Source: Streptomyces marinisediminis
GTDB lineage: Bacteria > Actinomycetota > Actinomycetes > Streptomycetales > Streptomycetaceae
Reading direction: 5' to 3'
Length of the DNA stretch: 64,000 bases
NCBI RefSeq assembly: GCF_026262575.1
Contig: NZ_JAPKFL010000001.1
Location: 1-64,000 of the forward strand
Below the pieces are notes generated by a model. That model saw only the letters and a program-made list of their open reading frames with translations. It had not been told where the DNA came from and did no database searches. Below are positions 1 to 64,000 of the stretch, piece by piece (within the stretch, counting starts at the first letter, position 1; the number at the start of each line of letters is the position of its first letter). The position numbers and the translations under genes were made by a program.

Positions 1-659
1 CTGTACCCCTTCTCTCGCCAGACTTCACGGGCAGTCAACGTGCGGAAGGGTGGTAGCGAGTCTGAATCCGCAAACAGGGCGATCGTGCATAAATCACCTG
101 CACGAATGTGCGCCTGTCCTCCCTTACCCGTTGCCGCGGACTATGCGCGGACAGAGTACCGACCAATCTCGATCTCTCGTGGTGGTCCGTCGGTTTCTCC
201 GGCGCCCGTTCCGGGGTGTTCGTGTAGTGACCCAGGCCGTCGCGTCGAGTGGGTGCCGGATCCCACGGCTCCGGCCATTGGTGCTGTCGGCATAGACGGG
301 AAGGTGCTGGTCAGCCGGGGTTCGGGAGAGTCGCGAGCCGTGCCTGGGCGTCGGTGATCACGCCCGTCCAAGGCCAGGAGGGTGCGTACCCAACCGTCGG
401 CGACGGGTGGTGGCGAGGGTTCAGGTGCGGAGAACAGGCGGAGCCGCAGGTGGCAGGCCCCCGCCCGCGGGCTTCGCCGGGTGGAGCGCGCACGGGCACG
501 CATATGAGGAGGTCGAGGGGCGAGCTGGACGATCTCCAGCCGGACCTGGTTCCGTGCGGTGTCGTGTGCAGGGGCGGGTCGTGGGGGCCGGTGGCGCGGG
601 CGGCACGGACCGGTGCTCGGTGCGTGCCCCGCTGTCGGGGCCGCAGGCGCGAGCGCGGC
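1..659. other. no convincing gene; left-edge region
   Basis: Several overlapping open frames exist here on both strands, but none has a recognisable domain, a sensible ribosome site or a family-like composition. The first 150 bases are less GC-rich than the rest of the window. Because a transposase remnant follows directly, this may be decayed mobile-element DNA, but I cannot align it to anything. Confidence 0.5.
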
Positions 660-662
660 GAT

Positions 663-828
663 CGGAACGTTCTTGCCGTCGTGCTGTGGAACGCCCGCTA
701 CTTGGACGCTGCTGTTGCCCAACTCCGCGTCGAGGGCCACGACAACATGGACGAGGACGTCGCCCAGTTTTCCCGCTCAAGGACAGGCGCATCGACTTCC
801 CGGGCCGCTAGCTGTTCGACAGCGAGGG
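663..828 (+). pseudogene. Tn3-family transposase, C-terminal remnant, frameshifted
   Basis: From about 678 one frame reads VVLWNARYLDAAVAQL followed by EGHDNMDEDVAQF. This is the pattern at the C-terminal end of Tn3-family transposases, where an xVLWNTRY segment is followed by an (E)EDVARLSPL segment. The continuation PLKDRRIDFPGR lies in a different frame (from about 773) and ends in a TAG at 809-811, where the family normally has Tyr in a GRY motif. A one-base deletion near 768-774 and a Tyr-to-stop change would explain both breaks. No intact upstream portion, terminal inverted repeat or resolvase was found, so it is a decayed scar rather than a working element. Confidence 0.6.
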
Positions 829-1036
829 GAGCGGCCCCGGCCAGGGGCTTCGCTCCTCCCGGGGTCCGGACGCCGTCGACGAGGACGAAGGCTGACGGCC
901 GACGCGCCAGCTCTTCCGGGCGCGAGGCCAGGCGGGCGGTGTGACTGGGGGGGACCGCGCGCGCGTGCACGTACCCGACACATGCGGTGCGGAGAATGTC
1001 GGGTGGTCGGGGCCGGTGTCGTCGCACGATGGGGGC

Positions 1037-1849
1037 ATGGACGACACGACCCTGGTATCCCGATTCCTGCGCGACGGCTTCGTGAAGGTGGCGGGCGCCG
1101 TCGCGCCGCGCGTGGCCGCGGACTGCGCGCGGCTGCTGTGGCGGGAGACGGGCTGCGACCCGGACGACCCGTCGACATGGGCTCAACCTGTGCACTGGGT
1201 GGGCGGCATGGCGCAGGGGCCGTTCGCCGCCGCGCCCAACTCCCCGTTCCTGCACCACGCGTACGACCTGCTCGTCGGCCCGGGGCGCTGGGAGCCACGC
1301 TACTCGCTGGGCACGTTCCCGCTGCGCTTCCCGCACGAGGAGGAGCCGGACGATGCGGGCTGGCACATCGAGGGGAGCTATCTGCCGGAGGGCGAGAGCT
1401 GGTACTTCACGAATCTGCGCTCCCAGGGTCGGGCACTGCTGATGCTGTTCCTGTTCAGCGAGGTCGGTGCGGAGGACGCCCCGACCCGGATCCGGGTCGG
1501 CTCACACCTGGACGTGCCGAAGGTGCTGGAGAAGTACGGGGAGGACGGGGCGAGCGGGCTGACCCTCGCACCCGATCTGGTGGCGGCGTCCGACCACCGG
1601 CCACTCGCCCTCGCCACCGGGTCCCCGGGCGACGTCTTCCTGTGCCATCCGTTCCTGGTCCACGCCGCGCAGCCGCACCACGGGGTGCGGCCGCGCTTCA
1701 TGGCCCAGCCCCCGCTGATGCCGGCCGCGCCGTACGAACTGGAGCGGGCCGACGGCGCGTACTCGCCCGTGGAAATCGCGATCCGCCGGGGCCTGGGGCT
1801 GGGAACGCCCGGCCCGGACGGGGACGGCACCGACCACGGCGCTGCGTAG
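1037..1849 (+). CDS. phytanoyl-CoA dioxygenase (PhyH) family protein
   Basis: A 270-residue protein of the non-haem Fe(II)/2-oxoglutarate dioxygenase type. Family members hydroxylate small molecules or tailor natural products; the substrate here cannot be read from sequence. The facial-triad pattern is visible as WHIEG (His110, Glu112, an HxE variant of the usual HxD). A distal His lies in HPFLVHAA, followed by an Arg (GVRPRFM) placed to bind 2-oxoglutarate. The ATG at 1037 begins a typical N-terminus (SRFLRDGFVKV), so the longer upstream reading was not used. An AraC-type regulator follows 86 bases downstream on the same strand, so the two may be co-transcribed. Confidence 0.85.
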   Translation: MDDTTLVSRFLRDGFVKVAGAVAPRVAADCARLLWRETGCDPDDPSTWAQPVHWVGGMAQGPFAAAPNSPFLHHAYDLLVGPGRWEPRYSLGTFPLRFPHEEEPDDAGWHIEGSYLPEGESWYFTNLRSQGRALLMLFLFSEVGAEDAPTRIRVGSHLDVPKVLEKYGEDGASGLTLAPDLVAASDHRPLALATGSPGDVFLCHPFLVHAAQPHHGVRPRFMAQPPLMPAAPYELERADGAYSPVEIAIRRGLGLGTPGPDGDGTDHGAA

Positions 1850-1935
1850 ACGTGCTCGACGACCATCGTCGGCACGGTGGCCGGGAAGAGGGACGATGGA
1901 CGAGGGGACGAGAGGGACGAGGAAGGAGGCCGGGC

Positions 1936-2802
1936 GTGCTGGAGCGGCTGAACCAGGCCATGGAGCACATCGAGTGCCATCTCGACCAGGCCGTCGACGG
2001 GGCGGAGCTGGCGCGCGTCGCGGCCACCTCGGAGCACCACCTGCGCCGGATGTTCTCCGCGCTCGCGGGCATGCCGCTGTCGGAGTACGTCCGGCGCCGT
2101 CGGCTCACCCTCGCGGGCGCCGAGGTCCTCGCGGGGCGGGAGACGCTGCTGGAGATCGCGGTGCGCTATGGCTACGGCTCCGGCGAGGCGTTCGCGCGGG
2201 CGTTCCGTGCCATGCACGGCATCGGGCCGGGCGAGGCCCGGCGTACCGGCGCCGCGCTCAACTCCCAGCCCCGGATGGCCTTCCGCCTCACCATCGAGGG
2301 GAGCAGCAGCATGCGGTACCGCATCGTGGACAGGGCGGACTTCACCGTCGTCGGGTTCACGACCCGGGTACCGCTGGTGCACGCGGGCCCGAACCAGGCG
2401 ATCATGGACTTCGTACGGGGGATCGGGCCACGGGCTCTGGAGCGCCTGGAGAAGCTGTCGGACCAGGAGCCGCACGGCATCGTCGCGGTCTGCGACGGCA
2501 TGGACCCCAGCCGCGCCGAGGGCACCGACCTCGACTACCACCATGGCGTGATCACCTCCGCGGTCGCTCCGGAGGGCACGACCACGTTGGCCGTCCCGGC
2601 CGGCACCTGGGCGGTCTTCACCACCTCCGGGCCTGCGCCACGGGCCATCCAGGAGCTGTGGCGGGACGTGTTCACCGAGTGGTTCCCGTCGAACCCGTAC
2701 CGCACCCGCACCGGCCCCGAGATCCTGCGCGCCCACCTGTCGCCGGAGAACAACGAGGCCGACGCCGAACTGTGGCTCCCGGTGGAGCCCGAGCACGGCT
2801 GA
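1936..2802 (+). CDS. AraC-family regulator with GyrI-like ligand domain
   Basis: A 288-residue protein. Residues about 1-105 form an AraC/XylS double helix-turn-helix: LERLNQAMEHIECHLDQ is the usual opening helix, followed by LARVAATSEHHLRRMFSA and the second helix at EIAVRYGYGSGEAFARAF. After a short linker (about 115), residues 120-288 resemble the GyrI-like/SOUL-type effector-binding domain (RIVDRADFTVVGF near the start, LWLPV near the end). This is the architecture of Rob and BmrR-type multidrug sensors. The GTG start at 1936 is preceded by AGGAGG. It follows the PhyH dioxygenase on the same strand and may control it; that link is positional inference only. Confidence 0.87.
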   Translation: MLERLNQAMEHIECHLDQAVDGAELARVAATSEHHLRRMFSALAGMPLSEYVRRRRLTLAGAEVLAGRETLLEIAVRYGYGSGEAFARAFRAMHGIGPGEARRTGAALNSQPRMAFRLTIEGSSSMRYRIVDRADFTVVGFTTRVPLVHAGPNQAIMDFVRGIGPRALERLEKLSDQEPHGIVAVCDGMDPSRAEGTDLDYHHGVITSAVAPEGTTTLAVPAGTWAVFTTSGPAPRAIQELWRDVFTEWFPSNPYRTRTGPEILRAHLSPENNEADAELWLPVEPEHG

Positions 2803-3201
2803 CGGCCGGGGAGCGGTGACCACGCGCGGACCCGGCCCGAGAGCCGCGACCGCCACCCGGCCGACCGGCCGGAGACGAGCGAGGCGATCGAGTGCCGCCC
2901 GGTCGGTGACCCGCCGTGGCCGCGCCTACCGGGCGGAGGTCGACGCGCGGTCGGCCGGACTCGACCGGCCGACGCACACCGCGGAGGCGCCCGGGGTCTC
3001 CGGAGCGGTGCGCGGTGGGCTCGCCGCCCGGTCCGGCCCGGCCTGGCCCTTCGCGTGACGGCGGGGCGCGTAGGGGCCGCCCTCCGGGCCGCCGCCAGAT
3101 CGAGTAGGGCAGGAGAGCGTAGGGCCGCACCCGCGACGCCACCGTGTACCCCACCGGCGAACCCGGCACGCGCGCGCGGGCGGCGATGACCAGTCGGCGG
3201 C
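2803..3201. other. gap without a supported gene
   Basis: About 400 bases of very GC-rich sequence between the AraC-type gene and the opposing gene ending at 3202. Open frames exist only because stop codons are rare at this GC. A minus-strand reading near 3070-3190 contains a short protein-like stretch (VGYTVASRVRPYALLPYSIW) with no start or domain context. It could be a gene relic, but nothing further supports it. Confidence 0.4.
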
Positions 3202-3696
3202 TCACCGGCCGGCCACCCGCACGCCCGCGGCGGCGACGTGTACGCGGTCGTCGGCGCACGCGTGTTCCAGGTAGGCGTCGACCTCGGGCTGCGCAGCCCG
3301 GGCGGGCAGCGGGTCCAGGCCGACGACCAGGAGAGCCCGGCCCAGTGCGGCGAGCGCCGTCCCCCACCGGGCCGGCTTCGCCACGCGCAGCACGAACGGC
3401 GTCCCGTCGAACCGCACCAGCAGCCCGCCCCGGCGGACGATGACGCGCGGCCCGACGTCGGGGACGTGCGCGCCCGCTGGCCGGGCACCCAGCGCCCGGG
3501 CCACCGTGCGCATGCGCGGCTCGACGACGCCGGGCAGGTCCCCGGCGTTGGCGGGGTGGGTGATCAGCACGGGCGCGAACGCCCGCCCGTCGACGGTGTG
3601 GTCCAGCCAGGCCCGCACCCGCAGCGACGCGATCAGCCCCGGGGACGGCGGAGCGGGCGCGGCAGGAGCAAAGGGCCCGGCTCCGGAGGCCGTCAC
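3202..3696 (-). CDS. unknown protein, possibly DUF5949-like
   Basis: A 164-residue protein starting at a GTG whose first four bases overlap the stop of the upstream gene (GTGA, 3693-3696). The overlap implies translational coupling. There is no signal peptide or membrane segment. The middle (AFAPVLITHPAN, then VIVRRGGLLVRF) and a C-terminal segment resembling LLVVGLDPLPARA followed by VDAYLEHACADDRVHVA recall the layout of the small Streptomyces family DUF5949. I make that comparison from memory, with moderate doubt. Function is unknown. It forms an operon with the preceding gene and lies downstream of an XRE regulator on the same strand. Confidence 0.6.
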   Translation of the reverse strand: MTASGAGPFAPAAPAPPSPGLIASLRVRAWLDHTVDGRAFAPVLITHPANAGDLPGVVEPRMRTVARALGARPAGAHVPDVGPRVIVRRGGLLVRFDGTPFVLRVAKPARWGTALAALGRALLVVGLDPLPARAAQPEVDAYLEHACADDRVHVAAAGVRVAGR

Positions 3697-4226
3697 GGCG
3701 TCACCGCCCGGCCGTGCGGAGTGGGCGCACAGGCCGTGCACGCCCACGCGTCGGCGTCCGGGCCGGGCATCGCGGGGACGAGGGCTCCCGCCGCGGTCTG
3801 CCGTCCGCACCCCGGGCACGGCGCCGTCACCGGTCGGCGGGGTCCGACCGTGGTGGCGAGGCCGACGGTGAGGGCCTGCCCCAGCGCGTCCGGGTCCGTC
3901 CAGGGACCGTCCGGTTCGGGGAGGACGAGCCAGCGCAGGGCACCCCAGCGCTGCCCGGCCGGGGGCACGAGGACCGCGGTGCTGCCCCGGGACAGCACCG
4001 CGACGCCGTGCAGCGGCGGCCACGGGGCGGCGGCCCCGGGCGGGACGAACCACGTGTACAGCCGGTCCACGGTGTCTTCGACGACGGCGCCGGAACGTCC
4101 GGCGAGGGCGTCGAGGACGGCGGGGGCGAGGGGTGCGGGGACGCGCACGGCGTCCCACCACAGCCCCGCACGCTGATGTTCTGGCGCCGGGCCGGACGGC
4201 GGCGCCCAGGTCGGACACGGGTGCAT
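3693..4226 (-). CDS. unknown Streptomyces-type protein with two Cys pairs
   Basis: A 177-residue protein starting at the ATG at 4226. The N-terminal two thirds (GLWWDAVRVPAPLAPAVL, then AVVEDTVDRLYTWFVPPG) resemble small actinomycete proteins distantly related to primase/polymerase-like domains; this is a memory-based impression. The C-terminus has two Cys pairs, CPGC and CTAC, that could bind zinc. It overlaps the next gene by four bases and starts 79 bases downstream of the stop of the XRE regulator, so the three minus-strand genes may be one transcriptional unit. No enzymatic function is claimed. Confidence 0.65.
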   Translation of the reverse strand: MHPCPTWAPPSGPAPEHQRAGLWWDAVRVPAPLAPAVLDALAGRSGAVVEDTVDRLYTWFVPPGAAAPWPPLHGVAVLSRGSTAVLVPPAGQRWGALRWLVLPEPDGPWTDPDALGQALTVGLATTVGPRRPVTAPCPGCGRQTAAGALVPAMPGPDADAWACTACAPTPHGRAVTP

Positions 4227-4305
4227 GGCGGCTCCCAGATCGGTGATCGCAGTGTCACCGACCGTAGGACTCCTGAAGTGACGGAAGGGCTACAAGGTGT
4301 GACCC

Positions 4306-5529
4306 CTACAGTGCTCCCACCCGAAGGCCCAGCTCCAGCAGGCGCCCTCGTCGCTGGGTGCGGATCATCGTGCGCACCGTCTCCCGCACGCCTGCGTTCA
4401 TCCGTGTCGCGGACGGCGCGATCGCCTCCGCCGTCAAGAACGCCGTCAGCGCCTCGTCCCGCTGGCCGTTGTACCAGTACCCCCGGCCCACATCGATGAA
4501 GTGGTGGCTGCGGCGCTCCGGCGCGTAGTCCTCCGGCAGATCGGCGGTCACTCGCTCGGCCGCGCGCACCGCCTCCCGCCCCCGGCCCATCTCCACCGGG
4601 AGCGACACCGACCAGATCGCCGCGTTCGTCGGCCCGAACTGCAACTCGAAGTCGTTGCGGTCCTCACCCAGCTCCGTCGCCGCCGCGCGGGCCCGCACCA
4701 GGTGCTGCTGCGCGGCCGTGTGGTCACCGGCCCTGGCCGTGTTGAGTGCCGCCTTCAGGTGGAACGCGCCCGTCAGGGACACAGCTTCCGGGTGGCGCGG
4801 CCGGCCGAGGTCGGTGAGAGCGCGATCGATGATGTCGGCGGCGTCGTCGTGCTCGCCGATCGACAGGTACTCCCCGGCCTCGTACCAGCGGGCCGCCACG
4901 AGCCGCAGCGGGTCCCCGGTGTGCTTCGCCGCCCACACCACCCGCTCGGTGGCCAGCGTCGCGTCCGAGGAGTGGCCGAGCTTGTGCAGGTACTGCATGG
5001 CGCACTCGTACCCGGAGGCGAGCAGCCCGTAGGCGGCTCGCCGCTCCGCCCCGGTGCACACCTCCACCGCGACCTGGAGGTCGCGGAGCAGCGGTGGCAG
5101 CAGTGCGGCGGTGCGGCTGAGCGCGGCGCTTTGCCGCGCCTGGTTCGCCCCGGCCACGCGGTGGCGCAGCTCGGTCAGGTCGACGGCGGCGGCCTCGGCG
5201 TCGTCGGGGCGGGCGGGGCGGCCGTGACGCAGCAGGGCCCGGCGCACGGGGGCGACGGACGCGGCGGCGTCCTGGGCGGCCCGGTCGGCGGGCGCGAAGG
5301 GCTGGCCGGTGATCTCCGTGGGATGCGCGTCGAGGGCGCGTGTGAAAGCGAGGATGACGGATCCCCGGTCGAGACTGCGGCGCCCCTGCTCGAACGCCTT
5401 CACGGCGGAGAGGGAGTAGCCGGACTCGCGGGCGAGCTTGTCCTGCGTCCATCGCCGCCGCTTGCGCAGTGCGGCGAGGCGTTGACCGTTGCTTTCGTGG
5501 TCCTGCGGGGCATCGGTGCGGTACGGCAT
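4306..5529 (-). CDS. XRE-family regulator with TPR-like C-terminal region
   Basis: A 407-residue protein. Residues about 15-70 form a Cro/CI helix-turn-helix (QRLAALRKRRRWTQDKLA, then SLSAVKAFEQGRRS). The remaining 330 residues are alpha-helical and Ala-rich, with repeated segments such as AAYGLLASGYECAMQYL and GAFHLKAALNTARAGDH. This is the architecture of Streptomyces transcriptional regulators with tetratricopeptide-like sensor domains. The ATG at 5529 was preferred to a longer upstream reading because the helix-turn-helix then lies at the usual distance from the N-terminus. Two unknown genes follow on the same strand and are plausible partners or targets. Confidence 0.85.
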   Translation of the reverse strand: MPYRTDAPQDHESNGQRLAALRKRRRWTQDKLARESGYSLSAVKAFEQGRRSLDRGSVILAFTRALDAHPTEITGQPFAPADRAAQDAAASVAPVRRALLRHGRPARPDDAEAAAVDLTELRHRVAGANQARQSAALSRTAALLPPLLRDLQVAVEVCTGAERRAAYGLLASGYECAMQYLHKLGHSSDATLATERVVWAAKHTGDPLRLVAARWYEAGEYLSIGEHDDAADIIDRALTDLGRPRHPEAVSLTGAFHLKAALNTARAGDHTAAQQHLVRARAAATELGEDRNDFELQFGPTNAAIWSVSLPVEMGRGREAVRAAERVTADLPEDYAPERRSHHFIDVGRGYWYNGQRDEALTAFLTAEAIAPSATRMNAGVRETVRTMIRTQRRGRLLELGLRVGAL

Positions 5530-6098
5530 ACTGACTGCCTCCGATCGTGACCTGGCACTCACGACGGTACCCGCGCAGCGCCGCGGGAGACAGCGAACGG
5601 CTCCCACCTCACGCTGACGCAGGGGCCGTTCCCGCCGGCCGCCTCAACGGCCCGACGGACCACTCCTGTTCGTGCGGGAGCGCAGCGCACCGTCCGAGAT
5701 TCCGCGTCATCCGGGTTCCGGACCACTCCCGCTCGGGGGGGGAGGAGGAAGCGCGGGCCCGGTGGCGGTCGTGGTGTTGGACGTGTTCACAAGTCGTGCG
5801 GTCAGTCGTTCAGTGGTTCGGAGGCACCCAGCCCCGCGAACGGGCGGTGTTCACGCTATGCGGCGGCAGGGGGGCACTTGCTTGCCTTGTGCGCCACGAC
5901 AACATCGCAGAGTTCTCGCGGTATGAGCCTGGCCATGCCCCGGCGCCGAAGGCCGCGCCGCGCCGGGCCGGTACGGGGCGTTTCCGCCCTGCTCACCTCC
6001 GGCAGCCGGCCACGGGCCTGGCGTGCGGTACGGCGGCGCTTGCGTGACCGCCTGAGCGCCCGCGCCCGGTCTCCGCAAGCGCCAACCGCCTGGAGCCC
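5530..6098. other. gap without a supported gene
   Basis: About 570 bases between the XRE regulator (whose promoter should lie in the first 100 bases) and the 3' end of a reductase gene. Open frames here lack domains and their composition is unlike coding sequence. A run of eight G residues followed by GGAGGAGG lies near 5734-5750. No RNA gene, terminator or repeat is evident. Confidence 0.4.
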
Positions 6099-6695
6099 TC
6101 AGCTTCCGACGCGCGTGTAGGTGAGGAACACCGCGCCGCTCTTCAGGACGGTGTGGTCCGCGAGCGTCCAGGTGCGCGGGTCGAAGGCGGCCTTGCGGGA
6201 GAACAGCGGGATCCCGTCGCCGATGGTCAGCGGGCCGACTTTGAGGATGAGCGTGTCGATCTCGGCGTACAGGGAGCCCGCGAGCTCGGCACCGCCCAGC
6301 AGCCAGATGTCCTTGCCGTCCTGCCGCTTGAGTTCGCGCACGGTCGCCACCGGGTCGTCGGTGACCAACTCGACGGCCGGGTCCGGGCTTTCGGCCAGGG
6401 TCCGGGAGAACACCAGGTGGCGCAGGTGGGGGTAGGCGTCGGTGATGCCGGCCGCAAGGCCGATCTCGTAGCTGCGCCGCCCCTCCAGCACGGTGTCGAA
6501 GTGCGTGCCCTCCGCCGTGACGGACAGGGCCTGCCGGGCCTGGACAGGCAGCGTCTCCGGGTACTCGGCCACGAGGTGCCGCAGGTAGTCCTCCGGTATG
6601 GGCCAGAAGCCGTTGGGACCGGTGGGGTCGCCGCCGTCCGGGCCGGCGATGAAACCGTCGAGAGTGGTGGCGATGTAGTGGACGAGTCTGCGCAT
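6099..6695 (-). CDS. RibD C-terminal/dihydrofolate reductase-like protein
   Basis: A 198-residue protein of the family that includes the reductase half of RibD and yeast DHFR-like proteins (NADPH-dependent reduction, physiological substrate usually unknown). The start MRRLVHYIATTLDGFIAG is the family N-terminal strand and the TLDGFIA motif. The cofactor-binding GGAEL lies near residue 150 and is preceded by DIWLL. A central YEIGLAAGITDAYPHLRHLV segment is also typical. The ATG at 6695 has AAGGGA upstream on the minus strand. The gene is divergent from the ThDP enzyme gene at 7286, across about 590 bases. Confidence 0.85.
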   Translation of the reverse strand: MRRLVHYIATTLDGFIAGPDGGDPTGPNGFWPIPEDYLRHLVAEYPETLPVQARQALSVTAEGTHFDTVLEGRRSYEIGLAAGITDAYPHLRHLVFSRTLAESPDPAVELVTDDPVATVRELKRQDGKDIWLLGGAELAGSLYAEIDTLILKVGPLTIGDGIPLFSRKAAFDPRTWTLADHTVLKSGAVFLTYTRVGS

Positions 6696-7285
6696 GCCGG
6701 GTCCCTTCCGTTGGTCACGCTGTCGTGCCGCGGCCCGAGCACTGCCCGACGCCATGCCGAGGTGCGAGGCCGCTGAGTGATCATGACACCCGTCCCACCA
6801 GCGCGAACACCGTGGTGGCAAACCTGGTGAGCGTTCGCCCACGTGGCCAGGGCCCAGCCGCTGCCGGCACGGGCCGACTGGCGCGGCCACCGAAGCGGAC
6901 AGATCCATGGTGCCGAGCTGGCGGACCACGCCGCTCGCGCCGGGAGCACGGAGTTGGAGGCGGCGGCTGGGCCGGCTGTCCGTGCTCCCAGCCCGCGCGG
7001 GGAACACCGCTGCCGGCTCCCCGTCAGGCGGGGGGTGCACGGCGGCTCGCGGGGCACCTCACCGCCCGGGTGGTGGGGCGCGCCGGTCTCCACCGCACAG
7101 CCGGGGCTGCCCCGGGCCCGGGGCGGCCCCGGGCTCCGCAGGTGTGCGGCACGGGCGTGCGAGGGGTCGCCGTCCGGGCGGTGCGGTGCGACGGTGGAGG
7201 GGAAGAGGGGAAGAGGCGAAGAGGCGAAGAGGCCGGGATGCGACCGGGCGGTGGCCCGGCGGTGACGAGAGCACGGAGGTGCGTG
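6696..7285. other. long divergent intergenic region with a short tandem repeat
   Basis: This gap should contain promoters for the reductase (minus strand) and the ThDP enzyme (plus strand). No confident -10/-35 pair was found. A purine-rich 8-bp tandem repeat lies at 7202-7233 and a single CRISPR-like hairpin at about 6982-7009. Open frames running through it are shadows. Confidence 0.4.
7202..7233 (+). repeat. 8-bp tandem repeat, unit GAAGAGGC, four copies
   Basis: Four direct copies of GAAGAGGC (the first reads GAAGAGGG) end 52 bases before the ATG of the ThDP enzyme. One strand is purely purine apart from single C positions. The location fits an mRNA leader or promoter-proximal tract and such arrays can change copy number by slippage. 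Confidence 0.75.
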
Positions 7286-8890
7286 ATGGGACAAGGGGCA
7301 CGGAGCTTAGGGGTCGCGGGCGCGCGGGCGGTGGTGGACGTGCTGCGGTCCGAGGGTGCCAAGTGGGTGTTCGGCAATCCGGGGACGACGGAGCTCGCGT
7401 TGCTGGAGTCCCTGGCGGAGCAGGGTGACGTGGGGTACGCGCTGGCGCTGCAGGAGGCGTCCGCCGTGGCGATGGCGGACGGGTACGCCCGGGTCACCGG
7501 TGCGCCCGCGTTCGTGAACCTGCACGCGGCCGGCGGCCTGGGGAACGGGATCGGTGCGCTGACCAACGCGGCCGCGGCCCAGGTGCCGCTGGTGGTCACC
7601 GCGGGACAGCAGGACCAGCGGCACCTCGTGCACGAGCCCGTACTCGCCGGGGACCTGGCGGGGCTGGCGGCGCCCACCGTGAAGGAGGCGTTCGAGGTGG
7701 GCACGCGCGAGGAGCTGGGCGAGGCGCTGCGGCGGGCGTTCCGGCTGGCCCGGACACCGCCGACGGGGCCGGTCTTCCTGGCGCTGCCGATGAACCTCCT
7801 GGACGAGCACGGGCCGGGCGCGCCGGAGGCGACGCCGGTGGCGGCGGACGCCGCCGCCCCGGTCGCGGAGTTGCGGGAGCTGCTGGAACGGACACCGGCG
7901 GCGCGGACGGCGCTTGTCTACGGGGACGAGGTGGCCCGCGGCGCGGCGCGGGAGGGGGTACGCCTCGCGGAGCGGCTGGGCGTGCCCGTGTGGGGCGGGA
8001 GCTGGCCGGCCGCCAACCCCTTCCCGACCGGGCACCCGCTGTGGGCCGGGTACCTGCCGCCCCGTGCCGACGCGATGCGCGAGACGCTGGCGGCGTACCG
8101 GCTGGTGGTCGTGTTCGGCGGCAGCCGCTCGCTGGCCCGCCTGTACCCGTACGAGCCCGGTCCGCTGCTGCCGTCCGGTTCCCGTCTGGTGCAGGTCAGC
8201 CAGGACCCGGCGGCGCCCGGCACCGCGACCGCCGCGCACCTGGGGCTGTGGGGCGGGCTGCGCGCGACGATGCGCTCCCTGCTCGACGCGCTCCCGCCGG
8301 CCGGACGGGACGGGCCCGGGGCCGCGGCGGGGGACGAGGGCGCCGCCGGGGACGCGGCTTTCGACCACGCGGCGGTCTCCGCGGTGCTCGCCGAGCGGGT
8401 GCACGCGGGCACGCGGGTGTTCGACGAGGCCCCGCGCACCAGCCCCCACCTGCGGGGGGCGTTGCGGCTGGCCGAGGCCAACCAGTACCAGTGGACGGCG
8501 GGCGGGCTGGGCTGGGCGATGCCCGCCGCGGTGGGGGCCACGCTGGCCGAGCCCCGGCGCGAGACGCTGTGCGTGGTGGGCGACGGCTCGGCGCTGTACT
8601 CGCCGCAGGCGCTGTGGAGCGCGGCGCACCTGCGCCTGCCCGTGACCTTCGTCGTCGTCAACGACCGGCAGTACGGCATCCTCAAGGACAACTGGCGGGT
8701 CCGGCCGCAGGCGGGCGACACCGAGCTGGGCATGAACCTGAGCAGCCCCGGCCTGGACTTCGCCGCGCTGGCCGCAGCGCACGGCGTGCCCGCCCGCCGG
8801 GCCGTGGACGCGGACTCGCTGCGGGCGGCGCTCGACGCGCGCCCGCAGGAGGGCCCCCTGCTCGTCGAGGCGCGCCTCGCCCGGGGGTGA
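7286..8890 (+). CDS. benzoylformate decarboxylase-like ThDP enzyme
   Basis: A 534-residue thiamine-diphosphate enzyme with the usual PYR, central and PP domains. Compared from memory with Pseudomonas benzoylformate decarboxylase, the cofactor Glu is present (ALQEAS) and so are the two active-site His residues (NLHAAGG and FPTGHPL). The active-site Ser after NPG is replaced by Thr (NPGTTE). The Mg/ThDP motif GDGSALYS...VVNDRQYG lies near residues 430-460. Expected chemistry is non-oxidative decarboxylation of a 2-keto acid such as benzoylformate, but substrate is inferred. ATG at 7286 has GGAGG upstream. A PaaX-type regulator of aromatic-acid metabolism lies convergently next door, consistent with an aromatic substrate. 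Confidence 0.85.
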   Translation: MGQGARSLGVAGARAVVDVLRSEGAKWVFGNPGTTELALLESLAEQGDVGYALALQEASAVAMADGYARVTGAPAFVNLHAAGGLGNGIGALTNAAAAQVPLVVTAGQQDQRHLVHEPVLAGDLAGLAAPTVKEAFEVGTREELGEALRRAFRLARTPPTGPVFLALPMNLLDEHGPGAPEATPVAADAAAPVAELRELLERTPAARTALVYGDEVARGAAREGVRLAERLGVPVWGGSWPAANPFPTGHPLWAGYLPPRADAMRETLAAYRLVVVFGGSRSLARLYPYEPGPLLPSGSRLVQVSQDPAAPGTATAAHLGLWGGLRATMRSLLDALPPAGRDGPGAAAGDEGAAGDAAFDHAAVSAVLAERVHAGTRVFDEAPRTSPHLRGALRLAEANQYQWTAGGLGWAMPAAVGATLAEPRRETLCVVGDGSALYSPQALWSAAHLRLPVTFVVVNDRQYGILKDNWRVRPQAGDTELGMNLSSPGLDFAALAAAHGVPARRAVDADSLRAALDARPQEGPLLVEARLARG

Positions 8891-8903
8891 GCGCCCGCTG
8901 TGC

Positions 8904-8941
8904 GCGCCCGGCGCCGACGCCTCGCCCGCGGCGCCGGGCGC
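8904..8941 (+). terminator. hairpin after the ThDP enzyme gene
   Basis: A 12-13 bp GC stem (8904-8915 pairing with 8930-8941) begins 14 bases after the stop codon. It has no U-run, as is usual for Streptomyces terminators. Confidence 0.65.
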
Positions 8942-9021
8942 CGCCGCGCACGGGTGGCCCCCGTCGCTGCAGGCGCCCGTCGTCCGCGTGTGTGCCGGTG
9001 GTGGGCGGCCGTGGGCGGTGC

Positions 9022-9921
9022 TCAGGGCTGCCGGGGGACGGCGTCCGCGTACAGGCGGAAGAGGCGGGGCAGGCCCCGGGGCCCGGGGTGCGCGGCGGGG
9101 TGCGCGAGGAGGGCGGCCCAGCAGGCGGCGGCCAGCTGGCGGGCGTGGGCGCCGGCCCAGGGCCGGGGGAGGAGTTCGGGGGGCAGGAGCGGGTCGGGCT
9201 CCATCGCCTCGGTGAAGGCCGTGGCCACCTCCAGTGCGCGCGCGGCCAGCGTGGCCGGGGAGAGGGCCGCGGCGCCGGCGAGGCGGTCCAGGTGGGCCTG
9301 GGCGAGCGCGGCGAGCCGGTCGTAGCGGGCGGCGACGGCGTCCAGGGGCCACAGCCGCGCGGCCAGCTCCCGGGGCGCGTCCACGTCGGCGACGCGCAGG
9401 TCGCGGGTGGTGCAGTGGGTCAGCGTCCCCTCGGCGCCGTGCGCGCGGGCGTGGGCCCGTACGCGGTCCGCGATGGCGTTGGCGCTCACGTACAGCCCCC
9501 CGTGCAGCCCGGCCGCCCCCAGGTACAGCAGGGACTGGCGCAGGCGGTCGCGGGCCTGGCGGGCGGACTCGGGGACGGCGAAGGCGAACAGGTGCCAGCC
9601 GCCGTCCCAGGGCGCCTCGCCGGCGTCCTGGCGGTAGGCGTGGCGGACGAACTCGACCTCGGGGGTGTGCCATCCCGCCGCGTCGCGGGCGGCGGTCAGC
9701 AGTCCCCTGCGACCGCGGCCCTGGTGGGTGAAGCGTCCCTCGGCCACCAGGCGTTTGACGCACAGTCGCACCTGCTGGTCCGTCATGGCGAGGGCGGCGG
9801 CGGTGTCGTAGAGCTCGCCGGTGTCCACGGTGCCGTCCTCGCGGACGAGGGCGTGGACGAGCGTGCGGGTGGGCACCCGCGGTGCCACGGGACGGTCGTC
9901 GGCGGGGGGCGGCAAGGTCAC
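9022..9921 (-). CDS. PaaX-family transcriptional regulator
   Basis: A 299-residue protein. The N-terminal third is a winged helix (TRTLVHALVREDGTVD, then AMTDQQVRLCVKRLVAEG). The segment WDGGWHLFAFAVPESARQARDRLRQSLLYLG followed by a GLYVSAN-type strand is the PaaX core signature, and a long helical C-terminal region follows. PaaX proteins repress aromatic (phenylacetate-type) catabolic genes and respond to a CoA thioester. The GTG start at 9921 overlaps the stop of the upstream acetyltransferase gene by four bases (GTGA), so the two are translationally coupled. The ThDP enzyme gene is convergent with it. Confidence 0.8.
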   Translation of the reverse strand: MTLPPPADDRPVAPRVPTRTLVHALVREDGTVDTGELYDTAAALAMTDQQVRLCVKRLVAEGRFTHQGRGRRGLLTAARDAAGWHTPEVEFVRHAYRQDAGEAPWDGGWHLFAFAVPESARQARDRLRQSLLYLGAAGLHGGLYVSANAIADRVRAHARAHGAEGTLTHCTTRDLRVADVDAPRELAARLWPLDAVAARYDRLAALAQAHLDRLAGAAALSPATLAARALEVATAFTEAMEPDPLLPPELLPRPWAGAHARQLAAACWAALLAHPAAHPGPRGLPRLFRLYADAVPRQP

Positions 9922-10538
9922 CGGGCACCCCCGGTGTCCGGGACGACGGGCCGCTCCATGGTGGTGACGGCCGAGAAGCCCAGCAGCCCGCGCGGCAGCG
10001 GCGTCCGCTCCGTGCGGACGGCGACGAAGCCGCGCCGTTCGTAGAGGGCGCGGGCGCGGGGGTTGGTGTCGACCACGTCGAGCCGCACGCGGGTGCAGTG
10101 GCGCTCCGCGGCGACGCGCGCCACCTCCTCCAGCAGCAGGCCGCCGATGCCGTGGCCGCGGTGTCCGGAGGCGACGGCGATGCCGTCCATGACGAGCTGC
10201 GCGGTGGCCGGTCGCCGTTCCAGCAGCACGAGCAGCGCGAGGCGACCGAGGCCGCGCCCCCACCCGTAGGTGTTCAGCACGTCGGTGGCGCCGCCGCCGA
10301 CGAGCCCGCGGCCGTCCGCCTGGTAGCCCGCGACGCCGACGACCTCTCCCGCGCGGAGCGCCACGACCGCGCGGTCGTGGCGCAGGTGGGCGGCGAGGAA
10401 GCGGCGGCCCGTCTCCGGCGGGTTCAGGGCGGGCCCCAGCTTGCGGTCGAACGCCTCCCAGTACAGCTCGGCGACCCGCGTCTCCGCGCCCGCCGGCACG
10501 CCGCGCCGCACCGTGACCACCGTCCTCGCCCCGTCCAT
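9918..10538 (-). CDS. GNAT family N-acetyltransferase
   Basis: A 206-residue acetyltransferase. The acetyl-CoA pyrophosphate loop is visible as VASGHRGHGIGGLLLEEV (R/Q-x-x-G-x-G/A), followed by VRLDVVDTNPRARALYERRGF, the strand 5/helix 4 region with the usual Asn and Tyr. The substrate is unknown. The ATG at 10538 was chosen over the much longer upstream reading. It is the first gene of a coupled pair with the PaaX-type regulator and is divergent from the hydrolase at 10638/10647. A large concentric palindrome sits in the shared 100-base promoter gap. Confidence 0.82.
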   Translation of the reverse strand: MDGARTVVTVRRGVPAGAETRVAELYWEAFDRKLGPALNPPETGRRFLAAHLRHDRAVVALRAGEVVGVAGYQADGRGLVGGGATDVLNTYGWGRGLGRLALLVLLERRPATAQLVMDGIAVASGHRGHGIGGLLLEEVARVAAERHCTRVRLDVVDTNPRARALYERRGFVAVRTERTPLPRGLLGFSAVTTMERPVVPDTGGAR

Positions 10539-10593
10539 CGGCTCTCCTCTCCGCAGCGGCCTCCCGGGAGGCCCGTCCGACACAAGCAGCATA

Positions 10594-10629
10594 CTATCGA
10601 CTGACCAACGATCGTTCTCTTCACGATAG
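10594..10629. promoter_or_regulatory. concentric double palindrome, candidate operator
   Basis: The inner perfect palindrome AACGATCGTT (10607-10616) is flanked symmetrically, seven bases away on each side, by the arms CTATCG (10594-10599) and CGATAG (10624-10629). Both palindromes share the centre 10611.5. It lies between divergent genes, so a dimer or tetramer of the adjacent PaaX-type protein is a natural candidate ligand. Confidence 0.6.
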
Positions 10630-10637
10630 ACAGATGG

Positions 10638-11720
10638 GTGTGCTGTATGCGGTGTGAGGTACCGAGGCGGCGGTGGCGCAGCGGCCTGGTGTGGACGGTG
10701 GTGGCCGCGCTGTCGGCCACCGGGGCGGGGTTCGGCGTCGTGGTGGTGCGGCACAGCTACGACCTCCGGGAACGCGCGGTGACGTTTCAGCACGCCGGGG
10801 AGACGAGGGAGGGCGTCCTCGCCCTGCCCGCCGAGGGCGACGGACCCCACGGGCTGGTCGTGTTCGTGCACGGCGACGGGCCGGTGGACGCCACCCACGA
10901 CTCCTTCTACCGGCCGCTGTGGGAGTCCTTCGCCCGTGCCGGGTACGCGTCCCTGTCCTGGCACAAGCCGGGCGTGGCGGGCACGGAGGGCGACTGGCTG
11001 GCGCAGAGCATGGCGGACCGGGCGGACGAGGCGCGCGCCGCCATCGCCTGGGCCCGGGGGCGTCCCGAGGTGGACCCCGGCCGCATCGGGCTGTGGGGGG
11101 CCAGCCAGGCCGGGTGGGTTCTGCCCAGGGTCGCCGCCCAGGAGCCCGCCGTGCGCTTCGTGGTGGCCGTCTCCCCGGCGGTGAACTGGCACCGCCAGGG
11201 CCGTCACCACCTGCTCGCCGAGCTGCGCCACACGGGCGCGTCGGACGCCGAGCGGGCCGCCGCGCTCCAGCGCCGCGCACGCACCCTGAAGCTGCTGCGG
11301 CGCGGCGCCTCCTACGACGTCTACCGGGCGGCCTTCCCCGACGACCCCGAGCGCATGTCGGCGCGGCGCTGGCGCTTCGTCAGCCGCAACCACACCGCCG
11401 ACGCCACGGCCGACCTCGCCGCCCTTCCGGCCGGCGTGGCGGTGCTGCTCGTGCTGGCCGGGCACGACCGCAACGTCGACACCGCCGAAACCGAGGCCGT
11501 CTACCGCGCACACCTGCCGGACGGCCGGCTGACGGTGGCCCACTACCCCGGTGCCACGCACTCCCTGGTCCGCGAGGACCTGGACTCCTCCCCGACGCGG
11601 CTGACGCTGACCGCGCTGTTCGCCCCGCGTGCGCTGTTCGCCCCCGGCTTCCTGGAGGACCAGCGCCGCTTCGTGCGGCGGGTCGCCCCGGTCGCGGACG
11701 GCGCGGGCGTCACCGGGTGA
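10638..11720 (+). CDS. membrane-anchored alpha/beta hydrolase
   Basis: About 360 residues from the GTG at 10638, or 357 from the ATG at 10647; neither has a strong ribosome site. A single hydrophobic segment near residues 15-35 (VWTVVAALSATGAGFGVVVV) is a signal anchor. The outer domain is an alpha/beta hydrolase of the dienelactone hydrolase-like group: FVHGDGP oxyanion region, GASQAGW nucleophile elbow (Ser), Asp in LAGHDRNVD and His in GATHSL complete the triad. Expected role is hydrolysis of an ester or similar bond outside the membrane. The 3' end overlaps the convergent DyP peroxidase gene by 11 bases. Confidence 0.85.
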   Translation: MCCMRCEVPRRRWRSGLVWTVVAALSATGAGFGVVVVRHSYDLRERAVTFQHAGETREGVLALPAEGDGPHGLVVFVHGDGPVDATHDSFYRPLWESFARAGYASLSWHKPGVAGTEGDWLAQSMADRADEARAAIAWARGRPEVDPGRIGLWGASQAGWVLPRVAAQEPAVRFVVAVSPAVNWHRQGRHHLLAELRHTGASDAERAAALQRRARTLKLLRRGASYDVYRAAFPDDPERMSARRWRFVSRNHTADATADLAALPAGVAVLLVLAGHDRNVDTAETEAVYRAHLPDGRLTVAHYPGATHSLVREDLDSSPTRLTLTALFAPRALFAPGFLEDQRRFVRRVAPVADGAGVTG

Positions 11721-13041
11721 GCAGCCCGGAGCCGAGCCAGTCGGTTTCGTCCCGCACGCCGGGCAGCACGAAGAAGTAGCCGCCGCCGACGGGCGTGACG
11801 AAGCGGGCCAGGGGCTCGTCGGCCAGCCGGTGCTGCATCGCGGTGAACTGCCGTACCGGGTCGCGCTGGTAGCAGCAGAACAGCAGCCCCAGGCGCATGC
11901 GTCCATCGGGGTGGAAGCCACCGTCGTAGCTGTAGCTGCGCCGCAGGAGCTGGGAGTCCCGCGTCTCCGGCGTGCGCGGGTTGGCGAGCCGGATGTGCGC
12001 GTCGAGTGGGATCGTGCGGCCGAGCGGGTCGCGGGAGTAGTCCGGCACGTCCGACTCCAGGCGGCCCCCCAGCGGTGCGCCGGACGCCTTGTGCCGGCCG
12101 ATCATCTTCTCCTGGGCGGGGGTCGGAACCCGGTCCCAGGACTCCACACGGAACTCGATGTCGCGCAGCACCTGGTAGCAGCCACCGGCCGTCCACTCCG
12201 GCTCCCCGCCAGAGGGACCGGTCCACACCAGACGCTCCATCTCCTCGTGCGAACCGGTGTCCGGGTTGACGATGCCGTCCTTGAAGCCGATGAACGTGCG
12301 GGAGGCGCCGCTCGGCCGCGGCGGGTTGTGGAAGCCGTCGACGCGCCAGCGCGGGGCCAGCAGGCCCCCCGTCTCGCGCGCGAGGTCGCGCAGGACGTGC
12401 ACCACCGCGTCGGGGTGCCTGGCGCAGACCTGGAGGGAGAGGTCGCCGTGGCACCGCTTCGGGTCGAGCGCGTCGTCGGGGAAGGCGGGCATCGCGGTGA
12501 GCCGCCGGGGGCGGCGGGCGGCGAGGCCGAACCGGTCGTCGAAGAGGGACGCGCCCACGCCGAGGGTGATGGTCAGCTCGTCCGGGGTCCGCGGCTGCGC
12601 GGCAACCTCCTCGTCCTCGGGCCGTACCCCGCGCACGAGGGTGCGGGCGCGGTCGGTGACGATCCGGAACAACTCGGCCAGGTCGGTGCGGCCCGCGGCC
12701 AGGACGTCGTAGGCGACGAAGGCGGCGCACCGCTGCTGCGGGGTGAGCACCCCGGCCTGGTGGGTGCCGTGGAAGGGGTGGTGCGGGACCGGATCTGCCG
12801 GTCCCGGGGCGGGTGCGGCCGCCGCCCGCGCGGGGGCGAGCGCCCCCAGGGCACCGAAGCCCGTGACGGCGGCGCACGTCGTGCCGGCGGTGCGCTGGAG
12901 GAACGCCCGCCGGTCGCTGTGCCGGCCGCCACCGCCACCGCCACGGCCACCGTCGGCGTCGGCCGGGCCCGGGGCGGCCGTGCCCTCGCCGGTCACGTCC
13001 GTGGTGTCGGCCGGGTCGTCCTCGCCTGCTCCGACTCTCAT
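11710..13041 (-). CDS. Dyp-type peroxidase, Tat-exported (EfeB-like)
   Basis: A 443-residue haem peroxidase of the DyP superfamily. The N-terminus has a Ser/Gly-rich leader followed by a twin-arginine motif DRRAFLQ near residue 43 and the hydrophobic stretch ending ALAPARAAAA, predicting Tat export. The family motif GXXDG is present as GFKDG, and a proximal-His region follows (LDAHIRLANPRTPETRDS, which has the typical NPR). Members oxidise dyes and phenolics with H2O2, and EfeB-type members take part in ferrous iron uptake. No efeU or efeO gene is adjacent here, so an iron role is not supported by context. Confidence 0.9.
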   Translation of the reverse strand: MRVGAGEDDPADTTDVTGEGTAAPGPADADGGRGGGGGGRHSDRRAFLQRTAGTTCAAVTGFGALGALAPARAAAAPAPGPADPVPHHPFHGTHQAGVLTPQQRCAAFVAYDVLAAGRTDLAELFRIVTDRARTLVRGVRPEDEEVAAQPRTPDELTITLGVGASLFDDRFGLAARRPRRLTAMPAFPDDALDPKRCHGDLSLQVCARHPDAVVHVLRDLARETGGLLAPRWRVDGFHNPPRPSGASRTFIGFKDGIVNPDTGSHEEMERLVWTGPSGGEPEWTAGGCYQVLRDIEFRVESWDRVPTPAQEKMIGRHKASGAPLGGRLESDVPDYSRDPLGRTIPLDAHIRLANPRTPETRDSQLLRRSYSYDGGFHPDGRMRLGLLFCCYQRDPVRQFTAMQHRLADEPLARFVTPVGGGYFFVLPGVRDETDWLGSGLLTR

Positions 13042-13307
13042 CGCTCATCCCTGTCCGTTCGGCTGGACCGGCGCCCGCCACCGTGCCGCGGCACGCTGGG
13101 GGAACCAGCCGGGTACGCGGGCATGCTCACCCGCGGCGGCCGGTTGGCCGGGCACGGTGCCGCGCAACACGCTCACGTCACACCACCGGGGCGTTCGCCC
13201 TCGCCCGGACGGACGGCTGGTGCGCCCCTGCGCGGTGTGTGCGGGGCGTTGAGGCCGGGGTGGCACGACCCTTGCCGCCGCCGGGTGGTCTGGACCAAGC
13301 TCGGGGG

Positions 13308-14342
13308 ATGGAGTTGGAGTTGCGGCATCTGCGGGTGGTGCGGGCCGTGGCCGAGGCCGGGAGTCTGACCAAGGCCGCGTCCGTGCTCGGTGTCGCTCAG
13401 CCCGCGCTGAGCGCGCAGCTCAAGCGGGTCGAGCGCATGCTCGGCGGGCGGTTGTTCGAACGCTCCCGGCAGGGTGTACGTCCCACGGCGCTGGGGGAGT
13501 TGGTGCTGCACCGCACGCGGGTGGTGCTGCCCGCGGTGGCCGCGTTGCAGGACGAGGCCGTGCGGTTCGCGCGCGGTGGCGAGCAGGTGCCGGGGTTCCG
13601 GCTGGGCGGTACGCACGGCCCGCTGCTGGGCGGGCTGGTGGACCGGCTGGCGTCGGCGTACCCGGGTGTCTCCGTGACGACGCAGGCGTCCTGGTCGGAG
13701 CGGGAGATCGCCGAGGGCGTGCGGGGCGGGCGGCTGGACTTCGCGCTCGTCGGGGCCTGCGGCGACAGCTCCCCGCCCGGTGTGGAGGGGCTGGTGTGGC
13801 GCGAGGTGGCGGTGGACCCGGTGTTCATCATGCTCCCCGACGACCACCCGCTCGCGGACCGGACGCGGATCGCGCTCGCCGAGCTGTCCGACGCCGCCTG
13901 GGCCGACGTGCCCGGCGACGGCTGCTTCGCCGACTGCTTCGCCGCCGCCTGCGCCCGGGCCGGCTTCACTCCGGCCGGGGTGTTCGAGACGGACACGGCG
14001 TCCTGCGTCCATCTGGTGCAGGTGGGGCGCGCGGTGGGGCTGTGCCGGGCGACGTTCCCGCCCACGCCGGGGGTGGTCACCCGGCCGCTCGCCGGGTCGC
14101 CGCTGTCGTGGCGGCACCTGCTGGGCTGGCATCCGGAGGCCCCCGCGGCGGCCGTCGCCCCGGCCGTGCTCGGGCACGTCCGCGCCGCGCACGCCGACGC
14201 CGCCGCCCGCAGCACCAGCTACTCCGCCTGGCTCGCCCACCACCCCCACGGCGTCCAGTGCGCCACCGTGGCACCGCCCTCCGCCCCGGCGGAGACGGCG
14301 GCCGGGGCGCCGGAGCAGGCGCCGGTCATAACGCCGGGGTAG
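13308..14342 (+). CDS. LysR-family transcriptional regulator
   Basis: A 344-residue protein starting at the ATG at 13308. Residues 1-60 are the LysR winged helix (ELRHLRVVRAVAEAGSLTKA, then VAQPALSAQLKRVERMLG and LFERSRQGVRPT). The rest is a periplasmic-binding-like effector domain (LDFALVGACGD, VFIMLPDDHPLA). Two Cys in GCFADCFAAAC form a cluster unusual for the family that might sense redox state; this is speculative. LysR proteins commonly control a neighbouring gene. The protease at 14425 begins 82 bases downstream on the same strand and the peroxidase is divergent. Confidence 0.88.
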   Translation: MELELRHLRVVRAVAEAGSLTKAASVLGVAQPALSAQLKRVERMLGGRLFERSRQGVRPTALGELVLHRTRVVLPAVAALQDEAVRFARGGEQVPGFRLGGTHGPLLGGLVDRLASAYPGVSVTTQASWSEREIAEGVRGGRLDFALVGACGDSSPPGVEGLVWREVAVDPVFIMLPDDHPLADRTRIALAELSDAAWADVPGDGCFADCFAAACARAGFTPAGVFETDTASCVHLVQVGRAVGLCRATFPPTPGVVTRPLAGSPLSWRHLLGWHPEAPAAAVAPAVLGHVRAAHADAAARSTSYSAWLAHHPHGVQCATVAPPSAPAETAAGAPEQAPVITPG

Positions 14343-14359
14343 GGGCTAGCTGAACTCTC

Positions 14360-14387
14360 CTTTGTTTGACGTGACCACGGCTAGCGT
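14360..14387 (+). promoter_or_regulatory. possible promoter of the protease gene
   Basis: A TAGCGT hexamer (14382-14387) fits the Streptomyces -10 TAGNNT, with CTTTGT (14360-14365) 16 bases upstream as a poor -35. Moderate match only; the element lies 37 bases before the ATG. Confidence 0.35.
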
Positions 14388-14424
14388 CTCCGGCACCCCC
14401 CGAAAACCGAGGAGAGACACACTC

Positions 14425-15780
14425 ATGCTCCACAGATCCTTCAAGGGCGCGTGTGCGGCCGTCGTGGCGGCCGGAGCCCTGGCCGCCGGCGCGCTCCAGG
14501 CCAGCGCGGCGGAACCCGCCCCGGCCGCCGCACCGGCGGCGGTCGCCGCCGACCCGCAGCTTCTGGACGCGCTCCAGCGCGACCTGGGACTCAGCCAGGC
14601 CGAGGCCGAGCGTCGACTGGCCGCCGAGAGCCGGGCGACGGCCGACGCGAACGCCCTGCGCGCCGCGCTCGGGGACAGCTTCGCCGGTGCCTGGGTCAGC
14701 GGCGACAGCGCGCGTCTGACCGTCGCCACCAGCAAGGCCGCCGACGCCGCGCGGATCACCGCCGAGGGCGTCCGCGCCAAGGTCGTCCCGCACGGGCTGT
14801 CCGACCTGGAGGCCGCCAAGGCCGCGCTGGACGAGGCCGCCGAGGGCCAGGCCCCGGACGCCGCCCGCGTCTGGTACGTCGACGTTCCCAGCAACAGCGT
14901 CGTCGTCCACTCCCCGCGCCCGGCCGACGCCCGTGAGTTCGTCGCCGACAGCGGTGCCGACGCCGACCTGGTCCGCGTCGTCGCCTCCGACGAGTCCCCG
15001 CGCCCGCTGTACGACCTGCGCGGCGGTGACGCGTACTACATGGGCAGCGGCGGCCGCTGCTCGGTCGGCTTCTCCGTGACCCGCGGCAGCCAGCAGGGCT
15101 TCGCCACCGCCGGCCACTGCGGCCGGACCGGCACCACCACCTCCGGCTACAACCAGGTCTCCCAGGGCACCTTCCAGGGCTCCTCCTTCCCCGGGAACGA
15201 CTACGCCTGGGTGGCCACGAACAGCAGCTGGACGGCCACGCCGTACGTCAAGGGCTCGGGCGGCCAGAACATCCAGGTCGCCGGCTCGACGCAGGCCCCG
15301 GTGGGCGCCTCCATCTGCCGGTCCGGCTCCACCACCGGCTGGCACTGCGGCACCATCCAGCAGCACAACACCTCGGTCACCTACCCCGAGGGCACCATCA
15401 CCGGCGTGACCCGCACCAGCGTGTGCGCCGAGCCCGGTGACTCCGGCGGTGCGTACATCTCCGGCAGCCAGGCGCAGGGCGTCACCTCCGGCGGCTCGGG
15501 CAACTGCCGCACCGGCGGGACGACGTACCACCAGCCGATCAACGAGATCCTCCAGGCCTACGGCCTGACGCTGAAGACCACCACGGACCCGGGTGACCCC
15601 GGCGACCCGGGCGACCCCGGTGACCCGGGCGACCCGGGCGGCACCTGGGCGGCCGGCACCACCTACAAGGCGGGCGACACGGTCACCTACGGCAGCGCCA
15701 CCTACCGCTGCCTGCAGGGCCACCAGGCGCAGAAGGGCTGGGAGCCGCCCAACGTGCCCGCCCTGTGGCAGCGCGTCTGA
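14425..15780 (+). CDS. streptogrisin-type secreted serine protease with C-terminal CBM
   Basis: A 451-residue preproenzyme of the chymotrypsin fold (S1E). A Sec signal ends near ALQASA. A pro-region of about 160 residues follows, including the alpha-lytic-protease-type propeptide (LGDSFAGAWVS and the segment before YDLRGGDAYYMG). The catalytic triad is His231 (TAGHCG), Asp259 (GNDYAW) and Ser340 (PGDSGGAY). After an Asp-Pro-Gly repeat linker near residue 390, a C-terminal domain (TWAAGTTYKAGDTVTY...WEPP) matches carbohydrate-binding family 5/12, as in streptogrisin C. It is expected to degrade protein in chitin-rich material outside the cell. The start has GAGGAGAG upstream. Confidence 0.93.
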   Translation: MLHRSFKGACAAVVAAGALAAGALQASAAEPAPAAAPAAVAADPQLLDALQRDLGLSQAEAERRLAAESRATADANALRAALGDSFAGAWVSGDSARLTVATSKAADAARITAEGVRAKVVPHGLSDLEAAKAALDEAAEGQAPDAARVWYVDVPSNSVVVHSPRPADAREFVADSGADADLVRVVASDESPRPLYDLRGGDAYYMGSGGRCSVGFSVTRGSQQGFATAGHCGRTGTTTSGYNQVSQGTFQGSSFPGNDYAWVATNSSWTATPYVKGSGGQNIQVAGSTQAPVGASICRSGSTTGWHCGTIQQHNTSVTYPEGTITGVTRTSVCAEPGDSGGAYISGSQAQGVTSGGSGNCRTGGTTYHQPINEILQAYGLTLKTTTDPGDPGDPGDPGDPGDPGGTWAAGTTYKAGDTVTYGSATYRCLQGHQAQKGWEPPNVPALWQRV

Positions 15781-15866
15781 GACCCGTCAGTACGGGGCAC
15801 GGTCGGCCGGGACCATGTGGGGATGCGTCCCGGTCGCCGCGCCCTGGCACCGTGCCAGGACACCGG

Positions 15867-15900
15867 AGCCCGGCCGACCGCACCCGCGGTCGGCCGGGCT
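15867..15900 (+). terminator. 15-bp perfect stem after the protease gene
   Basis: Positions 15867-15881 pair perfectly with 15886-15900 around the loop ACCC, about 90 bases after the protease stop codon. Confidence 0.85.
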
Positions 15901-16416
15901 CCGGCGCGTGGCGTGCGGCTGGGGTGCGGTGCGTCGGGGGCGTCGCGGGCGGGGCGTCGCGGGGAGGTGGGGCCTCGACGTGTGGGTGGGGGCACCGGCT
16001 CGTGCGGCTGCGGTGGCGGATGGCGTTCTGGACGCCGGGCTGGTTCCGTCAACGGCGAGCTGTTGCGTGCCTCCGCGTCTCGGCGTCCCGGCGATGCTCC
16101 CCGCGTCCCCGCGTCGTCCCCGCGATGCTGCGCGCGTCCCCGCGTTCCCGCGACGCCTCCCCGTGACGCGGTCCGGGCCCGTGTCCGGACGGCGGCAGGG
16201 GGCGCGACGCCGGACGGGGGCCGGGTGCGGGGGCGGGTGGGAGCGGAACGGTGGGCATCGTCCGAGCTGGTCGGTTGATGCCCGGTGCTCACCCCTCCGG
16301 CCCGCGTCCGCACGGGTGTCGCGGGCGCGGGCGGGTGGCCGGGCGGGCCGGTGTCCGGCGGGCGCGGCGGGCGCGGGCGCGGGCGGGCGCCGTGCTCGCC
16401 CGCCCGCGGACGCCCG
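15901..16416. other. gap between protease and DedA gene, with an imperfect direct repeat
   Basis: No gene is supported. Around 16091-16145 a 24-bp unit beginning GCGATGCT occurs twice with 22 of 24 identities and a 31-bp period (16091-16114 and 16122-16145). It lies in a stretch dominated by CCGCGTCC words. The two flanking genes are convergent, so no promoter is required. Confidence 0.5.
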
Positions 16417-17088
16417 CTAGCCGCGCCGGTGCCGGCCGCCGCCGGTCTGCGCGGGCCGGGCGAACAGGCGGCGGGCGATGAAGACGAGCACGCCCAGCGC
16501 GACGACCCCGAGGACCACCTTGGAGAATACGCCGACGTACTGCTCGACCACGTGCCACTGTTCGCCCAGCCAGTAGCCCGCCATCACCAGCACGGTGTTC
16601 CAGATCAGGCTGCCCAGCGTCGTCAGCGCGATGAACAGCGGCAGCGACATGCGCTCCACGCCGGCCGGCACCGAGATCAGGCTGCGGAAGATCGGCACCA
16701 TGCGGCCGAAGAAGACGGCCTTGCGCCCGTGCTTGTAGAACCAGGCCTCCGTCTTCTCCAGGTCGGAGACCTTCACCAGCGGCAGCCGCCCCCAGATGAC
16801 GTACATCCGGTCCCGGCCCAGCAGCGCGCCCACCCAGTACAGGGCGACGGCGCCCACGACCGAGCCGAGCGTGGTCCAGAACAGCGCCGAGGCGAGGCTG
16901 AGCGAGCCCCGTCCGGCGGCGAACCCGGTCAGCGGCAGGATGATCTCGCTGGGCAGCGGCGGGAAGAGGTTCTCCAGCGCGATGGCGAGGCCCGCACCGG
17001 GACCGCCCATGGTCTCGACCAAGCCGGTCGCCCAACCCGCGATGCCGCCTGAGGGTTCGCCCTCAAGGGCCAGAGTGACGGAATGCAT
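16417..17088 (-). CDS. DedA family membrane protein
   Basis: A 223-residue integral membrane protein (SNARE-associated/DedA family). The N-terminal signature LENLFPPLPSEIILPLTGF and the later FGRMVPIFRSLISVPAG (GRFVPxxRxxxPxxAG) are the two hallmark segments with conserved acidic and basic residues. About five hydrophobic segments are visible. DedA proteins support membrane homeostasis and undecaprenyl-phosphate or phospholipid flipping. The ATG at 17088 is the natural start. The C-terminus is short, basic and His/Arg-rich (GGGRHRRG). It is divergent from the patatin-like gene. Confidence 0.92.
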   Translation of the reverse strand: MHSVTLALEGEPSGGIAGWATGLVETMGGPGAGLAIALENLFPPLPSEIILPLTGFAAGRGSLSLASALFWTTLGSVVGAVALYWVGALLGRDRMYVIWGRLPLVKVSDLEKTEAWFYKHGRKAVFFGRMVPIFRSLISVPAGVERMSLPLFIALTTLGSLIWNTVLVMAGYWLGEQWHVVEQYVGVFSKVVLGVVALGVLVFIARRLFARPAQTGGGRHRRG

Positions 17089-17250
17089 GCAGTGCCTTTA
17101 CGCCTCGGAAGTTCCGGCTTGCCCACCGCAGAACCTAAGGTGCGGGGACGGCACGCCGCGCGGCGGGGTGCCTCGGTGGGCGGTCAGGGGTCCTCACCCC
17201 CAACGCCTTGCCGGTAACGGTAGTTCCCCGCGGGAGCAGGAGGGACGCGC

Positions 17251-18093
17251 ATGGGCGGCGGTGCGCTGGTGCTGGGTGGCGGCGGGTTGACCGGTATCGG
17301 TTGGGAGGTCGGCCTGCTGGCCGGGCTGGCCGAGGCGGGCGTCGCGGTGACGGCGGCCGACACGGTGATCGGCACCTCGGCCGGGTCCGTGGTGGGCGCG
17401 CAGCTCACCTCCGGCGGCTGCTCGCTCCCGGAGCTCTACGAGCGCCAACTCAGGCCGCCCGAGGGCGAGATCGCCGCGCGCATGGGCAAGCGCGTGCTCG
17501 GTGCGTGGGCCTACGCGGCACTGCGTGCCAAGGACACCCGCGACCTGGGCGCCCGGCTCGGCCGCCTGGCGCTGCGCGCCGGGAGCGTCGGGGAGGCCGA
17601 GCGCCGGGCCGTGCTGGCGCGCCGCCTGCCCTCGCACACCTGGCCGGAGCGGCGCCTGCTGGTCACCGCCGTCGACGCCGCCAGCGGTGAGCTGCGGTGC
17701 TTCGGCGCCGACGACGGCGCCGACCTGGTCGACGCGGTCGCCGCGAGCTGTGCCGTGCCGGGGGTGTGGCCGCCGATGACGATCGACGGGCGCCGCTGGA
17801 TCGACGGCGGCGCGCGCTCCTACGCCAACGCCGACCTCGCCGAAGGGCACGACCGGGTCGTCGTCCTGGCTCCGATCTCCCGTGGTCTGGGCCCCGCGCC
17901 GTCGGTGCGCGCCCAGGCCGAGCGGCTGTCCGCCTCCGGCGCTCGGGTCGCGGTCGTCACCCCCGACGCGGCGGCCCGCGCCGCGTTCGGCCGCAACATG
18001 CTCGACCCGGCGCGCCGGGCCGCCGCCGCCCGCGCGGGCCGCGTGCAGGCCGCCGCGCACGCCGCGGCCGTCGCCGCCGTCTGGGACGCCTGA
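17251..18093 (+). CDS. patatin-like phospholipase
   Basis: A 280-residue protein. The N-terminal oxyanion loop LVLGGGGLTGIGWEVGLL, the nucleophile elbow GTSAGS (G-x-S-x-G) and the dyad Asp in WIDGGARS (DGG) define the patatin fold with a Ser/Asp catalytic dyad. The enzyme is expected to act on phospholipid or neutral lipid acyl esters in the cytoplasm; there is no signal peptide. ATG at 17251 has GGAGG a few bases upstream. Confidence 0.9.
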   Translation: MGGGALVLGGGGLTGIGWEVGLLAGLAEAGVAVTAADTVIGTSAGSVVGAQLTSGGCSLPELYERQLRPPEGEIAARMGKRVLGAWAYAALRAKDTRDLGARLGRLALRAGSVGEAERRAVLARRLPSHTWPERRLLVTAVDAASGELRCFGADDGADLVDAVAASCAVPGVWPPMTIDGRRWIDGGARSYANADLAEGHDRVVVLAPISRGLGPAPSVRAQAERLSASGARVAVVTPDAAARAAFGRNMLDPARRAAAARAGRVQAAAHAAAVAAVWDA

Positions 18094-18397
18094 CCCGGCC
18101 GCTTTGCCGCCCCGCGCCGGAACCGCCGCCGCCCACCGCCCGCGCCGTGCCCACCCGCGCCAGGCGCGCCGCGCGCCCGCGTCCACGCGGCGGGTTGCCG
18201 GTCGGCGTGGGGGAGGTGCGGTGCCAGGGGCGTGCCAGGGGCGTGCCGGGCGCGCCTGGCCGGGATCCGGGCACGGCGGGGGCCGCGCGCCGCCGGGTCC
18301 GTGCTCCGTGGCGCGCCGCGGCGGCCGGGCCGTCGCCCGTGCTCCGGAAACGGGGAAACGCCGGACGGCGTGGTGGGGGGCGACCTACGCTGGGGGC
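18094..18397. other. gap of about 300 bases
   Basis: GC-rich spacer between the patatin-like gene and the response regulator. It contains two overlapping copies of the decamer CAGGGGCGTG near 18223-18243. No gene or clear promoter is evident. Confidence 0.4.
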
Positions 18398-18835
18398 GTG
18401 GCAGGTGCGTCCGGCCGGGTGCTCGTCGCCGACGACAGCGCGGTCATCCGGGAGCTGATCACGGTCAACCTGGAGCTGGAGGGCTTCGAGGTGCTGACCG
18501 CCGCCGACGGTGCCGTCTGCCTCGACCTCGCCCACCGCCTGCGCCCGGACGTGATCACCCTCGACGTGGCCATGCCGCGCCTGGACGGCCTGCGCACCGC
18601 CGAGCGCCTGCGCGCGGACCCGCGGACGCGGCACATCCCCGTCGCGGTGGTCAGCGCATGTACCCAGCTCGGCGCGGCGTGCGGCGTGGACGCCTTCCTG
18701 GCCAAGCCGTTCGACCCGGGCGAGCTGGTGCACCTGGTGCGCCGCCTGCGCCGCGCCGGGGCGGCGGCGCCGTGCCGCCCCCGCCCGTCACCCTCCGTGC
18801 CCGGGGGTGCGGGACGGGTGGCCCGGCGTCCCTGA
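18398..18835 (+). CDS. single-domain response regulator
   Basis: A 145-residue stand-alone receiver (CheY-like) domain. The acidic pocket (VADDSA), the phosphoacceptor Asp (ITLDVAMPRLDG) and the conserved Lys (LAKPFD) are all present. There is no DNA-binding or enzymatic output domain. The last 25 residues form a Pro/Arg-rich tail. No histidine kinase is adjacent, so it is an orphan regulator that must act by protein contact. It starts at the GTG at 18398, and nrtL begins 50 bases downstream. Confidence 0.88.
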   Translation: MAGASGRVLVADDSAVIRELITVNLELEGFEVLTAADGAVCLDLAHRLRPDVITLDVAMPRLDGLRTAERLRADPRTRHIPVAVVSACTQLGAACGVDAFLAKPFDPGELVHLVRRLRRAGAAAPCRPRPSPSVPGGAGRVARRP

Positions 18836-18885
18836 GGGCGGAACGGATTCGCCTGCCGCGCCCCGGCCTCCTTACGCTGGTCCCC

Positions 18886-19677
18886 GTGACCCCCGCCCAG
18901 CTCTCGCGCACCCTGCGGCTCGCCCTGGACCGTGCCGTGGCCGCGGGCGCCCTGCCCCCGCCCGCCGGGCCGCCGCACCGGGTCACCCTGCGCCGTCCGC
19001 CGCACGGCGCCGCCGACTACGCCTCCAACCTGGCGCTGCGCCTGGCGCCCGGCACCGCCCGCCCGGCCCGCGAGGTGGCCGCAGTGCTGCGCGCCCACCT
19101 CGCCGGAGCGCCCGGCATCGCCGCCGTCGACGTCGCCGGGCCCGGCTTCCTGAACATCACCCTCGCCCCGGACGCCCGCCCCGGACCGGTGCGCGAGCTG
19201 CTCGCGCGCCCGGAGCCGGCCCGGCTGCCCGAGGACCCGGCCCGGGACGCCGCCCGGTGGGCGCGGGTCACCGGGGCGCCGCCCACCCACGAGCGCCGCG
19301 CCACGAACCCGCTGTTCCGGGTGCAGTACGCCCACGCCCGCACCCGGGCCCTGGGCGCCGGCGCGCGGGCCCTGGGCTTCCGCGCCGAACCCGGCGCGTG
19401 CGGCGGCGCCCCGTGCCCCGCCGAGCGGGAGCTGACCGCCCTGCTGGCCGACGCCGACCGGGTGGCCGGGGCCGGTGACGACGCCGCGCTCGCCCGCCAC
19501 CTGGTCCGCACCGCCGACACCTTCTTCGACCTCCACGACGCCCGCCCCGTCCTGCCCAGCGGCGACGAGAAACCCGGGGCCGCCCACCGCGCCCGGCTGG
19601 CCTTCGCCGAGGCCACCGGGACGGTGCTGGCCGGCGGCCTGACCCAGCTCGGCATCAGCGCACCCGAACACCTCTGA
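18886..19677 (+). CDS. nrtL: ArgS-related anticodon-binding protein NrtL
   Basis: A 263-residue protein made of pieces of arginyl-tRNA synthetase without the catalytic domain. The N-terminus ([14 protein letters not shown], then [17 protein letters not shown]) matches the Arg-tRNA synthetase additional domain. The C-terminal half ([16 protein letters not shown], then [19 protein letters not shown]) matches the DALR anticodon-binding domain. The HIGH and KMSKS motifs and the Rossmann core are absent, so it cannot charge tRNA alone. The role is unknown; a tRNA-binding or regulatory function is inferred. It lies 13 bases before lysA, suggesting one operon. The start is the GTG at 18886. Confidence 0.85.
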
Positions 19678-19690
19678 GGAACCGAAGACC

Positions 19691-21109
19691 ATGAGCCGTT
19701 CCGCCCACCCCGCCGGGCCCCGCCACGCCGACGTCCTGCCCGAAGGGCACCACGCCCCGCCGCCCGAGGACGTGAACGCCCTCGACCCCCGTGTCTGGCC
19801 CCGTACCGCCGCCCGCGACGAGCACGGCGTGCTCACCGTCGGCGGGCTGCGCGTCACCGATCTGGCCGAGGAGTTCGGCACCCCGGCCTACTTCCTGGAC
19901 GAAGCCGACTTCCGCGCCCGCTGCCGCGCCTGGCGCGAGGCGTTCGGCGCGGACGCCGACGTCTTCTACGCGGGCAAGGCGTTCCTGTCCCGCGCGGTGG
20001 TGCGCTGGCTGCGCGAGGAGGGGCTGAACCTGGACGTGTGCTCCGGCGGCGAGCTGGCCACCGCGCTGACGGCCGGGATGCCGCCCGAGCGCCTCGCGCT
20101 GCACGGCAACAACAAGTCCACCGCCGAGCTGCGCCGCGCGATCGAGGCGGGCGTCGGGCGGATCGTGCTCGACTCCTTCCAGGAGATGGTCCGCGTCGCC
20201 CACCTCGCCGACGAGCTCGGGGTGCGCCAGAAGGTGCAGATCCGGGTGACCGTGGGCGTCGAGGCGCACACCCACGAGTTCATCGCCACCGCGCACGAGG
20301 ACCAGAAGTTCGGCATCCCGCTCGGCGGGGGCGGCTCCCCGGCGGAGCCCGGGGGAGGGCAGGCCGCCGAGGCGGTGCGCCGGGCGCTGAAGCTGGACGG
20401 CCTGGAGCTGGTCGGCATCCACTCCCACATCGGTTCGCAGATCTTCGACACCTCCGGCTTCGAGGTCGCCGCCCACCGCGTCGTCGGCCTGCTGCGGGAG
20501 GTGCGCGACGAGCACGGCGTCGAGCTGCCGGAGATCGACCTGGGCGGGGGGCTGGGCATCGCCTACACCGCCGAGGACGACCCGCGCGAGCCGGCGGACA
20601 TCGCCGCCTCACTCAGCCGCATCGTGCGCCGCGAGTGCGAGCTGGCCGGGCTGGCGGTGCCGCGTCTGTCGGTGGAGCCGGGCCGGGCCATCGCCGGGCC
20701 GACGACGTTCACCCTCTACGAGGTGGGCACCGTCAAGCCGCTGCCGCACCTGCGCACGTACGTGAGCGTCGACGGCGGCATGTCGGACAACATCCGCACC
20801 GCGCTCTACGACGCCGTGTACTCGGTGGCGCTGGCCTCGCGCACCTCCACGGCCCCCCCGATGCTGAGCCGGGTGGTGGGCAAGCACTGCGAGAGCGGCG
20901 ATATCGTCGTCCGCGACGCCTTCCTGCCCGCCGACACCGCCCCCGGCGACCTGCTCGCCGTCCCGGCGACCGGCGCGTACTGCCGCTCCATGGCCAGCAA
21001 CTACAACCACATCGCCCGCCCGCCCGTCGTGGCCGTCGCCGACGGCGCGGCCCGGGTGATCGTCCGCCGCGAGACGGAGGAGGACCTGCTGCGGCTGGAC
21101 GTGGGGTGA
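19691..21109 (+). CDS. lysA: diaminopimelate decarboxylase
   Basis: A 472-residue PLP enzyme converting meso-diaminopimelate to L-lysine, the last step of lysine synthesis. The PLP Lys is in FYAGKAF, the Gly-rich phosphate loop in [10 protein letters not shown], a cofactor-contacting EPGR in [10 protein letters not shown], and the active-site Cys region in GKHCESGD. A short Gly/Pro/Ser-rich insert ([12 protein letters not shown], about 20328-20363) interrupts the segment that in relatives runs directly from KFGIPL to the AAEAVRRAL helix. It follows nrtL by 13 bases and precedes hom by about 165 bases. Confidence 0.95.
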
Positions 21110-21275
21110 GCGCCGCCCCGGGCCGGGGGTGCGCGGGGTGGGGGTGCACACAGGGTGAGAGGCACATTTCACATGCTGGACCCGGTGCGGAAGTGGGGGC
21201 CCGGTGCGTGAGACTTGTGGCACCGAGATTGCGGCAGGGCCGAACAGGCCGGAGAGACCGAAGAGGCGAGGTCGG

Positions 21276-22577
21276 ATGATGCGTACGCGTCCGCTGAAGG
21301 TGGCGCTGCTGGGCTGCGGAGTGGTCGGCTCCGAGGTGGCGCGCCTGATGACGACGCACGCGGACGACCTCGCCGCCCGCATCGGCGCGCCCGTGGAGCT
21401 GGCCGGGATCGCCGTGCGGCGCCCCGGCCGGGTGCGCGAGGGCGTGCCCGCGCACCTGGTCACCACGGACGCCGGCGCGCTGGTGGCCCGCGCGGACGTG
21501 GACGTCGTCGTCGAGGTCATCGGCGGCCTGGAGCCCGCCCGCTCGCTGATCACCACCGCCTTCGAGCACGGGGCCAGCGTGGTCTCGGCCAACAAGGCGC
21601 TGCTGGCCGAGGACGGCGCCACGCTGCACAGGGCGGCCGAGAAGCACGGCGTGGACCTGTACTACGAGGCCGCCGTCGCGGGGGCGATCCCGCTGGTGCG
21701 GCCGCTGCGCGAGTCGCTGGCCGGGGACAAGGTCAACCGGGTGCTGGGCATCGTCAACGGCACGACCAACTTCATCCTCGACCGCATGGACACCTCCGGC
21801 GCGGGGTATGCCGAGGCGCTGGAGGAGGCCACCGCGCTGGGCTACGCCGAGGCCGACCCGACCGCCGACGTCGAGGGCTTCGACGCCGCCGCCAAGGCCG
21901 CCATCCTCGCCAAGATCGCCTTCCACACCCGGGTCGGCCTGGACGACGTGCACCGCGAGGGCATCACCGAGATCACCGCCGCCGACATCGCCGCCGCGCG
22001 CCGCATGGGCTGCACCGTCAAGCTGCTGGCGATCTGCGAGCGAGCCGCCGACGGGCGCTCGGTCACCGCCCGCGTGCACCCCGCGATGATCCCGCTCAGC
22101 CACCCGCTGGCGTCCGTGCACGAGGCCTACAACGCCGTCTTCGTCGAGGCCGAGGCCGCCGGGCAGCTCATGTTCTACGGTCCCGGGGCCGGCGGGTCGC
22201 CCACCGCGTCCGCCGTGCTCGGCGACCTGGTGGCCGCCTGCCGCAACAAGGTCGGCGGGGCGCGCGGCCCCGGCGAGTCGGCCTACGCCCAGCTCCCGGT
22301 GAGCCCGATGGGCGAGGCCGTCACGCGGTACCACATCAGCCTGGATGTGGCGGACAAGTCCGGCGTGCTGGCCCAGTGCGCGCTGGTCTTCGCCGAGCAC
22401 GGGGTGTCCATCGACACCGTCCGCCAGCAGGGCAAGGAGGGCGTCGAGGGCGACGCCTCCCTGGTCGTCGTCACCCACCACGCCTCCGACGCCGCGCTCG
22501 CCGCCACCGTCGAGGCGCTGCGTCGTCTGGACACCGTCCACGGCGTCGCGAGCATCATGCGGGTCGAAGGGGAATGA
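21276..22577 (+). CDS. hom: homoserine dehydrogenase
   Basis: A 433-residue enzyme reducing aspartate semialdehyde to homoserine, the branch point to threonine and methionine. The Rossmann motif [11 protein letters not shown] opens the NAD(P) domain, [10 protein letters not shown] and [16 protein letters not shown] are family signatures, and the catalytic Lys region is in [20 protein letters not shown]. Residues about 355-433 form a C-terminal ACT domain ([16 protein letters not shown]), indicating allosteric feedback by threonine. The ATG at 21276 was chosen over an upstream ATG at 21204. The stop overlaps the thrC start (ATGA). Confidence 0.96.
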
Positions 22578-23677
22578 GGAAGATGTCCGCAAGCGCCAAC
22601 GCCGCCCCGGTCCGTCCGGCCACCCACCAGTGGCGCGGCATCATCGAGGAGTACCGCGACCGGCTCCCGGTCGACGACGCGACGCCGGTGGTCACGCTCG
22701 GCGAGGGCGGCACCCCGCTGGTGCCCGCGCAGGTGCTCTCCGAGCGCACCGGCTGCGAGGTCTACCTGAAGGTCGAGGGCGCCAACCCGACGGGGTCGTT
22801 CAAGGACCGCGGCATGACGATGGCGATCTCCCGGGCGAAGGAGGAGGGCGCCAAGGCGGTCATCTGCGCCTCCACCGGCAACACCTCCGCCTCGGCCGCC
22901 GCCTACGCGGTGCGCGCGCGGATGGTGTGCGCGGTGCTCGTCCCGCAGGGCAAGATCGCGCTGGGGAAGATGGGCCAGGCCCTCGTCCACGGCGCCAAGA
23001 TCCTCCAGGTCGACGGCAACTTCGACGACTGCCTCGCCCTGGCCCGCGGGTTGTCGGACAACTACCCGGTGGCGCTGGTCAATTCGGTGAACCCGGTGCG
23101 CATCGAGGGGCAGAAGACGGCCGCCTTCGAGGTCGTCGACCGCCTCGGTGACGCCCCCGACCTGCACCTCCTGCCCGTCGGCAACGCCGGGAACATCACC
23201 GCCTACTGGAAGGGCTACCAGGAGTACGCCGCCGACGGCCTGGCCTCCCGCACCCCGCGCATGTGGGGGTTCCAGGCCTCCGGCTCGGCCCCGATCGTGC
23301 GCGGCGAGCCGGTCAAGGACCCCCAGACGATCGCCACCGCCATCCGCATCGGCAACCCCGCCTCGTGGTCGCTGGCCGAGGCCGCGCGCGACGCCTCGGG
23401 GGGGCGCATCGACGAGGTGACGGACCGCCAGATCCTCTCCGCCTACCGCCTGCTCTCCGCGCAGGAGGGCGTGTTCGTCGAGCCCGCGTCGGCCGCCTCG
23501 GTGGCCGGGCTGCTCAAGGCGGCCGAGCAGGGCCTGCTCGACCGGGGTCAGCGCATTGTCTGCACGGTGACGGGGAATGGTCTCAAGGACCCCGACTGGG
23601 CCGTCGCCGGCGCCCCGCAGCCGGTGACCGTACCGGTGGACGCCGCGGCCGCGGCCGCGCGCCTGGGGCTGGCCTGA
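22574..23677 (+). CDS. thrC: threonine synthase
   Basis: A 367-residue PLP enzyme converting O-phosphohomoserine to threonine. The PLP Lys is in GSFKDRGM, the phosphate-binding Ser/Gly loop in [12 protein letters not shown], and a further cofactor loop in [16 protein letters not shown]. The start is either the ATG at 22574, which overlaps hom by four bases, or the ATG at 22583. Neither has ideal ribosome-site spacing, and the overlap suggests translational coupling. The first 20 residues are extra compared with short homologues that begin near [10 protein letters not shown]. Confidence 0.95.
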
Positions 23678-23682
23678 GGTGT

Positions 23683-23713
23683 GCCGCGGGCCGCGCCGGT
23701 CGCGGCCCGCGGC
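23683..23713 (+). terminator. 13-bp perfect stem between thrC and thrB
   Basis: Positions 23683-23695 pair perfectly with 23701-23713 around the loop CCGGT, starting five bases after the thrC stop codon. A second hairpin follows at 23757. Together they suggest that thrB is at least partly transcribed on its own. Confidence 0.8.
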
Positions 23714-23756
23714 GCGGCGGCTGACCCGGCCCGCGCGCGGCGGTCGGCCCGCCCCG

Positions 23757-23781
23757 CCGGGCCGCCACAACGGCGGCCCGG
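23757..23781 (+). terminator. second hairpin between thrC and thrB
   Basis: A 10-bp GC stem (23757-23766 with 23772-23781) around the loop ACAAC, 43 bases after the preceding hairpin. Confidence 0.7.
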
Positions 23782-23999
23782 GAGCACGGAAAGGAGGACG
23801 ACACGCACCGTGCGCCCGCCGTGCGCCCTGTGTCGCCACTGAACCTTCCTTCGATACGCTGTCACCAGCCCCCGCCCCGCACGCAGGCATGTGCCACGGG
23901 CCAGTACCGCGCGTCCCCACACAGCGCGCGGCGCCGCTTCCCCACGGCGGCGACGCCGGGGCTTCGCTCCAACCACCGACCAAGGAGAGTCACCGCCAG
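23782..23999 (+). promoter_or_regulatory. thrB leader and possible promoter
   Basis: Less GC-rich than its surroundings near 23830-23870. A TACGCT hexamer after CTTCGA is a plausible -10, but no good -35 is visible. AAGGAG lies just before the ATG at 24000. No attenuator peptide rich in Thr or Ile codons was recognised. Confidence 0.35.
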
Positions 24000-24983
24000 A
24001 TGGCCGGTCCCGCGTTCCGCGCCGCCGCCGTCCGGGTACGGGTGCCCGCCACCAGCGCCAACCTCGGGCCCGGTTTCGACACACTCGGTCTGTCCCTCGG
24101 CCTGTACGACGACGTCGTGGTGCGGGTCGCCGAGTCCGGGCTGCACCTCGACATCGCCGGCGAGGGCGCGGACACGCTGCCGCGCGACGAGCGCCACCTG
24201 CTCGTGCGCTCCCTGCGCACCGCCTTCGACCTGCTCGGCGGGCAGCCGCGCGGGCTGGAGATCGTCTGCGCCAACCGCATCCCGCACGGGCGTGGCCTGG
24301 GCTCGTCCTCGGCGGCCATCTGCGCCGGCATCGTCGCCGCCCGCGCGGTGACCACCGGCGGGCCGGAGAAGCTGGACGACACCGCGCTGCTGGAGCTGGC
24401 CACGGAGATCGAGGGCCACCCGGACAACGTCGCCGCCTGCCTGCTCGGCGGCTTCACCCTCGCCTGGACGGAGGGCGCCGCCGCCCGGGCCATCCGGATG
24501 GACCCGGCCGCCGGCATCGTCCCCGTCGTCTTCGTGCCGGGCAAGCCGGTGCTGACGGAGACGGCCCGCGGCCTGCTGCCGCGCACCGTGCCGCACGTCG
24601 ACGCCGCGGCCAACGCCGGACGCGCGGCCCTGCTGGTGGAGGCGCTCACCCGGCGCCCGGAGCTGCTCCTGCCCGCCACCGAGGACCGGCTCCACCAGGA
24701 GTACCGGGCGCCCGCGATGGCGCGGAGCGTGGAACTCGTCGGCCGCCTGCGCGCGGACGGCGTCCCCGCGGTGATCTCCGGCGCCGGTCCCACGGTGCTG
24801 GCGCTCGCGGAGGAGGGATCGGTCGACAAGGCCGAGGAGATCGCCAGGGCGGCGGGCGCGGGCTGGACCGCGAACCGGCTGGCCCTGGACCTGGGGGGTG
24901 CGACGGTGCTGCCGCTGAGGGACGCGGCCGTCGCCGCGGGGCACGGCGACGAGCGGCCTGCCCGCACCGACCAGGAACAGTGA
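24000..24983 (+). CDS. thrB: homoserine kinase
   Basis: A 327-residue GHMP kinase phosphorylating homoserine for threonine synthase. The substrate motif VRVPATSANLGPGFDTLG, the ATP-binding loop PHGRGLGSSSAAICAG and the C-terminal motif VISGAGPTVLAL are the three GHMP signatures in order. The start at 24000 has AAGGAGAG upstream. It is separated from thrC by 322 bases with two strong hairpins, so it may have its own promoter. The rho gene follows after a 370-base leader. Confidence 0.96.
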   Translation: MAGPAFRAAAVRVRVPATSANLGPGFDTLGLSLGLYDDVVVRVAESGLHLDIAGEGADTLPRDERHLLVRSLRTAFDLLGGQPRGLEIVCANRIPHGRGLGSSSAAICAGIVAARAVTTGGPEKLDDTALLELATEIEGHPDNVAACLLGGFTLAWTEGAAARAIRMDPAAGIVPVVFVPGKPVLTETARGLLPRTVPHVDAAANAGRAALLVEALTRRPELLLPATEDRLHQEYRAPAMARSVELVGRLRADGVPAVISGAGPTVLALAEEGSVDKAEEIARAAGAGWTANRLALDLGGATVLPLRDAAVAAGHGDERPARTDQEQ

Positions 24984-24991
24984 CACGATTG

Positions 24992-25006
24992 CCTGTTCCG
25001 GACAGG
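24992..25006 (+). terminator. short hairpin after thrB
   Basis: A 5-bp stem (CCTGT/ACAGG) with loop TCCGG, nine bases after the thrB stop. Weak as a terminator. It overlaps the upstream edge of the rho promoter region. Confidence 0.3.
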
Positions 25007-25007
25007 G

Positions 25008-25034
25008 GGAATGTTTGAAAGAGCCGGTAGTGTT
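25008..25034 (+). promoter_or_regulatory. SigR-type promoter match upstream of rho
   Basis: GGAAT (25008-25012), 19 bases, then GTT (25032-25034), matching the Streptomyces SigR consensus GGAAT-N18/19-GTT. It lies 320 bases before the rho start, so the transcript would have a long leader. A TTGAAA at 25015 has no -10 at proper spacing. Confidence 0.5.
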
Positions 25035-25353
25035 AACCTCAAGTCTGCACCCACAGCCGTACCGGTGCGGTGCACAGCGCCCCCTTTCGGGGCCACCCCT
25101 TCTTCCGGGAGCCATCCACACTGTCCGAGCATCATGCCGAGCAGTGCCGAGTCTGCCCCGGAGCCGGCGCGAAACACGCAGGTCACCCTGCCGCGCCAAG
25201 CGCCACACACCTTTGTGACGAGTTCTATTTTCCGCCGTACGCACAGGCGGGACCACCGCCCCGGCACGGTTCGGGTATCCGCAGCCGCAGCCGGACAGCA
25301 CGACCGGTCGCCGAGCCAGACAGGCCGACGTCCGCTCCAGGGAAGGACCCTTC
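25035..25353 (+). promoter_or_regulatory. long rho leader
   Basis: About 320 bases of probable untranslated leader between the candidate promoter and the GTG start. It is relatively C-rich and has low predicted structure in places (for example around 25080-25210, with many ACCC, CCACAC and CACAC words). C-rich unstructured RNA is a known feature of Rho loading sites, so autogenous termination in the leader is plausible. This is inference. Confidence 0.4.
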
Positions 25354-27414
25354 GTGAGCGACACCACCGATCTGATGGGCGCAGGTGCCGACGCGCCTGC
25401 CACGGACGCATCTGCCGCGCCTGCCTCCGGTGCTCCCTCCGGCACCGCCGGACGGCGGCGCCGCTCCGGCACGGGGCTTGAGGGCATGGTCCTGGCGGAG
25501 CTGCAGCAGGTCGCTTCCGCCCTCGGCATCAGGGGCACCGCGCGCATGCGCAAGAGCCAGCTGATCGAGGTCATCAAGGAGAAGCAGGCCGAGAGCGGCG
25601 GCGGGCAGCCCACCTCCGGCGGCGAGGGCGAGAGCGCCGCGCCCGCCGAGACCAAGCCGAAGCGCCGCACGACGTCCAAGGCCCGCACCGGCGACGCCGA
25701 CGCCACGGCGCGGGACGAGGACCAGGAGCGGTCCCAGCAGCAGATCGACATCCCCGGCCAGCCGGCCAGCGACGAGCCGCAGGCCGCCCAGCGCCGCGGC
25801 CGCGCCCGCGCCGAGCAGTCCGCCGACGCGGGGGCGCAGCAGTCCGCCGACGCCGCCGAGGGCAAGAGCGCGCCGACGGGCGACGCCGACGGCGGCGCGA
25901 AGTCCGACGGCCAGAAGGCCGACCAGGCCAAGGGCGAGCCCGGCAGGGGCGACGCGAAGTCCGACGGCGGCAAGTCCGATGCCAAGAACCAGCAGGGCCA
26001 GCAGAACCAGCAGGGCGGCGGCCAGCAGGGCCAGGGCGGCGGCCAGGGCCAGCAGGACCGCCAGTCCAAGCGCGAGCGCCAGCGGGGCCGCAAGGGCGGC
26101 GACGGCGGCGGCAAGGGCGACGGCGGCCAGGGCCAGCAGCAGGGCGGCGGCCGTCAGGGCAGCCGCGACGACGACGACTTCGACGGCGGCCGCCGCGGCC
26201 GCCGGGGCCGCTACCGCGACCGCCGGGGCCGCCGCAACCGCGACGAGCAGTTCGAGCCGCAGATCGCCGAGGACGACGTGCTCATCCCGGTCGCCGGCAT
26301 CCTCGACATCCTCGACAACTACGCCTTCGTGCGGACCTCCGGCTACCTGCCGGGCCCCAACGACGTCTACGTCTCGCTCGCGCAGGTCCGCAAGAACGGG
26401 CTGCGCAAGGGCGACCACGTCACCGGCGCGGTCCGCCAGCCCCGCGAGGGCGAGCGCCGGGAGAAGTTCAACGCGCTGGTGCGGCTGGACTCGGTCAACG
26501 GCATGTCGCCGGACAACGGCCGCCAGCGCCCGGACTTCACCAAGCTCACCCCGCTCTACCCGCAGGAGCGGCTGCGGCTGGAGAACGACCCCGGCGCGCT
26601 GACCACCCGCATCATCGACATGGTCTCGCCCATCGGCAAGGGGCAGCGCGGTCTGATCGTGGCCCCGCCGAAGACCGGCAAGACCATGATCATGCAGGCG
26701 GTGGCGAACGCCATCACCCGCAACAACCCCGAGTGCCACCTGATGGTCGTCCTCGTCGACGAGCGTCCGGAAGAGGTCACCGACATGCAGCGGTCGGTCA
26801 AGGGCGAGGTCATCTCCTCGACCTTCGACCGCCCCGCCGAGGACCACACCACGGTCGCGGAGCTGGCCATCGAGCGGGCCAAGCGGCTCGTCGAGCTCGG
26901 CCACGACGTGGTCGTCCTGCTGGACTCCATCACCCGCCTGGGCCGCGCCTACAACCTGGCCGCCCCGGCCTCCGGGCGCATCCTCTCCGGCGGTGTGGAC
27001 TCCACGGCCCTCTACCCGCCGAAGAAGTTCTTCGGCGCCGCCCGCAACATCGAGGACGGCGGCTCCCTGACGATCCTGGCCACCGCGCTGGTCGAGACCG
27101 GCTCCCGGATGGACGAGGTGATCTTCGAGGAGTTCAAGGGCACCGGCAACATGGAGCTCAAGCTCGACCGCAAGCTCTCCGACAAGCGGATCTTCCCCGC
27201 GGTGGACGTGGACGCGTCCGGCACCCGCAAGGAGGAGATCCTCATGGGCAGCGACGAGCTGGCCGTCGTCTGGAAGCTGCGCCGGGTCCTGCACGCGCTG
27301 GACCAGCAGCAGGCGATCGAACTGCTGCTGGACAAGATGAAGCAGACCAAGTCCAACGGCGAGTTCCTCATGCAGATCCAGAAGAACACGCCGACGCCGG
27401 GCAACGGCGACTGA
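25354..27414 (+). CDS. rho: transcription termination factor Rho
   Basis: A 686-residue hexameric RNA helicase that ends transcription. The first 60 residues include the Rho N-domain helix ([18 protein letters not shown]...[10 protein letters not shown]). Residues about 75-305 are a hydrophilic insert rich in Gly, Gln, Lys, Asp and Arg (for example [18 protein letters not shown]), a high-GC actinobacterial trait. The RNA-binding cold-shock domain follows ([18 protein letters not shown]). The ATPase core has Walker A APPKTGKT (437-444), [15 protein letters not shown] Walker B flank ([14 protein letters not shown]) and the Q/R-loops ([21 protein letters not shown]). The GTG start is preceded by AGGGAAGGA. 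Confidence 0.96.
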
Positions 27415-27438
27415 GCGGGGCCACCGCCGCTGTCGTCC

Positions 27439-27482
27439 GCCGACGCCGGACGGGCCCGGGAACGGGTCCGTCCGGCGTCGGC
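27439..27482 (+). terminator. rho terminator, 20-bp stem with GGAA tetraloop
   Basis: Positions 27439-27458 pair with 27463-27482 with a single G-U wobble around a GGAA (GNRA-type) tetraloop. It starts 25 bases after the rho stop. Confidence 0.9.
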
Positions 27483-27596
27483 GTGCCGGGACGGCCCCCG
27501 CGACCGGAAGCGGGGGCGCGCGGCCGGAGCCGCCTCCGCCCCCGGGCGGCGCCCGCTCCCGGTGCGGCGCCGCCGCGGCCGTCCGCGCCGCCCACC

Positions 27597-27622
27597 GGAA
27601 TAGCGGACCGCACCACCGCGTT
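27597..27622 (+). promoter_or_regulatory. SigR-type promoter of rpmE
   Basis: GGAAT (27597-27601), exactly 18 bases, then GTT (27620-27622): a perfect match to the SigR consensus GGAAT-N18-GTT. From memory, rpmE is a member of the S. coelicolor SigR thiol-stress regulon. A 7-bp inverted repeat (CCGCACC at 27608, GGTGCGG at 27628) overlaps the promoter. Confidence 0.75.
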
Positions 27623-27724
27623 TTGAAGGTGCGGCCCGAGTAATGGCAGACTGGACCGTCGGCCCCGGTTCACGCCCCGCACCCGCGAGGCGACCCGGCG
27701 CCCTCCCGAACCCTAGGAGAAACC

Positions 27725-27943
27725 GTGAAGCGCGACATCCACCCGGAGTACGTCGAGACCCAGGTGAGCTGCACCTGCGGTGCGTCGTTCACCACCCGCA
27801 GCACCGTCAAGGACGGCGCGATCCGCACCGACGTGTGCTCCGAGTGCCACCCCTTCTACACCGGCAAGCAGAAGATCCTCGACACCGGTGGCCGCGTGGC
27901 CCGCTTCGAGGCCCGCTTCGGCAAGAAGGCCGCGGCCAAGTAG
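27725..27943 (+). CDS. rpmE: 50S ribosomal protein L31 (zinc-containing type)
   Basis: A 72-residue ribosomal protein. The start [21 protein letters not shown] is the family N-terminus, and the zinc ligands are the Cys pairs CTC near residue 16 and CSEC near residue 37. This is the Cys-containing form as opposed to the Cys-less Zur-controlled paralogue. Translation starts at the GTG at 27725 with TAGGAGAAACC upstream. The SigR-type promoter about 100 bases upstream fits control by thiol oxidation, which could release zinc from this protein. Confidence 0.97.
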
Positions 27944-27951
27944 CGACGTTC

Positions 27952-27997
27952 AGCGCCGGTTCCCGGCCCGCTCTGCGGCGGGCGCGGGACCGGCGCT
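27952..27997 (+). terminator. rpmE terminator
   Basis: A large hairpin begins nine bases after the rpmE stop. AGCGCCGGT (27952) pairs with ACCGGCGCT (ending 27997), continues through CCCG/CGGG after a one-base bulge, and has an inner GCCCGC/GCGGGC helix. TTTGT follows. Confidence 0.9.
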
Positions 27998-28027
27998 TTG
28001 TCGTCGCCACTCTTAGCCCACCCTTCT

Positions 28028-28054
28028 CGCAGTTTTCCCGCAGTTTCCCGCAGT
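28028..28054 (+). repeat. three phased CGCAGT repeats upstream of prfA
   Basis: CGCAGT occurs at 28028, 28039 and 28049. The first is followed by TTTTCC, the second by TTTCC and the third by GAGG, so a 10-11 bp period ends in the prfA ribosome site. The spacing is close to one helical turn. Confidence 0.7.
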
Positions 28055-28066
28055 GAGGAACCTCCG

Positions 28067-29137
<1,071 letters not shown>

Positions 29138-29169
29138 GCGGCACACTTCGGGACGGGTGAGGAACAGCG

Positions 29170-30051
29170 ATGCAGCAGTCTCCCGGGGGCCGCGCCCCCT
29201 CTCCGCGCAGCGTGCTGCTGGCGGAGGTCGCGCAGGCCACGCAGCGGCTGGCGGACGCGGGCGTGCCCTCGCCCCGCTTCGACGCGGAGGAGCTGGCCTC
29301 CTTCGTGCACGGCGTCAAGCGCGGTGAGCTGCACCTCGTCCGCGACGCCGACTTCGACGCCCGCTACTGGGAGGCCGTCGCGCGGCGCGAGGCCCGCGAG
29401 CCGCTCCAGCACATCACCGGCCGGGCGTTCTTCCGCTACCTGGAGCTGGAGGTGGGGCGCGGGGTGTTCGTGCCCCGCCCGGAGACGGAGTCCGTCGTGG
29501 GCTGGGCGATAGACGCCGTGCGCGCGATGGACGTCGCCGAGCCGCTCATCGTCGACCTGTGCACCGGCTCCGGCGCCATCGCGCTGGCGCTCGCCCAGGA
29601 GGTGCCGCGCTCGCGGGTGCACGCCGTGGAGCTGGACGAGGGCGCGCTGCACTGGGCCCGCAGGAACACCGAGGGCTCCCGGGTGCGGCTGCACCACGCC
29701 GACGCCCGCACCGCGCTGCCGGAGCTGGACGGCCAGGTCGACCTCGTCATCTCCAACCCGCCCTACATCCCGCTCACCGAGTGGGAGTACGTCGCCCCCG
29801 AGGCCCGCGACCACGACCCGGAGCTGGCGCTCTTCTCCGGCGAGGACGGCCTGGACCTCATCCGGGGCCTGGAGCGCACCGCGCACCGCCTGCTGCGGCC
29901 CGGGGGGCTCGTCGTGGTCGAGCACGCCGACACCCAGGGCGGCCAGGTGCCGTGGATCTTCACCGAGGACCGGGGCTGGGCCGACGCCGCCGACCACCCC
30001 GACCTGAACAACCGCCCCCGATTCGCCACCGCTCGCAGGGAGGTGCCGTAA
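29170..30051 (+). CDS. prmC: release factor glutamine N5-methyltransferase
   Basis: A 293-residue SAM-dependent methyltransferase acting on the Gln of the release-factor GGQ motif. An N-terminal helical substrate domain (ATQRLADAGVPSPRFDAEEL, then EPLQHITGRAFF) precedes the SAM fold: VDLCTGSGAIALAL is motif I, and NPPY (residues 196-199) is the amide-methylation motif. The stop codon overlaps the ATG of the next gene (TAATG), indicating coupling. It is directly downstream of prfA. Confidence 0.96.
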   Translation: MQQSPGGRAPSPRSVLLAEVAQATQRLADAGVPSPRFDAEELASFVHGVKRGELHLVRDADFDARYWEAVARREAREPLQHITGRAFFRYLELEVGRGVFVPRPETESVVGWAIDAVRAMDVAEPLIVDLCTGSGAIALALAQEVPRSRVHAVELDEGALHWARRNTEGSRVRLHHADARTALPELDGQVDLVISNPPYIPLTEWEYVAPEARDHDPELALFSGEDGLDLIRGLERTAHRLLRPGGLVVVEHADTQGGQVPWIFTEDRGWADAADHPDLNNRPRFATARREVP

Positions 30052-30698
30052 TGGCACGGCGCTACGACTGCACCGACACCACCGACCGCCGGACCGGACT
30101 GCGCGAGGCCGCCGCCGCCGTCCGCCGCGGCGAACTGGTCGTGCTGCCCACCGACACGGTCTACGGCATCGGCGCCGACGCCTTCGGGCCCGAGGCCGTC
30201 GCCGACCTCCTGGAAGCCAAGGGGCGCGGCCGGGGCATGCCCTCGCCGGTGCTGGTCGGCTCGCCCAACACCCTGCACGGCCTGGTCACCGACTTCTCCG
30301 AGGCCGCCTGGGAACTCGTGGACGCCTTCTGGCCCGGCGCGCTGACCCTCGTCGCCCGGCACCAGCCCTCGCTGACCTGGGACCTGGGGGAGACGCGCGG
30401 CACCGTGGCCGTGCGCATGCCGCTGCACCCCGTGGCGATCGAGCTGCTCACCGAGGTGGGCCCGATGGCCGTCTCCTCGGCCAACCGCACCGGCCACCCG
30501 GCCCCGCAGGACTGCGACGCCGCGCAGGAGATGCTGGGCGACTCCGTCGCCGTCTACCTCGACGGCGGGCCCACCCCGGACACCGTGCCGTCCTCCATCG
30601 TCGACGTCACCGGCCGGGAGCCGGTGCTGCTGCGTGCGGGTGCCATCAGCGCGGACGAGCTGCGCACGGTGGTTCCCGACCTCAAGGAGGCCAGTTGA
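30051..30698 (+). CDS. Sua5/YrdC/YciO family threonylcarbamoyl-AMP synthase
   Basis: A 215-residue protein making threonylcarbamoyl-AMP for the t6A37 modification of ANN-decoding tRNAs. Signatures are VVLPTDTVYGIGADAF, the KGRGRGMPSPVLV nucleotide region (KxR...), PGALTLVARH and the SSANRTGHPAP Ser-Ala-Asn motif. No C-terminal Sua5 extension is present, so it is the short YrdC-like form. It overlaps prmC by one base and the next gene by four (TTGA). Confidence 0.94.
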   Translation: MARRYDCTDTTDRRTGLREAAAAVRRGELVVLPTDTVYGIGADAFGPEAVADLLEAKGRGRGMPSPVLVGSPNTLHGLVTDFSEAAWELVDAFWPGALTLVARHQPSLTWDLGETRGTVAVRMPLHPVAIELLTEVGPMAVSSANRTGHPAPQDCDAAQEMLGDSVAVYLDGGPTPDTVPSSIVDVTGREPVLLRAGAISADELRTVVPDLKEAS

Positions 30699-31348
30699 CC
30701 GCGCCCGAAGGGCGTGGCATAGCGACCTCCACTCCGCCCGGAACGCCCTTCCGCATCCTGCACGTCTCCACCGGCAACGTCTGCCGTTCGCCCATCACCG
30801 AGCGGCTCACCCGGCACGCCCTGGCGGCGCGGCTGGACGGCGACCGGGCCGGCGGCCTGCTGGTGGAGAGCGCCGGGACGTGGGGGCACGAGGGTGCCGC
30901 GATGGAGGAGCACGCCGCCACCGTCCTGGCCGACTACGGCGCCGACCCCACCGGCTTCACCGGCCGCGAGCTGCTGGACGAGCACGTCATCCGCGCCGAC
31001 CTCGTGCTGACCGCCACCCGCGACCACCGGGCCCAGGTCATCTCCATGGGCCACTCCGCGGGGCTGCGCACGTTCACCCTCAAGGAGTTCACCCGGCTGG
31101 TGCGGGCCATCGACGCCGGCAGCCTGCCGGACGCGGGCTCGCCCGGCGGCGTGGCCGAGCGGGCCCGGGCGCTCGTCCAGGCCGCCGCCGCGCTGCGCGG
31201 CTGGCTGCAGGCCCCCAGCGCGGAGGCGGACGAGGTCTACGACCCCTACGGCGCGCCCATCACCTACTTCCGCAGCGTGGGCGAGGAGATCTGCCTCGCC
31301 CTGGACCCGGTCGTCACCGCCCTCACCGGAGTGCGGGCGCCCGCGTAG
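30695..31348 (+). CDS. low-molecular-weight protein-tyrosine-phosphatase-like protein lacking the catalytic Cys
   Basis: A 217-residue protein with the LMW-PTP/arsenate-reductase fold. The P-loop reads HVSTGNVCRSP: Arg31, Ser32, Asn28 and the second Cys (30) are kept, but the nucleophile position is Ser25 (codon TCC at 30767) instead of Cys. A DPY motif with the general-acid Asp remains near the C-terminus (VYDPYG). The start is an unusual TTG at 30695, overlapping the Sua5 stop as TTGA and preceded by AAGGAGG. It may bind phosphotyrosine or another phospho-ligand without hydrolysing it by the usual route. It is placed before a WecA-like gene. Confidence 0.88.
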   Translation: MTAPEGRGIATSTPPGTPFRILHVSTGNVCRSPITERLTRHALAARLDGDRAGGLLVESAGTWGHEGAAMEEHAATVLADYGADPTGFTGRELLDEHVIRADLVLTATRDHRAQVISMGHSAGLRTFTLKEFTRLVRAIDAGSLPDAGSPGGVAERARALVQAAAALRGWLQAPSAEADEVYDPYGAPITYFRSVGEEICLALDPVVTALTGVRAPA

Positions 31349-31432
31349 GGTCGCCGAGGTGCGGAACCAGCCAGCAGCGCCGGCGTGTCCTACGCTGTAG
31401 GGCCCAGGCGCCGAAGAACCCCAGGGGAGCCC

Positions 31433-32779
31433 GTGCGGGAGTATCTGCTGACGTTGTGCGTCACGGCCGCGGTCACCTACCTGCTGACCGGGCCGGTGCG
31501 GAAGTTCGCCATCGCCGCCGGTGCCATGCCCCAGATCCGCGCCCGCGACGTGCACCGCGAGCCCACCCCGCGGCTGGGCGGCATCGCGATGTTCGGCGGG
31601 CTGTGCGCGGGGCTGCTGGTGGCCTCGCAGCTCACCAACATCGGCGACGTCTTCACGCTGTCCGACGAACCGCGCGCGCTGCTGGCCGGGGCCGGGATCA
31701 TCTGGCTGCTGGGCGTGCTGGACGACAAGTGGGGCGTGGACGCGCTGGTCAAGCTCGGTGGCCAGATGATCGCCGCCGGGGCGATGGTGTGGCAGGGGCT
31801 GACCATCCTGTGGCTCCCCATCCCGGGCGTCGGAATAGTGGCGCTCACCGCCCTCCAGGGCACGCTGCTCACCGTGGCCCTCGTCGTCGTCACCATCAAC
31901 GCCGTGAACTTCGTCGACGGCCTGGACGGTCTGGCCGCGGGCGTGGTCGGCATCGCGGCGGCCGCGTTCTTCATGTACGCGTACCGCATCTGGTACAGCT
32001 ACGGCATCGAGGCCGCGTCCCCGGCGACGCTCTTCGCGGCCGTGCTCATGGGCATGTGCCTCGGCTTCCTCCCGCACAACATGCACCCCGCGCGCATCTT
32101 CATGGGGGACTCGGGGTCCATGCTGATCGGCCTCGTCCTGGCCGCCGCCGCCGTCTCGGTCACCGGCCAGGTGGACCCCGACGCGATGCGGCTCTTCGCC
32201 GGCTCGGAGCGCTCCGCCGTCCAGGCCATGGTGCCGGTCTACATGCCGCTGCTGCTGCCGCTGACGATCCTGGCCATCCCGATCGCCGACCTGGCGCTGT
32301 CGATCGTCCGCCGCACGTGGAAGGGCCAGTCGCCCTTCGCCGCCGACCGGGGCCACCTGCACCACCGGCTGCTGGAGATCGGCCACTCGCACAGCCGCGC
32401 CGTGCTCACGATGTACTTCTGGTCGGCGCTGATCGCCTTCGGCGCGGTCGCCTTCTCGGTGAAGTCCAGCAGCCTGGTGATCGTTTTGACCGTCGTCGCG
32501 CTGTGCGCACTCGGGCTCGTCGTCCTGCTGCTGCCGCGCTTCACCCCGCGGGTTCCCGGGTGGGCCCAGCGCCTGGTGCCGCCGCGCTACCGCCGGGCGC
32601 CGGAGCCGGGGCCGTCGGCAGCGGCCCCGGGGCCGGCGGACGAGCGCGCGGACGCCCGGCGCGAACCGGAGACCGTCGGCGCTCCCGCCCGGCCGCACGC
32701 TCCCGCCCCGAGCGGCGCCACCGCCCTGTCCGACCGGCACCACAACCCCCGCCGCCGCACCCAGGACTCCCACTCCTGA
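31433..32779 (+). CDS. WecA/MraY-family glycosyl-1-phosphate transferase
   Basis: A 448-residue polytopic enzyme transferring a sugar-1-phosphate to undecaprenyl phosphate, starting cell-envelope polymer synthesis. About ten membrane helices are visible. Signatures in order: HREPTPRLGGIAMFGG, LDDKWG (catalytic DD), NAVNFVDGLDGLAAG (NxxNxxDGIDGL), FMGDSG and HLHHRLLEIGHS. The C-terminal 70 residues are Pro/Ala/Arg-rich and probably cytoplasmic. The GTG start at 31433 follows CAGGGGAGC. The LMW-PTP-like gene ends 84 bases upstream. Confidence 0.92.
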   Translation: MREYLLTLCVTAAVTYLLTGPVRKFAIAAGAMPQIRARDVHREPTPRLGGIAMFGGLCAGLLVASQLTNIGDVFTLSDEPRALLAGAGIIWLLGVLDDKWGVDALVKLGGQMIAAGAMVWQGLTILWLPIPGVGIVALTALQGTLLTVALVVVTINAVNFVDGLDGLAAGVVGIAAAAFFMYAYRIWYSYGIEAASPATLFAAVLMGMCLGFLPHNMHPARIFMGDSGSMLIGLVLAAAAVSVTGQVDPDAMRLFAGSERSAVQAMVPVYMPLLLPLTILAIPIADLALSIVRRTWKGQSPFAADRGHLHHRLLEIGHSHSRAVLTMYFWSALIAFGAVAFSVKSSSLVIVLTVVALCALGLVVLLLPRFTPRVPGWAQRLVPPRYRRAPEPGPSAAAPGPADERADARREPETVGAPARPHAPAPSGATALSDRHHNPRRRTQDSHS

Positions 32780-32831
32780 CGCGCCTCCCGGGCCACCGGC
32801 GGGGGCGGTCACCGGGCCCGGCGCGCGTCAG
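32776..32831 (+). terminator. hairpin overlapping the end of the WecA-like gene
   Basis: CTGACGCGC (32776-32784, containing the TGA stop) pairs perfectly with GCGCGTCAG (32823-32831), with a partly paired GC-rich interior. Confidence 0.55.
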
Positions 32832-32864
32832 TGCACGGATGACGAGGTGCACCCTCAAGTGTGA

Positions 32865-32920
32865 CGCCTGGCACACGGACTTGGTAAAGACCTCATCAAA
32901 TAGTTTGTGATACCGTTCAC
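32865..32920 (+). promoter_or_regulatory. AT-rich promoter region of the atp operon
   Basis: A pocket of low GC (around TTGGTAAAGACC and CAAATAGTTTGTGATACC) is the most AT-rich segment for several kilobases and lies 130-180 bases before the first gene of the ATP synthase string. TTGGTA and TAGTTT are only 14 bases apart, so the exact -35/-10 is uncertain. Confidence 0.5.
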
Positions 32921-33046
32921 GAGACCGGCGAGGAGAACCGGTGGGCCGCCTTCCCAGGCCCCCGTCCCACGCGTCCGCGCCGCCGGGCTACGCTCACCAC
33001 CGACGGTCCCGTCGCCCCCCGCAGTCCCCTTGCTGGAGCAGCACTT

Positions 33047-33478
33047 ATGCAGTCGAACGACGCCCGGATCCTCCGCGGCGCCGCGATTCCCTCGGCGTGC
33101 GCCGGGCTGGTCGGCGTCCTCGTCGGCACGCTGGTGTCCGGTGGCCAGGGCGCCCTCGGCGCAGGGCTCGGCACCGTGCTGGTCATCGCCTTCTTCGGAG
33201 CCGGCCTGCTCGCGCTCAGCCGCATCGGCCAGGCCTGGCCCGAGTTCCTGCTGGGCGCCGGGTTCCTCGTCTACACGACGCAGGTCGGGGTCATGCTCGT
33301 GCTGCTCATGCTGCTGCGGGACGCCACGTGGCTGGACGGGCGGGTGTTCGGGCTGACCGTTCTCGCCTGCCTGCTGACGTGGCTCGCCGCGCAGGCGTGG
33401 ATGCACACGCGGGTGAAAACCTTGTACGTGGAGCCCGCCGGTGACAGGAAAGCCGCGGACGCGGGGCCCCGCGCATGA
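33047..33478 (+). CDS. AtpI-like small membrane protein of the ATP synthase operon
   Basis: A 143-residue protein with four hydrophobic segments (roughly residues 12-30, 35-55, 70-88 and 98-118) and a basic tail. It occupies the atpI position directly before atpB, but sequence similarity to classical AtpI is not visible to me. AtpI proteins assist c-ring assembly and Mg transport. The start is the ATG at 33047. It ends 268 bases before atpB, a gap that contains a TATGGT -10-like hexamer at 33538. Confidence 0.8.
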   Translation: MQSNDARILRGAAIPSACAGLVGVLVGTLVSGGQGALGAGLGTVLVIAFFGAGLLALSRIGQAWPEFLLGAGFLVYTTQVGVMLVLLMLLRDATWLDGRVFGLTVLACLLTWLAAQAWMHTRVKTLYVEPAGDRKAADAGPRA

Positions 33479-33746
33479 GCGCCGTCCGTGGGAGTGCCGA
33501 AGGTAGGGGCGACATAAAGACCCCCTCGGGTGGCTGCTATGGTCCGACGCCGAGAGGGTGGCGAGCGACGGAGCGTGCGCTGTGCGGGACAGCGTCGCGT
33601 GCTCCCCACCCTTCTGCGGGCCGTCACGCCCTCGCGTCGGTCGGCCCCTTCTCCCGCGATACCCAGTCCAGTGCCGCTCCGTGGCCCTGTGCCGCGCCGA
33701 CACATCGAGGTAGCCGTACCTATGCGTCCGACCGAAGGAGCTCGCG

Positions 33747-36301
<2,555 letters not shown>

Positions 36302-36338
36302 CCCCCGGCCCCCAACCAACTCAACAAGCAGTACGTAG

Positions 36339-36386
36339 CGGCCCGAGTTGGGCCGTAGCAGATACATACGGGCCCAACAAGGAGAG
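36339..36386 (+). promoter_or_regulatory. alternative hairpins in the atpH-atpA gap
   Basis: Helix 1: CGGCCC (36339-36344) with GGGCCG (36350-36355). Helix 2: GTTGGGCC (36347-36354) with GGCCCAAC (36371-36378). They share 36350-36354 and exclude each other. Helix 2 ends exactly where the purine-rich AAGGAGAG (36379-36386) begins, so it could modulate ribosome access to atpA. Confidence 0.45.
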
Positions 36387-36398
36387 CAGGGAACCCAG

Positions 36399-37970
36399 AT
36401 GGCGGAGCTCACGATCCGGCCGGATGAGATCCGGGACGCGCTGGAGAACTTTGTCCAGTCGTACACGCCGGACGCGGCCTCGCGCGAAGAGGTCGGGACG
36501 GTCAGCGTTGCCGGCGACGGCATCGCGAAGGTCGAGGGGCTGCCCTCGGCCATGGCGAACGAGTTGCTGAAGTTCGAGGACGGCACGCTCGGCCTCGCCC
36601 TCAACCTCGAAGAGCGCGAGGTCGGCGCGGTCGTCCTCGGTGAGTTCAGCGGCATCGAGGAGGGCCAGACGGTGCGCCGCACCGGCGAGGTCCTCTCCGT
36701 GGCGGTCGGCGAGGGCTACCTCGGCCGGGTCGTCGACCCGCTGGGCAACCCGATCGACGGTCTCGGCGACATCGAGACCGACGGCCGCCGCGCGCTGGAG
36801 CTGCAGGCCCCCACGGTCATGCAGCGCAAGTCGGTGCACGAGCCGATGGAGACCGGGTACAAGGCCGTCGACGCCATGACGCCGATCGGCCGCGGTCAGC
36901 GCCAGCTCGTGATCGGCGACCGGCAGACCGGCAAGACGGCCCTGGCGGTCGACACGATCATCAACCAGAAGGCCAACTGGGCCACCGGCGACCCGAGCAA
37001 GCAGGTCCGCTGCATCTACGTCGCCATCGGCCAGAAGGGCTCCACCATCGCCGGCGTGCGCGCCGCGCTGGAGGAGGCCGGCGCGCTGGAGTACACCACC
37101 ATCGTCGCCGCCCCGGCGTCCGACCCGGCGGGCTTCAAGTACCTGGCGCCCTACACCGGCTCGGCCATCGGCCAGCACTGGATGTACCAGGGCAAGCACG
37201 TCCTGATCGTCTTCGACGACCTGTCCAAGCAGGCCGACGCCTACCGCGCCGTGTCCCTGCTGCTGCGCCGCCCGCCGGGCCGTGAGGCCTACCCGGGTGA
37301 CGTCTTCTACCTGCACTCCCGGCTGCTGGAGCGCTGCGCCAAGCTCTCGGACGAGATGGGCGCGGGCTCGATGACCGGTCTGCCGATCGTCGAGACGAAG
37401 GCCAACGACGTCTCGGCGTTCATCCCGACCAACGTCATCTCCATCACCGACGGCCAGTGCTTCCTGGAGTCGGACCTGTTCAACGCGGGCCAGCGCCCGG
37501 CGCTGAACGTCGGTATCTCGGTCTCCCGTGTCGGTGGCTCCGCGCAGCACAAGGCGATGCGCCAGGTGTCGGGCCGGCTGCGCGTGGACCTGGCCCAGTT
37601 CCGTGAGCTGGAGGCGTTCGCGGCCTTCGGCTCCGACCTGGACGCCGCGTCGAAGTCGGCGCTGGAGCGCGGTCAGCGCATGGTCGAGCTGCTCAAGCAG
37701 AGCCAGTACGCGCCGTACCCCACGGAGAACCAGATCGTCTCCATCTGGGCCGGCACCAACGGCCTGATGGACGAGGTCCCGGTCGCGGACGTCCGCCGCT
37801 TCGAGAAGGAGCTGCTGGACTACCTGCACCGCGAGCACAAGGACCTGCTGACGTCGATCCGCGAGGGCGGGAAGATGTCGGACGACACCCTCGGCAAGAT
37901 GCGCGAGGTCGTCGACTCCTTCAAGCGCCAGTTCGAGACCTCGGACGGCAAGCTGCTGGGCGAGGGCTGA
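36399..37970 (+). CDS. atpA: F1 ATP synthase subunit alpha
   Basis: A 523-residue nucleotide-binding, non-catalytic subunit. Walker A is [10 protein letters not shown]. The conserved Arg-finger region lies in [17 protein letters not shown]. The N-terminal beta-barrel ([16 protein letters not shown]) and a C-terminal helical domain are present at normal length. A second ribosome site, CAGGGAA, lies close to the ATG. Confidence 0.98.
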
Positions 37971-37972
37971 GC

Positions 37973-40353
<2,381 letters not shown>

Positions 40354-40371
40354 GCGCCGCGGCCCACCGGA

Positions 40372-40402
40372 GGTGAGGACGGGCCCCGGGTCCGTCCTCA
40401 CC
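40372..40402 (+). terminator. 11-bp perfect stem between atpD and atpC
   Basis: GGTGAGGACGG (40372-40382) pairs with CCGTCCTCACC (40392-40402), starting 18 bases after the atpD stop. It may partly terminate, or act as an RNA-processing or stability element that sets the atpD:atpC ratio. Confidence 0.65.
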
Positions 40403-40448
40403 GTCCGCACCCCGTATCCTTGTGAAAATCCCAGTCTGAGGAGCCACA

Positions 40449-40826
40449 GTGGCTGAGCTGCACGTCGAGTTGGTCGCCGCCGACCGCAGGGTCTGGTCGG
40501 GCGAGGCCAGCCTGGTCGTCGCGCGCACCTCGTCGGGTGAGATCGGCATCATGCCCGGCCACCAGCCGCTGCTCGGTGTGCTGGTGTCGGGCCCGGTCAC
40601 CATCCGCACCACCGGCGAGGACGGCACCGTCGTCGCCGCCGTGCACGAGGGGTTCATCTCGTTCGCGGACGACAAGCTCTCGCTCCTGGCCGAGATCGCG
40701 GAGCTGAGCTACGAGATCGACGTCGAGCGGGCCGAGCGCGCGCTGGAGAAGGCCAAGGCGGAACAGGACGCGGCGGCCGAGCGGCGCGCCGACGTCCGGC
40801 TGCGGGCAGTGGCGGTCGCACGCTGA
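40449..40826 (+). CDS. atpC: F1 ATP synthase subunit epsilon
   Basis: A 125-residue subunit: an N-terminal beta-sandwich (HVELVAADRRVWSGEA, then GEIGIMPGHQPLLGVL) and a C-terminal helix pair (ERAERALEKAKAEQDAAAERRADVRLRAV). It inhibits and couples F1. The GTG start at 40449 has TGAGGAG upstream. Last gene of the operon, followed by a long terminator. Confidence 0.96.
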   Translation: MAELHVELVAADRRVWSGEASLVVARTSSGEIGIMPGHQPLLGVLVSGPVTIRTTGEDGTVVAAVHEGFISFADDKLSLLAEIAELSYEIDVERAERALEKAKAEQDAAAERRADVRLRAVAVAR

Positions 40827-40848
40827 GCCCGCACGCCCCTCATCGCCC

Positions 40849-40895
40849 CAGCCGCGGACGGCTCCGGAGCCTCGCTCCGGAACGGTCCGCGGCTG
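40849..40895 (+). terminator. atp operon terminator
   Basis: An 11-bp outer helix (40849-40859 with 40885-40895) and an 8-bp inner helix (40863-40870 with 40874-40881) with a loop of three bases, 22 bases after the atpC stop. Confidence 0.88.
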
Positions 40896-40978
40896 CGTCG
40901 ATAATGGGCGGGGACATCATGGCAGGCGCACCGCGCACCCGGCGCGGTCCGCACGACACGCGGGGAGGTCGGTGACAC

Positions 40979-41431
40979 ATGGCCCTCGCGCTGGTGCTGT
41001 GCGGAACGTTCGTGGGATTGGTGGTGCTCGCGCTGTTCGTCTTCGGTCTGCGCCGGCGGCTGATCCAGCGCTCGGGCGGCACCTTCGACTGCAGCCTGCG
41101 GTGGGAGGTCCTCGCGCCGCGGGACGCCGAGCCGACGGGCAAGGGCTGGAGCTACGGCATCGCCCGCTACCGGGGGGACCGGGTGGAGTGGTTCCGCGTC
41201 TTCTCCTACGCGCCCCGGCCCCGGAGGCTGCTGGAGCGCGAGGCCGTCGAGGTGCTGCACCGGCGCGTGCCGGAGGGTGAGGAGGAGCTCGCCCTGCTCT
41301 CCGACGCGGTGGTGCTGGCGTGCCGTCACCGGGGCACGCACGTGGAGCTGGCGATGAGCGAGGACGCGCTGACCGGCTTCCTGGCGTGGCTGGAGGCCGC
41401 GCCCCCGGGCCAGCGCGTCAACGTGGCGTGA
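40979..41431 (+). CDS. DUF2550-family membrane-anchored protein
   Basis: A 150-residue protein with a single N-terminal hydrophobic helix (LVLCGTFVGLVVLALFVFGL) followed by a soluble domain (GTFDCSLRW, GWSYGIARYRGDRVEWFRVFS, VELAMSEDALTGFLAWLE). The domain layout is that of DUF2550, an actinobacterial family normally located after the ATP synthase operon, which is the case here. Function is unknown. The ATG at 40979 follows GGGGAGGTCGGTG. Confidence 0.85.
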   Translation: MALALVLCGTFVGLVVLALFVFGLRRRLIQRSGGTFDCSLRWEVLAPRDAEPTGKGWSYGIARYRGDRVEWFRVFSYAPRPRRLLEREAVEVLHRRVPEGEEELALLSDAVVLACRHRGTHVELAMSEDALTGFLAWLEAAPPGQRVNVA

Positions 41432-43789
<2,358 letters not shown>

Positions 43790-43815
43790 GGCGGCGCGCC
43801 TAGGATGGTGCGACG

Positions 43816-44433
<618 letters not shown>

Positions 44434-44480
44434 ACGCCCGCGGTCGGGGAGCCGGCGGCGGGTGTAGCGACGTGAAAGAG

Positions 44481-44512
44481 CCGGGGAGACGGCGGGCGGG
44501 CCGTCTCCCCGG
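44481..44512. terminator. bidirectional terminator between the PadR and chitinase genes
   Basis: A 13-bp perfect stem (44481-44493 with 44500-44512) around the loop GGGCGG lies between the two convergent stop codons, 48 and 30 bases away. Confidence 0.88.
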
Positions 44513-44541
44513 CGGTCTGCGGGGAACTCAGGTGGCGCGGA

Positions 44542-46152
44542 TCAGCCGTTGAGCCCCTGGTGGATGGCGGTGATCAGCTCACCGTCAGTGGTGTCGCCAC
44601 TGGTCTCCCAGAAGAAGGCACCGCCCAGGCCCTGCTGCTTGGCCCAGGACATCTTGCCCTTGATGGTGGAGGGGGTGTCGTAGCTCCACCACTGGTCACC
44701 GCACTTGGCGTAGGCGGTGCCGGCGATGGTGCCGGTGGCCGGGCAGCGCTGCTTGAGCACCTTGTAGTCCTCGATGCCCGCCTCGTAGGTGCCCGGAGCC
44801 GCGCCGGTGGCGCTGCCGCCCGGTGCGGCCTGCGTGACACCGGTCCAGCCACGGCCGTAGAAGCCGATGCCCACGAGCAGCTTCTTGGCCGGGACGCCCT
44901 TGGCCTTCAGCTTGGCGATGGCGTCAGCGGTGTTGAAGCCCTGCTGCGGGATGCCGTCGTACGCGTTCAGCGGGGAGTGCGGGGCGGTCGGACCGCTCTT
45001 GTCCCAGGCGCCGAAGAAGTCGTACGTCATGACGTTGTACCAGTCGGTGTACTGTGCGGCACCGGCGTAGTCCGCCTTGTCGATCTTGCCGCCGGCGGAG
45101 GCGTCGGCGGTGATGGCGGCGGTGACGAGCTGGTCCTGGCCGAACTTGGCGCGGAAGGCCTGCATCATCTTGCGCATCACGTCCGGGCCGCTGCTGTCAC
45201 AGCTCAGGCCACAGGCGTTGGGGTACTCCCAGTCCAGGTCGATGCCGTCGAACAGGCCCGCCCAGCGCTTGTCGTAGACCAGGTCGTGGCAGGAGGACGC
45301 GAAGGCGGCCGGGTTCTTCATGGCGTCACCGAAGCCGCCGGACCAGGTCCAGCCGCCGAAGGACCACAGGATCTTGATGTGCGGGTACATCTTCTTCAGC
45401 TTCAGGAGCTGGTTGAAGTTGCCGCGCAGGGGCTGGTCCCAGGTGTCGGCCTTGCCGTCGACGGACTCGGCGGCGGTGTAGGCCTTGTCGGTCGCCGCGT
45501 AGGCGTCGCCCATGGTGCACTTGCCACCCTGGACGTTGCCGAACGAGTAGTTGATGTGCGTCAGCTTCTCGGCGGAGCCGGAGGTGACCAGGTCCTTGAC
45601 GTGGTAGTCGCGGCCGTAGACGCCCCACTCGGTGAAGTAGCCGAGGTTGATGTGGTCGCCCGGCGGCTGCGGCTCGGGCTCGGGCTCCGGTTCGGGCTCG
45701 GGCTCCGGGTCCGGCGGGGGGCCGCCGGAGCCGTCGCACGCGGCGCCGTTGATGGTGCACTTGGCGGGGTCGCCGGAACCGGCGCCGTTGAAGCCGAAGC
45801 TGACGCTGGCGCCCGGCGCGAGCGTGCCGTTCCAGCCCTTGTCAACGGCGGTGTAGCTGTTGCCGTTCTTCGTGACGGTGGCGTCCCAGTGGCTGTTGAC
45901 GGTGGTGCCGGAGGGGAAGTCCCACTTCAGCTCCCAGCCGTTCAGCGTGGTGTCACCGGTGTTCTTGATCGTCCACTTGCCCTCGAAGCCGGTGCCCCAG
46001 TCCGAGGACCGGACGAACGTGGCCGTCGCCGATTCCGCGGCCTGCGCGGTCGGTGCGAGGGCGACCATGCCGCCGACGGGGATCAGCAGAGCCGCCGCTG
46101 CCGCGAGGGCCCGCCGACGTATGCGATGCGGAGTGATGCGGTCTGTTTTCAA
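44542..46152 (-). CDS. secreted GH18 chitinase with CBM2
   Basis: A 536-residue secreted enzyme cleaving chitin. A Sec signal (basic start, hydrophobic core, cleavage near APTAQAAE) is followed by a CBM2 domain (residues 40-140, with Trp in WGTGFEGKW, NGWELKWDF and SHWD). A Pro-Glu linker comes next, and then the GH18 barrel: SFGGWTW, the catalytic DGIDLDWEYP with the proton donor Glu309, and YDFFGAWD. Neighbouring features are the DasR-type operators and a good sigma70-like promoter directly upstream. Expected regulation: glucose-repressed and chitobiose-induced through DasR. Confidence 0.97.
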   Translation of the reverse strand: MKTDRITPHRIRRRALAAAAALLIPVGGMVALAPTAQAAESATATFVRSSDWGTGFEGKWTIKNTGDTTLNGWELKWDFPSGTTVNSHWDATVTKNGNSYTAVDKGWNGTLAPGASVSFGFNGAGSGDPAKCTINGAACDGSGGPPPDPEPEPEPEPEPEPQPPGDHINLGYFTEWGVYGRDYHVKDLVTSGSAEKLTHINYSFGNVQGGKCTMGDAYAATDKAYTAAESVDGKADTWDQPLRGNFNQLLKLKKMYPHIKILWSFGGWTWSGGFGDAMKNPAAFASSCHDLVYDKRWAGLFDGIDLDWEYPNACGLSCDSSGPDVMRKMMQAFRAKFGQDQLVTAAITADASAGGKIDKADYAGAAQYTDWYNVMTYDFFGAWDKSGPTAPHSPLNAYDGIPQQGFNTADAIAKLKAKGVPAKKLLVGIGFYGRGWTGVTQAAPGGSATGAAPGTYEAGIEDYKVLKQRCPATGTIAGTAYAKCGDQWWSYDTPSTIKGKMSWAKQQGLGGAFFWETSGDTTDGELITAIHQGLNG

Positions 46153-46254
46153 GAGCGCTCCTGAGCCGGGGCCGGTGGGGGCCGGTCCGATGGGGTCGCT
46201 GCGCCGCCCGTGGAGCGGGCCTTACCTGTGCCCGCTCACCGCAGTTGTCCGTGG

Positions 46255-46297
46255 ACATTAGAGAGGTCTGGACCACTGGTCAATAGGTCTGGACCAC
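46255..46297 (-). promoter_or_regulatory. chitinase promoter with two DasR-type operators
   Basis: On the minus strand TTGACC (46278-46283) and TAATGT (46255-46260) are separated by 17 bases. A 13-base repeat, AGGTCTGGACCAC on the plus strand, occurs at 46264-46276 (within the spacer) and 46285-46297 (just upstream of -35), 21 bases apart. Read on the minus strand it is GTGGTCCAGACCT, the direct repeat known from Streptomyces chitinase promoters and bound by DasR. Confidence 0.9.
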
Positions 46298-46557
46298 AGT
46301 CCTCGTAATCGGCGCGTCCGCCAACCGTCCCCGCCGCGCCGCCCGTTGTTCGCATGTGCGAGGGCGCGGTGCCGTTCCGCGCCGTGCGGACGGCGGCGCC
46401 GGCGACCGGGCCTGGCGGCGTCGGGACGCCGGGGCGGCGGCGGGCCCCCGCTCCTGGTGGCCGCCGGACAAGGGCCCGCCCCGGCCGCCGACACGGTGCC
46501 GCGGCACCCCCGGAGCCGTGCCGGGCGAGGACGCAAGGACCCCCTGGGTGAAGACGA
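46298..46557. other. gap upstream of the chitinase promoter
   Basis: GC-rich spacer of about 260 bases between the chitinase control region and a weakly supported gene. No further operator or gene was seen. Confidence 0.35.
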
Positions 46558-47280
46558 GTGCGGCTGCGAATGTCCGCGACGGTGCTCCCACTGGCCGCCG
46601 GACTCACGGCCTGCGGCGGGATCGCCGAGAATCCGGCGGCGCCCCCAGCCGCCAGCCCGCTGACGGCCGCGGAGGCGACGGCCGCGCCCCGCGCCGCCCT
46701 GGACGAATCCGGCGGTGAGCGCAGGACGGACCTCGACCCCGCGAGTCACCCCGGGCGCGAGCTCCACGAGGTGGTGCCGAGGGAGGTGCCGGGAGCCGCG
46801 GAGGTTGGCGGAGCGCATGGTGCGAGGCAAGCCGCACGCTGCCCGGTGACGCCCCACTGGCGGGCGGGCACCCGCGGCCTGGGAAGGAAGCACGGGCTGG
46901 CGGCCGTCTACATCGGCTTCACCGCCACCCACGGGCGCTACCTGGTCCGCTGGGCGGACGCGCGCTTCGCGCACCGCTTCGCGGGCGGGCCGCCGCCGGT
47001 CAGGCCGCCGCGCTACGGCCTGGCCCGGGCCCGGCACGAGTGGAGGATGTCCGCCCGCGCCGTCGCCGGGGCCGCGATCGCCGCCGCGCTGCTCCAGGCG
47101 GCGATCTGGTACGTCGGGGACGTCGGCCAGGTGGAGTCGCTGCGCGCCTGGCAGAGCAAGATGGGCCTCGTCAGCCTCGTCAGCCTCGTCGCGGTGGTCG
47201 TCGCGGTCAGCTACACCGTGTGGCCGAAGCGACCGCCCGCCGGCGCGCCGGAGCGCGGACGGGCGGGCGGGCCGCGCTGA
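46558..47280 (+). CDS. uncertain membrane protein with lipobox-like start
   Basis: An open frame of 240 codons that I do not recognise. The start (VLPLAAGLTACGG) has a lipobox-like LTAC, as in lipoproteins. Residues 40-100 are low-complexity and unlike a folded protein. From about residue 100 the sequence looks more protein-like (GLAAVYIGFTATHGRYLVRW), with two hydrophobic helices (AVAGAAIAAALLQAAIWYV and LVSLVSLVAVVVAVSYTVW) and a basic tail. The two halves may not belong together: the true gene may start internally, or a frameshift may join a lipoprotein relic to a small membrane protein. Confidence 0.4.
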   Translation: MRLRMSATVLPLAAGLTACGGIAENPAAPPAASPLTAAEATAAPRAALDESGGERRTDLDPASHPGRELHEVVPREVPGAAEVGGAHGARQAARCPVTPHWRAGTRGLGRKHGLAAVYIGFTATHGRYLVRWADARFAHRFAGGPPPVRPPRYGLARARHEWRMSARAVAGAAIAAALLQAAIWYVGDVGQVESLRAWQSKMGLVSLVSLVAVVVAVSYTVWPKRPPAGAPERGRAGGPR

Positions 47281-47395
47281 CCCGACAGGGTGCCGTCCGC
47301 CCCCGGGTGGCCCCGGCGGACGGTGTGCCGGGTGGCGCGCGGGCGGCACCCTGCCGATGGTGGTGGTCCAGCCGCCATCTCCAGGGAGTGTCCGC

Positions 47396-48862
47396 GTGCC
47401 CGAGCTCTACATCGACGGTCAGTGGGTCGCCGCGGCGGCCGGAGGGCGCCACCAGGTCGTCAACCCCTTCGACGCCTCGGTGATCACCGAGGTGGACGAC
47501 GGCGACGAGACCGACGTGGACCACGCCGTCCGGGCCGCCCGCCGCGCCTTCGACTCCGGCCAGTGGTCAGGACTGCCCACCCGCGAGCGCGCCGACGTCC
47601 TCCACCGCGTCTCCCGGTTCCTGCTGCGCGACCAGGAGGAGATCGCGCGCACCGAGACGCTGGACACCGGCAAGACGCTCACCGAGGCCCGGGTGGACGT
47701 CGAGGACGTGGCCGACTGCTTCCGCTACTTCGCCGAGCTCGCGGGCAAGGACGCCGGGCGGGTGGTGGACGTCGGCCCCGGCGTCCTGAGCCGGGTGGTC
47801 TACCACCCGGTGGGCGTCTGCGCCCTCATCGCGCCGTGGAACTACCCGCTGCTCCAGGCGTCCTGGAAGGTGGCGCCCGCGCTCGCGGCGGGCAACACCT
47901 TCGTCCTCAAGCCCAGCGAGACCACGCCGCTGTCCACGCTGCACATGATCCGGCTCATCGCGGAGGCCGGAGCACCGCCCGGCGTCGCCAACCTCGTGCT
48001 CGGGCAGGGCTCGACCGTCGGCGCGGCGATGACCGCCCACCCGGAGGTGGACCTCGTCTCCTTCACCGGCGGCCTGGACACCGGGCGCCGGATCATGGCG
48101 GCCGCGGCCGACGGGGTGAAGAAGATCGCCCTCGAACTCGGCGGCAAGAACCCGAACGTCGTCTTCGACGACGCCGACTTCGACGCCGCGCTCGACTACG
48201 CACTGGACGCCGCCTTCCTCCACTCCGGCCAGGTCTGCTCGGCCGGCTCCCGGCTCATCGTGCAGGACGGCGTCCACGACCGCTTCGTCGAGGCGCTGGC
48301 CGACCGCGCCGCCCGTATCCGGCTCGGCGACGGCATGGCCGAGGCCACCGAGTCCGGGCCGCTCAGCTCCGCCGAGCACCGGGAGAAGGTCGAGGGCTAC
48401 CTGGAGATCGGCCGCGCGGAGGGCGCCCGCGTCGCCTGCGGCGGCCGCCGCCCCGACGACCCGGAGCTCCAGCGGGGGTTCTTCCTGCTGCCGACCGTGC
48501 TGGCCGACTGCGACCGCTCCATGCGCGTCGTCCAGGAGGAGATCTTCGGCCCCGTGGTCACCGTCGAGCGCTTCGGCACCGAGGAGGAGGCGCTGCGCCT
48601 GGCCAACGACACGCGCTACGGCCTCGCCGGCGGGGTGTGGACCTCCGACGCCGGCCGCGCCCAGCGCTTCGCCGACGGGCTGCGGCACGGCACCGTGTGG
48701 ATCAACGACTTCCACCCCTACGTGCCGCAGGCCGAGTGGGGCGGCTTCGGCCGCTCCGGCATCGGCCGCGAACTGGGCCCGTCCGGGCTGCACGAGTACC
48801 AGGAGAGCAAGCACATCTACCAGAACCTCACGCCGGCCCCGTCCGGCTGGTTCAAGGGCTGA
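47396..48862 (+). CDS. betB: betaine-aldehyde dehydrogenase-like aldehyde dehydrogenase
   Basis: A 488-residue NAD(P)-dependent aldehyde dehydrogenase. Signatures are PWNYPLLQASWKVAPALAAG, the catalytic Glu in ALELGGKNPNVVF, the nucleophile Cys in HSGQVCSAGSR and EEIFGPVV. It most closely resembles betaine-aldehyde dehydrogenases (AEWGGFGRSGIGRELG near the end), which make the osmoprotectant glycine betaine. The GTG start at 47396 follows CCAGGGAG. A GMC oxidoreductase gene follows after 14 bases, matching a choline-to-betaine operon. Confidence 0.85.
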   Translation: MPELYIDGQWVAAAAGGRHQVVNPFDASVITEVDDGDETDVDHAVRAARRAFDSGQWSGLPTRERADVLHRVSRFLLRDQEEIARTETLDTGKTLTEARVDVEDVADCFRYFAELAGKDAGRVVDVGPGVLSRVVYHPVGVCALIAPWNYPLLQASWKVAPALAAGNTFVLKPSETTPLSTLHMIRLIAEAGAPPGVANLVLGQGSTVGAAMTAHPEVDLVSFTGGLDTGRRIMAAAADGVKKIALELGGKNPNVVFDDADFDAALDYALDAAFLHSGQVCSAGSRLIVQDGVHDRFVEALADRAARIRLGDGMAEATESGPLSSAEHREKVEGYLEIGRAEGARVACGGRRPDDPELQRGFFLLPTVLADCDRSMRVVQEEIFGPVVTVERFGTEEEALRLANDTRYGLAGGVWTSDAGRAQRFADGLRHGTVWINDFHPYVPQAEWGGFGRSGIGRELGPSGLHEYQESKHIYQNLTPAPSGWFKG

Positions 48863-48876
48863 GGGGCCGCGCGACG

Positions 48877-50424
48877 ATGGCGACGAACACCGGTGGCGAA
48901 GAGACCTACGACTACGTGATCGTCGGCGGCGGCACGGCCGGGTCCGTGCTCGCCGCCCGGCTGACCGAGGACCGCGGCACCCGCGTCGCCGTCATCGAGG
49001 GCGGCCCCAGCGACGTCGGCGACGAGCGCATCCTGAAGCTGCGCAACTGGATCAACCTGCTGGACTCCGAGTTCGACTACGGCTACACCACCGTCGAGCA
49101 GCCGCGCGGCAACTCCCACATCCTGCACTCGCGCGCCCGCGTGCTGGGCGGCTGCTCCTCCCACAACACCCTCATCAGCTTCCTGCCGCTGCCCCAGGAC
49201 CTCCAGGAGTGGACGGCGATGGGGTGCGCCGGCTGGGGACCGGAGGTGCTGCTGCCCTACCGCGACCGGCTGCAGAACACCATCGTCCCCGTGGCGGAGG
49301 CCGACCGTAACCCGATCGCGGTCGACTTCGTCGCCGCCGCCGCGGCCGCGCTGGACGTCCCGGTCGTCGACGACTTCAACGCGCGCCCCTTCCCCGAGGG
49401 CGCGGGCTTCTTCTCCCTCGCCTACGACCCGGCCACCGGCAACCGCTCCTCCGCCTCCGTGGCCTACCTGCACCCCGTGCTGGACCGGCCCAACCTGACC
49501 CTGCTGCTGGAGACGTGGGCCTACCGGCTGCTTACCGACGGCGACGGCCGCCACACCCGCGTGCGCGTCCGCCGCGCCGACGGCTCCACCGCCGTGATCC
49601 GCGCCGAGCGGGAGCTGATTCTGTGCGCGGGCGCCATCGACACGCCGCGGCTGCTCATGCTCTCGGGCATCGGCCCCGCCCAGGAGCTGCGGCGGCACGG
49701 CATCGACGTCGTCGCCGACCTGCCCGGCGTCGGCGAGAACCTGCTCGACCACCCGGAGTCCGTCATCGTCTGGGAGACGCGCGAACCGCTCGCGCCCAAC
49801 TCGGCGATGGACTCCGACGCGGGCCTGTTCCTGCGCCGCGACCGCGACCAGCCCCGCCCCGACCTGATGTTCCACTTCTACCAGGTGCCCTTCACCGTCA
49901 ACACCGAGCGCCTGGGCTACCCCACGCCCGAGCACGGGGTGTGCATGACGCCCAACGTGCCGCGCGCCCGCTCCGTCGGCCGGATGTGGCTGCGCAGCGC
50001 CGACCCGGCGGAGAAGCCCGCCCTGGACTTCCGGTACTTCACCGACCCCGAGGGCCACGACGAGCGCACCATCGTCGACGGGCTGCGCGTCGCCCGGGAG
50101 GTGGCAAGGCGGGAGCCGCTGCGCTCCTGGCTGGTGCGCGAGGTCGCCCCGGGGCCGGACCTGGTGAGCGACGAGGAGCTCTCCGAGTACGGCCGCCGCG
50201 TCGCCCACACCGTGTACCACCCGGCCGGCACCTGCCGCATGGGCGCGAACGACGACCCCCAGGCGGTGCTCGACTCCGAGCTGCGCCTGCGCGGCGTCGA
50301 CGGCGTCCGCGTGGTCGACGCCTCCGTCTTTCCCACCATGCCGACGATCAACCCCATGGTGACCGTCCTGCTGGTCGCCGAGCGCGCCGCCGACCTCCTC
50401 ACGGGCCGGCCGGGCCCCGGGTAG
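48877..50424 (+). CDS. betA: GMC-family oxidoreductase, choline dehydrogenase-like
   Basis: A 515-residue FAD enzyme of the glucose-methanol-choline family. The FAD motif VIVGGGTAGSVLAARL is at the N-terminus, followed by the GMC signature (RARVLGGCSSHNTL and GAIDTPRLLMLSGIGP). The active-site His lies in HTVYHPAGTCRMG and the Asn in PTMPTINPMVT. Paired with an aldehyde dehydrogenase 14 bases upstream, the likely reaction is choline to betaine aldehyde. The substrate assignment rests on this context. No choline transporter or BetI gene is adjacent. Confidence 0.85.
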   Translation: MATNTGGEETYDYVIVGGGTAGSVLAARLTEDRGTRVAVIEGGPSDVGDERILKLRNWINLLDSEFDYGYTTVEQPRGNSHILHSRARVLGGCSSHNTLISFLPLPQDLQEWTAMGCAGWGPEVLLPYRDRLQNTIVPVAEADRNPIAVDFVAAAAAALDVPVVDDFNARPFPEGAGFFSLAYDPATGNRSSASVAYLHPVLDRPNLTLLLETWAYRLLTDGDGRHTRVRVRRADGSTAVIRAERELILCAGAIDTPRLLMLSGIGPAQELRRHGIDVVADLPGVGENLLDHPESVIVWETREPLAPNSAMDSDAGLFLRRDRDQPRPDLMFHFYQVPFTVNTERLGYPTPEHGVCMTPNVPRARSVGRMWLRSADPAEKPALDFRYFTDPEGHDERTIVDGLRVAREVARREPLRSWLVREVAPGPDLVSDEELSEYGRRVAHTVYHPAGTCRMGANDDPQAVLDSELRLRGVDGVRVVDASVFPTMPTINPMVTVLLVAERAADLLTGRPGPG

Positions 50425-50457
50425 CGCTTCCGTCGCCCCGGCCGCAGGGCACGCACG

Positions 50458-50491
50458 GGCGGCGCGCGCCGGTCACCGGGCGTGCGCCGCC
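50458..50491 (+). terminator. betBA terminator
   Basis: A 13-bp stem (50458-50470 with 50479-50491) with one G-U wobble and loop GGTCACCG, 34 bases after the GMC gene stop. Confidence 0.75.
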
Positions 50492-50589
50492 GTGTCCGCA
50501 GCGCGCACGCCGCCCGCCCCGGGATGCGGAGGCCCGGGAAGTGTGGTGATGCTTGACGAGGACCGTGCACGACGGCGGAAGGGAGTGCC

Positions 50590-50796
50590 ATGTCCATGAT
50601 GGATAAGCTCAAGGGCATGCTCAAGGGCCACGAGGACAAGGTCCACAAGGGCGTGGAGAAGGGCGGCGACTACGTCGACCGCCGCACCGGCGGCAAGTAC
50701 AGCCAGCATGTCGACACCGCCCAGGAGAAGCTCGACCAGGAGTTCGGCGGCGACCAGCCGCGCGGGCGCGGCGAGGACCGCCCGCCCCGGTCCTGA
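50590..50796 (+). CDS. small MT0933-like antitoxin-family protein
   Basis: A 68-residue, strongly charged protein beginning MSMMDKLKGMLKGHEDKV and containing VDRRTGGKYSQHVDTAQEKLD. It resembles the MT0933-like antitoxin family (Pfam PF14013, from memory), whose members are widespread in actinobacteria without a proven toxin partner. No toxin-like gene is adjacent, so a toxin-antitoxin role is not supported here. The ATG at 50590 follows GAAGGGAG. Confidence 0.85.
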   Translation: MSMMDKLKGMLKGHEDKVHKGVEKGGDYVDRRTGGKYSQHVDTAQEKLDQEFGGDQPRGRGEDRPPRS

Positions 50797-50810
50797 CGCC
50801 GCTCCGCCCG

Positions 50811-50842
50811 CGCCCCCGGCGGCCGCACGGCCGCCGGGGGCG
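50811..50842 (+). terminator. first of two tandem perfect hairpins
   Basis: A 15-bp perfect stem (50811-50825 with 50828-50842) starting 15 bases after the small gene. Confidence 0.8.
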
Positions 50843-50860
50843 CGGGGGCGCGGGGGCGGT

Positions 50861-50890
50861 GGGCTGCGGCCCGACGCCGGGCCGCAGCCC
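50861..50890 (+). terminator. second of two tandem perfect hairpins
   Basis: A 13-bp perfect stem (50861-50873 with 50878-50890) around the loop ACGC, 18 bases after the first hairpin. Confidence 0.75.
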
Positions 50891-50960
50891 ACCGCGTGCG
50901 TCGCGGCCCGGGGGCCGTGGGAGGATGCCCGCGCAGCCAGGGGGAGCGGGGAGGCACCGG

Positions 50961-51536
50961 GTGTTCGCGGTATCGCTGGGGAAGGACGGGGCGGAGCTGC
51001 GGCCGTTGGAGCCGTGGCACGCCGAGGAGTTCTTCGCGCACATCGACCGGGGGCGGGAGTTCATCGGGCGCTACGTCGGCCTGGCGGACGCCGTCGGCGA
51101 CCTGGAGGCGGGCCGGGCGTTCCTGCGCGAGTACGCGGACAAGGCCGCCGCGGACACCGGGCGGCTCTACGGCATCTGGGCGGACGGCGCGCTGGTCGGC
51201 GGCGTGCTGTTCCGGACGATGGACGTCGCCCAGGGCACCGCCGAGGCGGGGTGCTGGCTGGAGCCGTCGGCGGTGGGCCGGGGGCTGGTGACCCGGGCCG
51301 CGCGCACCATCATCGACTGGGCGGTCGAGCGGCGCGGCGTTCACCGGATCGAGTGGCACGCCTCGGCGCGCAACGTGCCGAGCGTCGCCGTGGCCCGGCG
51401 GCTGGGGATGACGCGGGACGGCGTGCTGCGGGAGAGCTACCTGCGGCGCGGGGAGCGGCACGACATGGAGGTCTGGTCCGTGCTCGCCCCCGAGTGGCGC
51501 GCGGCCCGGGCGGCGCGGTCCGGCCCGCGCCCGTGA
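50961..51536 (+). CDS. GNAT acetyltransferase, RimJ/RimL type
   Basis: A 191-residue acetyltransferase. The acetyl-CoA region reads CWLEPSAVGRGLVTRAARTII and is followed by RIEWHASARNVPSVAVARRLGM, the pattern of RimJ/RimL-like N-terminal protein acetyltransferases. The start opens with LRPLEPWHAEEFFAHID. The GTG at 50961 (GGGGAGG upstream) was preferred; an ATG at 50925 is in frame. The substrate is unknown. Confidence 0.87.
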   Translation: MFAVSLGKDGAELRPLEPWHAEEFFAHIDRGREFIGRYVGLADAVGDLEAGRAFLREYADKAAADTGRLYGIWADGALVGGVLFRTMDVAQGTAEAGCWLEPSAVGRGLVTRAARTIIDWAVERRGVHRIEWHASARNVPSVAVARRLGMTRDGVLRESYLRRGERHDMEVWSVLAPEWRAARAARSGPRP

Positions 51537-51666
51537 CGGGTCGGCCGGGGCGCGCGGGTACCGCCCCGCGCGGTGTGGTGCACGTCACCCACTCCGAGCG
51601 ATGAGTGCGCGCGGCGGCGCCGGTCCGACCGGGTGACACCAGCGCCGCAGGAGAGGACCACGCGCC

Positions 51667-51876
51667 ATGCCGACACCGGCCAAGGGACCCGCGAGCTACT
51701 TCCCGTCGATCGAGAAGACGTACGGGCGGCCCATCGCCCAGTGGCAGGAACTCATCCGCAGCGCGCCGGTGAGCCGGCACGGGGAGCTGGTGACCTGGCT
51801 CAAGGAGGAACACGGGCTCGGCCACGGGCACGCCAACGCGCTCGTCGCCCACACGCTGGCCGGCGGGCGGGCCTGA
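51667..51876 (+). CDS. DUF4287-family small protein
   Basis: A 69-residue protein matching the DUF4287 pattern: YFPSIEKTYGRPIAQWQELI, HGELVTWLKEEHGLGHGHANALV. Function is unknown; such proteins occur as small stand-alone units in actinobacteria. The ATG at 51667 follows AGGAGAGGACC. It converges with the acetyltransferase gene, three bases away. Confidence 0.88.
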   Translation: MPTPAKGPASYFPSIEKTYGRPIAQWQELIRSAPVSRHGELVTWLKEEHGLGHGHANALVAHTLAGGRA

Positions 51877-51879
51877 CGC

Positions 51880-52431
51880 TCAGCGGCGCAGCACGAAGCG
51901 GGCCAGGGTGAGGCCGGGCTCGGGGCGCACGTCGGCCTGGCGGGTGAAGCCGAGGCGGCTGTAGAGCGCGAGCGCCGGGGCGTTCGCCGCCCCCGTGGTG
52001 ACACGGACGTCGCCGGCGGGCGCGAGCGCGTCCAGCAGGTGCCGCAGCAGGCGGGTGGCGAGCCCGTGGCGGAACCAGGCGGGGCAGACGCAGACGCGCT
52101 CGACGGTGACGCCCTCCGGCGCCGTGCTCCAGGCGACGAACGCGGCGAGCGCGGGGCCGCCGGCGCGCGCGCCCTCACGGACAGGCGCGCCGTCGGCGGT
52201 GCACGTGCCGTGGCCCGCGGGCGCTCCGGGGCCGGTGGGCGTTCCCTCGCCCGGGAGCGCGCCGAGCCAGCGGCACGGCTGGGCGCGAAGCTGCGCGAGC
52301 GTCTCGGAGAGCGCGGGGATGCCGGGGAAGCCGATCAGCTCGGCCTCCACCGCGTAGGCCGCCCGCCCGACCCGGTGGACGGCCCGGGCCGTCGCCTCGT
52401 CGGCCAGGTTCAGCTCGCGCAGCGCATGCAT
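51880..52431 (-). CDS. GNAT acetyltransferase with a low-complexity insert
   Basis: A 183-residue acetyltransferase. The acetyl-CoA loop appears as VCVCPAWFRHGLATRLLRHLLDAL, followed by VTTGAANAPALALYSRLGF. Between about residues 55 and 95, in the segment joining the N-terminal helix to the strand ALAAFVAWS, there is a Gly/Pro/Ala/Thr-rich insert of about 30 residues (GEGTPTGPGAPAGHG and onwards) that is absent from typical members. Substrate unknown. Confidence 0.82.
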   Translation of the reverse strand: MHALRELNLADEATARAVHRVGRAAYAVEAELIGFPGIPALSETLAQLRAQPCRWLGALPGEGTPTGPGAPAGHGTCTADGAPVREGARAGGPALAAFVAWSTAPEGVTVERVCVCPAWFRHGLATRLLRHLLDALAPAGDVRVTTGAANAPALALYSRLGFTRQADVRPEPGLTLARFVLRR

Positions 52432-52767
52432 CCGTCCAGTGTGCCCGGCGCCCCGCCCCGCTCCGGCGCGGGGCGGGGCGGACGGCACCGCCCGGCCCGG
52501 ACCGGAAGCGGGCCGGGCCGCGCGGGGGCGCGGTGGCCCGATGACGCGGTGGCCCGGTGCCCGCGCCGGGTGGCTTCCCGCGCGGCCGGAGCTCCGGTGC
52601 GGAGGTCGGCCCGCGCCGCGGTGCGGGCCGTGGCGGTGGCGCTCGCGGCGGGCCCTGGGCAGGCGGGGCAGCCGGGCTTCGCCCGTTCCCCCAGCGCCGG
52701 GAGCCCGGCGCACGGAGGCGGGCCCGCACCGCGCCGTGGGACGCCCGGCGGCCGAGCGCGGCGCCGG

Positions 52768-53544
52768 TCAGGTGCGCAGGTACGACGCCCCGTTGACGTC
52801 CAGCACGGTGCCCGAGCTCCACTGGGCCTGCGGCGACGCCAGCCACAGCACGGCGGCCGCCACCTCCTCGGGGGTGGCGACGCGGCCGAACGGGCTCTGG
52901 GCGCGCACGGCGTCGGTCAGCCGGTGGGCGACGCGCTCGGTGTCGACGAAGCCCGGCGCCACCGAGGCCACCGCGATCCCGTGCGGGGCCAGGGCCACCG
53001 CGAGGGACTGGCCGAGCGCGTGCAGGCCCGCCTTGGTCGCCCCGTAGGCGGGGTGGTCCGGCTCGCCCCGGAAGGCGCCGCGCGATCCGACGTTGACGAT
53101 GCGTCCGCCGCCGCCCTGGTCGATCATCCGGCGGGCGGCGGCGTGGGAGAGGTGGGCCGGGGCGATGAGGTTGACGGCCACGTGCTGCCGCCAGGCCGCG
53201 TCCCACTGCGCGAACGGGGTGTCGGCCGGGGGATGCGCGGTGTTGACGGCGGCGTTGTTGACCAGCACGTCCACGCCGCCCAGCGCCTCGGCCGCCGCGT
53301 CGACCAGGCCGACGGCGTGCTCCGGCTCGGCCAGGTCCGCGCCGAGCACCGCGTGTCCGGAGCCGGGCAGCGCCGCCGCGGTGGCCTCCGCGTCCCGGCG
53401 GCGGGTGCCGTAGTGCACGGCCACCCGGTCGCCGTGCGCCGCGAAGGCGTGCGCCACCGCGCGCCCCAGCCCCCGCGCCGCTCCGGTGACCAGCACCCGC
53501 CGTCCGCTCGGCGGGATGCCGGGCACGGTCTGCGTCTGCTCCAC
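52768..53544 (-). CDS. short-chain dehydrogenase/reductase
   Basis: A 258-residue classical SDR. The cofactor motif [15 protein letters not shown] (TGxxxGxG), the NNAAV strand, the catalytic Ser in NVGSRGAF and the Tyr/Lys pair in [11 protein letters not shown] are all present. It resembles 3-oxoacyl-ACP reductases (FabG-like), but the substrate is not determined. The GTG at 53544 has GGAGGA upstream; a longer N-terminus is possible. It is divergent from hemC, 86 bases away. Confidence 0.9.
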
Positions 53545-53630
53545 GGATGCTCCTCCCACAGCGGTTCGGGCCGCGCCCACCCTACGGGTCCCGAAGCGCC
53601 CGAACCGGCCGACGGGCTATCGTTTCCGGC

Positions 53631-54563
53631 ATGCCCGCGCCCGAGCTGATCCGCATCGTCTCCCGCTCCTCGCCCATGGCGCTCGCGCAAGTCGAGCGCG
53701 TCCGCGCGGAGTTGGCCGCGCTCCATCCGGGGGTGCGCACCGAGGTGGTGCCCGTCACCACGGCCGGGGACCGCTGGATGGGGGACCTGGCAGCGCTCGG
53801 TGGCAAGGGCGCGTTCACCAAGGAGGTCGACGCCGCCCTGCTGGCCGGGAAGGCCGACCTCGCGGTGCACTGCGTCAAGGACATCCCGGCCGACCGGCCC
53901 CTGCCCGCCGGCACCACGTTCGCCGCCTTCCTCGAACGCGACGACGTGCGCGACGCGTTGATCCACCCCGGCGGGCTGACGCTGGCGGAGCTGCCGCCCG
54001 GCACCCGCGTCGGCACCTCCTCCGTGCGCCGGATCGCGCAGCTCGCCGCCGCACACCCGCACCTGGAGTGCGTGCCGATGCGCGGCAACGCGGGCCGCCG
54101 CATGGAGAAGATGCGCGCCGGGGAGGCCGACGCGCTGCTGCTGGCCGTCTCGGGCCTGGAGCGCATCGGCCGCACGGACGTGATCACCGAGGTGCTCTCC
54201 GTGGAGGACATGTGCCCGCCCATCGGCGCGGGCATCCTCGCCCTCCAGTGCCGGGAGGACGACGCCGACCTCATCGACGCCGTCAGCGGCCTCGGACACC
54301 CCGACACGCACCGCGAGGCGGCCGCCGAGCGCATGTTCCTGCACGTGCTCCAGGGCCACTGCAACAGCCCGATCGCCGGGTACGCCAAGGCCGCCAGGGG
54401 CGACCTGTCCCTGCGCGCCTGCGTCTTCACGCCCGACGGCAAGACGATGCTCAACGCGCACGAGTGGGCCGGGCCGCTCGACCCGGCCACCCTGGGGACC
54501 TCGGTCGCCGTCGCGCTGCTGCGCCAGGGCGCGCGCCAGCTCATCGACGGCATCGCCCACTGA
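53631..54563 (+). CDS. hemC: porphobilinogen deaminase (hydroxymethylbilane synthase)
   Basis: A 310-residue enzyme joining four porphobilinogens. [25 protein letters not shown] (active-site Asp region) and [12 protein letters not shown] are family signatures. The dipyrromethane-cofactor Cys lies in [12 protein letters not shown]; the canonical flank is usually GGCxxP. Other haem genes (hemA, hemB, hemD) are absent nearby, so this may be a second, stand-alone copy; from memory, Streptomyces often keep the main hemC in a hemACDB group. Confidence 0.9.
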
Positions 54564-54570
54564 CACCACC

Positions 54571-54593
54571 CCGGCCCCGGGCGCCGGGACCGG
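54571..54593 (+). terminator. possible hemC terminator
   Basis: CCGGCCCCGG (54571-54580) pairs with CCGGGACCGG (54584-54593) with one mismatch, eight bases after the hemC stop. Confidence 0.45.
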
Positions 54594-55503
54594 CACCGCG
54601 CGGGCCCCCCGCCCCCGGGCCCGGCCCCTCGTCGCGCCGCCGCCGCGCATCCGCCGCGCGGCACGCCCTCCCGCCCCGACGGCTGGGGCGGCACCGCGCC
54701 GGGACTCGCGGGACTCCGGGCGCCCCGGTGACGGCCGTCCACGCTGGGCGGAGGACGGGCGCCCCCTGACGGGCGGGCCGGACCCGAGCGCGGCGGGGCG
54801 CGGGCTCCGCACGCTCGCGGGCGTCGCCGTCCGCGCCGGGGACGCGCGTCCCACGCCGCCGGGGCGAGCGGGACCGTCACGTGCACACGCCGACCCGCCG
54901 CGCGGGGCGCCCTCGCGGGGTGAGCGGGGCCGCGCGGTGACGGTCGGCCCCGGTGCCCGGGGCACCGGGCCCGCGCGGCGTGCGGTCGGCGCCGGGCGGG
55001 TGGGGCGGCGGCGTGCGCGGCCCGGCGCGGCCCGTCCCGCGGGTCGCCGTCCGCGCCGGGCGGGACGCGGGGAGCCGGGTCCGTCGGCGCGGGACTCCGG
55101 GTGTTTTCTTGCCGTATACCGGTGGGCCGCGGTGAAACCCGGGGAAAGCGCGGACGGTCGAATGCGGCGACGCCTTTCTCGGATATGTCACTCACTGGGC
55201 GATGAAGAGCGGGCGGCGGGTACTCAGCTCGTGCGCACCCACCGGGCCTTTTCGCCACTCCCGCAACCGCTCAGGTCAACGGCCTTGACCGCGTTGGCTA
55301 CTCGTCCGTAATTTACCGATCCACCAACCACCCGTATCGATCTCAGGTGCCGAGTGCGTGCGGCCCGGCGCGTCCAGGAAATCACGTGAAAGCCGCCGGA
55401 AAATCGGCCGCCCGGGATCGCTCCGGGCTGCGGTGACGCGTTTTCCCAGGGCGCCGCGCGCCGTTCGCTCACGGGCCTGACCAGGAATTCGGAGAGGTAT
55501 TCC
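54594..55503. other. 900-base gap without a supported gene
   Basis: Extremely GC-rich to about 55090, then markedly less so from 55095 to 55500. That drop is the expected signature of an upstream control region for the exported protein at 55504. Inverted-repeat words such as CCGGGG are common but no convincing terminator or promoter was identified. Open frames here have no domain. Confidence 0.45.
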
Positions 55504-56640
55504 ATGGGAGCACACGCACGGATGTCCAGAGCGAAGGCCGCGCTGGGCGCGGTGTCCGCGGTGGGGATGACGGCAGGGCTGCTCGGCTTCGCGGCCGCGG
55601 CCCCGGCGACGGCCGAACCGGTGTCCCTGACGCAGACCTACAGCTGCACCTTCCCGCTGATCGGCGACGACCCGATCAACGTCGCCATCACCTCCGAGAT
55701 GCCCGCCGAGATCGAGGCCGGGCAGCCCACGGAGGCGTTCGCCATCGAGGCGGTCACCCAGGTGAGCCAGAAGGCCGCCCAGGGCATGGGCCTGGTCGGC
55801 GGCGCGACCGTCGAGGGCGTGGCCGCGGCCTCCGTCACCGTGGAGACGCCGGCCGGTCCGCTGGACGTCGTGGTGGACAACGTGGTGGAGCGCACGCCGG
55901 TCCCCAGCCCGCCGTCGGCCTTCGAGGTGTACGCCTCAGGCGAGGCGCCGTCGCTGACCTTCGTCGAGCCCGGGACGGCGACGATCCACGTCACCGGCCT
56001 GCTGCTGACCATGACGCCGCGCACGGTCGACGGCGGGGAGACCGGCCTGGGCACGTTCGAGGCGCCGTGCGTGCTCGCCCCCGCGGACCAGGACACGGTG
56101 CTGCACACCTTCGAGATCACCGAGCCCGCCGAGGAACCGGAGGAGCCCGAGGAGCCCGAGGAGCCGGAGGAGCCCGGTGAGCCGGGCGCGACGGGCAGCC
56201 AGGAGCTGCACACCTCGGTGCACGGCGGCCTGCTGTCGATGTCGCAGGCCGGTGACAGCGTGCGGATGACCCCCGTCGACTACGGCGCGGGCGGCACCTC
56301 CACCGGCGACCTGCACACCGTCACCGTGGAGGACTTCCGCGGCGGTTCGGCCGGGTGGTCGCTCACCGGCAAGGTCACCGACTTCACCGGCGAGGGCGGC
56401 ACCATCGAGGCCGAGAACCTGAGCTGGTCGCCGCGGTGCGTGGCCGCCGAGGGCTCCCGGAGCGCGTGCGTCGCGGGCTCGCCCGGCGTCGTCGGCACCG
56501 AGGGCGCGACGCTGGCGAGCGCGCCCGACGGCGCGGTCACCGGGGGCGAGTTCGCCGTCGACGCCGGCCTCTCCCTGGCGGTGCCCGAGCTGGCCGCGCC
56601 CGGCGCCTACTCCAGTGTCCTGACGCTGACCCTCACCTGA
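55504..56640 (+). CDS. secreted protein with DUF6801-like and WxL-like domains
   Basis: A 378-residue exported protein. A Sec signal (AKAALGAVSAVGMTAGLLGFAAAA) ends near PATAEP. Residues about 40-205 resemble DUF6801 (YSCTFPLIGDDPINV at its start, FEAPCVL at its end, with two Cys likely paired). A Glu-Pro linker follows (EEPEEPEEPEEP). The C-terminal 160 residues look like a WxL surface domain: VTVEDFRGGSAGWSLTG has Trp285-Ser-Leu, and the protein ends with GAYSSVLTLTLT, the terminal strand pattern. The next gene encodes a DUF916-type protein, the usual WxL partner. Confidence 0.8.
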   Translation: MGAHARMSRAKAALGAVSAVGMTAGLLGFAAAAPATAEPVSLTQTYSCTFPLIGDDPINVAITSEMPAEIEAGQPTEAFAIEAVTQVSQKAAQGMGLVGGATVEGVAAASVTVETPAGPLDVVVDNVVERTPVPSPPSAFEVYASGEAPSLTFVEPGTATIHVTGLLLTMTPRTVDGGETGLGTFEAPCVLAPADQDTVLHTFEITEPAEEPEEPEEPEEPEEPGEPGATGSQELHTSVHGGLLSMSQAGDSVRMTPVDYGAGGTSTGDLHTVTVEDFRGGSAGWSLTGKVTDFTGEGGTIEAENLSWSPRCVAAEGSRSACVAGSPGVVGTEGATLASAPDGAVTGGEFAVDAGLSLAVPELAAPGAYSSVLTLTLT

Positions 56641-56667
56641 CCCGACGGCTCAGGTTCCTCCCCGACC

Positions 56668-56699
56668 GGTGGGCCGACCGCGGCGGCGGCCGGCCCACC
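56668..56699 (+). terminator. hairpin between the WxL-like and DUF916 genes
   Basis: GGTGGGCCG (56668-56676) pairs with CGGCCCACC (56691-56699), plus three more inner pairs after one mismatch. It may attenuate or stabilise the two-gene transcript. Confidence 0.55.
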
Positions 56700-56725
56700 G
56701 TCCCACGCCCCCGGGGGTGCCACCC

Positions 56726-57766
56726 ATGCGCAGCAGCAGCAGCAGCACCAGCACCAGCCCGCGCGGCGACGCCGCCGTGCGCCGCCGGCCCGGCGCCGCC
56801 CTCCTCCTGGCCCTCCTGGCCTTCCTGGCCGCCGTGTGCGCGGCCACCGGGCTCCTGGCGCCGCCCGTCGCGCACGCCGCCGACAACGGGCAGTGGTCCG
56901 TCTTCCCCGCCACCGGGGAGGACGCCCCCGCCCGGGCGCACTTCGAGCACACCGCCGAGGCCGGCACCACCGTGCGCGACCGGGTCACCATCGCCAACCT
57001 CGCCGACACCGAGCGCACCTTCGCGCTCCACGGCGCCGACGCCTACAACACCCCGCGCGACGGCGGGTTCGCCGTGCGCGCCGCCGACGAGGAGCAGCGG
57101 GCCGTCGGCGCGTGGCTGCGGCTCGACCGCGAGGAGGTGACCGTCCCGGCGGGCGAGCGGGTCACCGTCCCGTTCACCCTGACGATCCCGCGCAACGCCG
57201 AACCCGGCGACCACCCCGGCGCCGTCGTCGCCCTCGACCAGCGGGTGCTGGAGGCGCGGGGCCGGGTGGGCATGGGAGTGCGGCAGGCGGTCGGCGCCCG
57301 GGTGTACCTGGAGGTCACCGGCGAGCGCGCGCCCTCCCTCCGGGTCGAGGACGTGCGCTGGGTCTACGACGCGCCGCTGGTGCCCGGCATCGGCGAGCGG
57401 CCCGCCACCATCGAGTACACCCTCGTCAACGACGGCAACGTGACGCTCAGCCCCCGCGTGGCGCTCACCGCCGACGGCCTGTTCGGCGACGCCCCGGTGG
57501 CGCACGGGACGCGGCGGGCCCCGGCCGAGCTGCTGCCGGGGGAGCGCGTCGCGCTGAGCGAGGAGTGGGCGGGGCCGCCCGTCCTGGACCGGGGCGACGT
57601 GCGCGTCGAGGTCACCGACCCGCGCACCGGTGTGCACGCCACCGGGTCCGCGCCGTTCCTGCTGGTGCCGTGGCTCCTGCTGGCCGTCTTCGCCCTGGCG
57701 CTGGCCGCCCTCGCCGCCCACCTGGTGCGCCGCCGCCGCGCCGCCCGCGCCGCGCACCCCGCGTAG
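56726..57766 (+). CDS. DUF916-family WxL-interacting-type membrane protein
   Basis: A 346-residue protein. A signal-like hydrophobic segment (ALLLALLAFLAAVCAATGLL) is followed by an extracellular region (NGQWSVFPATGEDAPARAHF, TVRDRVTIANLADTERTFALHG, TVPAGERVTVPFTLTIP). A second immunoglobulin-like segment follows (TIEYTLVNDGNVTLSPRV), and the C-terminus has a membrane helix plus basic tail (LLLAVFALALAALAAHLV, RRRRAAR). This is the layout of DUF916 proteins, which pair with WxL proteins on Gram-positive surfaces. ATG at 56726 chosen; the ribosome site is weak. Confidence 0.82.
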   Translation: MRSSSSSTSTSPRGDAAVRRRPGAALLLALLAFLAAVCAATGLLAPPVAHAADNGQWSVFPATGEDAPARAHFEHTAEAGTTVRDRVTIANLADTERTFALHGADAYNTPRDGGFAVRAADEEQRAVGAWLRLDREEVTVPAGERVTVPFTLTIPRNAEPGDHPGAVVALDQRVLEARGRVGMGVRQAVGARVYLEVTGERAPSLRVEDVRWVYDAPLVPGIGERPATIEYTLVNDGNVTLSPRVALTADGLFGDAPVAHGTRRAPAELLPGERVALSEEWAGPPVLDRGDVRVEVTDPRTGVHATGSAPFLLVPWLLLAVFALALAALAAHLVRRRRAARAAHPA

Positions 57767-57838
57767 CCGCGCCCGCTCGCGCGGGGTCCGCGCCGCGCGG
57801 CGGCCGGGCGGGCCGTGCGCCGGGGTCCGCGGCGGCGC

Positions 57839-58411
57839 TCAGCGGTTCTCGCCCGGCACCCACAGCACGTCGCCCCGCTCCTTGTTCGCCGAGCGGGCGA
57901 GGATGAACAGCAGGTCGGACAGGCGGTTGAGGTAGGTCGCGGTCAGCGGGTTCATCGTGTCCCCGTGCTCGCCGAGCGCGGCCCAGGTGGACCGCTCGGC
58001 GCGGCGCACTACCGTGCACGCCTGGTGCAGCAGCGCGGCACCCGGCGTGCCGCCGGGCAGGATGAAGCTGCGCAGCTTCTCCAGCTCGGCCAGGAAGCGG
58101 TCGCAGTCGGCCTCCAGCCGGTCGACGTAGACCTGCTCGACGCGCAGCGGCGGGAACTTCGGGTGCTCGACGACGGGCGTGGACAGGTCGGCGCCCACGT
58201 CGAAGAGGTCGTTCTGCACGCGGGTGAGGACGGCGACCACCTCGTCGGGCAGGCCGCCGAGCGCGACGGCGACGCCGATGGCCGCGTTCGCCTCGTTCGC
58301 GTCGGCATACGCGGCGATGCGGGTGTCCGTCTTCGGGGTGCGGCTCATGTCGCCCAGCGCCGTCGTGCCGTCGTCACCGGTGCGGGTGTAGATGCGCGTC
58401 AGGTTGACCAT
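57839..58411 (-). CDS. PduO-type ATP:cob(I)alamin adenosyltransferase
   Basis: A 190-residue enzyme making adenosylcobalamin. The N-terminal IYTRTGDDGTTALGD phosphate motif, the LFDVGADLSTP segment and RRAERSTWAALGEHG with LNRLSDLLFILAR are the PduO signatures; Arg and Asp of the salt bridge are visible in the RRAER segment. The ATG at 58411 starts with VNLTRIYTRTG. It is divergent from the dehydrogenase gene and convergent with the DUF916 gene. Confidence 0.94.
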   Translation of the reverse strand: MVNLTRIYTRTGDDGTTALGDMSRTPKTDTRIAAYADANEANAAIGVAVALGGLPDEVVAVLTRVQNDLFDVGADLSTPVVEHPKFPPLRVEQVYVDRLEADCDRFLAELEKLRSFILPGGTPGAALLHQACTVVRRAERSTWAALGEHGDTMNPLTATYLNRLSDLLFILARSANKERGDVLWVPGENR

Positions 58412-58634
58412 GGGGCGAGCGTAGCCCGCCCCGCGCCCGCCGGTCCCGGCCGCGCCCGCCCGGGGTGGCACGGGCCAACTCGGCCCCGGCGTCGGCCGGA
58501 TAACGATCCGATGTGATGTCCATCTGATGAGACGTGACGCGCATCTCTTCGCCACCCACGGGTCGGCCGTGGACGCTAAGGTCCGCCCTGAGAGCAGAGC
58601 ACACATCGGTGATCGGTATGAGGGGATCAGCACG

Positions 58635-59489
58635 TTGAATGCCGCCAGGAAGCTCACCGTCGTCGGAGCCGGACTGATGGGGTCCGGCATCGCCCAGGTC
58701 TCCGCCCAGGCCGGCTGGGACGTGGTGCTCCGGGACGTCACCGACGAGGCGCTGGCCCGGGGCCGCGGCGGCATCGAGAAGTCGTACGCGAAGTTCGTGG
58801 AGAAGGGCAAGCTGGCCGCCGAGGACGCCGAGGCCGCGCTCGCCCGCATCACCACCACGACCGACCTGGACGCCGCCGCCGACTCCGACCTCGTGGTCGA
58901 GGCCGTCTTCGAGAAGCTCGACGTCAAGCAGGAGATCTTCCGCACCCTGGACAAGCTGGTGAAGGACGAGGCGGTGCTCGCGTCCAACACCTCCGCCATC
59001 CCGATCACCAAGATCGCCGCCGCCACCGAGCGCCCCGAGCGCGTGGTGGGCACCCACTTCTTCTCGCCGGTGCCCATGATGAAGCTGTGCGAGCTGGTGC
59101 GCGGCCTGAAGACCAGCGACGCGACGCTCGCCACCGCCCGGGAGTTCGCCGAGGGCGTGGGCAAGACCTGCGTCGTCGTCAACCGCGACGTCGCCGGGTT
59201 CGTCACCACCCGGCTGATCACCGCGCTGGTGGTGGAGGCGGCCCGGCTGGAGGAGTCCGGCGTCGCGACGGCCGAGGACATCGACACCGCCTGCAAGCTC
59301 GGCTTCGGCCACGCGATGGGCCCGCTGGCCACCGCCGACCTCACCGGCATCGACATCCTGCTCAACGCGGCGAACAACATCTACACCGAGTCGCAGGACG
59401 AGAAGTTCGCCGCGCCGGAGCGGATGCGGCGCATGGTCGACGCGGGCGACCTCGGCCGCAAGAGCGGCGAGGGCTTCTACCGCTACTGA
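58635..59489 (+). CDS. 3-hydroxybutyryl-CoA dehydrogenase-type enzyme
   Basis: A 284-residue enzyme of the 3-hydroxyacyl-CoA dehydrogenase family. The NAD motif TVVGAGLMGSGIAQVSAQAG, the SNTSAIPIT segment, the catalytic His in GTHFFSPVPMM and the Glu/Asn residues of GFVTTRLI and the C-terminal domain are present. It oxidises or reduces 3-hydroxyacyl-CoA in beta-oxidation or butyrate/PHB pathways. The start is a TTG at 58635; no in-frame ATG or GTG lies close to the Rossmann motif, and a TTG start is consistent with the 282-286 residue family length. Confidence 0.92.
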   Translation: MNAARKLTVVGAGLMGSGIAQVSAQAGWDVVLRDVTDEALARGRGGIEKSYAKFVEKGKLAAEDAEAALARITTTTDLDAAADSDLVVEAVFEKLDVKQEIFRTLDKLVKDEAVLASNTSAIPITKIAAATERPERVVGTHFFSPVPMMKLCELVRGLKTSDATLATAREFAEGVGKTCVVVNRDVAGFVTTRLITALVVEAARLEESGVATAEDIDTACKLGFGHAMGPLATADLTGIDILLNAANNIYTESQDEKFAAPERMRRMVDAGDLGRKSGEGFYRY

Positions 59490-59938
59490 GCGGGTAGACG
59501 CCCACCACGGCACCGGGCCCCGCCCGTCCGCCACCCCCGGCCGCGACCGCCGCGCCGAGGTGGACGGCACGGTGGGGCGGGCCCGACCCGGCGACGCGGC
59601 GGCGGCCCGCCGCCGGGGTGTCCGCGGCGTGCGCCGCGGGCGCCGGGCACCCACGCGAGGCGCGCCGCACACGGCGGCGCGAGCACGGCACAGCGGCACC
59701 GGCCGCCGGCACCGGCGGCGGCCCGGGCCGCGCGCGGATCGGCGCGGAGAGCGCCCGGCCTCACCCGGTCGGGTGGATTCCGTGTCGGTTCGGGTACGGT
59801 CAGCTACTTCACTGCCCACCCGAGGGTCAGGTGGGGTGAGACATTCGGATACGCGGGTGCGGCGGTGTCAGCGGCGGCCCACCCGCACGTCGGACACGCA
59901 GGGCACGTCACAGACACGCAGGGCACCGGGAGCGCGTT
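59490..59938. other. gap between the dehydrogenase and STAS genes
   Basis: About 450 bases. The first half is very GC-rich and carries no gene. The last 150 bases are less GC-rich and include TTCGGGTACGGTCAGCTACTTCAC near 59790, which may hold the promoter of the STAS gene. The words CACACGCAGGGCAC and CAGACACGCAGGGCAC form an imperfect direct repeat near 59895-59930. Confidence 0.45.
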
Positions 59939-60250
59939 ATGCACATCAAGGGCGACCACGCCGAGCTGACCGTCGGGGGCCGCCTCGACGTGCGCAACGC
60001 GGCGGACGCCCGCACAGCCCTGCACACCGCCCTGGACGGCGGGGACGGCGACCTCGTGCTGAGCCTGGCCCACCTGGACTCCTGGGACGCCACCGGCCTC
60101 GGCGTCATCATGGGCGCGCACCGGCGCGCCGGCCGCTGCGGCCGGCGCCTGGTCCTGCGGGACGTGCCCCCGCAGATGCAGCGCCTCCTGGTGGCCACCC
60201 GGCTGCACCGCATCCTGGCGATCGAGGGCGAGACGCTCACAAAGCCATGA
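59939..60250 (+). CDS. STAS-domain anti-sigma factor antagonist
   Basis: A 103-residue single STAS domain (ELTVGGRLDVRNAADARTAL at the start). The phosphorylation loop reads DATGLGVIMGAHRRA, with Thr at the site where SpoIIAA-type proteins usually have Ser, so it may still be a kinase substrate. Such proteins bind a kinase-type anti-sigma factor when unphosphorylated. No anti-sigma factor or sigma gene is next to it. The membrane-anchored NTPase gene follows 120 bases downstream. ATG at 59939; no strong ribosome site. Confidence 0.87.
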   Translation: MHIKGDHAELTVGGRLDVRNAADARTALHTALDGGDGDLVLSLAHLDSWDATGLGVIMGAHRRAGRCGRRLVLRDVPPQMQRLLVATRLHRILAIEGETLTKP

Positions 60251-60370
60251 CGATTACGCCCCCGCGCCCCGAGCGGCCTTCGCCGCACCCCGACCGGCGT
60301 CTAAGGTTCCCTTCACTGCCGGGAAGGGCCCAGGGAGTACCGAACGCACCGCCAATGGGGGGCTTCACCC

Positions 60371-63004
60371 ATGCACCCGACGCACCGCGGTCCTGACGAC
60401 GGCGGCGGCCGCGAGAGCCACGACAGTGGCGCGCTGGCCCGCACCGTCCAGGTGGTCGCGGGGGAGTACCTGCTGACCGTCAACCCCGTCGACGGCAGCG
60501 AGATCGAGCCCTGCCCGCCCGACCGCCGCCCCGCCTCGCCCGAGCGCCGCACCGCGGCGGCCCGGGCCGAGCGGCGGCGCGCCGAGACGCCGCCGCAGCC
60601 CGTCGGCGACGCGGCCCTGGACCTGCCGCTGCTGGAGCGCGCGGAGGAGCGCCGGCGGCTGACCCGGCTGCTGGCCCGCGGCCGCTCCGTGCGGCTCACC
60701 GGCCCCTCCGGCGCGGGCCGCACCGCGCTGCTCGACGCCGTCGAGGAGGACTGCGCCGGCCTCGCCCCGGACGGCGTGGTCCGGCTCAGCGGTTACCGGC
60801 GCGGCGTCGAGGAGCTGCTCTGGGAGCTGTACGCCACCGTCTTCGAGACGTCCCGCTACCGCCCCGGGCGCGCCGAGCTGCTCGACGCGCTCGCGGGCGT
60901 CGGCGCGGTCGTCCTCGTCGACGACCTGGAGTTCGGCGGGGCCGCGCTGGACGAGCTGCTGACGGCCACGCCCGAGTGCGCGCTCCTGCTCACCGCCACG
61001 CCGCAGGCCCCCGCCCCGCCCGCCCACGCGGAGCTGGAGGAGGTCGCCCTGCCCGGCATCAGCCGGACCGCGTGCGTGGAGCTGCTGGAACGCGCCGGTG
61101 GCCGCGCGCCGAGCGAGCAGGAGGCCGACTGGGCGGGCGACCTGTGGTTCGAGTCCGAAGGGCTTCCGCTGCGCTTCGTGCAGGCCGGCGCGCTGCTGCG
61201 GCACCGCGACGCGGCATCGGCCGCCGACGGCGCGTCCGACGGTGCCGAGCCCGACGGCGGGGCCGGGAGCGAGCCCGGCGCCGGGGCCGAAGCCGTCACC
61301 GGGGCCGAAGCCGCCGACACCGACGGTGACGGTGACGGTGACACCGACGGTGACGGCGGCACGGGGCCGAGCACGCTTCCGCCGCTGACCGTGGCCTCCG
61401 TCAGCGCTGTCCGGCTCGCCGAGACGCTGTCCGCGGCGGGCCGCCGGGTGCTGCGGTTCGCCGTCGCGCTCGGCGGCGAGGTGCCGCAGGCCGCGCACCT
61501 GCCCGCGCTCCTGGACGACCAGCGCGCCGACGCCGCGCTGGCCGAGCTGACCTCCGCCGGGCTCGCCACGTCCGCCGGACCCCACTACCGCCTGGCCGCC
61601 GGGGTCACCGAACAGCTCGCGGACGCGGGGTACGGCGAGGGCGCCGAGGCGCTCGTGCGCACCGCCGCCCAGCACTACGCCTGGTGGGGCGGGCACCCGT
61701 CCGTCACGCCGAAGCGGGTGGCCGCCGAGTCCGAGGCCGTGCTCGCCGCCGTCACCGCCGCCCGGGCCGCGGGGGCCACCAGCGCGGCCGTGCTGCTCGC
61801 CCGCACCGCGGCGCCGGTCTTCGCCGCCGCCGGGCGCTGGGCGGCCTGGGAGCGGGTGCTGACCGAGGGGTGGCAGGCCGCCGAACAGGCCGGGGAGGTG
61901 GCCGAAGAGGCCTACTTCCACCACGAGCTGGGGGTCCACGCGCTGTGCGAGGGCGACCTGGGGCACGCCCGCGCCGAGCTGGAGCGGGCGATGGAGCTGC
62001 GCGGCCGACTGGCCGACCGGCGCGGCCAGTTCGCCGGACGCCGGGCCCTGGCCCTGGTCGCCGACGCCGCCGGGGAACCGCTCGCGCCCGACCTGGACGA
62101 CGAGGAGCTCGCCGCCGCCGAGGCCGCGACGACCGTCCAGCCCGTGGTCGCCCCGGGCGCCGTGGCGCAGGACACCGCGCCCCTCCCCGGACCCGGCCCG
62201 GTCGTCCCCGGCGGCACGGACCGCCGCCCCCTGCTCACCGGGACCCGCCGCAACCTGGTGGCCGCCGCCGCCGGCGCCCTGCTGGCCGTCCTGCTCGGCA
62301 CGGTGGTGACGCTCAGCAGCGTCTCCTCCGGCGGGGAGGACCGTGACCGTGTGCAGCCGGATCGTTCCTCCACCCAGCCGGAGACGGACGACAGCTTCGA
62401 GGAGGTCGCGCCGTCCCCCTCCGACGAGGAGGGCGACGACACGGGCAGGCCGGGCCCCTCCGGCTCCCCGGAGAGCCCCGAGGAGTCCGCCGGCACGCCC
62501 TCCGGTTCCGCCTCCCCCGAGGAGTCCTCGGGCGACCCGTCCCCCACCGACGACGGCGAGCCGAACGACCCGAGCCCCAGCGACAGCCCCGACGACACCA
62601 CCGGCGGCCCCGGCACCGACGGCGGCACGGGGGACGCGGGCGGCACCGACGGCGGGGGCGACAACGGGGGCGGCGACGACGGTGGCGGTGACGACGGCGC
62701 TGACGGCGGCGGCGATGCCCAGGGCGGATGGCAGGGCGGCTCGGAAGGCGGCGGCAGCTCCGGCGCCGATCAGGGTGGTTCCAACACCGGGGGCGGTGAC
62801 ACCGACGGCGGCTCCGAAGGCGGTGAGACCACCGGCGGGTCCGAGGGCGGCGGCACGGACGGCGGCGCGGACGAGGGCGGCGACAACTCCGGTGCGGACG
62901 GCGGCTCCACCGGCTCGCCGTCCGCGACGGGCCCGGCGCCCTCCTCCTCCCGGAGCAACGGCACATCCGCCTCGCCGACCGGCACCGCCCCGCTGCTCCT
63001 CTGA
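60371..63004 (+). CDS. membrane-anchored P-loop NTPase with a long low-complexity tail
   Basis: An 877-residue protein. Residues 1-75 include a hydrophilic start. From about residue 90 a STAND/AAA-type ATPase follows: LLERAEERRRLTRLLARGRSVRLTG leads to Walker A GPSGAGRTAL, and VLVDDLEF is Walker B. A helical segment from about 290 to 560 follows, with an Asp/Gly-rich insert (TDGDGDGDTDGDG). A single membrane helix (NLVAAAAGALLAVLLGTVVTL) lies at about residues 632-652. The last 220 residues are Gly/Asp/Ser/Thr/Pro-rich and probably extracellular. Function unknown; it is the gene after the STAS protein. Confidence 0.82.
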   Translation: MHPTHRGPDDGGGRESHDSGALARTVQVVAGEYLLTVNPVDGSEIEPCPPDRRPASPERRTAAARAERRRAETPPQPVGDAALDLPLLERAEERRRLTRLLARGRSVRLTGPSGAGRTALLDAVEEDCAGLAPDGVVRLSGYRRGVEELLWELYATVFETSRYRPGRAELLDALAGVGAVVLVDDLEFGGAALDELLTATPECALLLTATPQAPAPPAHAELEEVALPGISRTACVELLERAGGRAPSEQEADWAGDLWFESEGLPLRFVQAGALLRHRDAASAADGASDGAEPDGGAGSEPGAGAEAVTGAEAADTDGDGDGDTDGDGGTGPSTLPPLTVASVSAVRLAETLSAAGRRVLRFAVALGGEVPQAAHLPALLDDQRADAALAELTSAGLATSAGPHYRLAAGVTEQLADAGYGEGAEALVRTAAQHYAWWGGHPSVTPKRVAAESEAVLAAVTAARAAGATSAAVLLARTAAPVFAAAGRWAAWERVLTEGWQAAEQAGEVAEEAYFHHELGVHALCEGDLGHARAELERAMELRGRLADRRGQFAGRRALALVADAAGEPLAPDLDDEELAAAEAATTVQPVVAPGAVAQDTAPLPGPGPVVPGGTDRRPLLTGTRRNLVAAAAGALLAVLLGTVVTLSSVSSGGEDRDRVQPDRSSTQPETDDSFEEVAPSPSDEEGDDTGRPGPSGSPESPEESAGTPSGSASPEESSGDPSPTDDGEPNDPSPSDSPDDTTGGPGTDGGTGDAGGTDGGGDNGGGDDGGGDDGADGGGDAQGGWQGGSEGGGSSGADQGGSNTGGGDTDGGSEGGETTGGSEGGGTDGGADEGGDNSGADGGSTGSPSATGPAPSSSRSNGTSASPTGTAPLLL

Positions 63005-63120
63005 CGCCGCACCCGCCCCGCCCCGGCCCGGTGGGCCAGCGGGCGGGACGGCGGCGCCCCGCGGGCGTCAGCGGTCCGCGGGCGGCCCGTCGCGCGTCGC
63101 CTACCCCGGGGGCCCCGCCT
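63005..63120. other. short convergent gap
   Basis: About 115 GC-rich bases between the convergent NTPase and nucS genes. Only short stems such as GGCCC/GGGCC near 63027 are visible; no strong terminator. Confidence 0.35.
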
Positions 63121-63882
63121 TCAGAACAGCTTGAGCTTGTCGTCGGGGATGCCGCGCAGCTCGTCGTAGTCGACGACGACGCAGCGGAAGCCGCGGTCTT
63201 CGGCGAGGGTCCGGGCCTGGGGCGCGATGCTCTGCGCCGCGAGGCAGCCGCCCACGGGGGCCAGCAGGGGGTCGCGGTTCAGCAGTTCCACGTAGCGGCT
63301 GAGCTGCTCCACGGCGTCGATCGTGGCGCGCCGCTTGATCTCCACCGCCCAGTGCCGGGGCCGCTCCGGCTCCGCGGCGGGCTCCGCGGGACCGGCCTCG
63401 TCGGCCTCTCCGTGCCCGGCCCCGACGGCCCCGACAGCCCCGACAGCCACGCTCGCGCCGTTCGCGTCCCGGCCCAGGATGTCCACGGGCCCGATCGCCG
63501 TGGGGTACTCGCGCCGGACCAGCGTCCAGCCCGCGCCCAGCGTCTCCATGCGGTCGGCCAGCAGCTCCTGGAGGTGCGCCTCGACGCCGTCCTTGATCAG
63601 CCCCGGGTCCGTACCCAGTTCGTGGCTGGAGTCGTGCAGTATTTCTGCCATCGTGATGATCAGTTTCTCGCCCGCCTTGTTGACCACCGTCCACACCCCG
63701 TCGTCGGCCTCCTTGAGCGTGCACGGGGGCGACATCCAGTTGAGGGGTTTGTAGGCCCGGTCGTCGGCGTGGATGGACACCGATCCGTCGGCTTTCACCA
63801 GGATCAGCCGGGGTGCCATGGGCAGGTGGGCGGTGAGCCGGCCGGCGTAGTCCACGGAGCAGCGGGCGATGACGAGACGCAT
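63121..63882 (-). CDS. nucS: endonuclease NucS (mismatch-specific) with an insert
   Basis: A 253-residue protein of the NucS/EndoMS family, the mismatch-repair nuclease of actinobacteria and archaea. The N-terminal DNA-binding part ([56 protein letters not shown]) is fully conserved. The nuclease core has Asp134 (GPVDILG), Glu181 and Lys183 (VEIKRR) and the later PQAR motif. Compared from memory with the about 226-residue mycobacterial protein, roughly 33 residues (about 148-180) are inserted immediately before Glu181. The start is the ATG at 63882. Confidence 0.93.
63343..63441 (-). repeat. in-frame insert in nucS with a 9-bp repeat
   Basis: 99 bases encode the extra Gly/Ala/Val/Glu/Pro-rich segment before the catalytic Glu. 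Beside its 3' end on the plus strand lie three 9-bp units of the form GACNGCCNC (63424-63450), encoding Val-Gly-Ala repeats that could expand or contract by slippage. Confidence 0.7.
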
Positions 63883-64000
63883 GGGCGGCACGCTACTCGA
63901 CCCCGGACGCCCGTAGCGATTCGCCCCTGCTTCTCCCCGTTCATGCGTGGCCTGTTGTGTGCGCCACCCTATGGCCGGGCCGTCGCCAAGCCCTTACGGT
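63883..64000. other. right edge: nucS upstream region
   Basis: The last 118 bases should hold the nucS promoter on the minus strand. They are less GC-rich than the coding sequence. No gene is visible before the window ends. Confidence 0.4.

Follow-up and report, generated by a model that had tools for sequence, protein, structure and literature searches.

A mosaic NucS of Streptomyces marinisediminis with the probable relic of a first catalytic strand

Many actinobacteria rely on NucS as their mismatch-repair endonuclease, and in Streptomyces marinisediminis its gene carries an in-frame insert directly in front of the codon for the catalytic glutamate, which raises the question of what this insert is, where it came from and what it leaves of the enzyme. 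The window analysed here is a stretch of 64,000 nucleotides (contig NZ_JAPKFL010000001.1, positions 1 to 64,000) from a draft genome of 141 contigs. Counted from the conserved start MRLVIARC at 63882, nucS occupies 63121..63882 on the minus strand and encodes 253 residues (253 codons plus stop); a GTG upstream at 63891 is an alternative start that would add three residues, with which the whole frame spans 63121-63891 (-). The product matched NF002876 with 377.2 bits (cut-off 252), PF01939 with 114.9 bits (cut-off 24) and PF21003, the N-terminal PH-like DNA-binding domain, with 107.8 bits (cut-off 23.9), the latter covering residues 1-93 (63604..63882, minus strand), which are of the native Streptomyces type. 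HMMER alignments placed Asp134 (63481..63483), Glu181 (63340-63342) and Lys183 (63334-63336, all minus strand) on D160, E174 and K176 of the Pyrococcus abyssi structure 2vld, so the catalytic Asp and Glu-x-Lys are those named by an earlier sequence-only reading of this DNA. The protein ends with KLKLF, a putative clamp-binding motif similar to the consensus KLRLF (PMC11109965, section 18). Agreement with the fold of solved EndoMS/NucS was found as well; Foldseek TM-scores of the window model against EndoMS were low (0.34-0.46 by query), probably owing to a different placement of the two domains, and VIA alignments were used instead. The insert at 63343-63441 corresponds exactly to residues G148-V180, that is 33 codons adjoining Glu181, which confirms its proposed position and is also the gain in length over P0044, the short NucS of Streptomyces sp. 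JJ66 with its 220 residues. From catalytic Asp to Glu there are 47 residues in the window protein compared to 14 in 2vld, one of the archaeal EndoMS/NucS structures (5gke, 5gkj, 2vld).

Short-form actinobacterial NucS/EndoMS (223 residues in S. ambofaciens, 220 in JJ66) resembles the window protein in domain order, D-ExK residues, C-terminal clamp-binding motif and single chromosomal copy, but has one catalytic strand, in which GEIDGVEQL runs straight into the helix (read in the JJ66 protein), no linker and a C-terminal part of another type, termed type A; type-A short forms read TVAVEIKRRGEIDGVEQL. Many long-form relatives carry two tandem catalytic strands instead, namely TVAVEIKRRGEIDG, a linker and a second strand. 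In a set of 188 proteins, obtained by joining two lists of the best 120 matches (to the whole protein and to its C part) and therefore skewed toward window-like proteins, 144 had an enlarged and 44 a short middle. The same order can be read in the window protein (all on the minus strand): residues 144-160 (63403..63453), at the place of TVAVEIKRRGEIDG in the relatives, are followed by a linker of residues 161-175 (63358..63402), the counterpart of SESKEGTATPKP-type linkers, by an intact catalytic strand of residues 176-190 (63313..63357), assigned from ExK conservation, the model strand and the P. abyssi alignment, and by a C-terminal part of the nuclease domain of type B (residues 191-253, 63124..63312), which bears the final KLKLF. 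At the aligned Glu and Lys places of copy 1, however, the window has Gly and Ala. It is therefore a one-motif derivative and not a two-motif member of the long forms, among which P0007 (named S. canus), P0003/L002, L006 of the Pseudonocardiales and L007 of Amycolatopsis rifamycinica have the linker, second strand and type-B C part in common with the window but keep copy 1 intact, whereas copy 1 of the window is decayed and a 9-bp repeat has been added.

As the window sequence alone is too eroded to be recognised, the homology of residues 144-160 to copy 1 was inferred via Streptomyces sp. TRM70308 (P0001; TVAAGIERGAADG), the nearest relative among the matches listed. Its first 143 and last 82 residues are identical to those of the window protein, and the segment between these flanks (TVAAGIERGAADGAGSAEPAAP) is legible as TVAVEIKRRGEIDG with substitutions. 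The copy-1 Glu place is Gly in both proteins, and the copy-1 Lys is absent from both, with different residues in its place. We consider it likely, with a probability of roughly 80%, that the catalytic strand of this mosaic NucS had been duplicated and that the insert is what decay has left of the first copy; the intact second copy is predicted to cut and the insert to form a disordered loop. At its own locus, a short-form Streptomyces nucS would have exchanged its 3' half for that of a long-form (type-B) NucS; with both catalytic residues available from copy 2, copy 1 would then have lost Glu and Lys, and the freed loop would have drifted, with a gain of about two 9-bp units by slippage in the window lineage. 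The anatomy and this history are drawn from sequence comparison, and structure and function are predicted.

The mosaic is seen in the comparison with genome G202, taken as strain JJ66, in which the neighbours of nucS on both sides occur in the same order, so that the window gene sits at its native locus. Over residues 1-134 the G202 protein shows 95.5% identity, with 85.2% third-position identity in same-residue codons, compared to 72% and 64.8% for residues 176-253 (Fisher test of N versus C part, p = 4.6e-6 for amino acids and p = 0.0046 for third positions). Third-position identity of six flanking genes was 73.5-84.9%, and as one of the six is down to 73.5%, this measure alone is modest. 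Towards JJ38/JJ66-type proteins the N part showed 95.6% and the C part 69.8-71.4% identity; residues 191-253 were 96.8% identical to P0002, 87.3% to P0003 and 71.4% to the JJ66 protein. Trees were calculated from few columns, 139 (N) and 76 (C), by quick searches, with groups picked after the sequences had been seen. The N tree groups the window with short forms of the JJ38/JJ66 type (support 94, short of the 95 mark) and the C tree with P0002, P0004 and P0016 (support 95), and a C tree forcing the window and TRM70308 into the JJ38/JJ66 group was rejected (AU p = 0.000113). By sequence, the 3' half of the window nucS is thus of a different NucS type from its 5' half. On the C tree, 19 Streptomycetaceae type-B rows already lie on one side of a branch (support 94), and an N tree that holds them as a clade apart from 21 type-A rows was rejected (p = 0.00019); the type label changes nine times on the N tree versus once on the C tree. 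Judging by these rejections and label changes, members of the family have probably swapped the 3' half on several occasions.

A different older history, held with low confidence, takes the two-strand form as ancestral in Actinomycetes, with the single-copy types A and B derived from it by loss of either copy. In its favour, type A (98) lies on the C tree inside a group that also holds the two-copy or long proteins P0021, P0024, P0078, P0068 and L024 (support 89), and clean type-B singles are known (S. hainanensis L014, L010, L011). This grouping nevertheless has weak support, with 76 columns behind it; a single copy was found in the Thermoleophilia loci read, and the ancestral state bears on older events, so that the mosaic in the window stays either way. 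Single-copy type-B NucS was found in Solirubrobacterales, Micromonosporaceae, the Curtobacterium loci read and S. hainanensis; its C-terminal part is like that of the window, but the first copy and the linker are missing.

The fate of the two copies could be followed in 130 long forms, namely the window and 129 of the 144 long proteins, the other 15 being excluded for having fewer than 120 residues before the middle. Glu-x-Lys is intact in the last copy of 130/130 and in copy 1 of 80/130; a cruder pattern count over 143 long forms gave 143 for the second and 92 for the first ExK. Among 48 long forms, 24 of them with intact copy 1, trees of 82 rows required at least 13 (N tree) or at least 11 (C tree) changes of the copy-1 state. 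This repeated decay of copy 1 next to a copy 2 that is intact in every long form counted amounts to a natural experiment on the ways in which a PD-(D/E)xK active site can shift position along one polypeptide. RRGEIDG is kept exactly in 51 of the 80 intact copy-1 strings, and both figures leave room for a role of copy 1 in other lineages, or for its renewal there by recombination. AlphaFold2 leaves residues 143-169 of the window protein below pLDDT 50, in line with the suggestion that the insert loops out, and places Glu181 and Lys183 in a strand of residues 177-186. For the two-copy protein P0007, residues 146-169 including copy 1 (E151/K153) are likewise below 50 and copy 2 (E178/K180) is placed in the active-site strand 174-183, although 14/14 type-A motifs in its alignment sat on copy 1. 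Both are predicted monomers modelled without DNA or metal.

These observations also bear on the reading that copy 1 functions in two-copy enzymes, as an alternative strand or a regulatory loop, and that the window carries a modified regulatory loop. The 80 proteins with an intact first ExK include some whose N part is no more than about 70-80% identical to that of the window, and the usual spacing from Asp to Glu (14 residues) is found at copy 1, while the usual spacing from Glu to the helix is found at copy 2; with one usual spacing each, either copy could serve as far as the sequence goes. We nevertheless regard this reading as unlikely, given the repeated loss of copy 1 and never of copy 2 among the 130 long forms, the disorder of copy 1 in the P0007 model and the absence of both catalytic residues from copy 1 of the window. 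Equally doubtful is the bolder idea of a two-handed nuclease, in which either tandem Glu-x-Lys strand could slot in beside the catalytic Asp and strand exchange would tune cleavage, with the window allele locked on the second strand and the nuclease half of nucS being a recurrently swapped actinobacterial module. With both Glu and Lys missing from its aligned copy 1, the window protein is left with one catalytic strand; the proposal that the insert makes mismatch repair switchable found no support in this strain, and regulation by the loop is not indicated.

It might also be argued that slippage simply added the insert to an otherwise ordinary NucS in this lineage. A tandem repeat of a 9-bp unit encoding Val-Gly-Ala, as read from the sequence before, was indeed detected by Tandem Repeats Finder at 63419..63448 (minus strand; 3.3 copies, score 53). 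Between the identical flanks the window has 28 residues and TRM70308 has 22, and this difference of six residues equals two units of the repeat; the comparison is at protein level, the nucS DNA of TRM70308 lying outside the 31 genomes searched. We infer that slippage produced these six residues, but it would then explain only about 6 of the 33. Comparable linkers followed by a second strand recur in many relatives, and the 3' half comes from another NucS type, which contradicts slippage for all but about six residues and makes it improbable as the whole explanation. A recent private insertion is ruled out by the recurrence of long forms elsewhere. Of the earlier suggestion of slippage plus local duplication, the hint of a duplicated strand (WAV before EIKRR) was well taken, but slippage covers a small share, and the remaining insert is best read, from the alignments, as a decayed first catalytic strand plus a linker recurrent in many NucS proteins.

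Loss of nucS raises recombination between diverged DNA, according to PMC5290159. An inactivating insert, with the strain a natural hypermutator, could be imagined, as the insert adjoins the active site and profile searches of the genome gave no match to MutS1 or MutL (TIGR01070, TIGR00585; in control genomes TIGR01070 was positive in 11/14 and TIGR00585 in 14/14, 11 of them over the cut-off). However, the catalytic residues and KLKLF are intact, the 225 flanking residues are identical in TRM70308 and long forms persist in many lineages, which renders inactivation very improbable. The genome-wide search gave a single NucS match; relaxed selection through a second NucS was rejected on this ground, and so was a MutS/MutL backup, for which there was no match in the genome. 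Most likely, judging from sequence and model, the product of the gene is a NucS that works and whose extra loop is not conserved. A sequencing or assembly error in the GC-rich repeat, conceivable in a draft of 141 contigs, can practically be dismissed, since the frame is kept, the repeat is just 30 bp, where an error could alter only the number of 9-bp units, and the separately deposited TRM70308 protein is long at the same place.

Long forms were seen in Streptomyces, other Streptomycetaceae, Pseudonocardiales, Amycolatopsis rifamycinica, Streptosporangiaceae MAGs and others, and yet they look rare in the genome samples. A NucS match was obtained in 389/392 Streptomyces genomes, the window's own included; the match was missing from G114, G139 and G183, three drafts of 98-99% completeness, reflecting either an assembly gap or a real loss. 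Loci were read among the best matches listed, where long forms would be expected to rank high in C-part searches. Among these, 0/58 other Streptomyces loci (57 genomes) were long: the 29 from the C-part search comprised 28 type-A singles and one type-B single (G120), and the 29 from the whole-protein search were all type-A singles. The class sample had a match in 340/394 genomes, and 29 new loci read there included one long form with both motifs (G398, L139). A segment of this length is thus not general in Streptomyces NucS, and what would have refuted the sequence-only reading, its presence in most Streptomyces, did not turn up; neither is it peculiar to the window, with long forms in other Streptomyces and actinobacterial groups. 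PMC11109965 describes Streptomyces nucS as single-copy in 125 species, with 223 residues, 86-97% identity to the S. ambofaciens protein and conserved catalytic residues, and repeated replacement of the nuclease half is absent from this uniform picture. The literature searched (subscription papers little covered) yielded no paper in which NucS has a duplicated catalytic motif or swapped nuclease halves, and two-motif NucS and repeated nuclease-half swapping thus appear undescribed in it.

Other variants of the same region were noted. P0064, a metagenome protein of 279 residues among the 130, has a longer tandem duplication in a type-A NucS, and as the repeated segment reaches the catalytic strand, two GPVDLLCRD and two ExK motifs result. 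Tandem-peptide-repeat linkers between the strand positions occur in P0066, P0093 and P0145 (SGGLASGG-, RPGAP- and GSSAEGSAR-like), and the linker site seems, from these sequences, prone to slippage as in the window. NucS proteins of Miniimonas, Serinibacter and Cellulomonas (L018, L019, L020) have loops of varied length without a first ExK copy and may be donor-like or fully decayed forms. Convergent with nucS, an 877-aa frame (60371-63004, plus strand) with a weak AAA_16 match below the cut-off and a long Gly/Asp/Ser-rich C-terminal tail has matches in the corresponding position of G202 and G360.
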